48,489 nucleotides of DNA from Gammaproteobacteria bacterium (lineage in GTDB: Bacteria; Pseudomonadota; Gammaproteobacteria; 21-64-14). Below the pieces are notes generated by a model that had not been told where the DNA came from, ran no database searches, and saw nothing but the letters and a program-made list of their open reading frames with translations. Both the position numbers and the translations under genes were made by a program. Below are positions 1 to 48,489 of the stretch, one piece after another. The stretch covers positions 1-48,489 of the forward strand of contig JALUXX010000047.1 of assembly GCA_027013145.1 (NCBI GenBank), in the 5' to 3' direction. Every line of letters starts with the position of its first letter. The first letter of the stretch is position 1.

Positions 1-33
1 CAGATCCAACCCAATCACGCTAAGCTCACCCAT
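1..33 (-). mobile_element. IS110-family transposase, N-terminal fragment cut by window edge
   Basis: Only the first 11 codons are visible, reading MGELSVIGLDL on the minus strand. The pattern V-I-G-L-D-L at the very N-terminus is the first RuvC-like (DEDD) strand of IS110/IS1111-family transposases, and the Asp would be the first catalytic residue. The ATG at 33-31 is preceded by an excellent ribosome binding site (GGAGGAG, seven bases upstream counting the spacer ACC). The rest of the gene lies outside the window. With so few residues the family call rests on the motif and on the long non-coding leader, which fits IS110 elements. Another DEDD-type enzyme is possible but less likely. Confidence 0.6.
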
Positions 34-130
34 GGTCTCCTCCTCACTCTCACCGATGGTCCCAGAATCCACTCCATCTTGGCGCATCACGACGCCGAAG
101 TAGAGGGGGAGGAGACCATCCCATCGGGTG
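34..130 (-). promoter_or_regulatory. IS110 leader/left end with start-codon-sequestering inverted repeat
   Basis: Non-coding leader of the transposase gene. Bases 32-43 and 108-119 are a perfect 12-base inverted repeat (ATGGTCTCCTCC against GGAGGAGACCAT). In the minus-strand transcript the upstream arm would pair exactly with the Shine-Dalgarno sequence and part of the start codon of the transposase. A second, shorter pair (51-59 with 121-130, one bulge) is interleaved with the first, giving an A-B-A'-B' order that could form a pseudoknot. IS110-group elements are known to carry a structured bridge RNA in the non-coding end next to the gene, so part of this segment may belong to it. The outer boundary of the element is not marked by an obvious terminal repeat; somewhere near 120-131 is my guess. 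Confidence 0.45.
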
Positions 131-147
131 AAGGCCCGGCGGGCCGT

Positions 148-180
148 AATCCGGGGAATGCGCCGCCGTGCCCCTGGATT
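148..180. repeat. Imperfect hairpin between IS110 end and STAS gene
   Basis: AATCCGGGG at 148-156 is mirrored by CCCCTGGATT at 171-180 (one inserted base) around a 14-base loop. It lies downstream of the STAS gene that ends at 249, so it could act as a transcription end. The bases after it (to about 210) resemble the GGATTGCGC...CCCGGGCT type of short extragenic repeat seen in gammaproteobacteria, in degenerate form. No coding signal is visible in 131-248. Confidence 0.3.
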
Positions 181-248
181 GCGCCGCGCTGCACCCGGGC
201 TGCGGGTGTGAGGGATTTCCGTAGGCCTCGACAATGCCGTGCCGCGGG

Positions 249-605
249 CTAGCCCGTCCGCGTGCGCCGGCGCACCTGATCGACATCGCGCGCGCAGATG
301 AACGGCGGCGGCCCGGTCAACAGGTGCGAGAGCGCGAACGCCGCCTCCGGCTGCATGTTCACCGTCACCAGGTCGATGCCGGAGATGCGGCACGCTCCGT
401 GCAACGCGGTGAGCCAGCGGAAGTACACCTCGTCGAGCAACGGGACATTCTTGAGATCGTACAGCAGGCGCCGCGCCGAATGGACCTGCAGGACCTGCAG
501 CACCGGGACGAGGTAGGCGGCCGGGTCGGCCGGATCGAGCCCGGTGCCCGGCTCCAGGAGGACGTTGCCGTCCCCGATGGGTGTCAGGTGCATGCCCTGG
601 ATCAT
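249..605 (-). CDS. Small STAS-domain protein, RsbS-like, with Glu at the phospho-site
   Basis: This 118-residue protein is essentially one STAS domain, the size of RsbS scaffold proteins of stressosomes. It follows the RsbR-type gene by 45 bases on the same strand. The core strand-helix reads D50-L-K-N-V-P-L-L-D58-E59, and aligns without gaps to D215...D223-S224 of the neighbouring RsbR-type protein. E59 thus sits where RsbS/RsbR proteins carry the Ser/Thr phosphorylated by RsbT. A second usual Thr (in TGIxP) is Val-Asn here (V82, N83). The protein may be a constitutive phospho-mimic or an unphosphorylatable cap. Start is ATG at 605; an in-frame ATG at 593 is an alternative. The C-terminus is complete, so the nearby IS110 has not truncated it. 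A SpoIIAA-like role is the other option. Confidence 0.65.
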   Translation of the reverse strand: MIQGMHLTPIGDGNVLLEPGTGLDPADPAAYLVPVLQVLQVHSARRLLYDLKNVPLLDEVYFRWLTALHGACRISGIDLVTVNMQPEAAFALSHLLTGPPPFICARDVDQVRRRTRTG

Positions 606-650
606 CGCCCGTCTCGTCCCTGCGCCGCGGCCCGGCCGGCGGCGGATCGC

Positions 651-1541
651 CTAGGGCAGGGCAGCGTCGGCGGGGCTCACATGCACGCCCATGCGCCGGA
701 ACGCCTCCTTGAGCCCTTCCGACAGCGTCGATCGCGTGGTCACGCCGCCGAGGTCGATGTTGAGGCTGGTGAGCGCGCGCGCGATCTCGGGGCGGATGCC
801 GGTGATCACCGCGCTCGCGCCCATGAGGCCGACCGCGCGGATCATCTGGATGATGTGGTGCGAGACCTGCGAGTCGATGGTGATCACGCCGGTCACGTCG
901 ATCACCACCACACTGGCGCGGTCCTGCTCGATGCGCGTGAGCAGCTTCTCCATCACCATCATGGTGCGCTGCGAATCCAGCGTCCCGATGATCGGCAGCG
1001 TGAGCACCCCGTCCCAGATCTCCGTGATCGGTGTGGAGGTCTGGCGCAGCTCCTCCTGCTGCGCCTCGATGGTACGCTCCTTCTCCTCGAGATAGACGTG
1101 AAAGACGTCGAGCACGATATCGTTGAACACCGAGGCCAGCAGGACCAGGATCTGGCGGCTGGTGGCGAAATCGGCGCCCGCATCCGCCTGCAGATTGTCG
1201 AGGAAGACGCGCTGCAGGAACTGGATGTAGCGGACGAATTCGTCCATGTCGCCGCCGCGGAGCTGGATCTGGCGCGAGAGGTTGGTGAAGAACTTCTTCA
1301 GCGCCTTGAACTCCGGCCCGCGCCGGTCGATCTTCTCGCCGGCCTGCAGGACCATGACGAAGAGTTCCAGGAACTCCAGGCTGTAGTCGTTGATCTCCTC
1401 GTTGGTGAGGATGTTGGCGTGACCGAAGATGCTCTGGCCTTCCTTCTCGATGATCGCGGAGATCTTGCCCACGTTGACCATCAACTGCTCGATGAGCACC
1501 TGGCTGGTGGCCTTGGCGGCGGCCGTCTCTTTCCTTGCCAT
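651..1541 (-). CDS. RsbR-type stressosome protein (RsbRD N-domain + STAS)
   Basis: A 296-residue protein with two parts. Residues about 15-150 are helical and match the RsbR N-terminal sensory fold; residues 150-168 are a charged helix rich in Glu and Gln. From residue 170 a full STAS domain begins with TPITEIWDGVLTLPIIG. The STAS core has IDVTGVITIDS with S224 at the usual first phosphorylation site, and ITGIRPEIA with T247. In known stressosomes RsbR and RsbS build a large complex that holds the RsbT kinase and releases it under stress. The start ATG at 1541 lies two bases after the stop of the kinase-phosphatase gene, so the two are probably translationally coupled. What the N-domain senses cannot be told from sequence. 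Confidence 0.85.
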   Translation of the reverse strand: MARKETAAAKATSQVLIEQLMVNVGKISAIIEKEGQSIFGHANILTNEEINDYSLEFLELFVMVLQAGEKIDRRGPEFKALKKFFTNLSRQIQLRGGDMDEFVRYIQFLQRVFLDNLQADAGADFATSRQILVLLASVFNDIVLDVFHVYLEEKERTIEAQQEELRQTSTPITEIWDGVLTLPIIGTLDSQRTMMVMEKLLTRIEQDRASVVVIDVTGVITIDSQVSHHIIQMIRAVGLMGASAVITGIRPEIARALTSLNIDLGGVTTRSTLSEGLKEAFRRMGVHVSPADAALP

Positions 1542-1543
1542 CG

Positions 1544-2575
1544 CTAATCCCCCTTCTTGGGTTTCACGCGAATTGCGAATACGGACTGATCGTCGTTGGA
1601 ACGCCCGGCCGCCGCTCCCAGAACGAGGGCGATGATCTGCGGGTGCAGGCGCCACAGCCCGGGGAAGGTCTGCAGACCCCAGTTGCGGCGCAGACCGTCG
1701 GAGGCGGTGATCATCAGCGCCTGGCGCGGGAACGGCACGACGGTGGATTCGAGGCTGCGGTGGGAGTGACCGAGGATCCCCGGCGAGAAGGAGACCACGC
1801 GCTTCTGGCCGTTGCTGATGAGGAAGGCCGCCATGTCACCGACGCCGCAGATGGCCCCGCTGCCGCTCGCCGCGTCCAGGCCCACGGCCATCGCCACCGC
1901 CCCGCGGGTCCCGCGCAGCCGCGCGCTCAGATCGGCGATGATCTCCTCGAGCGCGCGTTCGCCGGCATCGAGCAGGGTCCCCTTGTCTTCGACCACGGCG
2001 GCCGCCTCGGCGCCGTGGCCGAGCCCGTCCATGTGCAGCCAGCGTACGGTGCCGTTGCGCAGGCGCAGGCAGATGCAGTCGCCGTTGTACGCCCCGCCCT
2101 GGTAGGCGCGCAGATAGCTGCCGAACTCGTAGACCGAGGCGTTCGGGCGCTCGTCGGGATAGAACCGTGCCCAGGCGGCGAAACCGTGCCAGGGCGACTC
2201 CGGCTCCAGGCCCTTGGGCAGCGTGTAGAACTCGCTCTCATGGGCGAGCCGGCGGATCGCCCCGAGCCCCTTCCCGAGGCTGCCCGAGGTGCTGAAGCCG
2301 TCCTCCATGGCCGCGGGCAGGTTGAACACGCCAGGGCCGCGGTCGACCGCGAACAGGTCGAGCGCCGGGCGCGGCTCCTGCGTCTCCCACAACTGGACCT
2401 CCCCGCTGCCGAGCGCGTACTTGATCTGGTTGCTCATCATCTCGTTGCAGACCAGCTCCATGCGCTCGCGCGCCACGTCGCGAAAGCCCATGCGCCGCGA
2501 CACCGCGCGCAGCTTCGAGCGCACCAGGACCTGCGCGCTCTCGTCCACGGTCGACTTCTCCAGCAGCAGTTTCAT
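1544..2575 (-). CDS. Fused RsbT-type serine kinase and RsbX/SpoIIE-type phosphatase
   Basis: 343 residues in two domains. Residues 1-130 are an anti-sigma-factor-type GHKL ATPase: N-box E40...N49, G1 box D78-R-G-P-G82, and glycine lid around residues 98-105 (GSLGKGLG). Residues 145-343 are a PPM/SpoIIE phosphatase with metal-ligand positions D165 (NGD), D184 (DGLGHG), the SDGL motif and a late DDQS. RsbT phosphorylates RsbR/RsbS and RsbX removes the phosphates, so this single chain would carry both opposing activities for the stressosome encoded downstream. Start ATG has a GGAAGGG ribosome binding site. Separate rsbT and rsbX genes are the usual arrangement. A similar ATPase-SpoIIE fusion acting on another STAS partner is the alternative reading. 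Confidence 0.8.
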   Translation of the reverse strand: MKLLLEKSTVDESAQVLVRSKLRAVSRRMGFRDVARERMELVCNEMMSNQIKYALGSGEVQLWETQEPRPALDLFAVDRGPGVFNLPAAMEDGFSTSGSLGKGLGAIRRLAHESEFYTLPKGLEPESPWHGFAAWARFYPDERPNASVYEFGSYLRAYQGGAYNGDCICLRLRNGTVRWLHMDGLGHGAEAAAVVEDKGTLLDAGERALEEIIADLSARLRGTRGAVAMAVGLDAASGSGAICGVGDMAAFLISNGQKRVVSFSPGILGHSHRSLESTVVPFPRQALMITASDGLRRNWGLQTFPGLWRLHPQIIALVLGAAAGRSNDDQSVFAIRVKPKKGD

Positions 2576-2600
2576 CGGGTTCCCTTCCGCGGCGGACCCA

Positions 2601-3554
2601 TCAGGCTCCGTCGGCCTGCCGCTGCCGCTCCTCGCCCGCATCGACGGTGATCCGGCCCCGGCCCGCGCGCTTGGAGGCGTACAAGGCCGCGTCCGCGCGC
2701 CCGACCAGCGAATCGATGGTGTCGTCCGGCCGGCGCTCGGCCACGCCGATGCTGACGCGCCCTTCCATCGCCGCGAGCACCCGGCCGGCGATGCGCTCGG
2801 CGATACGGGTCGGCGCACAGACCACGATCGCGAACTCGTCGCCCCCCATGCGACAGGGGAAATCGACGTGCTCGCGCACGGCAGCCCGCATCGCATCGGC
2901 CATGCGCCTGAGGTATTCGTCTCCATACTGATGCCCGTGGGTGTCGTTGATCTCCTTGAATTTGTCCAGATCCAGCAATATCAGGGTGAGGGGCTCGCGC
3001 TGGCGGCGCGTGCGCAGAAAAGTCTCGCGCAAGCGGGCGTCATAGGCGCCGCGATTGAGCAGCCCCGTCAGACTGTCCCTATCGGCACGTTCGATGGATT
3101 CCTGGAGTTCGGCCTGCTTCTTCTGCAGTTCCTCCTGCTTCTCCTGCAGCTCCCGGCGCTTGGCGTCGAGGTCCGCCTCCAGATGCGCCAGATCGGCGGC
3201 GATCTGGCGGTTGCGGCGCATCAGCAGCGCCGTGTCCACCGCCTCGCTGGCCGCGCGCAGGCGCGCCGCGAGCGCGTCCACCGACGCCGCATCGGGCACG
3301 CCGGGGAGCCGGCAGATCCGGTGTTCGCGCCCGCACCACTCCAGCCGCAGTTCGGCGCCCTCGAGCCGGAGGTGGGCCGCGAGCGCCCCCTCGCAGGCCG
3401 CGCAGGCGTCGCGCAACTGCGGCATCAGCCCCAACAGCACCCGGGCCGCCGCGAACGCGCTCCCCTCGAGGGCGCGCACCGCCTCCATGGCGAAGCCGAT
3501 CAGACGCTGCCGGTCGGGCTCGACGATGAGATCGAGTCTAAGGAGTTCCTTCAC
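2601..3554 (-). CDS. Diguanylate cyclase (GGDEF) heading the stressosome operon
   Basis: 317 residues from a GTG at 3554 (GGAGG lies upstream). Residues 1-110 are an unrecognised N-terminal domain with three Cys (51, 54 and 74); 112-155 are a heptad-like coiled coil (EKQEELQKKQAELQES); 160-310 are a GGDEF domain with the intact signature G237-G-D-E-F241 and the substrate-binding DLDKFKEIND segment. The inhibitory site is not canonical: Asp231 is in place but the Arg is one position too early. It would make cyclic di-GMP. It is first in the operon, 25 bases ahead of the kinase-phosphatase, so it is the obvious output enzyme for the stressosome, as in the c-di-GMP-linked stressosome loci of Vibrio. 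A farther in-frame start would add only low-complexity residues. Confidence 0.85.
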   Translation of the reverse strand: MKELLRLDLIVEPDRQRLIGFAMEAVRALEGSAFAAARVLLGLMPQLRDACAACEGALAAHLRLEGAELRLEWCGREHRICRLPGVPDAASVDALAARLRAASEAVDTALLMRRNRQIAADLAHLEADLDAKRRELQEKQEELQKKQAELQESIERADRDSLTGLLNRGAYDARLRETFLRTRRQREPLTLILLDLDKFKEINDTHGHQYGDEYLRRMADAMRAAVREHVDFPCRMGGDEFAIVVCAPTRIAERIAGRVLAAMEGRVSIGVAERRPDDTIDSLVGRADAALYASKRAGRGRITVDAGEERQRQADGA

Positions 3555-3791
3555 CCGCGTGCCCGTCCCTCCCGGCGCCCCCAGGCGCCGCCGCCCGCGC
3601 CCTCGGCGGCCCCCGGAGCCCTCCGGCCGGTCCGCGGGACCCGGGCGCCGCCGAGCGCAGGCCCTGTCCCGGCAAATCCGGCGCCCGTCCTTACCGCTCT
3701 CGATAATCGGCGGAAAACTGATTAACATTAGCCCGCCCCAGAACACGGCGCCGGCGCGGCGCGGGTGCCGGCACCGATCCCGGAGACCTCG

Positions 3792-4115
3792 ATGACCTTT
3801 GTCGTTACAGAGAACTGCATCAAGTGCAAGTACACGGATTGCGTCGAAGTCTGCCCTGTGGACTGTTTCCACGAGGGGCCCAACTTCCTCGTGATCGACC
3901 CCGAGGAGTGCATCGACTGCACCCTGTGCGAACCGGAGTGCCCGGTCTCGGCCATCTTCCCGGAGGATGACGTCCCCGAGGGGCAGGAGCAGTTCCTGGA
4001 ACTGAACGCGGAACTGGCCAAGACCTGGCCGGTCATCAACCAGAAAAAGGACCCCCCGCCGGATGCCGACGAGTGGGACGGGAAGCCGGACAAGCTCCAG
4101 TATCTGGAGCGCTGA
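3792..4115 (+). CDS. fdxA: Seven-iron ferredoxin FdxA
   Basis: 107 residues, the normal length for the FdxA/Azotobacter ferredoxin I family. Cysteines C9, C17 and C50 would hold a 3Fe-4S cluster; C21, C40, C43 and C46 ([12 protein letters not shown]) would hold a 4Fe-4S cluster. The C-terminal half is the family's typical tail ending near PDKLQYLER. It is a small cytoplasmic electron carrier; its partner enzyme is not indicated by the neighbours. The ATG at 3792 follows GGAG by six bases. The 237 bases between this gene and the divergent GGDEF gene (3555-3791) must hold both promoters; a relatively AT-rich patch lies at 3700-3730, but I do not see a convincing consensus pair. Confidence 0.95.
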
Positions 4116-4242
4116 CCGGCATACGGTCCCCGCCCGGCGCTGCCCGCCGCGCCGCCCCGTTCCCGATCCGGCTTGAACTCCGGCGACAGCGCCCCCATCG
4201 TCCCGGGCCTGGGCCGCGGTCGGTCAGCGGAGGATCCGGATC

Positions 4243-5106
4243 ATGTCCGAATCGGAACACGTCATCGAGGTCTCCCGGCGGGATTTCTCCCCGCGGGTCA
4301 TCGAGCGCTCGCGCGAAATCCCGGTCCTGGTCGACTTCTGGGCTCCGTGGTGCGGACCCTGCCGGATGGTCGCACCGGTGCTGGAACGCATCGCCGCCGA
4401 CTACGCCGGCAAGCTGGTCGTGGCGAAGGTCAATACCGACGAGGAGAGGGAACTGGCCCAGGAGTACGGCATCCGCAGCATCCCGAACCTGAAGCTCTTC
4501 CGCAACGGGGAGATCGTCGAGGACATCCTCGGCGCCCAGCCCGAGTCCGAGCTGCGGGCGCTCGTCGAGCGTTATGTGCCGCGCGAATCGGACGCCCTGC
4601 GCGAGCAGGCCGCCGCGGCGCTCGCGCGCGGCGACGCCGACGCGGCGCGCGCGCTGCTGGAGCGGGCGCGCGAGACCGACCCCGCAAACGCCCGCGTAGC
4701 CGTCGATCTCGCGCGCCTGCATCTATCCGCCGGCGACCTCGACGCCGCACGCGCCGCCCTCGACGCCCTGGCCCCGTCGGAGCGGGAGACGGGCGACGCC
4801 GCGCGCATCGATGCGCTCCTGGAGTTCGCCGAGCGCGCGCGCGAGGCCCCGGACGCCGCCGAACTGGCGCGGCGGCTGGAGAGGGACCCGGACGACCACG
4901 AGGCCCGCTATCACCTGGCCGTGCGCCGCGTCGTCGACGGCGACTACGCGGAGGCGCTCGAGCAACTGCTGGAACTGCTCCGGCGCGACCGCGGCTTCCG
5001 CGACGGCATTGCGCGCACCACCATGCTGCGCATCTTCACCCTGCTGGGGGACGACCACGAACTGGTCCCGCGCTACCGCGCGCGGCTGTTCAACATACTG
5101 CACTGA
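4243..5106 (+). CDS. cnoX: CnoX-like thioredoxin with TPR domain
   Basis: 287 residues. Residues 10-112 are a thioredoxin fold with W-C37-G-P-C40. Residues 115-287 are alpha-helical repeats rich in Ala, Arg and Glu of the TPR type found in YbbN/CnoX. CnoX acts as a chaperone-redoxin that protects proteins from over-oxidation and hands them to GroEL. The E. coli protein has lost the first active-site Cys; here both are present, so thiol oxidoreductase activity is expected. The ATG at 4243 follows GGAGG. The gene sits 127 bases after fdxA and converges on xerD with only 21 bases between the stops. Confidence 0.88.
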   Translation: MSESEHVIEVSRRDFSPRVIERSREIPVLVDFWAPWCGPCRMVAPVLERIAADYAGKLVVAKVNTDEERELAQEYGIRSIPNLKLFRNGEIVEDILGAQPESELRALVERYVPRESDALREQAAAALARGDADAARALLERARETDPANARVAVDLARLHLSAGDLDAARAALDALAPSERETGDAARIDALLEFAERAREAPDAAELARRLERDPDDHEARYHLAVRRVVDGDYAEALEQLLELLRRDRGFRDGIARTTMLRIFTLLGDDHELVPRYRARLFNILH

Positions 5107-5127
5107 CCCGTCTGGGGCGCGTGCGGT

Positions 5128-6060
5128 TCAACCGCGGGGATGGTGGCGCGCGTGCAGTTCCTTCAGGCGCGCGCGTGCGACGTGCGTATAGATCTGGGTG
5201 GTGGACAGGTCGCTGTGCCCGAGCAGCAGTTGCACGACCCGCAGGTCGGCGCCGTGGTTGAGCAGGTGCGTGGCGAAGGCGTGACGCAGCGTGTGCGGTG
5301 AGATCGGCTTTGTGATCCCGGCGCGCCGCGCGTAGCGCCGCACGGCGTACCAGAAGGCCTGGCGTGACATCGCCGCCGCACGCCGCGTCGGGAACAGGGC
5401 CTCGCAGGCGCGCCCGCGCAGGATCCGCGGGCGCGCCTCGGCGCGGTAGCGCTCGAGCCAGTCCGACGCCTCCTCGCCCAGCGGCACGATGCGTTCGCGT
5501 CCTCCCTTGCCGCGCACCTGGACCACGCCCAGGCGCAGGTTCACCTGCCCGTCCTGCAGGGCCACCAGCTCGGAGACGCGCAGCCCGCAGGCGTAGATCA
5601 ACTCCAGCATCGCCCGGTCCCTCAGTCCCAGGGGCCGCGCGGTGTCCGGCGCCGCGAGCAGGGCCTCGACCTCCGGTTCGGTCAGGGACCGGGGCAACGG
5701 CCGGCCCAGCCTCGGCCCCTCGATCCGCGCGCTGGGATCGACGCCGATGCGCCCCTCCCGCACCAGGTAACGGTAGAAGCGACGCACGCTGGAGAGAAAT
5801 CGCGCCGTGGAGCGCGCCTTGCGTCCCTGCTCCAGCCGCCACGCCAGATGTCGCTGCAGATCCTCGCGACCGGCGGTCTCCAGACCGACGCCCCGGCCGT
5901 GGAGCCACGCCGCGTACTGCAGGAGGTCGGTGCGATAGGCCGCCAGGGTGTTGCGGCTCAGACCGCGCTCCATCCACAGGTGGTCGAGGAAGGCATCGAC
6001 CACGACCGCCGCCGCGGCCCCGCGGCCCGGGTCCCCCGGCTCGGCAAGTGCGCCGGTCAC
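5128..6060 (-). CDS. xerD: Tyrosine recombinase XerD
   Basis: 310 residues. The N-terminal core-binding domain spans about 15-110. The catalytic domain shows the Arg in ACGLRVSEL, Lys in VRGKGGRER, HTLRHAFATHLL, the His in LLGHSDLSTTQIYTH and the Tyr nucleophile in that same motif. The C-terminus LHARHHPRG closely matches XerD rather than XerC. With XerC it resolves chromosome dimers at dif. The start is taken as GTG at 6060, which overlaps the stop of the upstream diguanylate cyclase by four bases (GTGA), implying translational coupling. It ends the nfeD-slipin-cyclase-xerD operon. Confidence 0.92.
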   Translation of the reverse strand: MTGALAEPGDPGRGAAAAVVVDAFLDHLWMERGLSRNTLAAYRTDLLQYAAWLHGRGVGLETAGREDLQRHLAWRLEQGRKARSTARFLSSVRRFYRYLVREGRIGVDPSARIEGPRLGRPLPRSLTEPEVEALLAAPDTARPLGLRDRAMLELIYACGLRVSELVALQDGQVNLRLGVVQVRGKGGRERIVPLGEEASDWLERYRAEARPRILRGRACEALFPTRRAAAMSRQAFWYAVRRYARRAGITKPISPHTLRHAFATHLLNHGADLRVVQLLLGHSDLSTTQIYTHVARARLKELHARHHPRG

Positions 6061-7199
6061 GACGCCGCCGCGCCGTCGCGCGCGGCGTCGGCGGGGGCCC
6101 CCGCGTAGCGCACGCCGCCGCGACCACCCGGACACCCCTTGGCCGCGTACATCGCACGATCGACCGAGTCGAGCATCGCGTCGAGGCTGCGACCGTGGGC
6201 GGGCGCCTCGCCGATGCCGATGGTGACGCCGCACTCGAGCCCCTCGCGCGCCGCCCACGCCGCGAACTCCTCGCGCACCCGCCGGGCGATCCGCTCGGCC
6301 CCCGCGGGCGGCAGATCGGGAAGTACGAGGACGAACTCATCGCCGCCGTAACGCGCCGCGAGGTCGCTGGCCCGGATCGTACGGCGCACGACCTCCGCGA
6401 ACTCGACCAGCACCTGGTCGCCGCGCGCGTGCCCGAGCGTGTCGTTGACGGCCTTGAACCGGTCGAGGTCCGCGAACATCACCACCAGGCGGCGCGAGCC
6501 CGCCGCCACTTCCCGAAACAGCGGGCGCGAGAGCTCGTCCAGCGCACGCCGGTTGAGCAGGCCGGTGAGGTTGTCCTCACAGCTCTTGCGCTCCAACAAG
6601 CGCCGCGCGGATTCCACCCGCCCCATGAGAAAATAGGCATAGACGAGGATGATCGCACCGAACAGATTCAGGAACACGACGCCGGCGCCGATCTGGCCCA
6701 CGGTGCCGCTGTAGCGCAGGCTGAAGGCGATCATCGCGCCGGCGAAGCACCCGACCACGGCTTCGCCGAACAGGCGCATCCCGTAGCGCATGCCGTTGCC
6801 CAGCACGATCATGATGAACACCAGCACCGACGGCGGAATCGGGTTGGGATCGTTGAGCACGGCCACGGTGACCACGACGATGTCCACCCACATCGCGAGG
6901 TGGTAGCGCAGCGGCGAATACGGAACGCGATAGGCGTGCGCGAACATCGCCGTATTGCACAGCACGTAGGCGAGGAACATCACGTTGAGGCCGACGAGCG
7001 GCACCCAGGCGGGGGCCGGAAGTCCCGGGCGATTGAAGAACAACAGCGCGAGGACGAGAAACAGGTAGCGGGTGAGAAACTGGACCCGCTGCTCGGGCCA
7101 GCCGGGTATCCGCGTGCCGGCACGCCCCGGCACCCGCCGGCGGTCGTGCGCACGGCGCCGTTCCCCGCCGCGCCGCTCCCCCCATCGGTGTCGTGCCAT
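6057..7199 (-). CDS. Membrane-bound diguanylate cyclase
   Basis: 380 residues. The first 38 are strongly basic. Residues 40-193 contain five or six hydrophobic helices, an integral membrane sensor of unknown ligand. Residues 205-360 are a GGDEF domain: DLDRFKAVNDTLGH, G285-G-D-E-F289, and an intact inhibitory site R276-A-S-D279 five residues before it. It should therefore be an active, product-inhibited cyclase at the inner membrane. The ATG at 7199 is preceded by AGGGGGG at a good distance; a GTG six bases further up is too close to that site. It lies 30 bases after the slipin gene and overlaps xerD. Confidence 0.9.
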   Translation of the reverse strand: MARHRWGERRGGERRRAHDRRRVPGRAGTRIPGWPEQRVQFLTRYLFLVLALLFFNRPGLPAPAWVPLVGLNVMFLAYVLCNTAMFAHAYRVPYSPLRYHLAMWVDIVVVTVAVLNDPNPIPPSVLVFIMIVLGNGMRYGMRLFGEAVVGCFAGAMIAFSLRYSGTVGQIGAGVVFLNLFGAIILVYAYFLMGRVESARRLLERKSCEDNLTGLLNRRALDELSRPLFREVAAGSRRLVVMFADLDRFKAVNDTLGHARGDQVLVEFAEVVRRTIRASDLAARYGGDEFVLVLPDLPPAGAERIARRVREEFAAWAAREGLECGVTIGIGEAPAHGRSLDAMLDSVDRAMYAAKGCPGGRGGVRYAGAPADAARDGAAAS

Positions 7200-7229
7200 C
7201 GTCACCCCCCTGTCGTTCGGCCCGCGTCC

Positions 7230-7991
7230 TCAGCCCCCCGGCGCCTTCTCGAACAGCTTGCGGAACGGCTCGACCATCTCAAGCGGGATCGGAAAGACGA
7301 TCGTGGAACTCTTGTCGCCGGCGATGTTCAGCACCGTCTCCAGATACCGAAGCTGCAACGCCTGCGGCTGACGCGCGAGGATCTCGGCCGCCTGGAGGAG
7401 CTTCTCGGCCGCCTGAAGCTCGCCCTCGGCGTTGATCACCTTGGCGCGCCGCTCGCGTTCCGCCTCGGCCTGCCGGGCGATCGCGCGGATCATATTGCCC
7501 TCGAGGTCGACGTGCTTGATCTCGACGTTGGCGACCTTGATGCCCCAGGCGTCGGTCTGACTGTCGAGGATCTTCTGGATGTCGGCATTGAGCTTTTCCC
7601 GCTCGGAGAGCATGTCGTCGAGTTCGTGCTTGCCCAGCACCGCGCGCAGGGTGGTCTGCGCGAGCTGGCTCGTGGCGGCATAGTAGTCCTCCACCTGGAT
7701 CACCGCGCGCTCCGGGTCGATCACCCGGAAGTAGAGCACCGCGTTGACCTTGACGGAGACGTTGTCGCGCGAGATCACGTCCTGGCTCGGCACGTCCATG
7801 ACGATGGTGCGCAGATCGATGCGCACCATCTGCTGGATCCCCGGCACGACGAGGATCATCCCCGGACCCTTGACCTTCCAGAACCGCCCCATCAGGAAGA
7901 TCACGCCGCGCTGGTACTCGCGCAGGACCCGGATCGAGGCGAGCAGCAGCCCGAATATCAGGATCCCCACGACCAGTCCGGTGCTAATCAT
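7230..7991 (-). CDS. Slipin (stomatin/SPFH family membrane protein)
   Basis: 253 residues. One N-terminal hydrophobic hairpin (residues 3-22) is followed by an SPFH domain ([33 protein letters not shown]) and a C-terminal coiled region ([19 protein letters not shown]). Slipins form oligomeric rings on the inner membrane and are typically encoded next to NfeD, their cognate clipping protease. That is exactly so here: its start overlaps the nfeD stop by eight bases (ATGATTAG). The pairing strongly supports a shared membrane-organising role. Confidence 0.93.
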
Positions 7992-9321
7992 CGGTTTCCT
8001 CCCCCGCCAGGGGCTCGACCAGCAGCGTGAGGCCGTCGCGCCCGGTGACGCGCACGCGCCGGCCGGCCGCGAGCGGGACGCGCGCGCGTACCGCCCATAC
8101 CTCCCCGTGGATCCGCGCCCGCCCTTCGCCGGCGCAGTCCTCCAGCACCTCCCCGCGCGCGCCGATGAGCTCCTCACTCCCGCTGACGACCCGCCTGCGG
8201 CGGGCCCTGAGGACCAGGCCGACGGCGCCGACGAGAAACAGCGCGCTGGCGAGAGCCACCCCGGCGATGAGCGGATAGGCGACGGCGTAACCCCCGGCGC
8301 CGCGCTCGAACAGCAGCACGGATCCGGCAACGAAGGCGGCCAGCCCGCCGAGACCGAGGGCGCCGAAACTCGGCACGAAGGCCTCGGCGACCATGAAGGC
8401 GATGCCGAGCAGCAACAGGCCGAGGCCGGCGTAGTTCACGGGGAGCACCTGGAAGGCATACAGCGCCAGGAGCAGCGACACCGCGCCGGTCACCCCCGGG
8501 AGCACGTAGCCGGGGCTGGCGAACTCGAACAGCAGGCCGTAGATCCCCACCAGCATCAGAATATAGGCCACGTTGGGGTCGGTGACCACCGCGAGCAGCC
8601 GCGTGCGCCATCCCGGCGGGCGGTACTCGACGCGCAGCCCCCGCGTGCGCAGCGTGCGCGTCTCGCCCCCGGCCACACGTACCGTGCGCCCGTCGATCCC
8701 CGCGAGCAGTTGCGGCACGCCCGCGGCGACGAGGTCGATGACCCGCCGGCGCAGCGCCTCCTCCGCGGACAGGCTCGCGCCCCGGCGCACGGCCTGCTCC
8801 GCCCACTCGGCGTTGCGCCCGCGCAGCTCCGCGAGGCCGCGCAGATACGCGGCCGCGTCGTTGACGATCTTCCGTTCCATGGCGCTCCCCCCGGAGCCCT
8901 CCCCGTCCCCATTCCCGGCGCCGAGGCGCACCGGCGTGGCGGCGCCCAGATTCGTCCCCGGGGCCATGGCCGCCACCTGGCAGGCGTAGAGGATGTAGGT
9001 CCCGGCGCTCGCGGCACGCGCGCCGGCCGGCGCCACGTAGCCCGCCACCGGGACCGGCGCGGCCAGGATCGCGCGCACGATGCTGCGCATCGCCGAATCC
9101 AGCCCCCCCGGGGTGTCCAGTTCGAGGATCACCAGGGCGGCGTGGCCGGCCGCGGCCGCGGCGAGCCCGCGGCGCACGTAGTCCGCGGTCGCGGGGCCGA
9201 TCGCGCCCCGCACCGTCAACACCACCGCGAAACCCGCATCCGTCGCCCGCCCCCAGGACGGGGCGCACAGCAGCAGACCGATCACGACGGCGAGTGGACG
9301 CAATGCACGCACCGCGGACAC
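7984..9321 (-). CDS. nfeD: NfeD-type membrane serine protease
   Basis: 445 residues from a GTG at 9321. A signal peptide (about residues 1-26) is followed by a ClpP-like serine protease domain with probable nucleophile S105 in AASAGTY and general base K151 in MERKIVND. Then come four to five membrane helices (about 255-375) and a C-terminal OB-fold (about 385-445). Homologous long NfeD proteases cleave the C-terminus of stomatin partners. The start choice rests on GGAG six bases upstream and on the resulting clean signal peptide; an ATG at 9354 would give a 456-residue form. It is divergent from the ACP-ligase-PlsC gene, with about 70 bases between them. Confidence 0.9.
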
Positions 9322-9391
9322 CGGTTTCTCCGATTCCGGCGGGTAACATACCATAAGGGCACCGCCCGCCACGCGCCGATCGGAGTCCGCA

Positions 9392-12199
9392 GTGCCCCTT
9401 CAAGACGCCACCGAGACCGACGCCCCGACGCAGGGCGGCGCGGCGCTCCTGGAGCTGATCGCCGCGCTCGCCGGCGAACTGCGCCCGGGCGCGCCCGCGC
9501 CGGCGCTGACGCTCGACAGCGCCCTGGAGACCGAGGCCGGCATCGACAGCCTCGGGCGCATCGAGCTGCTCGGGCGCATCGAGCGCCGCCTCGGCTGGCG
9601 CCTCGACGAGGCGCGCGCCCTGACCGCGCAGACCCCGCGCGACCTCCTGGCCGCGGTCACGGGCACCGGCGCCCGCGCCGCGGCCGCATCGCGCCCCGCC
9701 GCGCCGGCGCCCGCCCCCGCCCCGATGCCCGCGCAGCGTATCCCGGCCGACACGGCCACGCTCACCGACGCCCTCGCCTGGCACGCGGCGCGGCATCCCG
9801 AGCGCACCCACCTGTACCTCTACGCGGACGAGGGCGGGACGCAGATCGCCTACGGCGAGCTGCTCGGCGCGGCCGAGACGGTCGCCGCCGGTCTCGGCGC
9901 GCGCGGGCTGACGCCCGGGCAGCCGGTGGCCCTGGTGCTGCCCACGGGAGCGGACTTCTTCCGCAGCTTCCTCGGCATCCTGCTCGCGGGGGGGGTGCCG
10001 GTCCCGCTCTATCCGCCGCTGCGCCCGGCGCAGATCGAAGAGCATCTCAACCGCCAGGCCGCGATCCTCGCCAACGCCGAGGCCCCGTTCCTGATCACCG
10101 TGCCCGAGGGCCTCGGCGCGGCGCGCCTGCTGCGCGCGCGGTTGCCGCGACTGCGCGCCCTGGTCACGCCCCAGGAGCTGGCCGCGGCCGGCGGGCGCCT
10201 GCATCAGCGCCGCGACGCCGCGGACCTGGCGCTGATCCAGTACACCTCGGGGAGCACCGGCGACCCGAAGGGCGTCGCGCTCACACACGCCAACCTGCTC
10301 GCCAACATCCGCGCCATGGGGACGGCGATCGACGTGCGCGGCGACGACGTCTTCGTGAGCTGGCTGCCGCTCTACCACGACATGGGCCTGATCGGGGCGT
10401 GGCTGGGCAGCCTCTACCACGGCCACCCGCTGGTGGTGATGTCGCCGCTGGCCTTCGTCGCCCGGCCGCGGCGCTGGCTGCACGCCCTGCACCGCCACCG
10501 CGGGACGCTCTCGGCCGCTCCCAACTTCGCCTACGAGCTGTGCGCCGCGCGCCTTACCGAGGACGAACTCGAAGGGCTCGACCTCAGCGCCTGGCGCGTC
10601 GCCTTCAACGGCGCCGAACCGGTCCATGCAGCGACGCTTGAGCGCTTCATCGCACGCTTCGCCCCCTACGGCTTTCGGCGCGCGGCGATGACCCCGGTCT
10701 ACGGACTGGCCGAATGCTCCGTCGGACTCGCCTTTCCTCCGCTGGGGCGCGGCCCGCTCGTCGATCACGTCCTGCGCAGCAGTCTCGAGCCCGGACGCGA
10801 GGTGCGCCCGGGCGATCCCGCCGATCCGCGCACCGCCCACGTGCCGGCCTGCGGCCGCGCCCTGCCGGGCCACGAGATCCGCGTGGTCGACGCGGCCGGG
10901 CGCGAGCTGCCCGAGCGCACGGTCGGGCGGATCCAGTTCCGCGGCCCCTCGGCCACCGCGGGCTACTACCGCAACCCGGCCGCGACCGCGGCCCTGTTGC
11001 ACGACGGGTGGCTCGACAGCGGCGACTACGGCTACCTCGCCGACGGGGAGATCCGCGTCACCGGCCGCGCCAAGGAGCTGATCATCCGCGCCGGGCGCAA
11101 TCTCTACCCCTATGACCTGGAGCGCGCGGTCGCGCAGGTCCCGGGCGTGCGGCGCACCGGGGTGGCGGTGTTCGCCAGCCCCGACCCGGCCACCGGCGAG
11201 GAGCGCCTCGTGGTACTCGCCGAGACCCGCGAGCGCGATCCGCAGGCGCGCGAGCGGATACGCAGCGCCATCCGCGACCGCAGCGTCGAGCTGCTCGAGA
11301 TCCCGCCCGACGATATCGTCCTCGCCCCGCCGCGTACGGTGCCCAAGACCTCGAGCGGCAAGATCCGACGCGCGGCCTGCCGCGCCCTCTACGAACGCGG
11401 CGCGCTCACGCGCCGCCGCTCCGTGGCGCTGCAGGTGGCCCGACTGCGACTCGCCGGTCTGGGCCCCTCGCTGCGGCGCGCCGGGCGCGGGGCCCTGGGC
11501 TTGCTCTACGCCGGCTACGCCTGGGGGGCGTTCGCCCTCGCCGCCGGCCTCGCGCTCCTGGCGACACTGGCGCCGGGCGCACGCCGGCGCGTCGCCGGCT
11601 CGCGTGCCGCGGCGCGCCTCCTGCTGCGCCTCACCGGGACCCGCGCGCGGCTGGTCATGCCGGTGCCCATCCCCGAGTCGGGCCCCCTGATCCTGGTGGC
11701 GAACCACGCCAGCTACCTCGACGGCATCGTCCTGTGGGCGCTCCTGCCCGGGCCCTACGCGTTCGTCGCCAAGCGCGAGCTGCGCCGCTACCCGCTGGTC
11801 CGCGGCCTGCTCGAGCGCATCGGCACGCAGTTCGTGGAGCGCTTCGACACCCGGCGCAGCGCGCGCGACGCCGGCGCGCTCGCCGCGGCCGTGCGCGCCG
11901 GCACGCGCCTGCTGTACTTCCCGGAGGGGACCTTCGTCGCCGCGGCGGGACTGCGCCCGTTCCACATGGGCGCCTTTCTCGCCGCGGTCCGCGCCGGCGC
12001 CGCGGTGGTCCCGGTCGCCGTGCGCGGCACCCGCGCGATGCTGCGCGGCGACACCTGGTTTCCGCGTCGCGGCGCCGTCGAGGTCACCGTGGGCGCGCCG
12101 ATCGCGCCCACGGGCGACGACTGGGACGCGGCCCTGGCGTTGCGCGACGCCGCGCGCCGCGAGATCCTGCGCCACTGCGGCGAGCCGGATGCGCAGTGA
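9392..12199 (+). CDS. ACP - fatty-acyl-AMP ligase - PlsC acyltransferase fusion
   Basis: 935 residues with three enzymes in a row. Residues 20-85 are an acyl carrier domain with the phosphopantetheine Ser53 in GIDSLGR. After a Pro/Ala-rich linker, residues 120-650 are an adenylating domain: YTSGSTGDPKGV at 284-295, the FAAL-type SWLPLYHDMGLIG, YGLAECSVG, and the late Lys in SSGKIRRA. A hydrophobic segment (about 700-725) leads to a PlsC domain with NHASYLD from 771 and FPEGTF at 843-848. The likely role is to activate a free fatty acid, load it on the internal ACP and pass it to a lysophospholipid or glycerol phosphate at the membrane. E. coli Aas does a related job with the domains in the opposite order. 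Start GTG follows GGAG by six bases. Confidence 0.85.
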   Translation: MPLQDATETDAPTQGGAALLELIAALAGELRPGAPAPALTLDSALETEAGIDSLGRIELLGRIERRLGWRLDEARALTAQTPRDLLAAVTGTGARAAAASRPAAPAPAPAPMPAQRIPADTATLTDALAWHAARHPERTHLYLYADEGGTQIAYGELLGAAETVAAGLGARGLTPGQPVALVLPTGADFFRSFLGILLAGGVPVPLYPPLRPAQIEEHLNRQAAILANAEAPFLITVPEGLGAARLLRARLPRLRALVTPQELAAAGGRLHQRRDAADLALIQYTSGSTGDPKGVALTHANLLANIRAMGTAIDVRGDDVFVSWLPLYHDMGLIGAWLGSLYHGHPLVVMSPLAFVARPRRWLHALHRHRGTLSAAPNFAYELCAARLTEDELEGLDLSAWRVAFNGAEPVHAATLERFIARFAPYGFRRAAMTPVYGLAECSVGLAFPPLGRGPLVDHVLRSSLEPGREVRPGDPADPRTAHVPACGRALPGHEIRVVDAAGRELPERTVGRIQFRGPSATAGYYRNPAATAALLHDGWLDSGDYGYLADGEIRVTGRAKELIIRAGRNLYPYDLERAVAQVPGVRRTGVAVFASPDPATGEERLVVLAETRERDPQARERIRSAIRDRSVELLEIPPDDIVLAPPRTVPKTSSGKIRRAACRALYERGALTRRRSVALQVARLRLAGLGPSLRRAGRGALGLLYAGYAWGAFALAAGLALLATLAPGARRRVAGSRAAARLLLRLTGTRARLVMPVPIPESGPLILVANHASYLDGIVLWALLPGPYAFVAKRELRRYPLVRGLLERIGTQFVERFDTRRSARDAGALAAAVRAGTRLLYFPEGTFVAAAGLRPFHMGAFLAAVRAGAAVVPVAVRGTRAMLRGDTWFPRRGAVEVTVGAPIAPTGDDWDAALALRDAARREILRHCGEPDAQ

Positions 12200-12380
12200 G
12201 GGCGTGCGCTGAAACCGGGCCGGGGCCGGCGGGCCTTGAAAAGGCCGCAGCGTCGTACCCATTGTGGAAGGTAAGGGAAGTGCCGGCGCGGGGGGGCGCA
12301 CGCGCATACCGAGCCCACCGGATCGATCGGGCCGAACGGCGACGCGCCGGCGGCGGTCCGTTCCCCGCGGGGACCCTTTC

Positions 12381-13718
12381 ATGAACGATGCCGCGACGGC
12401 CACGCTGACCGACCTGTACCAGCTCACCATGCTCCAGGGCTATCTGGAGCAGGGCATGACCGCCCCCGCGGTCTTCGAGTTCTTCGTCCGCCGCCTGCCG
12501 CCGCAGCGCAACTTCCTGGTCGCCGCCGGCCTGGAACAGGTCCTCGACTATCTCGAATCGCTGTGTTTTACGCCCGAGGAACTCGACTGGATCGGCCGAT
12601 GCGGCCGCTTCAGCCGCGCGTTCGTCGATTATCTCGCCGAGTTCCGCTTCACCGGAAGCGTCCACGCCATGGCGGAAGGCACGGTATTCTTCCCCGACGA
12701 ACCCATCCTGCGCGTCACCGCGCCGCTGCCGGAGGCGCAACTCGTCGAGACGCGGGTCATCAACCTGCTGCACTTCCAGACCCTGATCGCCTCGAAGGCC
12801 GCGCGCTGCGTGCTCGCCGCGCCCGGGCGCAGCCTCGTCGACTTCGGCCTGCGGCGCGCGCACGGGGCCGAGGCCGGGCTCTACGCCGCCCGCGCCGCCT
12901 ATCTGGCCGGGTTCGCCGCCACCGCCACGGTCGCCGCCGGCATCCGCTTCGGCATCCCGGTTTCCGGCACCATGGCGCATTCATTCATCCAGGCGCACGC
13001 GGACGAGGAGACCGCCTTCGAGCACTTCGCGCGCGCACAGCCGGAACATGCCGTGCTGTTGCTCGACACCTATGACACCGAGGCGGCGGCTCGCAAGGTG
13101 GTGCGTCTGGCCGCGCGCCTGCGCGCAGCCGGCATCCACGTGCGCGGGGTGCGGCTCGACAGCGGCGACCTGGCCGCGCACGCGCGCGCCGTGCGTGCGA
13201 TCCTCGACGCCGGCGGGCTGCGGGAGGTCGAGATCTTCGCCAGCGGAAACCTCGACGAGCACGCGCTGGCCGCACTGGTCGCCGCCGGGGCCCCGATCGA
13301 CGGCTTCGGTATCGGCACGCGGCTCGACACCTCCGCCGATGCACCGTATCTCGATTGCGCCTACAAGCTGGAGGAATACGACGGGCACGCGCGGCGCAAG
13401 CGCTCCGAGGGCAAGGCCACGCTGCCGGGCCGTAAACAGGTCTTCCGGCGCACCGACGCGGACGGGATCCTGACCGGTGATATCCTGGCCCTCGAGGAGG
13501 CGGACGTCCCCGGCCGGGCGCTGCTCGCGCCCTGTCTGGCGGACGGGCGCCGCCTGCAGCCATCGCCGCCGCTGACCGCGATCCGCGCGCACACGGCGCG
13601 CGAACTCGCGCGCCTGCCGCCGGCGCTGCGGACCCTGGAGCCCGCCGCGCCGTACCCGGTGACCATCGACCCCGGGTTGCTGGATCTGGTCCGGCGGCTC
13701 GACGAGGCCGGGCCCTAG
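12381..13718 (+). CDS. pncB: Nicotinate phosphoribosyltransferase
   Basis: 445 residues. Opens with TDLYQLTMLQGY and carries SGTMAHSFIQAH (the family's phosphorylated His), LLLDTYDTEAA, VRLDSGDL, FASGNLDE and GIGTRLDTS, which form the phosphoribosyl pyrophosphate and nicotinate sites. It makes nicotinate mononucleotide in the NAD salvage pathway. The ATG at 12381 is chosen because the TDLYQLTM signature starts nine residues later; GGGGACC lies just upstream. The 181 bases before it (12200-12380) show nothing I recognise. Confidence 0.93.
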   Translation: MNDAATATLTDLYQLTMLQGYLEQGMTAPAVFEFFVRRLPPQRNFLVAAGLEQVLDYLESLCFTPEELDWIGRCGRFSRAFVDYLAEFRFTGSVHAMAEGTVFFPDEPILRVTAPLPEAQLVETRVINLLHFQTLIASKAARCVLAAPGRSLVDFGLRRAHGAEAGLYAARAAYLAGFAATATVAAGIRFGIPVSGTMAHSFIQAHADEETAFEHFARAQPEHAVLLLDTYDTEAAARKVVRLAARLRAAGIHVRGVRLDSGDLAAHARAVRAILDAGGLREVEIFASGNLDEHALAALVAAGAPIDGFGIGTRLDTSADAPYLDCAYKLEEYDGHARRKRSEGKATLPGRKQVFRRTDADGILTGDILALEEADVPGRALLAPCLADGRRLQPSPPLTAIRAHTARELARLPPALRTLEPAAPYPVTIDPGLLDLVRRLDEAGP

Positions 13719-13720
13719 GA

Positions 13721-13770
13721 GCCTGTCGGACTTGGGTGTTCGTAGCAGAACAAGCCCAAGTTCGACAGGC
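13721..13770. repeat. Long hairpin immediately after pncB
   Basis: Two 16-base arms, 13721-13736 and 13755-13770, are inverted copies with one mismatch (GCCTGTCGGACTTGGG against CCCAAGTTCGACAGGC). The loop holds a further five-base pair (TGTTC 13737-13741, GAACA 13747-13751). It starts two bases after the pncB stop. No T-run follows, so it is not a textbook intrinsic terminator; it could be an unconventional one or a mobile palindromic element. Confidence 0.6.
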
Positions 13771-13826
13771 CCCTGATCCCCGCCGCGCCCGGCGGCGGTC
13801 ACGAACTGCAGAGGACCAAGGAGACG

Positions 13827-16235
13827 ATGGAAGACGAATCCGGACGGCCGATCGAAGCCGAGACGATCGACACCGAGGAACGCACGACGGAGCCCTCGGG
13901 GCTGGCGCGGGCCACGGACATCCTGCCCACGACCCTGCATCTGCTGCCGTTGAGCGAGCGTCCGTTCTTCCCGGCCCAATCGCTCCCGCTCATTCTCGCG
14001 GAGGAACCCTGGCTGGAGACGGTGCAACGGATCGGGGATACCGCGCACCACGTGGTGGGCCTCGTGTTGACGCGCGCCGAACAGCCCGAGCAGGCGCGCC
14101 CCGAAGACTTCTACGTCATGGGCACGGCGGTGCGGATGCACCACCCGATGCGGGCCAACGGGCGCATCCAGTTCGTTGCCGAAGGGCTGCAGCGGTTCCG
14201 CATCGTCTCCTGGATCTCGCGCCGCGCGCCGTTCGTCGCCCTGGTGGAATACCCGCAACCACCCGACGAACCCGCGGAGGAGTTGCGGGCCTACGCCCTC
14301 GCCGTGATCAACACGATCAAGGAGCTGGTCCCCCTGAATCCGCTCTACAGTGAGGAACTCAAGCTGTTTCTCAACCGGTTCAGCCCGAACGAACCCTCCT
14401 CGCTGGCGGACTTCGCCGCCACCCTGACCACCGCACCGCGCGAGGAGCTGCAGGACGTCCTCGAGACCGTGCCGGTACTGCGGCGCATGGAGAAGGTGCT
14501 CGTCATCCTCAAGAAGGAACTTGAAGTCGCCAGGATCCAGACGCGCATCCGCAAGCAGGTCGAGGAGGCGATGAACGAGCAGCAGCGCAAGTTTTTCCTG
14601 CGCGAGCAGCTCAAGGCGATCCAAAAGGAGTTGGGCATCGCCAAGGACGACCGTACCGCCGACGTCGAACGCTTTCGCGAGCGCCTCACCGGACTGGACC
14701 TCCCCGAGACGGCAAAGCGGCGCGTGGAGGAGGAACTGCAGAAACTCTCGGTGCTGGAATCGGGTACCCCCGAGTACGCGGTGACCCGCAACTACCTCGA
14801 CTGGATGACGTCCCTGCCGTGGGGGCGCCGTTCGGAGGATCACCTGGACCTCGACGACGCCCGCGCCGTGCTCGACCGCGATCACGAGGGACTCGACGAC
14901 GTCAAGGATCGCATCATCGAATTCCTCGCCGTGGGCGCGCTGCGCGGCGAGGTCTCCGGCGCGATCCTGCTGCTCGTAGGCCCCCCGGGCGTGGGCAAGA
15001 CATCCATCGGCCGCTCCATCGCGGCGGCGCTGGGGCGTCGTTTCTACCGCTTCTCGCTCGGCGGCATGCGCGACGAGGCGGAGATCAAGGGCCACCGGCG
15101 CACCTACATCGGAGCGCTGCCGGGCAAGCTCATCCAGGCGCTCAAGGAGGCGGGGACGGCGAACCCGGTCATCATGCTCGACGAGATCGACAAGATCGGG
15201 GCCTCGTTTCTCGGCGACCCCGCCTCGGCGCTGCTCGAGGTGCTCGATCCGGAGCAGAACAGCGGCTTCCTCGACCACTACCTCGACGTGCGCTTCGATC
15301 TGTCGCAGGTGCTGTTCGTATGCACGGCCAACCAGCTCGACACCATCCCTCCGGCCCTGCTCGACCGCACCGAGATCATCCGGCTGGCCGGCTACCTGAC
15401 GGAGGAGAAGGTTCGCATCGCACGCCGCCACCTGTGGCCCAGGCACCTCGAACGCGCGGGGCTGAAGCCGGGGCGGCTGCGGATCAGCGATGCGGCGTTG
15501 GCGCGCGTCATCGACGGCTATGCGCGCGAGGCCGGGGTGCGCGGGCTCGACAAGCGACTGGGGCGTATCGTCAGCAAGGCCGCCGTACGCATCGTGCGCG
15601 GGGAGGCCGATCGGATCCGGATCGGGGTCGGCGACCTCGAGGACTACCTGGGCAAGCCGCTGTTCACGCGCATGCGGCCGTTGCGCGGCGTCGGCATCGC
15701 CACCGGCCTCGCCTGGACGCCGCTCGGCGGCGCGACCCTGGACATCGAGGCCACGCGCGTACACGCGCACAACCGCGGACTCAAGCTGACCGGCCAGCTC
15801 GGGGACGTGATGAAGGAATCGGCCGAGATCGCCTACAGCTATATCGGATCGCACCTGCGCGCGTTCGGGGCCGACGCCGAATTCTTCGACGACGCCTTCA
15901 TCCACCTGCACGTCCCCGAGGGCGCCACCCCGAAGGACGGCCCCAGCGCCGGGATCACCATGGCCACGGCCCTGCTCTCCCTGGCGCGCGGCGAGCGCCC
16001 GCGGCGCGTGTCGGCCATGACCGGCGAGTTGACCCTGACCGGCCGCGTACTGCCCGTGGGCGGCATCCGCGAGAAGGTCACCGCGGCACTGCGCAACCGG
16101 GTTTCCGAACTCATCCTTCCGGAGGGCAACCGGCGCGACTTCGAGGAGTTGCCCGCGCACCTGAGCGGCGCGGTCCGCGTGCACTTCGTGCGCCGCTACG
16201 CGGAGGTCGTGCCTCTGGTGTTCGCAGTACGGTGA
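13827..16235 (+). CDS. lon: ATP-dependent protease Lon
   Basis: 802 residues, LonA architecture: N-terminal substrate domain (about 35-225), coiled helices (225-330), AAA+ module with Walker A G385-P-P-G-V-G-K-T392 and Walker [10 protein letters not shown], then the protease domain with the catalytic pair S707 (PKDGPSAG) and K750 (GGIREKV). Their 43-residue spacing equals that of E. coli Lon. It degrades misfolded and selected regulatory proteins. The first 30 residues are acidic and not conserved. It is not beside clpX, so a second lon elsewhere is possible. It converges on the next diguanylate cyclase gene. Confidence 0.95.
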
Positions 16236-16257
16236 TTGGCACGGTGGCGGAGCGCGC

Positions 16258-17754
16258 TCAGGACGCCGTCGGCTCCGAGACGTCCGGGCCCGCTACCGCG
16301 CGCCGGGCCGCGTCGTCGGCCTCGCCGTGGCCGTTGCCGCCGTTGCCGCCGTTGCCGCCGTTGCCCGCGGAGTAGGTCTCGTCGAGTTCGATGCGATTGC
16401 GCCCGAGGCGCTTGGCGCGATAGAGCGCATTGTCGGCCCGTTCGATCAGGGCGCTCGGGGTCTCCCCCGGCTGGTAGAGCGCCAGACCCGCGGAGAAGGT
16501 CGGGAGCTGGCGCACCGCACCGTTGAACTGATAGCAGGCCTCGCCGGCGCGCTTCTTCACCTTGTTCAAGGCACGCAGCGCACCGTTGCGCTCGGTGTTG
16601 GGCAACAGCACCGCGAATTCCTCGCCGCCGTAGCGCGCCACCAGGTCGTGATGGCGGAACAGCGAAAGCACGCTCTTGGCGTAGGTCCGCAGGACCTCGT
16701 CGCCCGCGGGATGTCCGTGTTTGTCGTTGATGTCCTTGAAGTTGTCGAGGTCGAGCAGCGCCAGGGACAGCGGCGAGCCGTAACGCTGCACGCGGCTGAC
16801 CTCCTCCTCGAGACGACGCAGGAAGGCGCGGCGGTTGGGCAGACCGGTCAGCTCGTCGGTGAGGCTGAGCAGGCGCACGCGCGTGAGCTCGTCGCTGAGC
16901 TGCTGGCTGCCCGACTCGACGAGCTGGAGGTAATTGTGGGTGTTGTCGAGCTTGTCCGCGAGAACCCGATGCCCGTGGAGCAGCTTCTCGATCTCGCGGA
17001 TCAGGGTCTGGCGCAATTGCTCGACCTGCGCCCCTTCACGCACCTGCTGCAACTCGCCCGCCACGACCTCGAGCAGGACGCCGAACTCCGCGTTCTGCGC
17101 GATCGTCTCCATGATCTGGTGCGCGAGGGTGGTCTGCATATGCTGGATGTCGCGGCTCTTCTCGTCGAGATAGGAGCGAAACGCCGCATTGACACGCTGG
17201 TCGTCGCCCCGCTCTCCCTCCCCTGCGGCGCTTGCGGCGTGCGCCTCCCCGCCGCGGATCGGCGGCGGGGGCGGGGGCGGGGCCTGCGCCGCGGCCTCGG
17301 CGCCGACATCACCGCGCGGGGCCGCGGGAACCATCCCCAACGCATCGCACAACGGGGCGAAGGCGGCCCGGAACGCCTCCGCACCGGCATCCGGTGACTG
17401 CGCGAGCTGCGCCGCCTGACGCTCGACGAGTTCGCGCACCGCCGCCAGGTCCGAGGGGGTGAGCGGCGGTTGCAGACACTTGCGTAGCAGCCGGGCCTCG
17501 AGCACTGCCGGCGACCCCGGCTCCAGGCGACTGGCGTAGGCATCCAGGAGCGCGCCGACCACGCCCGCATACAGCTCCTGGGTCTCGGTGTGCTCCACCT
17601 CGGCGTCGGTCAGGACGCGCCGGACCTGGCGCAGAATCAGCGCCCCCGCCCCGGACTGCTCCAACTCTTCGAGCAGCCGCAGTACCTTCCGGGAAGAAGA
17701 GGTCAGGTGATACGCATTCGGTTCCGCATCGACCGCCATCCAGCCCTCACCCAC
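16258..17754 (-). CDS. Soluble diguanylate cyclase (GGEEF)
   Basis: 498 residues from a GTG at 17754 preceded by GGAGG at six bases (ATG at 17739 is the alternative). Residues 1-320 are helical, with a Pro-rich linker of seven or eight prolines near 160 and a coiled coil before the GGDEF domain. The cyclase domain has DLDNFKDINDKHGH, the active variant G376-G-E-E-F380 and an intact inhibitory site RHHD nine residues upstream. No membrane segment is seen, so it is probably cytoplasmic. The C-terminus carries a Gly-Asn repeat encoded by four 9-base units. The ligand of the N-terminal region is unknown. Confidence 0.9.
   Translation of the reverse strand: MGEGWMAVDAEPNAYHLTSSSRKVLRLLEELEQSGAGALILRQVRRVLTDAEVEHTETQELYAGVVGALLDAYASRLEPGSPAVLEARLLRKCLQPPLTPSDLAAVRELVERQAAQLAQSPDAGAEAFRAAFAPLCDALGMVPAAPRGDVGAEAAAQAPPPPPPPIRGGEAHAASAAGEGERGDDQRVNAAFRSYLDEKSRDIQHMQTTLAHQIMETIAQNAEFGVLLEVVAGELQQVREGAQVEQLRQTLIREIEKLLHGHRVLADKLDNTHNYLQLVESGSQQLSDELTRVRLLSLTDELTGLPNRRAFLRRLEEEVSRVQRYGSPLSLALLDLDNFKDINDKHGHPAGDEVLRTYAKSVLSLFRHHDLVARYGGEEFAVLLPNTERNGALRALNKVKKRAGEACYQFNGAVRQLPTFSAGLALYQPGETPSALIERADNALYRAKRLGRNRIELDETYSAGNGGNGGNGGNGHGEADDAARRAVAGPDVSEPTAS
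16331..16366. repeat. Four tandem 9-base units in the cyclase gene
   Basis: CCGTTGCCG is repeated four times in tandem (the last unit ends CCC). On the minus strand it encodes (G-N-G) units after the GGEEF domain. As the unit is a multiple of three, slippage would change length without breaking the frame. Confidence 0.8.
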
Positions 17755-18214
17755 AACCTCCGCTGTCGTTCTTAAAAAATCATTAATTTCAATCGATTGT
17801 TATAGCGAGGCCGGCTGCGCGCCCCGCGCACGCATCCACCCCTCGGGACCGCCCGCAAGGCCCCTCCGACGTCGAAGGGAATGTAACCCGGGCCGGGGTA
17901 AAGAACAAACGCGCGCGCCCCCGAGAGGCGGATGCGTGCGCGGAGGCACGCAATAGGGAACCAAGATCCGGCCCACCCCGGCGCCCGTTACCCCACGATT
18001 GTTGCCGAAATTTCAAGGACCTGGTTGCCGGATCCGAGGTCGGGCCGGTTTCTCGCGGCGAAAAGCCGGCGCATTACGGACAATTGCTTACAGAATAAGC
18101 GTCGACGTCCTACAAAAAGATGCACTGGTTACGGACGAAGCGCCCCCCGCCCGGCCCGCTGACGGTGGCGACGAGTGCCGGAAATCCGGCGATGCCGGCC
18201 GTGGCGCCTGCGGA
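17755..18214. other. Intergenic region with cyclase promoter, no gene seen
   Basis: 460 bases without a convincing gene on either strand. The first 60 bases are strikingly AT-rich for this genome and include a perfect 10-base palindrome CAATCGATTG at 17790-17799. They should hold the promoter of the cyclase that starts at 17754; TATAAC on the minus strand just upstream of the palindrome is a possible -10 box. The 18020-18130 part is also less GC-rich but matches nothing I know. A small hairpin (GCCGG-AAAT-CCGGC, near 18177-18190) could end the HDOD gene's transcript. Confidence 0.4.
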
Positions 18215-19651
18215 TCAGGCGGCGAGGTGGCTCGCCAGGGCGTCGAGCGCCTCGCCGCCGGCCATCAAGGCCTCGAGGGTCTCTTCGGCACGCTCAGGAT
18301 CCAAACCGAGTCGCGCCCACAACGCCTCCGGCACGGGTTCCTGGACCTCGTCGCCGATTCCATGTCGGCGCAACAGGCGGTTGGCGACGAGGACCAGGCC
18401 GGGGTAGAAGGCGTGATTCCCATCGTAGTCGGCGTTGTGGTGCTCGCACACGGTGACGGTCACCTCGTCGGGGAGCCGCCAGGAATGCGTCAGCCAGGCA
18501 CCGATACTGGGGTGGCCGAGGCACAGCACGTCCCGCGCCTGACCCATGCACAGGACACGCCGCTCGATCGCCGTCACCGCAACCTTCGGGTTAGCGGCGA
18601 CGAGCTTGTTGAGGAGAAAGAACTCGGGCTGGAACAAGTGCCCCATCAGGAGGAAGCCGAAGTTGTGCAGGAGCCCCGCGAGATAGGCGATACCCGGCCG
18701 CGGCCGCGAGCCCGCCGGCATCAGCTTGGCCAGCGCCTGCACCAGCGCCGCGCAGTAGGCGGAGTGCCGCCAGAAGGCGCGCATACCGAGCGGTCCGTCG
18801 GGGGGATTGCGGAAGGCGCGGCCCGCGGCCAGGCCCATGGCCATGCCGGCGACCATATCGAAACCGAGGACCCGGGAGATCGCATCGCGGATCGAATCGA
18901 TCCGGCCGCGGTAACCGAAGAACGGGGAACTCGCGTAGCGGATCACCTGGGCCGCCAGGCTCGGGTCGAGTTCCACCACCGCCGCGAGGTCCTCCGCGCT
19001 CGCCGCAGGGTCCGCGCGCAGCCGCAGGATCCGTTGCGCCACGGCCGGCATCGGCGGCAGCTCGTAGAGTTCCTCGATGTGCCGACGCACCTCGGGGGCC
19101 GGCGTGAAGGAGGCCACCATGGCGTCGAGATCGACCCCGTCGGGGACGTTCAGATCCACAGTCTCCGCCCGCGGCAGCTCGGATGCGGCCCGCGCGAAGG
19201 GCACGACGCGCGCGCCGGACTGCAGGCGCCGGAATCCGCTGCGCCGCACCTGTACCAAGGTCCCGCGCGCCCCGGGTTCGAAACAGAGTTCTTCCGGCTC
19301 GTAGACGCTGGGATCGAGCACCGTCTCGATTCCGTAGGCGGCGCCCAGCGGCGGTACCGTCCCGGGCTCGCAGTCGGGGAAGACCGCCGCCGCCTCCTCC
19401 GGACGCGCCGGGACCGTCCGCCGGCCGAGGGCCTGCTCGAGCGCCCGAAAGTCGATCAGGTGACTCAAGGGCAGTACGGCGAGGAGGAGACCGCGACCGT
19501 CCTTCAGCAGAACGGCGCGCACGAGCCGCGCCGGGGAGACCCCGCAGGCCCGCGCCGCCTCCTCCAGGCTGTCGGTCTCGATGTGACCGCGCAGCTCGTA
19601 GGCGACGTCAGCGTTCGTCAGGGCCTGTTCGATCCTCGCGGCAACGGACAC
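18215..19651 (-). CDS. YbaK-type domain fused to HDOD signalling domain
   Basis: 478 residues. Residues 5-155 resemble the YbaK/ProX aminoacyl-tRNA deacylase fold (RAVLLKDGRG, FPDCEPGTVPPLG, a family-like Gly-rich turn). Residues 190-400 are an HDOD domain (LPPMPAVAQRIL, DPSLAAQVIRYASSPFFG, YLAGLLHNFGFLLM). HDOD domains are regulatory relatives of HD phosphohydrolases, common in c-di-GMP and motility signalling. Whether the N-terminal part still edits mischarged tRNA or merely binds a ligand is unknown. The start is GTG at 19651. It lies 174 bases after the VWA gene; the gap contains a small inverted repeat CGGCGG-AGA-CCGCCG. Confidence 0.8.
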   Translation of the reverse strand: MSVAARIEQALTNADVAYELRGHIETDSLEEAARACGVSPARLVRAVLLKDGRGLLLAVLPLSHLIDFRALEQALGRRTVPARPEEAAAVFPDCEPGTVPPLGAAYGIETVLDPSVYEPEELCFEPGARGTLVQVRRSGFRRLQSGARVVPFARAASELPRAETVDLNVPDGVDLDAMVASFTPAPEVRRHIEELYELPPMPAVAQRILRLRADPAASAEDLAAVVELDPSLAAQVIRYASSPFFGYRGRIDSIRDAISRVLGFDMVAGMAMGLAAGRAFRNPPDGPLGMRAFWRHSAYCAALVQALAKLMPAGSRPRPGIAYLAGLLHNFGFLLMGHLFQPEFFLLNKLVAANPKVAVTAIERRVLCMGQARDVLCLGHPSIGAWLTHSWRLPDEVTVTVCEHHNADYDGNHAFYPGLVLVANRLLRRHGIGDEVQEPVPEALWARLGLDPERAEETLEALMAGGEALDALASHLAA

Positions 19652-19825
19652 TGGGCTCTTCCCCGACCGGCGGTTCGATGACTGTAGCGGATCCGTGGGC
19701 CGGCGACCGTGTCTGGCTCACAGAACCGGCGGCGGAGACCGCCGTGGCCCAGGCATAGCGGCGGCGGCGTCGATTTCTGAAGTCGCGCCGGGCCGCGCGC
19801 CCCGGCCAGAACGCGGGAACGCGAC

Positions 19826-21055
19826 TCAGTTGAGCTGGATGCGCCGTCCCCAGGGGACCTCGGCCTTGCCTTTCACCAGCCACAGCACCGGGTACGGAGG
19901 CGGCCGGCGGGGAAACTCGCCGCGCCCGTCGGTGAAGTAGAGCAGCAGATCCGGCTGCAGCCCGGTGCGCTCCACCCACTCGAAGACCGGCGCGAAGCGC
20001 GTACCCCCGCCGCCGGTGAAGCGCCGCGGCAGGGTGAAGGTCTCCCACGGCTCGTAGATCCATGGGCCGTCCGGGACGAGCGCGGCGTCGCAGGCGTGGA
20101 GGGTGACGCGCGCACGGATCTGGCCCTTGATGGCGTCGACCTCGGCGAGGAAGCCGCGCAGCTCCTCGTCGCGGACCGACCCGCTGACGTCCAGGGCCAC
20201 GATCAGGTCGACCTGGCCGCTGCGCAGGCTCGGCAGGATCGCCGCCCCCTCCCGGCGCGAGGGGCGCGTATAGCGGTAGTCCTCGCGCGCGGTCTCGCTC
20301 AGATAGCGCGCGAGCAGCATGCGCCAGGGGAGCTGCGGGGCCAGCAGCCGGTCGACCAGCCGCGCCATCGACCCCGAGAGCTTGCCGGCCTGCAGGGCCT
20401 GCTGCGCCGCGCCGGCGAGGCGCTGGCGCCACTGGTCGGCGAGGCGCTCGCGTTCGGCCGCATCGAGCGGCGGGGGCTGCGGCGCGCCGCGCCCGGCCTC
20501 GCCCTGCGCCTGCGTTTCCGTCTCCCCCTGCGCATCGGGCGATCCGGAACCCGGCGCCGGGCCCGGCCCGCGTCCGCGTGCCGGCGGCGTCTCGGCCGGG
20601 CGCTCGTCGTAGAGGTGGCGGTCGAGCGGGTCGTCGTCGAAGTCGTCCTCGCGGATGAGGGGGTAGATCTCCTCCGCGCTCATGCCCTCGAACTGCACGT
20701 CGGCGAGCGCGCCCGGCGGCGGGCGCAGCCCGTCATGGGCGAGCAGCGGATTGACGGCGAGGTCGCAGGCCAGGTCCCAGCGCCGCTGCACCCGGTGCTG
20801 GCGACGTGCGAAGTGCGCGAGCGCGCAGTGCAGGGCCTCGTGCGCGAGCACGAACTGCGTCTGCTCCAGATTGAGTCCGGCGATGTAGTCAGCGTTGTAG
20901 TAGACTGCGCGCGCGTCCGTGGCGATCGTCGCACACCAGTCGGGCGCCGCACGGACCATCGGCAGCCGCAACACCAGCGCACCGAGGAACGGGCGCTCCA
21001 GGATCAGGCGAGTGCGCGCCGCGCTCAGCTTCGTATCGATCTCGTCTTCGGCCAT
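19826..21055 (-). CDS. VWA-like metallopeptidase-type protein, MoxR partner
   Basis: 409 residues. The N-terminal half has a zinc-protease-like motif H72-E-A-L-H76 in a helix (QFVLAHEALHCALAHF). An acidic/Gly-Pro-rich linker follows (about 140-195). The C-terminal half is a von Willebrand A-like domain with metal site D289-V-S-G-S. This architecture (DUF2201 type) is regularly paired with a MoxR AAA+ ATPase, as here, 22 bases upstream on the same strand. MoxR-VWA pairs act as chaperones for assembling metal centres or complexes. No substrate gene is adjacent, so the client is unknown. Confidence 0.85.
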   Translation of the reverse strand: MAEDEIDTKLSAARTRLILERPFLGALVLRLPMVRAAPDWCATIATDARAVYYNADYIAGLNLEQTQFVLAHEALHCALAHFARRQHRVQRRWDLACDLAVNPLLAHDGLRPPPGALADVQFEGMSAEEIYPLIREDDFDDDPLDRHLYDERPAETPPARGRGPGPAPGSGSPDAQGETETQAQGEAGRGAPQPPPLDAAERERLADQWRQRLAGAAQQALQAGKLSGSMARLVDRLLAPQLPWRMLLARYLSETAREDYRYTRPSRREGAAILPSLRSGQVDLIVALDVSGSVRDEELRGFLAEVDAIKGQIRARVTLHACDAALVPDGPWIYEPWETFTLPRRFTGGGGTRFAPVFEWVERTGLQPDLLLYFTDGRGEFPRRPPPYPVLWLVKGKAEVPWGRRIQLN

Positions 21056-21077
21056 GGACCGCGTCCGATGCCGCCGC

Positions 21078-22124
21078 TCACAGGTCGAAGAGCATCACGT
21101 CGGCCACCGCCTTGGCCCAGTTCGAGAACTGCGGGACCGCAAACAGCTCCTCGCCGATCGCACGGTGCATGTCCGAGACCAGCATCACCCCGATCTCGCG
21201 CTGCGGGAAACGCCCGGCGTAGTCGAGGATGTGTCCGTAGACCGGCGTCGCGTCTGTGTCTCCGCGCGCGCGTGCGGCGCGCCCGACCAGCGCCGAGGCC
21301 ACCGCATACTGCAGATCGAGTTCTTCCGGTACTTCGACAGCCTCGCCGCGCAGGATCGCCTCGACGTCGGGGAGGCGATCGAGATTGCGCACGAACGCCG
21401 CCAGCTCCACCCCCGCCGCGGGTCCGACGCACGCCTGCAACGCCTCGCCGAGCAGGTCGGCGTGGTCGTCGAATTTCTGCAGCGCCCGGTGGGCGAACTC
21501 CCAGGAGCGCGGCGAGGGAAAGGCCATGGCGTTGTGCGCCGGATCGAAGTCGAACAGCAACTCCGGACGGAAGCGCAGAAACGCGATCAGGCGCTCGTCG
21601 ATCGCGTTGCGGTGGGCCCACGCCACCCAGTCGTCGAGGTTCACCTCGAGTTCGAAATGGGAGAAGCGGTTGGCGAGCGGCGCCGGCATGGTATAGGTCA
21701 CGCCGCGGTCGCCTTGGCGGTTGCCGGCGGCGAAGATCGCCCAGCCCGGGGGAATCGCGTAGGCGCCGAGGCTGCGATCGAGGATGAGCTGATAGGCCGC
21801 CGCCGAAACGCTCGGCGCAGCCGAGGTGATCTCGTCCAGGAACAGGATGCCGTGGGCGCCGTGACGCTCGGCGTCGGGCAGCAGGCCCGGCACCGCCCAC
21901 TCCACGGTGTCGCCGACCCGGAACGGGATCCCGCGCAGGTCGCTCGGCTCCATCTGCGAGAGCCGCACGTCGATCATCGGCACCCGGTGGTGGGCGGCGA
22001 CCTGGGCGACGATCTGCGACTTGCCGATCCCGGGCGGTCCCCACACCATGACCGGGGTGTGCTGCCCTTCGCGGGCGCTGAGGAATTCGCGTTCCAGGAC
22101 GGCGCGCAGATGTGACGGTCTCAT
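21078..22124 (-). CDS. MoxR-family AAA+ ATPase
   Basis: 348 residues. Walker A G29-P-P-G-I-G-K-S36, Walker B GILFLDEI, a sensor-1 region [11 protein letters not shown] and an arginine-finger region PLANRF identify a MoxR/RavA-clade AAA+ ATPase. It precedes and probably drives the VWA-HEXXH protein. Start ATG at 22124 follows GGAGGAGGC. The 205-base gap to the divergent trpB2 (22125-22329) must contain both promoters; I can name no clear box. Confidence 0.9.
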
Positions 22125-22329
22125 GCCTCCTCCAGGGGGTCGCCGCGGCCGCCGGCGCCGGCCGCGCGAGGTTCGGGCGACCGGGGCGGTGTGGATTCGG
22201 TTCGGGCCGCGGCGGGCGTCGGATAGCTTACCAGACCCGCCCCGGCCGCGGGGGCCGCGGGCGCTTGCACCTTGCAAATACAGGGAAATTGCCGGACCAT
22301 CGGCGCGATCCGCGCGTGAGGAGCAAGCC

Positions 22330-23682
22330 ATGTCCGATACCAAGATCCTGCTCGAAGAGTCGGCGATCCCCACCCACTGGTACAACGTCATCGCCGATCT
22401 GCCCTCCCCCCCGGACCCCCCGCTGGGCCCCGACGGGCGGCCCGTCTCCCCCGCGGCGCTCGGCGCGATCTTCCCGCCGGCGCTGATCGAGCAGGAGGTC
22501 TCGACCGAGCGCTGGATCCCCATCCCCGAACCGATCCGCGAAATCTACCGGCTGTGGCGCCCGAGCCCGCTCTATCGCGCCCGCCGCCTCGAGGAGGCGC
22601 TGGCCACCCCGGCGCACATCTACTACAAGTACGAGGGCGTGAGCCCCGCGGGCTCGCACAAACCCAACACCGCGGTGGCGCAGGCCTGGTACAACCGCGA
22701 GGCGGGCATCACCCGTCTGAGCACCGAGACCGGGGCCGGCCAATGGGGCTCCGCGCTGGCGCTGGCCGGACAACTGCTCGGCCTGCACGTGCGCGTCTAC
22801 ATGGTCAAGGTGAGCTACCACCAGAAACCCTACCGCCGCTCGATGATGCAGACCTGGGGGGCCGAGGTGGTGGCGAGCCCGAGCGAGCGGACCGAATCCG
22901 GGCGCAGGATCCTCGCCGGCGACCCCGACTCGCCCGGCTCGCTCGGAATCGCCATCTCGGAGGCGGTCGAAGAGGCCGCCTCGCGCGCGGACACCAATTA
23001 CGCGCTCGGCTCCGTGCTCAATCATGTCCTGCTGCACCAGACGGTCATCGGCCTCGAGGCGCGCGAGCAGATGGCGCGCGCCGGGGAGTACCCGGACGTG
23101 GTCTTCGCACCCTGCGGCGGCGGATCCAATTTCGGCGGCATCGCGTTCCCGTTCTTCGCCGACAAGGCCGCGGGACGCGAGGTGCGCCTGGTGGCGGTGG
23201 AGCCGACCTCCTGTCCGACCCTGACGCGCGGTACCTACACCTACGACTTCGGCGACGCCGTCGGGCTCACGCCCCTGATGCGCATGTACACGCTCGGTCA
23301 CGATTTCGTACCGCCGGGCATCCACGCCGGCGGGCTGCGCTACCACGGCGACTCGCCGCTCGTGTGCCAGCTCCACCACGAAGGACTCGTCGAGGCGGTG
23401 GCGGTCCCGCAGGTGGCCACCTTCGAGGCGGGGGTGCTGTTCGCCCGCGCCGAGGGGATCATCCCGGCGCCCGAGTCCGCCCATGCCATCCGCGCCGTCG
23501 TCGACGAGGCCCTGCGCTGCCGCGAGAGCGGCGAGCCGCGCACGCTGCTGTTCAACCTGTCGGGGCACGGCCATTTCGACATGGCCGCCTACGACCGCTA
23601 TTTCAACGGCGAACTCGAAGACTACGAATATCCCGAGGAAGCGATCCGGGCGGCGCTGGAGCGGCTGCCGAAGGTCGGTTGA
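22330..23682 (+). CDS. trpB2: TrpB2-type tryptophan synthase beta chain
   Basis: 450 residues. The N-terminus ([15 protein letters not shown]) and length are those of the TrpB2 group rather than the trpA-linked TrpB1. The pyridoxal phosphate Lys is K111 in [20 protein letters not shown] and the phosphate loop CGGGSNFGG follow. It should join indole and serine to form tryptophan. No trpA is nearby, as expected for TrpB2, which may work alone to salvage indole. Start ATG follows GAGGAG. A thioredoxin gene lies 104 bases downstream. Confidence 0.93.
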
Positions 23683-23786
23683 TCCTCCGCCGCAGGGGTC
23701 ATTTGCCGTCTCCTCCCGCGCCGTAGTACGCTGGCCCCCACGTCGTTTTGCGGCCTCCCGGCCGCCCTTTCAGCGAGGAAACACCC

Positions 23787-24176
23787 GTGGCCACCGTCGC
23801 CGTCACCAAGGAAAACTTCGAGGAGCTCATCGACCGAAACGACATGGTCGTGCTCGACTTCTGGGCGCCCTGGTGCGGCCCGTGCCGCTCGTTCGCTCCC
23901 GTGTTCGAAGCCGCCTCCGAGCAGCACCCCGAGGTCGTTTTCGGTAAGGTCAACACCGACGAGGAGCGCGAACTGGCGGGGATGTTCCAGATCCGCTCGA
24001 TCCCCACCCTCACGCTGTTCCGCGAGAAGATCATCCTCTTCTCGCAGCCCGGGATGCTCCCCGCGGCCGCCCTTGAGGACGTGCTCGAAAAGGCCAAGGC
24101 GCTCGACATGGACGAGGTCCGCCGCGAGGTCGCCGCGCAACAGGGCGATTCGGCGGGCGACACGCCCGCCGGGTGA
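23787..24176 (+). CDS. Thioredoxin
   Basis: 129 residues. A single thioredoxin fold with the active site WCGPC in VVLDFWAPWCGPCRSF and the cis-Pro loop IRSIPTLTLF. The tail after residue 105 is acidic and not conserved. It reduces protein disulfides in the cytoplasm. The start is GTG at 23787, with GAGGAAA upstream; no signal peptide is seen. Its position after trpB2 may be an operon, though a separate promoter in the 104-base gap is possible. Confidence 0.9.
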   Translation: MATVAVTKENFEELIDRNDMVVLDFWAPWCGPCRSFAPVFEAASEQHPEVVFGKVNTDEERELAGMFQIRSIPTLTLFREKIILFSQPGMLPAAALEDVLEKAKALDMDEVRREVAAQQGDSAGDTPAG

Positions 24177-24184
24177 GCACCGGG

Positions 24185-24204
24185 CGCCGCGCAAGCGCGC
24201 GGCG
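24185..24204. terminator. Hairpin between convergent thioredoxin and Nudix genes
   Basis: Perfect eight-base stem (CGCCGCGC and GCGCGGCG) with loop AAGC, filling nearly all of the 28 bases between the two stop codons. No T-run, so termination in either direction is inferred from position only. Confidence 0.45.
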
Positions 24205-24648
24205 TCACGATCCGGGCGCGTCCGGGACCGGCAGACGCCCGTCGTCGCGAAAACGCAGGTAGTCCTCCAGGATGCGCGCGTGGTCGAACGCGAGCGGCGG
24301 CAGGCGGGCGGGATCGAATACGCCGCACTCGCGCGCGTCGTCGCCGGCCCTGGGATCGCCGCGCGCCTCGGCGACGTACACCGCACTCACCGTATGGCCG
24401 CGAGGGTCGCGCCGCGGATCGGAATAGCAGCCGAGCAACGCACGCAGACGCACGCTCAGACCGGTCTCCTCCAGGGCCTCGCGCACGGCGGCCGTCTCCA
24501 CGCGCTCGCCAACGTCGACGAACCCGCCGGGCAGGGCCCAGCCGTAGGGGGGGTTGCGCCGGGCGATCAGCACGATGGGCCGGTCGGGGCGATCGACGAG
24601 TTCGATGATCGTATCGGCGGCCAGGTGCGGCGTGACGGGAGCGGGCAT
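24205..24648 (-). CDS. Nudix hydrolase
   Basis: 147 residues. The full Nudix box reads GGFVDVGERVETAAVREALEET, split here only by naming: G-x5-E-x7-R-E-x2-E-E-T-G is intact. The strand before it (NPPYGWALPGGF) is typical of ADP-ribose or NADH pyrophosphatases. It would cleave a nucleoside diphosphate-X compound; the substrate is not set by sequence. ATG at 24648 is chosen; GTG codons further up would overlap more of the gap to the S4 gene. Confidence 0.85.
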   Translation of the reverse strand: MPAPVTPHLAADTIIELVDRPDRPIVLIARRNPPYGWALPGGFVDVGERVETAAVREALEETGLSVRLRALLGCYSDPRRDPRGHTVSAVYVAEARGDPRAGDDARECGVFDPARLPPLAFDHARILEDYLRFRDDGRLPVPDAPGS

Positions 24649-24682
24649 CGGCCTGTCGGCGACGGGGGTGCCGACGGCGGCG

Positions 24683-25117
24683 TCAGCGGCCGCGGCCGAT
24701 GACGCGGAAGAGCCGACGGCGCTGACGTTTGTCCGGGCGATGTTCAGGCGCCGGTGCGGGTCCCTCGGTGCGGCGCGCCGCCGCCACCCGTTCACGCTCC
24801 GCGCGGCTCTCCGGCGTCTCCTCGTAGAGCAACGCCGCCTCGGCGGCGGGCACGCGACGCTTGGTCAGCGCACGGACGACGACGACGTATTCGAACGGAC
24901 CACGGCGGATGTTCAGCCGATCACCGGGATGCAGCTCGCGCGAGGACTTGCTGCGTGCGCCGTTGACCTGGACCTTGCCGCCCGAGACGGCCTGCGCCGC
25001 CAATGCGCGCGTCTTGAAAAAACGCGCGGCCCAGAGCCATTTGTCGATGCGCACGCGATCGGCCGCCGGGGTCTCTCCGGGCGCCGGGCCTGTCGGGATT
25101 TGCGGTTCCGAGTCCAC
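24683..25117 (-). CDS. hslR: Hsp15-like S4 RNA-binding protein
   Basis: 144 residues. An S4 domain (VRIDKWLWAARFFKTRALAA, GGKVQVNG) is followed by a basic tail, the layout of heat-shock protein 15. Hsp15 binds 50S subunits carrying stalled nascent chains and helps recycle them. The GTG at 25117 has GGAG eight bases upstream; longer forms would add only Arg/Pro-rich low-complexity residues. The next 250 bases (25118-25367), up to the permease gene, show no gene. Confidence 0.85.
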   Translation of the reverse strand: MDSEPQIPTGPAPGETPAADRVRIDKWLWAARFFKTRALAAQAVSGGKVQVNGARSKSSRELHPGDRLNIRRGPFEYVVVVRALTKRRVPAAEAALLYEETPESRAERERVAAARRTEGPAPAPEHRPDKRQRRRLFRVIGRGR

Positions 25118-25367
25118 GGGGATCTCTCCGTCGTTGGGGGTACGCCGTCCCTGAAGGCGAGCATGCAACCGGCTCTGCGTACCGTCGAGCCGCGATGGGG
25201 CGGTCCCGAATGCCGCGATCGCGCTTCGCGCCTCGACCCGCCGCCGAACCGAGTCACGGTCCAGTCTAGCACGCGCCTCCGGGGGCGCGCGCGGGAAGGC
25301 GGCACGACGCGCATCGAAGAATGAGACCCCGTCGGCCGGCACCGGTTCCGGTCCGCCGCCGGTATTT

Positions 25368-26606
25368 TCAGCACCAACGAAAAAACGCCCAGTAGACCGT
25401 GAGGTTGGCGAGGGCCAGCGGGAGCCCCGCGAAGGCGAAGTCGGCGAACCGGAGCGCGGTCACACCGCGCCGCGCCGCGCCCTGCGCGATGATCACGTTA
25501 CTCGCGGCGCCGAAGAGAAACAGGTTGCCCGCAACCGTGCTCCCCGCCGCGAGTGCGAGAAACGCGGTCTCGGGGGCACCCGCGTGCCGCAGCAGCGGCA
25601 GATAGAGGGCGACCAGGGGCACGTTGGACAGCACCTGACTGAGCAGCGCCCCGGCGCCGAGGACGGTGGGCACCGAACCGATCGCCGGATGCGTGCGCTC
25701 CAGCCAGGTCTGGAAGAAACCGCTGTCCCAGACGCCGCGCACGAGGATGAAGAGCGCGGCGAAGAATATCAGCGTACCCCAGTCGAGGTTTCGCAGCAGT
25801 TCCACACGGCGCCGGGAGAGCAGGACCGGAAGCGCCGCAAGCGCCGCCGCGAGCGGCAGCGGAAAATCCAGCGCGGGTGCGGCCGCGCGGAGCGCGATGC
25901 GCGCGATCACCAGCGCCGCGAAGATCGTCATGCCGGCGCGCGCCCGGCGCGCCAGCGCCGGATCCGAGGGCGCTCGTACCGGGCCGGCCGCCGCGAGGCG
26001 GTGGAAGTGACGGCGGTAGTACAGCCGCAACACCCCGTAGGCGAGCAGCAGGTTGATCAGCGTCGGAACCCCGAGCCGGCCGAAAAAACTGACGAATGGA
26101 TCCGCCATCCCGCCGTGCACGGCGATCAGCAGGTTCTGCGGGTTGCCGACCGGGCTCATGACGCTTCCCAGGGTCACCGCGAAGGCCAGCGCCAGGAGCA
26201 ACAGGCGCGGCTCGACCCCGCGCTCGCGCGCCAGCGCCAGCACCAGCGGCGTACCGACCACCGCCAGGGTGTCGTTCATGAGCAGGGCGGAGGCGGCGCC
26301 GACGCCGAAGATCAGCATCAACACCAGGACATCGACCGAACCGGCGCAGGCGAACAGCCGGTCGGCGAGGTGGGCGAGATAGCCGCTGCGCTCCATTGCC
26401 TCGCCGAGGACGAACATCGCGGCGAGGAACACCATCACCGACGGATCGATCGCCCGTAGCGCACCCAACGGCGTGATCCCCCCCGTGAGGAGCATCGCCG
26501 CCGCGCCGAGGGCGATGATCCGCCAGATCGCCACGCGCAACAGCCCCAGCGTCTGCGCCGCCACGGCGCCGAGCGCCAGCGCCAGGATGGCGACCGGGAG
26601 GTTCAA
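25368..26606 (-). CDS. SLC13/ArsB-type ion permease
   Basis: 412 residues, almost all hydrophobic, about 11 membrane helices. Signature loops are [41 protein letters not shown] and [18 protein letters not shown], the two inverted half-repeats of the ion transporter superfamily, closest in feel to the YbiR/ArsB group. The substrate could be an oxyanion, a dicarboxylate or Na+/H+. No arsenic genes are nearby. The start is the unusual TTG at 26606 because no other start precedes the first helix; it lies 22 bases after the htpG stop, suggesting co-transcription with htpG. Confidence 0.8.
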
Positions 26607-26628
26607 GCGGCACGCGCCGCCGGCGCGG

Positions 26629-28513
26629 TCACTGCAGCGAGAGGCGTAGCAGCAGGTCGTTCAGACGCCCGACGAAGGCCGCCGGGTCCTCGAGCTGACC
26701 ACCGTCGGCGAGCAGCGCCTGGTCGAAGAGGATCAACGTCCAGTCGGAGAACCGTGCCTGATCGGATTCCGCCTTCAGGCGCCGCACCAGCGGATGTCCT
26801 GGATTGACCTCGAGTACCGGCTTGCCCGCCGGTACCTCGTGGCCCGCGGCCTTGAGCACCCGTTGCAGGTGCACCGACATGTCGTGCTCGTCGAGCACAA
26901 GGCACGCGGGCGAATCGGTCAGGCGCCGGCTGACCCGCACGTCCTTCACGCGCTCTCCGAGCACCCCGCGCATGCGCTCGAGCAGGTCCTTGTAGTCCGC
27001 CTCCGCCTGCTCGGCGCTGCGCCGTTCCTCCTGGTCCTCGAGGGCGCTCAGATCGAGGTCGCCCTTGGCCACCGACTGCAGCGGCTTGCCATCGAACTCC
27101 GTAAGGTGGGACACCAGCCACTCGTCGACGCGCTCGTAGAGCAGCAGGACCTCGACGCCCTTCTTGCGCAGCAGCTCCAGGTGCGGGCTGTGGTCGGCCG
27201 CTGCAAAGCTCTCGGCGGTGATGTAGTAGATCTTGTCCTGCCCCTCCTTCATGCGCGCGACGTAGTCGCGCAGCGAGACGTCCTGGTCCGGGCGATCCGT
27301 ATGCGTGGAGGCGAAACGCAGGAGCGCGGCGATACGGTCGCGGTTGGCGTAGTCCTCGGCCGGCCCCTCCTTCATCACCGCGCCGAAGGTCTTCCAGAAG
27401 CGCGCGTATTTCTCCGCGTCCTTCTCCGCCAGCTCCTCCAGGGCGTCGAGCACGCGCTTGACCAGCGCCGGTGCGGATCTGCTCGATCTCGCGGTTGTGC
27501 TGCAGGATCTCGCGCGAGATGTTCAGCGGCAGGTCGTCGGAGTCGACGACCCCGCGGACGAACCGAAGGTACTGGGGCAGCAGGTGCTCGGTGTCATCGA
27601 GGATGAAGACGCGCCTTACGTAGAGCTTGACGCCGTGGCGGCGTTCGCGGTCCCACAGGTCGAAGGGCGCGCGCGCGGGGATGTAGAGCAGCGAATCGTA
27701 GCTGACCCGCCCCTCGACGTGGTTGTGTATCCACAACAGCGGGTCCTCGAAGTCGTGCGCGACCTGTTTGTAGAACTCCCGGTACTCCTCGTCGGACACC
27801 TCCGAGCGGCGGCGCGCCCACAGGGCCGAGGCGCGATTGACCGTCTCCTCGCCCTCCCCGTCCTCCTTGGGCATGCGGATCGGCAGCGGGACATGGTCGG
27901 AGTACTTGCGCACGATGGTGCGCAGGCGCAACGGGTCGAGAAACTCGTCCTCGCCCTCGCGCAGGTGCAGGACGACCTCGGTACCGCGGGCCGGGCGCTC
28001 GACGGTCTCCAGGCTGTATTCGCCCTGCCCGTCCGATTCCCACCGCACGCCGTGCTCCGGGCCGAGCCCCGCGCGCCGGGTGTACAGGGTGACCCGGTCG
28101 GCGACGATGAACGCGGAATAGAAACCGACGCCGAACTGCCCGATCAGGCGTGCATCCTTGGACTGGTCCCCGGTGAGACGCTCGAGGAACTGGCGCGTGC
28201 CGGAACGCGCGATGGTGCCGATGTTCTCCACCACTTCGGTACGCGTCATGCCGATGCCGTTGTCGGCGATGGTGATCGTGCGCCGCTCGCGATCGACGGT
28301 GATGCGCACCGCCAGGTCCGTATCGCCCTCGTAGAGGGCATCGTCGGTCAGGGCCTCGAAACGCAGTTTGTCGCACGCGTCGGCGGCATTGGAGATCATC
28401 TCGCGCAGGAAGATCTCACGATTCGAGTACAGCGAGTGGATCATGAGGTTCAGCAACTGCCGAACCTCGGCCTGGAAGCTGAGGGTTTCCTTGTGGGCCT
28501 CGACCTCGGTCAT
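26629..28513 (-). pseudogene. htpG: htpG (Hsp90 chaperone) with a +1 frameshift
   Basis: The first part, from ATG 28513 ([20 protein letters not shown]) to about residue 347, holds the GHKL ATPase site ([28 protein letters not shown]). It then runs out of frame near 27470. The remainder continues in another frame ([18 protein letters not shown] ... LLRLSLQ) to 26629. Removing one G/C from the CCGGCG stretch near 27467-27470 gives a continuous 627-residue Hsp90 with [15 protein letters not shown] at the joint. Everything else is well conserved, so the loss is recent or is a sequencing error. As written, only the N-terminal part plus an unrelated tail would be made. Confidence 0.9.
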
Positions 28514-28626
28514 CACCGCCTCCCGCACGGTTGGGACGATCGTCGCGTCAAAGGTAGGGGCAGGGTGCACGGCTTTCAAGGCCGCGCCGGACGACGCGGG
28601 GAGGGATCGCCCGACCGGCGGCGGGG

Positions 28627-29121
28627 TCAGTCGGCCCGAAGGGCGCCCTCGTGGGACAGGAGCCAGCGCTTGAGTTCCACCTCGGGCCCGGACCGGACTC
28701 CCTGGTAGCCGCCGATGCCGCCGCGGGCGACGACGCGATGGCAGGGGACGATCAGGGCGACGGGGTTGGCGCGGCAGGCGGCCGCGACGGCGCGCGCCCC
28801 GCTGCCGAGCCGGCGCGCCAACTCTCCGTAGGTCATGGTGCGGCCGGCGGGTATGCGCCGCAGTGCGGCCCAGACCCGGCGCTGGAAATCGGTCCCGCGG
28901 CGCGCCAGGGGCAGCGACCACGACGCGGCCGGGTCGCGAAGGTAGCGCCGCAGCGCGGCGGCCAGCTCCGCGGGCGGGCGATCGCCCGCACCGGCAGGGG
29001 GGTGCGGGTGCAACTCCAGCGCCCAGAGCCGCCCGCCGCGCAGTTCACCGGCGATCGAGCCGAAGGGCGCCGCCGCCGTGAAGCGGATCCCCGCAGCCGC
29101 GCCCACGTGCGTCGCCAGCAC
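28627..29121 (-). CDS. ogt: Methylated-DNA--protein-cysteine methyltransferase
   Basis: 164 residues. Contains the helix-turn-helix and Arg finger region ([18 protein letters not shown]) and the acceptor motif P-C127-H-R-V. It takes methyl groups off O6-methylguanine onto C127, a suicide repair step. A Thr/Asn strand precedes as in Ogt/Ada-C. The start is GTG at 29121 with GGGGGAG upstream. It lies only 14 bases after rplS, so it may be the last gene of the rpsP-rplS operon. Confidence 0.92.
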
Positions 29122-29135
29122 CGCCGCTCCCCCGC

Positions 29136-29498
29136 TCAGTCCGCCCGCTTGCGACCGAGCTTCTCCTTGATCCGGGCCGCCTTGCCCTCACGCTCGCGCA
29201 GGTAGTACAGCTTGGCGCGGCGCACGTCGCCGCGGCGCTTGACCTGCACCGAATCCAGGGCCGGGCTGTAGGTCTGGAACACGCGCTCCACGCCCTCCCC
29301 GTGCGAGACCTTGCGCACGGTGAAGGAGGAGTTCAGGCCGCGGTTGCGCTTGGCGATCACCACGCCCTCGAACGCCTGGAGGCGCTCGCGCGTGCCTTCC
29401 TTCACCTTCACTTGCACCACCACCGTGTCCCCGGCGGCGAACGCCGGCAGCTCGCGCCCCATCTGTTCGTGTTCGATCTCTTCGATGACGTTAGCCAT
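29136..29498 (-). CDS. rplS: Ribosomal protein L19
   Basis: 120 residues, the family length. Typical segments are [48 protein letters not shown] and [10 protein letters not shown]. It lies at the 30S-50S interface. ATG at 29498. It stands 29 bases after trmD, last of the standard rpsP-rimM-trmD-rplS order. Confidence 0.98.
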
Positions 29499-29527
29499 GA
29501 TCACGGCCCCTCTGCCAGTTCGTCGAT

Positions 29528-30277
29528 TCAATCCGCATCGCGCCCGCACTCGCGGACATATTCCTCCAGCAACGCGCGGGCCTCGGCGTCGAGCGCCAGC
29601 GCCTCCAGCAGTTCGGGGCGCCGCCGCCAGGTCCGGCCGAGCGCCTGCTTCAGGCGCCAGCGCCGCACCGCCCCGTGGTCGCCGCCGAGCAGCACCGGCG
29701 GGACCCGGCGCCCGGCGAAGACCTCCGGGCGCGTGTACTGCGGGTACTCGAGCAGGCCCGCACTGAAGGAATCCTGTCCGGCCGATTCCGCCGCCCCCAG
29801 GACGCCCGGGAGCAACCGGACCACCGCATCCACCAGCACCAGCACCGCCGGCTCGCCGCCGCTCAGCACATAGTCGCCGATCGACCACTCCTCGTCGATC
29901 TCGGCCTCGATGACGCGCTCGTCCACCCCCTCATAGCGGCCGGCGACCAGGATCAGCCCGGGACGCGCGGCGAAGGCGCGCACGCCCGCCTGATCCAGAC
30001 GCCGCCCCTGCGGCGTGAGGTAGACGGCCGGCGTCGCGGGCCCCGCGGCGGCGCGCGCCGCACGGATCGCGGCGCTCAAGGGCCCGGCACACATCACCAT
30101 TCCCGGTCCCCCGCCGTACGGTCGGTCGTCGACCGTACGATGGCGATCGGCGGTGTAGTCACGCGGATTCCACGTCGCCACCTCGACCAGCCCGCGCTCG
30201 CGCGCGCGCCCGACGACCCCGTAGGCGGTGATCGCGTCGACCAGTGCCGGAAACAGCGTCACCACATCGATGCGCAT
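29528..30277 (-). CDS. trmD: tRNA (guanine37-N1)-methyltransferase
   Basis: 249 residues. Motifs of the SPOUT knot: [41 protein letters not shown] and the Asp-containing [10 protein letters not shown]. It methylates G37 of tRNAs next to the anticodon and prevents +1 slippage. ATG at 30277. The gap to rimM is 136 bases, long for this operon, and contains a decanucleotide repeat. Confidence 0.97.
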
Positions 30278-30331
30278 CCGGCGCCTCCACCCCGGCGCCC
30301 CCCGGGCCCATTCAGATCCACCCGGGCGGGG

Positions 30332-30370
30332 CCGCTCCGGTCCGCCCCGGTCCGCTCTGGTCCGCTCCGA
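30332..30370. repeat. Four tandem copies of a 10-base unit between rimM and trmD
   Basis: The unit TCCGCTCCGG occurs four times head to tail with single changes (the first copy lacks its T; others read TCCGCCCCGG, TCCGCTCTGG, TCCGCTCCGA). It lies in the leader of trmD within the operon. It may be slippage-made, or a spacer or processing region in the mRNA. Confidence 0.75.
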
Positions 30371-30413
30371 AGCGGCTTCTCGTCCCCGCGATGAGCGGGC
30401 GCTCCAGGCAACG

Positions 30414-30929
30414 TCAGAAATCCGGCTCCCAGTCGACCTCGATCACGCCGCGTTCGCGGTCGACGGCCCGGACCACCGGGCCGATCGCGAACGGGATGAG
30501 CCGCTCATGCTCGCCCTGCACCACGAGCACGTCGTTCGCCCCGGTCTCGAGCAGCCGACTGACCGTCCCCAGGGGCCGGCCGTCGCGCGTCACCACCCGC
30601 AGACCGACCAGATCGACCCAGTAGTACCCGTCGGGACCGGGGTCTGGGAGCTGCTCGCGGCGCACCGCGATCTCGCGGCCGACCCAGCCGCCGGCGGCGT
30701 CCCGGTCGGTGCAGCCCTCGAGCCGCGCGACGACGCCCTTGCCGTGGCGGCGTCCCTCCGCGAGGGTGTGCGCGACCCACCCCGACGCCCCCGACAGCCA
30801 CCAGGGCACATATTCCAGAATGGCCTCGCGGGGCTCCGTATAGGAGTAGATCCGCACCCAGCCGCGAACGCCGTAGACCCCGGAGACCTTCCCGACCGGT
30901 ACGAACCGGGGCGTCCGCGTCGCGGCCAT
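30414..30929 (-). CDS. rimM: Ribosome maturation factor RimM
   Basis: 171 residues. N-terminal beta-barrel ([18 protein letters not shown]), Tyr-Tyr-Trp segment [11 protein letters not shown] opening the PRC-barrel, and the typical ending [10 protein letters not shown]. It helps mature the 30S head with S19. ATG at 30929, 41 bases after rpsP. Confidence 0.97.
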
Positions 30930-30970
30930 CGGAGCCGGACCGCGGGGGTCGCCGCCCGCGGCGACCCGCC

Positions 30971-31237
30971 TCAGGACGCCGCGGGGGCGGCCGGCGTCCG
31001 GCTCCCGGCCTTGATCAGGCCGGCGACGCGCTCAGAGGCCTGCGCGCCGCGCGCGAGCCAGTACTCCAGGCGCTCGGTGTCCAGGTGCAGGCGCGTCTCG
31101 CCGCCGGTGGCGATCGGATTGAAATAGCCCAGCCGTTCGATGAAACGGCCGTCGCGCGCGTTGCGGCTGTCGGCCACGACGATGTTGTAGAAGGGGCGCT
31201 TGGTCGCTCCGCGCCGCGCCAGCCGGATGGTAACCAT
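30971..31237 (-). CDS. rpsP: Ribosomal protein S16
   Basis: 88 residues. [38 protein letters not shown] and the helix [12 protein letters not shown] are diagnostic. First gene of the rpsP-rimM-trmD-rplS operon; ATG at 31237 with AAGGA upstream. Its promoter should lie between 31238 and the ffh terminator; TTGACC and TAAAAT are present there on the minus strand but not at a standard spacing. Confidence 0.98.
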
Positions 31238-31325
31238 AAGGACCGGTCCTCTCGATCGGGTTCGCGCGGGCCGCGGCCTAAAGGCGGCGACCCGGGTCAA
31301 ACCGGGCATTTTACGGATATCCCGG

Positions 31326-31357
31326 CAAAAAGGAAGCCCGCGGCCCCCGGCGCGGGC
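31326..31357 (-). terminator. Intrinsic terminator of ffh
   Basis: On the minus strand, GCCCGCG and CGCGGGC form a seven-pair stem around an eight-base loop, followed by TTCCTTTTT. This is the most classical rho-independent terminator in the window, 47 bases past the ffh stop. Confidence 0.8.
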
Positions 31358-31404
31358 CCGGAACGGCCCCGGCGACGCCCCGGGAGAGGCCCCGGGGGCG
31401 GACC

Positions 31405-32766
<1,362 letters not shown>

Positions 32767-32941
32767 CACCCGGGCTCCGTTTCCGAGAATCGGCGCGCCG
32801 ACCGCCGGCGGCGGCCGCGGCGCTTGTGCCATACATGCGCGCGTGGGATTATACCGACTGGCGGGCCCTGCGGCACGGCGGCAGTACGGCCGCCCCCGCA
32901 TGCCCGCGTTTTCCGGCCCTGTCCCGAACGGAACCCATGGC

Positions 32942-33781
32942 GTGAGCACTGGCGGATCCTCCGGCCCGATTTTCGGCGCGATCAGCCTCCTGGCGATGCT
33001 CAGCTATGTGGCCGCCACGGTCCTGCTCGGCCGACGGCTGTTGCGCACCGCCCACGGCGAGGGGGCTGCGAAACCCCGCGCGCTGCTGCCGGGCGCCGTG
33101 GCGGCCGTACTCCACGCGGCCGTCAGTTACCACAGCCTCTTCGGCCACGGCACGCTCAACCTCGGCTTCTTCAACGCCCTCTCCCTCGTCGCCTGGATCA
33201 TGGTCGTCCTGATGCTGCTGCTCGCGCTCGGGCGGCCGGTGGAGAGCGTCGGCGTCCTGCTCTACCCGGTGGCGGCGGTGACCGTGATCCTGGACGGACT
33301 CTTCCACGCCCCGCAGTTTCTCGGGCACGTGTGGTGGGGCCTCGACGCGCACATCGTGATCTCGCTGCTCGCCTACAGCGTCCTGAGCGTGGCCTCGCTG
33401 CAGGCCATCCTCCTGGCGGTCCAGCACCATCACCTGCGCAACAAGCATCCGGGCGGCCTGGTACGCGCGCTGCCTCCGCTCCAGACCATGGAGACGCTGC
33501 TGTTCCAGATGATCACCGTCGGATTCATTCTCCTCAGCCTGGCGCTGGTCACCGGCCTGTTCTTCCTCCACGACATCTTCAACCAGCACCTGGTGCACAA
33601 GACGGTCCTGTCGATCATCGCGTGGGTGGTATTCGCCGTGCTGTTGTGGGGGCGATGGCGCTTCGGCTGGCGCGGGCCGGTTGCGATCCGCTGGACCCTC
33701 GGCGGCATCTTCGCATTGATGCTCGCCTACTTCGGCACCAAGTTCGTCCTCGATCTGGTCCTGCATCGCGTCGCGGGCTGA
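32942..33781 (+). CDS. YpjD/CcsA-like inner-membrane protein
   Basis: 279 residues, about eight membrane helices, with the haem-handling type motif WWGLDAHIVISLLAY and a conserved His in GLFFLHDIF. This is the cytochrome c assembly (CcsA/HemX) family as represented by YpjD next to ffh in enterobacteria. The exact role of YpjD is not settled; no cytochrome c genes are nearby. The GTG at 32942 is preferred (GGAA eight bases upstream, first helix starts soon after); an ATG at 32900 without a ribosome binding site would add 14 residues. Confidence 0.85.
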   Translation: MSTGGSSGPIFGAISLLAMLSYVAATVLLGRRLLRTAHGEGAAKPRALLPGAVAAVLHAAVSYHSLFGHGTLNLGFFNALSLVAWIMVVLMLLLALGRPVESVGVLLYPVAAVTVILDGLFHAPQFLGHVWWGLDAHIVISLLAYSVLSVASLQAILLAVQHHHLRNKHPGGLVRALPPLQTMETLLFQMITVGFILLSLALVTGLFFLHDIFNQHLVHKTVLSIIAWVVFAVLLWGRWRFGWRGPVAIRWTLGGIFALMLAYFGTKFVLDLVLHRVAG

Positions 33782-33786
33782 ACGCG

Positions 33787-33827
33787 GGCTCGCGCCCGGC
33801 GGCCCTTGACAGGGCCGGGCGCGAGCC
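33787..33827. repeat. Large GC hairpin between the ypjD-like and corB-like genes
   Basis: GGCTCGCGCCCGGC pairs with GCCGGGCGCGAGCC, extended by CCCT/AGGG near the loop with a three-base bulge: about 17 pairs. It starts five bases after the ypjD stop. No T-run follows. The loop region also happens to contain a perfect TTGACA, without a good -10 box at the usual distance. Confidence 0.6.
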
Positions 33828-33870
33828 TCGAACATGGAACCGATCCCCGACTCGACGAGGCGGTGTCCGC

Positions 33871-35202
33871 TTGGACAATGTCCCTTTGGGTGCGCTGTTC
33901 GGCGCGCTGGTCGTACTGATCTTCGTTTCCGCCTTTTTCTCCGGAGCCGAGACCGGGCTGATGGCCCTCAACCGCTACCGGCTGCGCCATCTGGCCAAGG
34001 CGGGACATCCCGGAGCGGTCCGCGCCAGCCGCCTGCTCGAGCGCCCCGACCGCCTGATCGGACTGATCCTGCTCGGCAACAACTTCGCCAACATCCTGGC
34101 CTCGTCGATCGCCACGATCATTGCCCTGCGGCTCATGGGGGAGGCCGGGATCGCAATCGCCACCGGTCTGCTGACCTTCGTCGTACTGATCTTCGCCGAG
34201 GTCGCGCCCAAGACCTTCGCCGCCCTGCACCCCGAGCGCGTCGCCCTGCCCGCCTCTTTCGTGCTGCACCCGATGCTGCGCGTGCTCAACGTGGTGGTAC
34301 GCGGGATCAACGCCATCGCCAACGCGCTGCTGCGCGCCGTCGGGGTACCGCTGGACGAGGCCTCCGTGACCCACCTCAACGAGGAGGAACTGCGCACGGT
34401 GGTGATGGAGGCCGGCGCGATGATCCCGCGCCGCCACCAAAAGATGCTCTTGAGCATCCTCGACCTCGAGCGTGTGACCGTCGAGGACATCATGGTCCCG
34501 CGCAACGAGATCGTCGGCATCGATCTGGATGACGACTGGGACACCATCGTCGAGCAACTCACCACCAGCCAGTACACCCGCCTTCCCGTCTACCGGGAAA
34601 GCATCGACAACGTCCTCGGCTTTCTCCATGTCCGCCGCATCCTGCCGCTGATCGCCCGCGGGGCACTGACTCCAGAGACCCTGAGCACGGCGGTGCGCGA
34701 ACCCACCTTCATTCCCGAGGGGACCCCGCTCAACCGCCAGCTCCTCAACTTCCAGCGCCACAAGGGCCGCGTCGGTCTGGTGGTGGACGAGTACGGCGAC
34801 ATCCAGGGCCTGGTCGCGCTCGAGGACATCCTCGAGGAGATCGTCGGCGAATTCACCACCGATCCCTCGGCCTCGATCCGCGATGTCGTACCGCAACCCG
34901 ACGGCTCCTACCTCGTCGACGGCAGCGCCAACATCCGCGACCTCAACCGGACGATGCACTGGCGCCTGCCGACCGGCGGCCCGAAGACGCTGAACGGGCT
35001 CATCCTCGAATACCTCGAACACATCCCGGAGGCGAACACCAGCCTGATGCTCGCCGGCTATCCGATGGAGGTCGTCCAGGCGCAGGACAACGCGATACGT
35101 AAAGTCCGCATCTGGCCGACTCCCCGGCGCCCGCGCGACACGACGCCCGACGGCGGCGAGGTGCGGACTCGCGAGGCACAGGCGTCCAAGGGGCCCGAAT
35201 AG
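33871..35202 (+). CDS. CorB/YfjD-type membrane protein with CBS domains
   Basis: 443 residues. DUF21/CNNM transmembrane domain (four helices in about 5-150, with FSGAETGLMALNRYRL), paired CBS domains (about 200-340; VEDIMVPRNEIVGID, GRVGLVVDEYGDIQG) and a C-terminal CorC_HlyC domain. Family members are linked to magnesium efflux or homeostasis. It follows the ypjD-like gene as yfjD does in E. coli. The start is uncertain: TTG at 33871 begins LDNVPLGALFGALVV just before the first helix, with GAGG about ten bases upstream. Confidence 0.9.
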   Translation: MDNVPLGALFGALVVLIFVSAFFSGAETGLMALNRYRLRHLAKAGHPGAVRASRLLERPDRLIGLILLGNNFANILASSIATIIALRLMGEAGIAIATGLLTFVVLIFAEVAPKTFAALHPERVALPASFVLHPMLRVLNVVVRGINAIANALLRAVGVPLDEASVTHLNEEELRTVVMEAGAMIPRRHQKMLLSILDLERVTVEDIMVPRNEIVGIDLDDDWDTIVEQLTTSQYTRLPVYRESIDNVLGFLHVRRILPLIARGALTPETLSTAVREPTFIPEGTPLNRQLLNFQRHKGRVGLVVDEYGDIQGLVALEDILEEIVGEFTTDPSASIRDVVPQPDGSYLVDGSANIRDLNRTMHWRLPTGGPKTLNGLILEYLEHIPEANTSLMLAGYPMEVVQAQDNAIRKVRIWPTPRRPRDTTPDGGEVRTREAQASKGPE

Positions 35203-35318
35203 CCGGCATACGCGGGATCGGGCGTCGGGCGCACAACGAACCGGGCGGTTTTTTCGCCCCCTGGCCCTGCGCGGTGCTATCCTATCGCGGACACCGGGCA
35301 CCCCGGCGGAGGGGCGCG

Positions 35319-35690
35319 ATGACGACACCGGGCAGCGGCGACGAGCGCCGCCGGTTCAGCCGTATCCCGTTCGACGCGCAGGCCGTGTTGCGCGCGCCCG
35401 ACGGCGGCGAATGGCGCGGGAGGCTGCTCGACATCTCGCTCAAGGGGGTGCTGCTCGAACGGCCCGCCGACTGGAACGCGGAGCCCGGGGCCGATCTGGC
35501 CCTGGAGATCCTCCTCGACGCGGGCGCGAGCATCCGCATGGAGGTCGCCGTGGTGCACGCCGAAGCGGATCACCTCGGCCTGCGCTGCCAGCACATCGAC
35601 CTCGACAGCATCGCGCACCTGCGGCGCCTGGTGGAGTTGAACCTGGGCGACCCCGCACTGCTCGATCGCGAACTCTCGGCGCTCGGCTGA
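35319..35690 (+). CDS. PilZ-domain protein (c-di-GMP receptor)
   Basis: 123 residues, a lone PilZ domain. Both ligand motifs are present: RRRFSR near residue 10 (RxxxR) and DISLKGVLL near 40 (DxSxxG). It should bind cyclic di-GMP and pass the signal to a partner. The length and ending resemble the pilus/flagellar-type stand-alone PilZ proteins. ATG at 35319 follows GGAGGGG. A TATCCT in 35279-35284 may be its -10 box. It converges on radA with 46 bases between them. Confidence 0.9.
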   Translation: MTTPGSGDERRRFSRIPFDAQAVLRAPDGGEWRGRLLDISLKGVLLERPADWNAEPGADLALEILLDAGASIRMEVAVVHAEADHLGLRCQHIDLDSIAHLRRLVELNLGDPALLDRELSALG

Positions 35691-35736
35691 CCGGGCCGCG
35701 TCCGGCAGCAGGATTCCGGCTGCGGCCGGCGGGGGT

Positions 35737-37095
35737 TCAGAGGGCCTCGAGCACCTCCGCGAGGCGCCGCACCGCCTGGATCCGGATCCCCTCGACCCCG
35801 CCCTTGGGGACGTTGCCGTGCGGCACGATCGCGCGGCGCACGCCGTGCTTGGCGGCCTCGCGCAGGCGCTCCGGCCCGCCGGGCACCGGGCGGATCTCGC
35901 CCGCCAGCCCCACTTCACCGAACACCGCCAGATCCGCGGGCAGGGCGCGCCCACGGAAACTCGACAGCACCGCCAGCAGCACCGCGAGATCGGCCGCGGT
36001 CTCGCCGACGCGTACCCCGCCGACCACATTGACGTAGACGTCCTGATCGTAGACGGCCACGCCGCCGTGGCGGTGCAGCACCGCGAGCAGCATCGCCAGG
36101 CGGTTCTGATCCATGCCCAGCGGCACGCGCCGCGGATTGCCGGAGTGCCCGGCATCGACCAGGGCCTGGACCTCGACGAGCAGCGGTCGCGTCCCTTCGC
36201 GGGTGACCATGACCACGCTCCCGGGGACCGGCTCCTCGTGCCGCGACAGGAAGATCGCCGAGGGGTTGCCGATCTCGCGCAGGCCGGTATCGCCCATGGC
36301 GAACACACCCAGTTCGTTGACCGCCCCGAAGCGGTTCTTGACCGCGCGCACGACGCGGAAGCGCCCGCCGGGATCGCCCTCGAAATAGAGCACGGTGTCG
36401 ACCATGTGTTCGAGCACCCGCGGGCCGGCGATGGTCCCCTCGCGGGTGACGTGTCCGATCAGGAACACGGCGGTGCCGCTGCGCTTGGCGTAGCGCACGA
36501 GCTGCGCGGCACTCTCGCGCACCTGCGCCACCGCGCCGGGCGCGGACTGCAGCAGTTCCGTATAGACCGTCTGGATGGAATCGACCACCAGCACCCGCGG
36601 GCGCTCGCGCTCGGCCGCGGCGAGCAGCTCTTCGAGACGGGTCTCGGCCAGCAGGCGCAGGTGGCCGGCGTCGAGCCCGAGCCGGTGCGCGCGCAGGCTG
36701 ATCTGCTGCGGCGACTCCTCGCCGCTGACATAGAGCCCGGGGGTATCGTCCGGCAGCGCGGCGAGCGCCTGCAGCAGCAGCGTGGATTTTCCCACCCCGG
36801 GATCGCCGCCGATCAGGACCACCGACCCCGCCACCAGTCCGCCGCCGAGGGCGCGATCGAGTTCGCCGATGCCGGTGGCGATGCGCTGTCGGCGCTCCGG
36901 CGCGACCTCGGCCAGCGACTGAACCCGGGCATCGCCCGCCACGCCGCCGGCGTAGCCCGCGAAACGCGCGCCGCGTGCGGCGGGGGCGCTCGTCTCGGCC
37001 AGCGTGTTCCAGGCCCCGCAGTCGGGACACTGCCCGCTCCATTTCGGCGCCTGGGCCCCGCACGCGGTGCAGGCGAATACCGATCGGGCCGCCAT
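35737..37095 (-). CDS. radA: DNA repair protein RadA
   Basis: 452 residues. Zinc finger C9, C12, C23, C26; RecA-like core with GGDPGVGKST, VDSIQT and the RadA-specific KNRFGAVNELG; C-terminal Lon-protease-like domain ending at VLEAL, without a protease role. It is a branch-migrating helicase that extends recombination intermediates. ATG at 37095. Confidence 0.97.
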   Translation of the reverse strand: MAARSVFACTACGAQAPKWSGQCPDCGAWNTLAETSAPAARGARFAGYAGGVAGDARVQSLAEVAPERRQRIATGIGELDRALGGGLVAGSVVLIGGDPGVGKSTLLLQALAALPDDTPGLYVSGEESPQQISLRAHRLGLDAGHLRLLAETRLEELLAAAERERPRVLVVDSIQTVYTELLQSAPGAVAQVRESAAQLVRYAKRSGTAVFLIGHVTREGTIAGPRVLEHMVDTVLYFEGDPGGRFRVVRAVKNRFGAVNELGVFAMGDTGLREIGNPSAIFLSRHEEPVPGSVVMVTREGTRPLLVEVQALVDAGHSGNPRRVPLGMDQNRLAMLLAVLHRHGGVAVYDQDVYVNVVGGVRVGETAADLAVLLAVLSSFRGRALPADLAVFGEVGLAGEIRPVPGGPERLREAAKHGVRRAIVPHGNVPKGGVEGIRIQAVRRLAEVLEAL

Positions 37096-37122
37096 GGTGA
37101 GGACGCTCCTTCGAGATATACG

Positions 37123-37146
37123 GGGAAATCCGCCGGGAAATCCGCC
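37123..37146. repeat. Two tandem 12-base units upstream of radA
   Basis: GGGAAATCCGCC is repeated twice head to tail, 28 bases upstream of the radA start, in the 282-base gap between radA and the divergent GGDEF-EAL gene. The rest of that gap shows nothing I can name. Confidence 0.6.
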
Positions 37147-37377
37147 GCAACCGCCGCGCTACCCCGGCCCCCGGGCCGCCGCCCGGAGGTCCGCCACGGC
37201 ATCCTATCACGCAGGGCGCGCGGGGCGCTCAATCCGGGCCCGAAGCGGCCGCTAGTCACGGTGTGGGGGCGAGCGGTCGGGAAGGCCCCCGGTCACCGGG
37301 GGGCGGATCAGGCGACGAACCCCGGCCTGCGGGATTGCCCGGACCCCCGCCGGGACCCACGGCCGGACGGGATCGAT

Positions 37378-39030
37378 ATGGTCGCAACGACGAGCGAGAC
37401 CCTGGCCGGGACCGCACGGCTCCTCAAGGCGCGCGCCAACCGCCACGCGCTCTACGGCGTGATCATCGCCGCACTGTGCATCGCCGCCGCCTCGCTGCTG
37501 GCCGCGTTCATGAATTCCGGCGCCGTCAGCGTCGAGGCGCTGATAGAGGCGCAGCGCAGCAACTACGCCCTGTGGATCCTCGACGCCATGCCGTTCGTGT
37601 TCGCGGTCTGGGGGCAGTACGCGGGCTCTCTCATGGCCTACGAGGCCGGCGCCGCCGTCGTCGATCAGACCAACGAACTGCGCGCTCAGGCCGAGGCCGC
37701 CGAGCGCCGGATGACCTACGAGGCGACGCACGACCCGCTTACCGATCTGCCCAACCGCGTCCTGCTCCACGACCGCCTGGCGCAGGCGGTCAACGCCGCC
37801 CGGCGCGGCGGTGAGTGCCTGGCGGTCCTGGTGATGGACCTCGATCACTTCAAGGAGATCAACGACACCCTCGGACACTGCAACGGTGACCTCCTGCTCA
37901 AGCAGGTCGCCTCGCGCCTGAAGGCGGCGCTGCGCGCGCCGGACACCGTCGCGCGGCTCGGCGGCGACGAGTTCGCCGTACTGCTCCCGAAGATCCATCA
38001 CGCCGACGGCGCCGAACTCTCCGCGCGCAAGCTGCTGCGCGCGCTCGAACCCCCGTGCGTCGTAGGCGGGCTCCATCTCGAGGTGCATGCCAGTATCGGG
38101 ATCGCGGTCTGCCCCGAACACGGCGCCGACCCCGACACCCTGATGCAGCGCGCCGAGGTCGCCATGTACGCCGCCAAACGCAACCACAGCGGGTTCGCCC
38201 GCTACGCCGCGGGACACGACCAGTACAGCCCGCGCCGCCTGGTGCTCATGGGCGAGCTGCGCCAGGCCATCGAACACGGACACCTGTGCCTGCACTACCA
38301 GCCGAAGGTGGAGATGGCGCGCGGCGAACTCACCGAGGTCGAGGCCCTGGTGCGCTGGCGCCACCCCCAGCACGGGCTCATGCCTCCGGACGAATTCATC
38401 CCGCTGGCCGAGCGCACCGGCCTCATCCAGGCGCTGACGCACTGGGTACTCGACGAGGCGCTGCGCCAGAGCGCGGAGTGGGGCCGCGCGGGACGCGACA
38501 TCGGCGTCTGCGTCAATCTCTCGCCGCGCGTGCTCCTCGACCCGCAGATCCCCGACACCTTCGCCGGCCTGCTGGCCGCGCACCGCATCGCCCCCTCGCG
38601 TCTCGTGCTGGAGATCACCGAAGGGGCGATCATGGCCGACCGCGACCGCGCCCTCGAGATCCTCACCCGGCTGCACGGCTTCGGCGTGCGCCTGTCGATC
38701 GACGACTTCGGGACCGGGTACTCCTCGCTCGCCTACCTCAAGCGCCTGCCGGTCGAGGAACTCAAGATCGACCAGTCCTTCGTGATGGCCATGCTGGAGG
38801 ACGCCAACGACGCGGTGATCGTGCGCGCGACGATCGAGCTGGCGCACAACCTCGGGCTGCGCGTGGTGGCCGAGGGCGTGCGCAGCCGCGCCCTGTGGGA
38901 GCGGCTGCGGGAACTCGGCTGCGACGCCGCCCAGGGGGAGTACGTGGGTGATCCGCTGGAGGCCGCGGCGCTGATCGAGGCGCTGCCGCGGGGACCGTGG
39001 CACCTGCGCACCGGCCGGCGACGCGCCTGA
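37378..39030 (+). CDS. Membrane GGDEF-EAL protein
   Basis: 550 residues. Two hydrophobic segments (about 24-46 and 60-85), then a GGDEF domain with intact G195-G-D-E-F199 and inhibitory site RAPD, then an EAL domain with E322-A-L324, VCVNLSPR, and D442-D-F-G-T-G-Y-S. Both synthase and phosphodiesterase signatures look intact, so it could either make or break cyclic di-GMP. An oddity is QGEYVGDP near the C-terminus, where EAL proteins usually have QGYLFSRP. ATG at 37378; the ribosome binding site is weak. Confidence 0.9.
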   Translation: MVATTSETLAGTARLLKARANRHALYGVIIAALCIAAASLLAAFMNSGAVSVEALIEAQRSNYALWILDAMPFVFAVWGQYAGSLMAYEAGAAVVDQTNELRAQAEAAERRMTYEATHDPLTDLPNRVLLHDRLAQAVNAARRGGECLAVLVMDLDHFKEINDTLGHCNGDLLLKQVASRLKAALRAPDTVARLGGDEFAVLLPKIHHADGAELSARKLLRALEPPCVVGGLHLEVHASIGIAVCPEHGADPDTLMQRAEVAMYAAKRNHSGFARYAAGHDQYSPRRLVLMGELRQAIEHGHLCLHYQPKVEMARGELTEVEALVRWRHPQHGLMPPDEFIPLAERTGLIQALTHWVLDEALRQSAEWGRAGRDIGVCVNLSPRVLLDPQIPDTFAGLLAAHRIAPSRLVLEITEGAIMADRDRALEILTRLHGFGVRLSIDDFGTGYSSLAYLKRLPVEELKIDQSFVMAMLEDANDAVIVRATIELAHNLGLRVVAEGVRSRALWERLRELGCDAAQGEYVGDPLEAAALIEALPRGPWHLRTGRRRA

Positions 39031-39061
39031 GCGGGCGCTGCGCACGCCGCGCCGGTGCGCC

Positions 39062-39547
39062 TCAGCGGGAAACGAGCAGCGCCAGTTCGTAGCCGACCAG
39101 CGCCGCGTAGAGTCCGAACAGCGTGAATTTCAGGTGCCGCACGCGCAACCGCCCGGCGACACGGAAGTCGTGATGGACTGTGAGCACGAGCAGCCCGACG
39201 GCGGTGAGCGCGACCTTGACCCCGATGAACAGCGTCAGGTCGCGGTGCAGGAGCACATCCATGAACGGATTGAGCTCGCGCGCCCCGCCCGCGATCAATA
39301 ACAGGGTGAAATAGGCGTCGAGGCAGGAGAGCATCAGGGTCGCGATGCAGGCGCCGGCGACGAGCGGGGAGTAGAGATCGACGTAACCCTGATCGCCCAC
39401 GCGGCGCGCATGGCGGCGGCGGCCGTGGAGCAGGTAGCGCAGCGGCGGCAACCCGCGCCGGCGGCGCTCGACGCCGGCGCGCCGCGCGCGCGCCGGCGCG
39501 GGCGTCCCGATCGCTGTCCGCACCACCCCGGTCGGCGAAGGCGTCAT
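39062..39547 (-). CDS. DUF5658-type small membrane protein
   Basis: 161 residues. A basic N-terminal half is followed by three to four helices (SPLVAGACIATLMLSCLDAY, DLTLFIGVKVALTAVGLLVL, LKFTLFGLYAALVGYELALL). The segment CLDAYFTLLLIAGGARELNPFMD is the recurrent motif of the DUF5658 family, whose function is unknown. The start is uncertain: ATG 39547 lacks a clear ribosome binding site, and GTG at 39628 sits right behind a TATACT box (39634-39639) and would give a near-leaderless 188-residue form. Confidence 0.7.
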   Translation of the reverse strand: MTPSPTGVVRTAIGTPAPARARRAGVERRRRGLPPLRYLLHGRRRHARRVGDQGYVDLYSPLVAGACIATLMLSCLDAYFTLLLIAGGARELNPFMDVLLHRDLTLFIGVKVALTAVGLLVLTVHHDFRVAGRLRVRHLKFTLFGLYAALVGYELALLVSR

Positions 39548-39713
39548 GGCGGCGCACCCGTGTCCGCGACCGCCCCTCCGTGGGCCCCTGTCCGACCCGG
39601 GCACGGCGCGCGCCCCGGTCTCCGTCACCCGCCAGTATACGGGATCGCGCCGGAACCGTGCACCACCGGCCTATGAATCAATCCGTTACGACAAAAACCG
39701 GCCGGCCCTGCAC

Positions 39714-40817
39714 TCACGGGCCGTCGTCCCGGGTGAGCCGGGGGACGCGCGGGCCGACCGCACACAGCAGCTCGTAGGCGATCGTGCCGGCGTGGCGCGC
39801 GACCTCCTCCACCGTCAGGCCCGGCCCCCACAGGGTCACGGGGTCGCCGGGCCGCGCGTGCGGATGGCCGCGCAGGTCGAGCGTGATCATGTCCATGGAC
39901 ACGCGCCCGATCAGGGCGGCCCGGGCCCCGCCCACCAGCACCGGCGTTCCGGAGACCGCATGGCGCGGGTAGCCGTCGCCGTAGCCGATGGCCGCCACGC
40001 CCACCGCCATGTCCTCGGGGCAGACCCAGGTCCCGCCGTAGCCGATTGCGTCGCCCCGTCGACGCGCGTTGACTGCGATCAGCCGCGTCTCGAGCGTCAT
40101 GACCGGCGCGAGACCCTCGTCCGCTCCGGTGCGCGCGGGATACGGCGAGACGCCGTAGAGCAGGATCCCGGGGCGTACCCAGTCGAGACGGGCCTGCGGC
40201 CAGCCGAGCAGCGCGCCCGAGTTGGCAGCGCTGCGTACACCCGGCAGCCCTTCGAGCGCGGCGTCGAAGACCGCAAGCTGGCGCGCGGTCGCGTCGCTGT
40301 CGCGGTCGTCGGCGCAGGCGAAATGCGTCATCCAGCCGAGCGCGCCCACCGCCCGGGACGTCGAAAGACGTTCGTAGATCGCACGCGCGGCCCCCGGCGC
40401 GAAGCCCAGGCGATGCATGCCCGTATCGAGCTTGACCCAGACCCGCAGCGGGGCGGGCAACGCGCGGGCCGAATCCAGCAGTCCGAGCTGGCTGTCGTGG
40501 TGCACGACGATGTCGAGGTCGTGGCGCGCGGCCAGTTCGAGTTCCGCCGCCTCCACCACGCCCTCGAGCAGTACCACCCGTCCGGTCACGCCGCCCCGGC
40601 GCAGCGCCAGCGCCTCCTCGATACAGGCCACCGCCAGGGCGTCGGCCTCGGCGAGCGCGTGCGCGACCTCCAGGAGTCCGTGACCGTAGGCGTTGGCCTT
40701 GACGACGGCCATCACGCGGCTGCCCGACGCGCGCGCCCGCGCCAGGCGCAGGTTGGCGCGCAGGGCGCAGAGGTCGACGACGGCGCGCGCGCGCGGGCTG
40801 GGCGCCGCGCGGCTCAC
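39714..40817 (-). CDS. alr: Alanine racemase
   Basis: 367 residues. Pyridoxal phosphate Lys K40 in AVVKANAYGHG, followed by the TIM barrel and the C-terminal barrel with AIGYGDGYPRH (catalytic Tyr) and GRVSMDMITLDL. It supplies D-alanine for peptidoglycan. The start is taken as GTG at 40817, overlapping the dnaB stop by four bases (GTGA); dnaB-alr is a standard neighbourhood. Confidence 0.97.
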   Translation of the reverse strand: MSRAAPSPRARAVVDLCALRANLRLARARASGSRVMAVVKANAYGHGLLEVAHALAEADALAVACIEEALALRRGGVTGRVVLLEGVVEAAELELAARHDLDIVVHHDSQLGLLDSARALPAPLRVWVKLDTGMHRLGFAPGAARAIYERLSTSRAVGALGWMTHFACADDRDSDATARQLAVFDAALEGLPGVRSAANSGALLGWPQARLDWVRPGILLYGVSPYPARTGADEGLAPVMTLETRLIAVNARRRGDAIGYGGTWVCPEDMAVGVAAIGYGDGYPRHAVSGTPVLVGGARAALIGRVSMDMITLDLRGHPHARPGDPVTLWGPGLTVEEVARHAGTIAYELLCAVGPRVPRLTRDDGP

Positions 40818-42217
40818 GCCGGCCCCGGGTTCCCGTAGTACTCCGGCGCCAGGTTTTCGAAGCGCGTGTACTGCCCGAGGAAGGTGAGGTTGACGTGGCC
40901 GATGGGACCGTTGCGCTGCTTGCCGATGATGATCTCGGCGATGCCCTTCTGCGGACTGTCCTCGTTGTAGACCTCGTCGCGGTAGATGAACACGATCACG
41001 TCCGCATCCTGCTCGATGGCGCCCGACTCGCGCAGGTCCGACATGACCGGGCGCTTGTTGGGGCGCTGTTCGAGGCTGCGGTTGAGCTGCGAGAGCGCCA
41101 CCACCGGCACGTTCAGCTCCTTGGCCAGCGACTTGAGCGAGCGCGAGATCTCGGAGATCTCCGTGGCGCGGTTCTCGCGCGTGCCCGGGACCTGCATGAG
41201 CTGCAGGTAATCGACCACGATCAGGCCGAGTTCGCCGTGCTCGCGCTTGAGCCGGCGCGCGCGCGCGCGCAGCTCCGTCGGCGTAAGCGCGGAGCTGTCG
41301 TCGATGAACAACGGCGACTCCGCCAACAGGTCCATGGCCGAGGTCAGGCGCGGCCAGTCCTCGTCGTGGAGCTTGCCGGTGCGCACGCGGTGCTGGTCGA
41401 TGCGTCCGAGCGAGGACATCATGCGCATGGCGAGCTGCTCGCCGGGCATCTCCATGCTGAAAACCGCGACCGGGACCTTGCTCTTGATGGCCGCGTGCTC
41501 GGCGAGGTTCATCGCGAAGGTCGTCTTGCCCATCGACGGGCGGCCCGCGACGATGATCAGGTCCGCCGGCTGCAGCCCCGAGGTGAGTTCGTCGAAGTCG
41601 GCGAACCCGGTCGCCAGTCCGGTGATCGGTTCGTCGAGCTGATAGAGCGTGTCGATGCGGTCGACCACGCGGGTGAGCAGGTCGCGGATGCTGGTGAAGC
41701 CGCCCAGGCCGCGCGCGCCGCGCTCGGCGATGCGGAAGATCAGCTTCTCGGCGTGATCGACGAGTTCGGCGGCATCGCGCCCTTCGGGGCGGAAGGCGCT
41801 GTCGGCGACCTCGGTGCCGGTCTGGATGAGCTGGCGCAGGATGGAGCGTTCGCGGACGATGTCCGCGTAGGCCTGGATATTGGCCGCGCTCGGCGTGTTC
41901 GCGGCGAGGGTGCCCAGGTAGGGTAGCCCGCCGGCGGTATTGAGTTCGCCGGCCTTCTCCAGATGCTCGGCGATGGTGACCACGTCGAAGGGGGCGCCGC
42001 GCTCGGCCAATGCGGCGATCGCCCGAAACACCAGGCGGTGGTCGCGGCGGTAGAAGTCCTCCTCGGTGATGCGGTCCGAGACCCGCTCCCAAGCCCGGTT
42101 TTCGAGCATCAGGCCGCCGAGCACCGCCTGCTCGGCGTCGATCGAATGCGGCGGGACCCGCAGCGCCTGAGTCGCCGAGTCGGCGGTCTCCCCCTGCTGG
42201 GACAGCGCGTTGGGCAC
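40814..42217 (-). CDS. dnaB: Replicative DNA helicase DnaB
   Basis: 467 residues. N-terminal primase-interacting domain (VPPHSIDAEQAVLGGLML), RecA-like domain with GRPSMGKTTFAMNLA, VVDYLQLMQ and SQLNRSLEQRPNKRP. It unwinds DNA ahead of the fork as a hexamer. The start is GTG at 42217, six bases after rplI; AGG lies just upstream. No intein is seen at the usual Walker A site. Confidence 0.98.
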   Translation of the reverse strand: MPNALSQQGETADSATQALRVPPHSIDAEQAVLGGLMLENRAWERVSDRITEEDFYRRDHRLVFRAIAALAERGAPFDVVTIAEHLEKAGELNTAGGLPYLGTLAANTPSAANIQAYADIVRERSILRQLIQTGTEVADSAFRPEGRDAAELVDHAEKLIFRIAERGARGLGGFTSIRDLLTRVVDRIDTLYQLDEPITGLATGFADFDELTSGLQPADLIIVAGRPSMGKTTFAMNLAEHAAIKSKVPVAVFSMEMPGEQLAMRMMSSLGRIDQHRVRTGKLHDEDWPRLTSAMDLLAESPLFIDDSSALTPTELRARARRLKREHGELGLIVVDYLQLMQVPGTRENRATEISEISRSLKSLAKELNVPVVALSQLNRSLEQRPNKRPVMSDLRESGAIEQDADVIVFIYRDEVYNEDSPQKGIAEIIIGKQRNGPIGHVNLTFLGQYTRFENLAPEYYGNPGPA

Positions 42218-42223
42218 GGTCGC

Positions 42224-42670
42224 CTATTCCGCGACGATAGTGATCTTCACCACGGCGTTCACATCCGAGTGCAGGTGCAGGGTCACCTCGTACTCGCCGA
42301 TCTGGCGCAGCGGACCGCCCGGCAGGCGTACCTCGCGCCGCTCCACCGGCACGCCCTGCGCACTGATGGCCGCGGCGATCTCGGCGGTGCCGACGGAGCC
42401 GAACAGGCGCCCCTCGTCGCCGGCCTTGGAGACCACCGTGAAGCTGCCGCCCTCGAGCCGCTCGCGGCGCGCCTCGGCCGCGGCCAGCGCCTCGGCGGCG
42501 AGCCGCTCCAGCTCCGCGCGCCGCGCCTCGAAGCGGGCCACGTTGTCCGGCGTCGCCTCCGTCGCCCGCCCCTGCGGAATGAGATAGTTGCGCGCGTAGC
42601 CGCGGCGCACCCTGACGCGGTCGCCCAGGTCCCCCAGGTGTTCGGTCTTCTGCAACAGGATCACTTCCAT
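42224..42670 (-). CDS. rplI: Ribosomal protein L9
   Basis: 148 residues. [17 protein letters not shown] and [15 protein letters not shown] are the N-domain signature; a long helix joins the C-domain ([11 protein letters not shown]). ATG at 42670, 43 bases after rpsR. Confidence 0.98.
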
Positions 42671-42713
42671 CGCGGCGTCCTCGGCTCGCGCGCCCGGCGG
42701 GCGGGCGCGGGTC

Positions 42714-42938
42714 TCAATGCTGGTCGGTGTAAGGCAACAGCGCCAGGAAGCGCGCGCGCTTGACGGCGCGGGCGAGCTGGCGCTGATAACGCGAGCGCGT
42801 ACCGGTGATCCGGCTGGGTACGATCTTACCGGTCTCGGTGACGTACTGGCGCAGCGTCGCGATGTCCTTGTAGTCGATCTCCTTGACGCCCTCCGCGGTG
42901 AAGCGGCAGTACTTGCGGCGGCGGAAGAACCGGGCCAT
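42714..42938 (-). CDS. rpsR: Ribosomal protein S18
   Basis: 74 residues with RRKYCRF, the [16 protein letters not shown] core and [17 protein letters not shown] at 42938, 75 bases after rpsF. No priB lies between rpsF and rpsR, unlike in enterobacteria. Confidence 0.98.
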
Positions 42939-43013
42939 GGCAGAGTCCTCGTTCGTTGGATGCCCGGCCGGCGGCCGGGCCCGAAATCAGGTGGAACCGT
43001 TGCGGCGCACGAT

Positions 43014-43487
43014 TCACTCGGCCGCCGCGCCCTCCTCGGCCTCCGCAGCCGGCAGTGCCGTCTTGGTCTCAGCGGCAGGCTGTGCCGCCTCGGCCTCGCG
43101 CCGCGGCGCGCGCTCCTCGTCACGCCGACCGCGCCCACCGCGCTCCGAGCCGTCGCGCTCACGGTCCTCGCGGCCCTTGGCCATCGGCGAGGGATCGGTG
43201 ACCGCCGCGTCGCGACGGATGACCAAGTGGCGCAGGACCGCGTCGTTGAAGCGGAACGCGCTGGTGATCTCGTCCAGGGACTCCTGGCTGCACTCGACGT
43301 TCATCAGCACGTAGTGCGCTTTGGGCACCTTCTGGATGGGATAGGCGAGCTGGCGTCGGCCCCAGTCCTCGAGCCGATGAACGGTGCCCCCGCGCGACTC
43401 GACGCTCGCGCGGTAGCGCTCGATCATGGCGGGCACCTGCTCGCTCTGGTCCGGGTGGACCAGGAAGACGATCTCGTAATGCTTCAT
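43014..43487 (-). CDS. rpsF: Ribosomal protein S6 with long charged tail
   Basis: 157 residues. The first 95 are a standard S6 ([49 protein letters not shown]). From about 100 on there is a 55-residue tail rich in Arg, Glu and Ala, longer than usual. ATG at 43487 with AAGGAG eight bases upstream. First of rpsF-rpsR-rplI-dnaB-alr. Confidence 0.97.
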
Positions 43488-43546
43488 CGAACACGCTCCT
43501 TACGGGTTGGCAGCCGGACGCCGATGCGCCCGGCAAGGAGCCGGGC
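43488..43546 (-). promoter_or_regulatory. rpsF leader with hairpin loop complementary to its ribosome binding site
   Basis: In the minus-strand RNA a perfect seven-pair stem (GCCCGGC and GCCGGGC, 43528-43546) closes the loop UCCUU. The rpsF ribosome binding site AAGGAG lies at 43496-43501, so the loop is an exact match to its AAGGA core. A loop-to-site pairing would block translation. Many bacteria regulate rpsF through an S6:S18-binding leader; this may be the local version, but I cannot confirm its consensus. Confidence 0.45.
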
Positions 43547-43589
43547 CGCCCGTAGCGGCCCCGGGGTCCTGCTTCGGGAAACGGGCATT

Positions 43590-44384
43590 CTACTGGACCC
43601 CCGGCGCATGCGCAATCGCACCACCGCCTGCGGCCGCGCGGCGCCGGCGCCGCACCTCGAACAGCAGCACCCCGGCGGCGACGCCGACATTGAGGCTCTC
43701 CACGCTACCGGCCATCGGCAGGCTGACGAGGCGGTCGCAGCGCTCACGCGTGAGCCGCCGCAGCCCGCGCGCCTCGCCGCCCAGCACCAGCGCGAGCGGG
43801 CCGTCGAGGTGCCCGGCGTCGTAGACGCAGAGCGGGGCCTCCGCGGCGGCGCCCACGACCTGCACCCCGGCCTCGGTGCGCAGCGCCTGGAGGGTGCGCG
43901 CCAGGTTGGTCACCGCCAGGAAGGGCACGCGCCCGGCGGCGCCGCTCGCGACCTTGCGCGCCGCGGCCGTCAGCCCCACGGCCCGGTCGCGCGGGGCGAT
44001 CACCGCGTGGGCCCCGGCCGCCTCGGCGGTGCGCAGGCAGGCCCCGAGGTTGTGCGGGTCCTGCACCCCGTCCAGGACCAGCAGCAGGGCGGGCTCGGTC
44101 AGCGTCGCGATCAGCGCCAGCGGATCGCTCACCGCCGGCCTGTCGATGGCGCCGGCGGCGCGCACGGCCACGCCCTGATGGCGCCCCCCGCCGGTGCGCT
44201 CGTCGAGCGCGGTCCGCGGGACGCGATGCACCGTCACGCCCGCGGCCTGTGCGCGTGCCACCAGCGCGCGCACGCGCGCGTCGTGCCGCCCGCTCTGCAC
44301 CCACAGCCCGGCGAGGGCCGCGGGGTCCCGGTCGAGCGCGGCGCGCACGGCGTGATAGCCGAAGATCCAGCGCTCGGCCGCCAT
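43590..44384 (-). CDS. rlmB: 23S rRNA 2'-O-methyltransferase RlmB
   Basis: 264 residues. N-terminal L30e-like substrate domain, then a SpoU knot with LDGVQDPHNLGACLRTAEAAG, LVLGGEARGL and SLNVGVAAGVLLFE. It methylates G2251 of 23S rRNA. ATG at 44384 lies eight bases after the rnr stop, the usual rnr-rlmB pair. Confidence 0.96.
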   Translation of the reverse strand: MAAERWIFGYHAVRAALDRDPAALAGLWVQSGRHDARVRALVARAQAAGVTVHRVPRTALDERTGGGRHQGVAVRAAGAIDRPAVSDPLALIATLTEPALLLVLDGVQDPHNLGACLRTAEAAGAHAVIAPRDRAVGLTAAARKVASGAAGRVPFLAVTNLARTLQALRTEAGVQVVGAAAEAPLCVYDAGHLDGPLALVLGGEARGLRRLTRERCDRLVSLPMAGSVESLNVGVAAGVLLFEVRRRRRAAAGGGAIAHAPGVQ

Positions 44385-44392
44385 GGTGCGGA

Positions 44393-46633
44393 CTACGGGC
44401 GCCGGCGTCGACGCGCGCCCCGGGCCCGGCCGCGCCCGGGGCGCGCGGCGGCCGGAGCGGCGACGGGTTCGGCGAGCTCGAAATCGATGCGCCGCTCGTC
44501 GAGGTCGACGCGTACCACCTGCACGCGCACGCGGTCGGCGAGGCGAAAGACGCGCCCGGAACGCTCGCCGGTGAGGCGGTGGTGCGCCGGATCGTAGTGG
44601 AAGTAGTCGGTCCCGAGCGCGGTGATGTGTACCAGCCCCTCGACATAGATGCCGTCGAGCTCGACGAAGACGCCGAAGCCGGTCACGCCGGTGATGGTGC
44701 CGTCGAAGCTCTGCCCGACCTTGTCCATCATGAACTCGCACTTCAACCACGTCACCGCATCGCGCGTGGCCTCGTCGGCGCGGCGCTCGGCGGCCGAGCA
44801 GGCGTCGCCCAGGACCACCATGTCGGCGTGCGTGTATTCGAACGCGCGCGCCTCCCCGCCCGCGAGCAGGTGGCGGATCGCCCGGTGCACCATGAGGTCG
44901 GGGTAACGGCGGATGGGCGAGGTGAAGTGCGTATAGGCCTCGAGTGAGAGGCCGAAGTGGCCGGCGTTGTCGGGACTGTAGACGGCCTGGGAGAGCGAGC
45001 GCAGCAGCACCGTCTGGATGAGGTGCTCGTCGGGGCGCCCGCGCGCCTTGTCGAGGAGCTGCGCGAAATGGCGCGCCTGCGGGCGCTCGCGCCCGCCGAG
45101 ACGAAGGCCGAGCTCAGCCAGGAAGGTGCGCAGGTCCTCGAGCTTGTCCGGATTGGGGCCCTCGTGGACGCGGTAGAGGGCGGCGATGCGGTGGCGCAGC
45201 AGGAAACGCGCCGCGGCGACGTTCGCCGCGATCATGCACTCCTCGATGAGCTTGTGGGCGTCGTTGCGCACCAGCGGGACGATGCGCTCGATGCGCCGGT
45301 CGGGGCCGAATTCGATGCGCGTCTCGGTGGTGTCGAAGTCGATCGCGCCGCGCGCCGCGCGCGCCTTGCGCAGGGCGCCGTAGAGTTCGTACAGCGCCTC
45401 GAGGTGCGGAACGAGGGCGGCGTGGCGCCGGCGCAGCGCGGCGTCGCGCGTCACCAGGATCGCCGCAGCCGCATCGTAGGTCAGGCGCGCGTGCGAGCGC
45501 ATCAGGCCCTCGAAGAAGCGCGAGCGGCGGATCGCGCCTTCGGCGTCGACGCTCAACTCGGCGACCATGCACAGGCGGTCCTCTTCCGGGTTGAGCGAGC
45601 ACAGGCCGTTGGACAGCGCCTCGGGCAGCATCGGGATGACGCGGTCGGGGAAGTAGACCGAGGTGCCCCGCGACCGCGCCTCCGCGTCGAGCGCGGTGCC
45701 GGGGCGCACGTACCAGGAGACGTCCGCGATCGCCACCAGCAGCCGCCACCCCTGCCCGCGTCGCTCGCAGTAGACCGCGTCGTCGAAGTCGCGCGCGTCG
45801 GCCCCGTCGATGGTCACCAGCGGCAGTGCGCGCAGGTCCGTGCGCCCCGCGGCCGCCTCCTGCGGCACCGAGTCGCCGAAGCGTGCGGCCTCCTCCAGCA
45901 CCGGCCCCGGCCACCCGGCGGGGAGGTCGTGGGCGTGGATCGCCATCTCGATCTCCATGCCGGGGGCCATGTGATCGCCCAGCACCTCGGCCACGCGGCC
46001 GATGGCCTGGGTACGGCGGCTGGGCTGTTCGATCAGTTCGACGACCACGATCTGGCCGTGCACTGCACCGCCCTGGTGCTCGGGAGGCACGACCACCTGC
46101 TGCGCGATGCGCTTGTTGTCGGGGACGACGAAGCCCACCCCGGACTCGCGGAAGAAGCGCCCCACCACCTTGTGGGTGTTGCGCTCGAGTACCTCGGCGA
46201 GCGCGCCGATGCGCCGGCCGCGGCGGTCCACGCCCGCGACGTGCATCACCGCGCGGTCGCCGTGCAGCAATGCGGCCATCTCGCGCGCGGGGATGAACAG
46301 ATCCTCACCGCCCTCGTCGGGCACGAGGAAGCCGTAGCCGTCGGGATGGCCGATGACGCGCCCGCTCACGAGGTCGGCCTGGTTCACGAGCAGATAGCGC
46401 CCGCGGCGGTTGCGCAGGAGCTGGCCGTCGCGCTCCATCGCGCCCAGGCGCCGGCGCAGCGCCTCGCGGTCGCGATCCCCCTCGAGTTTCAGGCCCGCGG
46501 CGATCTCCTCGGGCGCGAGCGGCTCGCCGCGCTCGGCGAGGAAGGCGAGGATGAACTCGCGGCTCGGGATCGGGTGTTCGTACTTGCGTGCCTCGCGCTC
46601 CGCGAACGGGTCCTGCCGGCGGCGCCTGCTCAT
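44393..46633 (-). CDS. rnr: Ribonuclease R
   Basis: 746 residues. N-terminal helix-turn-helix-like region, two cold-shock domains (about 75-230), RNB catalytic domain with the metal-binding DGADARDFDDAVY and HFTSPIRRYPDLMVHR, and a C-terminal S1 domain (GTITGVTGFGVFVELDG) with a short Arg-rich tail. A 3'-5' exonuclease for structured RNA. ATG at 46633 follows GAGGGA by five bases. Confidence 0.97.
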   Translation of the reverse strand: MSRRRRQDPFAEREARKYEHPIPSREFILAFLAERGEPLAPEEIAAGLKLEGDRDREALRRRLGAMERDGQLLRNRRGRYLLVNQADLVSGRVIGHPDGYGFLVPDEGGEDLFIPAREMAALLHGDRAVMHVAGVDRRGRRIGALAEVLERNTHKVVGRFFRESGVGFVVPDNKRIAQQVVVPPEHQGGAVHGQIVVVELIEQPSRRTQAIGRVAEVLGDHMAPGMEIEMAIHAHDLPAGWPGPVLEEAARFGDSVPQEAAAGRTDLRALPLVTIDGADARDFDDAVYCERRGQGWRLLVAIADVSWYVRPGTALDAEARSRGTSVYFPDRVIPMLPEALSNGLCSLNPEEDRLCMVAELSVDAEGAIRRSRFFEGLMRSHARLTYDAAAAILVTRDAALRRRHAALVPHLEALYELYGALRKARAARGAIDFDTTETRIEFGPDRRIERIVPLVRNDAHKLIEECMIAANVAAARFLLRHRIAALYRVHEGPNPDKLEDLRTFLAELGLRLGGRERPQARHFAQLLDKARGRPDEHLIQTVLLRSLSQAVYSPDNAGHFGLSLEAYTHFTSPIRRYPDLMVHRAIRHLLAGGEARAFEYTHADMVVLGDACSAAERRADEATRDAVTWLKCEFMMDKVGQSFDGTITGVTGFGVFVELDGIYVEGLVHITALGTDYFHYDPAHHRLTGERSGRVFRLADRVRVQVVRVDLDERRIDFELAEPVAAPAAARPGRGRARGARRRRRP

Positions 46634-46720
46634 TCGGGTCCCTCGACGGTCGATTCGGACGGGGGCGAACACCCCCGCGTGTACCCGCTCCGCGCGCACC
46701 GGGCGCGCGGGCGCGGTTCG

Positions 46721-46750
46721 TTGACAAGGCGGCGATCCTACCGGTAAAGT
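46721..46750 (+). promoter_or_regulatory. Sigma-70 promoter of the tRNA-Leu gene
   Basis: A perfect TTGACA at 46721-46726 and TAAAGT at 46745-46750, spaced by 18 bases, lie 56 bases before the tRNA. Confidence 0.6.
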
Positions 46751-46806
46751 CCGCCTCTCGCAGCGGTGCCGGACGGGTCTCGCGACCCCGGCGCGGCGCT
46801 CCTGCT

Positions 46807-46893
46807 GCCGAGGTGGCGGAATTGGTAGACGCGCTAGCTTCAGGTGCTAGTGGGGGAAACCCCGTGGAGGTTCAAGTCCTCTCCTCGGCACCA
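46807..46893 (+). tRNA. tRNA-Leu (anticodon CAG)
   Basis: 87 bases including an encoded CCA. The acceptor arms GCCGAGG and CCTCGGC pair fully. The anticodon stem CTAGC/GCTAG holds the loop TTCAGGT, giving CAG. The long variable arm (TGGGGGAAACCCCGT) is that of a class II tRNA, and the T-loop TTCAAGT is normal. A short inverted repeat (GCCGT-GAA-ACGGC) followed by GGTTTT about 35 bases later may end the transcript. Confidence 0.97.
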
Positions 46894-46992
46894 TCCGCGC
46901 AGACTATAGCAGACCCCCGAACGCCGTGAAACGGCTCCGGTTTTCGCCCCGGCCCTGGCAGGGCGCCGCGCGCCGCGGGCACGACCACCCGG

Positions 46993-47012
46993 GGCCGCCG
47001 GCAACGGCGGCC
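46993..47012. repeat. GCAA-tetraloop hairpin upstream of the lipoprotein gene
   Basis: GGCCGCCG and CGGCGGCC form a perfect eight-pair stem around GCAA, a GNRA tetraloop. It lies 70 bases before the lipoprotein start, and no T-run follows. The 188-base gap (46894-47081) has no other gene. Confidence 0.5.
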
Positions 47013-47081
47013 GGGACGACACCGTAGGCCGGCCGCCTTCCGGCCCCCGCCGCCCCGGACGCCCGTGTATAAGGAAAACCC

Positions 47082-48335
47082 GTGAGACATCCGCTGCGAC
47101 CCGCCCTGCTGCTCCTCGCCCTGGCGCTCGGCGGTTGCCTCGGCCAGGGCTCGCAGCCCTCCGCGCCGCCGGCGAACTTCAGCGTCGCGCCCGGCGAGTC
47201 GCAGGTGGTCCTCAACTGGACCGCCGACCCGAACCTCACCTACTGGATCTACTACAGTCAGGGCAGCACCACCGGCCTGGGCAACGCCGATCACATCCTG
47301 TTCCAGGTCACGCCCCCCTACGACCTCACCGGCCTGACCAACAACACCCAGTACGCCTTCGCGGTGACCGCCTCGGACAACGGCAGCCAGGTCGGCCCGT
47401 TCACGCCGGTCGTCACGGCGACGCCGCGGCCCATCGGACCGCTGAACACCTGGACCGTCGGCACGCCGCTGGGCACGGGAACGAACAACTTAAACGCGAT
47501 CGCCTTCGGCAACAACACCTACGTCGCCGTGGGCGACGGCGCCCAGATCTGGTCGGCGCCGTTCAGCTACACCAGCGCGGGCGGCGTCACCGGGTGGACC
47601 CAGCAGACCTCACCGGTGCTTGGGGTCAACCTCACCGGCATCGTCTACGACGGGACGCGCTTCGTCGCCCTCGGCGCCGACGGCACCGTCCTCACCAGCA
47701 GCGACGGCACCACCTGGACCGCGGCGACCGCGATCGCCGGCGCGAGCGGCATGCACGCGATCGCCTACGGGGTCGTGAACGGCACCGGGATCTACGTCGC
47801 CGTCGGCGACGCCGGCGTGATCGACTACAACGGCAATGCGGGTGTCGGCGGCAACTGGACCCCGGCGTCTTCCGGGACCGCGCAGAACCTCTACGGCGTC
47901 GCCTTCCTCAACAGCCAATTCGTCGCCGTCGGGGCCCAGGGGACCGTCGTCACCAGTCCCGACGGGATCACCTGGACCGTCCAGACCTCCGCCGCGAGCG
48001 CCACGACCAACGCCCTGCGCGCGGTCGCCTACGGGGTCGTCAACGGCACCGGGACCTACGTCGCCGTCGGCGACGCCGGCACCGTGCTCTCCAGCACCGA
48101 CGCGGTGACCTGGACCGCACAGTCGCCGCCGACCCCGCAAAACCTGAACGCGATCGCCTTCGGGCCCGACGCCCAGTTCGTCGCCGTAGGCGCCGCGGGC
48201 ACCACCGTCTACGGCACCACCGGCACCAGCTGGGCGAGCAACAACGTCGGCACCAACCAGGACCTCTACGCCATCGCCCCCAACGCCGTCTACATCGCCG
48301 TCGGCGTCGCCGACACCAACGTCAGCGCCAAGTAA
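47082..48335 (+). CDS. Lipoprotein with Fn3-like domain and seven propeller-like repeats
   Basis: 417 residues. A signal peptide ends in the lipobox L-G-G-C (Cys near 19), so the protein should be lipid-anchored. Residues 27-110 resemble a fibronectin type III domain (SVAPGESQVVLNWTA, TGLTNNTQYAFAVTA). Then come seven repeats of the pattern N-L-x-A-I-A-[FY]-...-[YF]-V-A-V-G-x-x-G-T-V, several ending in DGxTWT, consistent with a seven-bladed beta-propeller of the sialidase/photosystem-assembly type. Thr, Asn and Gly are very common. GTG start with AAGGA six bases upstream. Role unknown; surface binding is a guess. Confidence 0.85.
   Translation: MRHPLRPALLLLALALGGCLGQGSQPSAPPANFSVAPGESQVVLNWTADPNLTYWIYYSQGSTTGLGNADHILFQVTPPYDLTGLTNNTQYAFAVTASDNGSQVGPFTPVVTATPRPIGPLNTWTVGTPLGTGTNNLNAIAFGNNTYVAVGDGAQIWSAPFSYTSAGGVTGWTQQTSPVLGVNLTGIVYDGTRFVALGADGTVLTSSDGTTWTAATAIAGASGMHAIAYGVVNGTGIYVAVGDAGVIDYNGNAGVGGNWTPASSGTAQNLYGVAFLNSQFVAVGAQGTVVTSPDGITWTVQTSAASATTNALRAVAYGVVNGTGTYVAVGDAGTVLSSTDAVTWTAQSPPTPQNLNAIAFGPDAQFVAVGAAGTTVYGTTGTSWASNNVGTNQDLYAIAPNAVYIAVGVADTNVSAK
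47763..48080 (+). repeat. 54-base direct repeat inside the lipoprotein gene
   Basis: Bases 47763-47816 and 48027-48080 are 54-base direct copies differing at only two positions, 264 bases (88 codons, two blades) apart. The other blades have diverged much more, so this two-blade unit was duplicated or converted recently. Confidence 0.85.
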
Positions 48336-48342
48336 GATATTC

Positions 48343-48375
48343 GGGGACAGTATACCTATTACCCAAAGGGGACAG
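48343..48375. repeat. Repeated GGGGACAG motifs at the IS3 end
   Basis: GGGGACAG occurs at 48343-48350 and 48368-48375. The first is followed by TATACCTATT, a motif family I associate with extragenic palindromes near REP-type transposases. One of the copies may mark the end of the IS3-type element. Confidence 0.35.
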
Positions 48376-48403
48376 ATTGAAGTTTCCCCGGTTTAACGGA
48401 CCA

Positions 48404-48489
48404 TTAGCCGGCAGCCAGGTTGGCCGCCTCGAATGCCAGCGGAGCCATCTGCCCAACATGGGAATGACGCCGCTGACGGTTATAGAACA
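48404..48489 (-). mobile_element. IS3-family transposase OrfB, C-terminal fragment cut by window edge
   Basis: The last 27 codons on the minus strand read FYNRQRRHSHVGQMAPLAFE and end shortly after in NLAAG and TAA. F-Y-N-x-x-R-x-H-S-x-x-G-x-x-x-P is the end of the rve integrase domain of IS3-family OrfB proteins. The remainder lies beyond the window. Confidence 0.85.

Follow-up and report, generated by a model that had tools for sequence, protein, structure and literature searches.

A stressosome-derived operon with a diguanylate cyclase that carries a putative degenerate RsbT-like domain

Results

The window analysed is an entire gammaproteobacterial contig (C47; 48,489 nucleotides), and its first base lies just past a four-gene operon, where the view downstream of the last gene ends. 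All four genes are on the minus strand, separated by 25, 2 and 45 bases. They encode a diguanylate cyclase of 317 amino acids with a GTG start (DGC; 2601..3554), an RsbT–RsbX fusion combining kinase and phosphatase (TX; 1544..2575), an RsbR-type protein (R; 651..1541) and an RsbS-family STAS protein (S; 249..605). These positions and the strand reproduce those of an earlier sequence-only reading, and its naming of a GGDEF enzyme, a kinase-phosphatase and an RsbR-type protein is borne out by Pfam matches to GGDEF, to HATPase_c_2 and SpoIIE, and to STAS, respectively. It had also described a stressosome-derived operon without a sigma factor and with DGC as the sole linked effector, and no sigma or anti-sigma gene was indeed found after the operon within the window. 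The genome is 99.9% complete; only four Pfam-STAS matches occur in it (R, an MlaB-like protein and two located within long frames), and it has no Pfam match to RsbU_N. No RsbV-like STAS protein besides the MlaB-like one was found in it, and a sigma-B cascade of RsbV, RsbW and sigma factor was not recovered. Those HATPase_c_2 matches elsewhere in the genome that were inspected, a subset of all such matches, are histidine kinases.

The genome search for an identical gene order that the sequence-only reading had suggested recovered DGC-TX-R-S on a single strand at 28 further loci in gamma- and betaproteobacteria, so the output-first, scaffold-last order with a fused middle gene is kept across loci. 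With the same genes, order and strand at 28 other loci, the four-gene arrangement is not due to chance. The N-terminal domain of DGC occurs in 15 of 369 sampled genomes of the class, as a single copy in each. The TX profile is present in 16 of these genomes, which include all 15, and the N-domain was never found outside the module in the 369 genomes.

A PilT/PilU-family gene adjoins the operon in several betaproteobacterial loci, and in Sulfuricella-type loci a PilT/PilU-type ATPase gene lies beside S. Such a neighbour would suit a reading in which DGC is merely co-transcribed and R, S and TX target something else downstream, for example this ATPase. We consider that very improbable, given that DGC is present in all 28 complete loci, that its special N-domain is confined to them, and that the PilT neighbour is lineage-specific and at times encoded on the opposite strand.

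The GGDEF domain of DGC (2655..3086, minus strand; Pfam E 1.8e-33) has an intact catalytic motif, and the GGDEF motif and the metal-site Asp residues are invariant in 30 DGC orthologues. The canonical RxxD inhibitory site is absent, with RxxVD in its stead. In the AF2 model (pLDDT 90.8) residues 108–158 (3081..3233, minus strand) form a long helix (H108-158), a coiled coil of ∼50 residues that runs from the N-domain to the GGDEF domain. The N-domain itself (residues 1–88; 3291..3554, minus strand) is modelled as an alpha/beta fold with a pLDDT of 96.9, and we propose that it is a degenerate, ATP-site-less RsbT/RsbW-type (Bergerat-like) domain that serves in docking. VIA-align places partner-switching kinases (RsbW/SpoIIAB/UsfX/SiaB) at all of ranks 1–8, with Z 6.3–8.5, and the match to RsbW has an rmsd of 2.1 over 82 residues and a Z of 8.5, which is near the background level of 7–8 that the tool warns about. 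Searching with the N-domain in Foldseek by itself returned no match (best E 0.32, to sliding clamps), and a fold search with the whole of DGC returned GGDEF proteins exclusively, with SiaD on top. When the N-domain profile was compared with the ORFs of 24 stressosome loci there was one match, to the RsbT-like domain of the effector at locus L163 (E 1.3e-5), and the reversed-sequence control gave none. When the N-domain was compared directly with the kinase of TX, neither hhalign, global hhalign nor our own profile alignment gave a signal above controls, and the kinship with the kinases therefore rests on the fold and this one intermediate. On this basis the N-domain appears to have the Bergerat N-terminal half fold of RsbW/SpoIIAB/SiaB-type kinases.

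Across the N-domain orthologues the ATP-site motifs (N-box E/N, DxGxG) are variable or missing, hence the designation pseudokinase; the N-box Glu and Asn positions vary, the Arg is retained in 28/30, and the only invariant residues of the domain are E12 and D14. An RsbU_N domain was considered for DGC and rejected, with no Pfam match in 24 orthologues, in a search that recovered its positive controls (the Bacillus control and the canonical G027 cluster), and with an alpha/beta model rather than a four-helix bundle. The invariant residues also bear on whether TX phosphorylates DGC directly, as has been suggested for a downstream sensor kinase in Vibrio, with the STAS proteins merely tuning TX. 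PMC9237108 proposes phosphorylation by RsbT for effectors that lack RsbU_N, and the Moorella case is worded as phosphorylation of the cyclase in PMC4976288. Without an invariant Ser or Thr in the N-domain, direct phosphorylation is improbable here, and it would leave the RsbT-like fold of that domain unexplained.

TX consists of an RsbT-type kinase half (residues 1 to ∼140) and an RsbX-type PP2C phosphatase half (residues ∼150–334), and its Pfam matches to HATPase_c_2 (1.4e-6) and SpoIIE (1.8e-5) are each above the cut-off. Among solved structures, the best match of the phosphatase half is 3zt9 (E 3.8e-12), which we take to be Moorella MtX. The kinase profile matches RsbW at 1.7e-3, and the kinase half is 33–36% identical to RsbT of G027 (E 5e-14 and 1e-10). 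The N-box E/N, DxGxG and GxG motifs and the PP2C Asp residues are invariant in 29/29 sequences. TX thus has the features of an RsbT kinase and an RsbX phosphatase joined in one protein, with both activities predicted. We had considered the T–X fusion as a unique feature, and the sequence-only reading set the fused gene apart from the layout of Bacillus and Vibrio, but such fusions are common and are not peculiar to this operon: other proteobacteria have them too, in clusters of the R-S-T-TX and R-S-TX types.

R has a Pfam STAS domain (E 6.5e-13) and matches the stressosome RsbR structures in the PDB with E values of 5e-31 to 6e-30. Its N-terminal part is a predicted helical sensor whose match to RsbRD_N is weak and below the cut-off (6e-4), with 17 of 19 members matching. 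Both RsbR phosphosites are retained, T187 (codon 981–983, minus strand) at the T171 position, which is T/S in 30/30, and S224 (codon 870–872, minus strand) at the T205 position, which is S/T in 30/30. With a predicted N-terminal sensor, a STAS domain and two phosphosites, R qualifies as an RsbR. The STAS match of S alone is weak and under the Pfam cut-off (0.032), but a profile of 19 orthologues compared with solved structures finds Listeria RsbS first (E 3.7e-4), together with Bacillus-type RsbS (7e-4), so the label RsbS-like that S had been given is correct.

The phosphoacceptor position of RsbS, Ser59, is occupied by Glu59 in S (codon 429–431, minus strand). None of 30 S orthologues has Ser at this position and two have Thr, so that the usual release switch was not found; Ser59 is present in 8/8 canonical RsbS proteins of the same bacterial class. 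Among the loci sampled, the site is Ser/Thr in 20/20 modules with a stand-alone RsbT (19 Ser and 1 Thr) and Ser in 0/34 fusion-only modules, and loss of the serine from S thus appears to go with loss of the stand-alone T. Independent loss of the serine in the two class-II groups was considered and not adopted: a tree separates the groups but does not reject a single origin (p-AU 0.125). Vibrio brasiliensis RsbS lacks the Bacillus sites and is nonetheless weakly phosphorylated (PMC4976288), so other residues of S, such as the conserved Tyr61, could serve as acceptor.

The loss of the RsbS phosphosite in every orthologue and the degenerate RsbT/RsbW-type domain of DGC had both escaped the sequence-only reading, and owing to them the classical scheme, in which RsbS-P releases RsbT and RsbT binds RsbU_N, is a misfit as drawn. 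SpoIIAB/RsbW-type kinases form dimers, so TX and the pseudo-RsbT domain could pair. TX, whose kinase residues are intact, might then quit the R–S core under stress and bind the DGC N-domain as a kinase/pseudokinase pair that replaces RsbT–RsbU_N, activating the cyclase as in Moorella. The precedent is MtT–MtG, as cited in PMC12143880 and PMC4976288. We regard such a release as unlikely, since the serine of S that frees RsbT is missing in 30/30, RsbU_N is absent from both DGC and the genome, and the kinase would be tethered to the phosphatase meant to reset it.

Discussion

We propose that the operon probably encodes a partner-switching module of stressosome origin with a diguanylate cyclase as its output, in which TX acts on R and DGC docks via its pseudo-RsbT domain. 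By homology, R and S would form a STAS core with the N-terminal domains of R as sensors. Judging from the conserved phosphosites and catalytic residues, TX would add as well as remove phosphate, with the RsbT-type half acting on T187 and/or S224 of R and the RsbX-type half reversing this modification. The classical step in which RsbS-P frees RsbT would be absent or altered, since S has no usual serine to phosphorylate. DGC would most likely dock on the STAS core by its degenerate RsbT-like domain, taking the place of the kinase, with S as the likeliest seat, and the phosphorylation state of R would presumably decide whether DGC is held or freed. Freed DGC would dimerise via its coiled coil and produce c-di-GMP. 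The 42 GGDEF domains of the genome count against this explanation.

Nine effectors downstream of R-S-T-TX clusters begin with an intact RsbT-like domain, which makes the fusion of a T domain to an output a recurrent design. More tentatively, and with the odds somewhat against it, there may be a class of modules in which a dead RsbT copy on the effector sits on a dead RsbS, so that pseudokinase docking rather than kinase release gates the output, with the same design in the cyclase described here and in sensor kinases (L055, L166 and L167).

A stressosome with a c-di-GMP output is not new, being known from Moorella and from RSTX-GGDEF operons, and although the sequence-only reading contrasted this output with classical stressosomes, it is not unusual in itself given precedents in Moorella, Vibrio, Chromobacterium and Herbaspirillum (PMC12143880, PMC4976288, PMC9237108). 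The new elements are the pseudo-RsbT N-domain of DGC, the loss of the RsbS serine with the sites of R and TX kept, and the pairing of serine loss with loss of the stand-alone T. In the openly accessible literature we found neither GGDEF proteins described as having a T-like domain nor a pseudokinase RsbT. Most Gram-negative stressosome effectors lack RsbU_N, and the signal route to them has been posed as an open question (PMC9237108). Fusion of a T-like domain to the effector, whether that domain is intact or degenerate in a given operon, offers a concrete and testable answer, and a class with dead RsbT on dead RsbS, if true, would explain how stressosomes reach such effectors. The joint loss of the RsbS serine and the stand-alone RsbT is also a natural experiment on the phosphorylation steps that stressosomes need, and the module would represent a second type of connection between stress sensing and c-di-GMP among sulfur- and iron-oxidising bacteria.

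Several known systems place a diguanylate cyclase under related control. In the partner switches HsbR-HsbA-HsbD and BgrV-BgrR a DGC is likewise under the control of a STAS protein, but there the phosphorylated STAS protein is the switch, and an RsbR/RsbS scaffold is absent from the descriptions (PMC8457831). SiaABCD of Pseudomonas aeruginosa similarly combines a phosphatase, the Bergerat-fold kinase SiaB and the small regulator SiaC, with the DGC controlled through protein binding; in contrast to the module described here, SiaC is a phospho-switch that binds the DGC stalk, and there is neither an RsbR sensor nor a DGC pseudokinase (PMC8457831, PMC7647112). DGC scores 116.7 bits against the SiaD family model, far under the cut-off of 290.

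The stressosome of Moorella thermoacetica, MtR-MtS-MtT-MtX with the DGC MtG (Quin et al. 2012), shares with the present operon a STAS scaffold, an RsbT kinase, an RsbX phosphatase, a DGC output and the absence of a sigma factor, as summarised in the papers that cite it (PMC12143880, PMC4976288). According to the same summaries, MtG has RsbU_N and GAF domains where DGC has a pseudo-RsbT domain, and T and X are separate in another gene order, whereas here they are fused and the RsbS serine is missing. The RSTX modules of Vibrio, Chromobacterium, Herbaspirillum and further bacteria (PMC9237108) are also Gram-negative, include RsbX and have linked effectors, GGDEF proteins among them, mostly without RsbU_N; they differ in an R-S-T-X order followed by the effector, a globin-coupled RsbR and a stand-alone RsbT. 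The R-S-T-TX clusters (L067, L154-L159, L161 and L163) have both the T–X fusion and a T-like domain joined to the effector, but combine these with a stand-alone T, a Ser/Thr in RsbS, an intact effector T-domain and a histidine kinase output.

Results

Organization and conservation of the operon

The operon comprises four minus-strand genes, of which the first three were assigned with Pfam: the diguanylate cyclase DGC, a GGDEF protein with a GTG start (2601-3554); TX, a fusion of a HATPase_c_2 kinase and a SpoIIE phosphatase (1544-2575); R, an RsbR-type STAS protein (651-1541); and S, a small STAS protein (249-605). The positions and the gaps of 25, 2 and 45 bases are those of the sequence-only reading. 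As a single sequence S matches the Pfam STAS family weakly (E 0.032); the first PDB matches of its family profile are the RsbS of Listeria and Bacillus-type RsbS, which bears out the RsbS-like identity proposed earlier. The window is an entire contig that begins just beyond the operon, and the next gene is therefore outside it. Directly past the operon, positions 1-33 (-) give MGELSVIGLDL, which we take for the start of an IS110-like transposase; this repeat probably broke the assembly. A ferredoxin-like gene (3765-4115, +) is divergent from DGC and shares a short intergenic region with it. Another GGDEF protein, whose N-terminus is hydrophobic, is encoded 2.5 kb upstream of the operon (6057-7205, -), and the 3.3 Mb genome contains 42 GGDEF domains.

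The gene order to which that reading had drawn attention recurs: across genome contigs and sampled whole genomes, DGC-TX-R-S was found with all four genes on one strand at 28 further loci, a count that includes a few near-copies (for example, L008/L009). Carriers include bacterium BMS3Bbin13, of the same genus as the window, Sulfuricella, Sulfurimicrobium and Gallionella, and R-S is present on fragments from Thiobacillus and Sulfuricella. The module occurs in 15 of 369 genomes of the class, two of which (G027 and G475) also have a canonical serine-bearing RsbS at another site; in G027 this second system is complete, an R-S-T-X operon that includes a histidine kinase bearing RsbU_N. In Sulfuricella-type loci the gene immediately downstream of the operon encodes a type IV pilus ATPase of the PilT/PilU family (L020: 9253-10404, +). 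L017, L021, L015 and L025 have it in this position too, as do L016 and L019 on the other strand; in L020 and L025 it is assigned to NCBIfam TIGR01420. Its location beside the operon hints at surface motility or attachment.

Catalytic and phosphorylation sites

The GGDEF motif and metal-site aspartates of DGC are invariant (n=30), with RxxVD in place of the canonical RxxD inhibitory site. In TX (n=29) the N-box Glu and Asn, DxGxG and GxG boxes of the kinase half and the PP2C aspartates of the phosphatase half are likewise invariant, and T187 and S224 of R, equivalent to T171 and T205, are Ser/Thr in 30/30. The Ser59 position of S is serine in 0/30 orthologues (P 10, E 4, R 4, Q 3, N 2, T 2, others), with conserved flanking residues (Asp58 27/30, Tyr61 29/30); canonical RsbS proteins of the same class have serine in 8/8.

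The N-terminal domain of DGC

Pfam gave no family match for the DGC N-terminal domain. AlphaFold2 modelled residues 1-106 with a pLDDT of 96.9 as beta-alpha-alpha-beta-beta-beta-alpha. Foldseek ranked nothing with this model; in a second look with VIA-align, ranks 1-8 were RsbW, SpoIIAB, UsfX and SiaB (RsbW: Z 8.5 and 8.4, rmsd 2.1 and 2.0 over 82 residues), followed by a designed protein (Z 5.5), a Leptospira response regulator (5.4) and values of 4.4 or less. Since Z below about 8 is common background, a sequence bridge was sought among clusters with TX relatives taken from the phylum. Against all ORFs of 24 loci, the domain profile gave a single match, collinear with the RsbT-like domain in L163 (E 1.3e-5), and its reversed-sequence control gave none. 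In the N-box, 'ELARN' of RsbT aligns with 'PQLRD' of the window DGC, the Arg being retained in 28/30, unlike the catalytic Glu and the Asn. Because of this bridge and N-box pattern we term the domain pseudo-RsbT. A direct comparison with the TX kinase found nothing, and the kinship is thus a remote-homology claim.

Related modules

In nine R-S-T-TX clusters (L067, L154-L159, L161, L163), which come from several proteobacteria, the downstream effector is a sensor kinase that starts with an intact RsbT-like domain. Such a domain may be a general link between stressosomes and effectors that lack RsbU_N. Clusters with a stand-alone RsbT have Ser (19) or Thr (1) at the RsbS site in 20/20. Where RsbT occurs only as the phosphatase fusion the site is never Ser, either in 30 DGC-type loci (2 Thr) or in four loci of another type, R-S-TX. 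In three members of this second type a hybrid or PAS sensor kinase can be seen after R-S-TX (L055: 2624-4618, -; L166: 5866-8373, +; L167: 2547-5036, +); the fourth, L164, is cut by the contig end. In L055, L166 and L167 the site is Q or Y, and the kinase N-terminus looks like a degenerate RsbT domain that has lost the N-box residues. The two fusion-only types are apart in the TX tree, but a single origin is not rejected, and the counts given here therefore do not represent independent events.

Discussion

Sequence comparison establishes the gene linkage and the conservation of catalytic and phospho-sites in TX and R. It likewise establishes that S lacks the phosphoserine and that RsbU_N, the domain through which classical effectors bind RsbT, is absent; the fold of the DGC N-domain comes from the structural model. 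The operon is best read as a docking switch: DGC would occupy the place of a kinase on the STAS core, TX would act on R, and the phosphorylation of R would set the occupancy. S and the N-domain would bind each other or the core, and this binding would gate the cyclase, in a direction that we likewise infer. In rival readings, TX would be released to DGC in the classical manner, DGC would be phosphorylated directly, or DGC would merely be co-transcribed.

Control of c-di-GMP by stressosomes is known in Moorella and has been proposed for several Gram-negatives (PMC12143880, PMC4976288, PMC9237108); partner switches that act on DGCs include SiaABCD, HsbD and BgrR (PMC8457831). According to PMC9237108, RsbU_N is missing from most effectors downstream of RSTX modules, and the route of their input is unknown. 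In the open-access literature searched, we found no stressosome effector described as carrying an RsbT-like or pseudo-RsbT domain. The serine argument is weakened by V. brasiliensis, whose RsbS does not retain the Bacillus sites (PMC4976288). The RsbS phosphoserine is a defining feature of the stressosome that the window S was found to lack, and we therefore regard the operon as a stressosome-derived variant rather than a plain stressosome.
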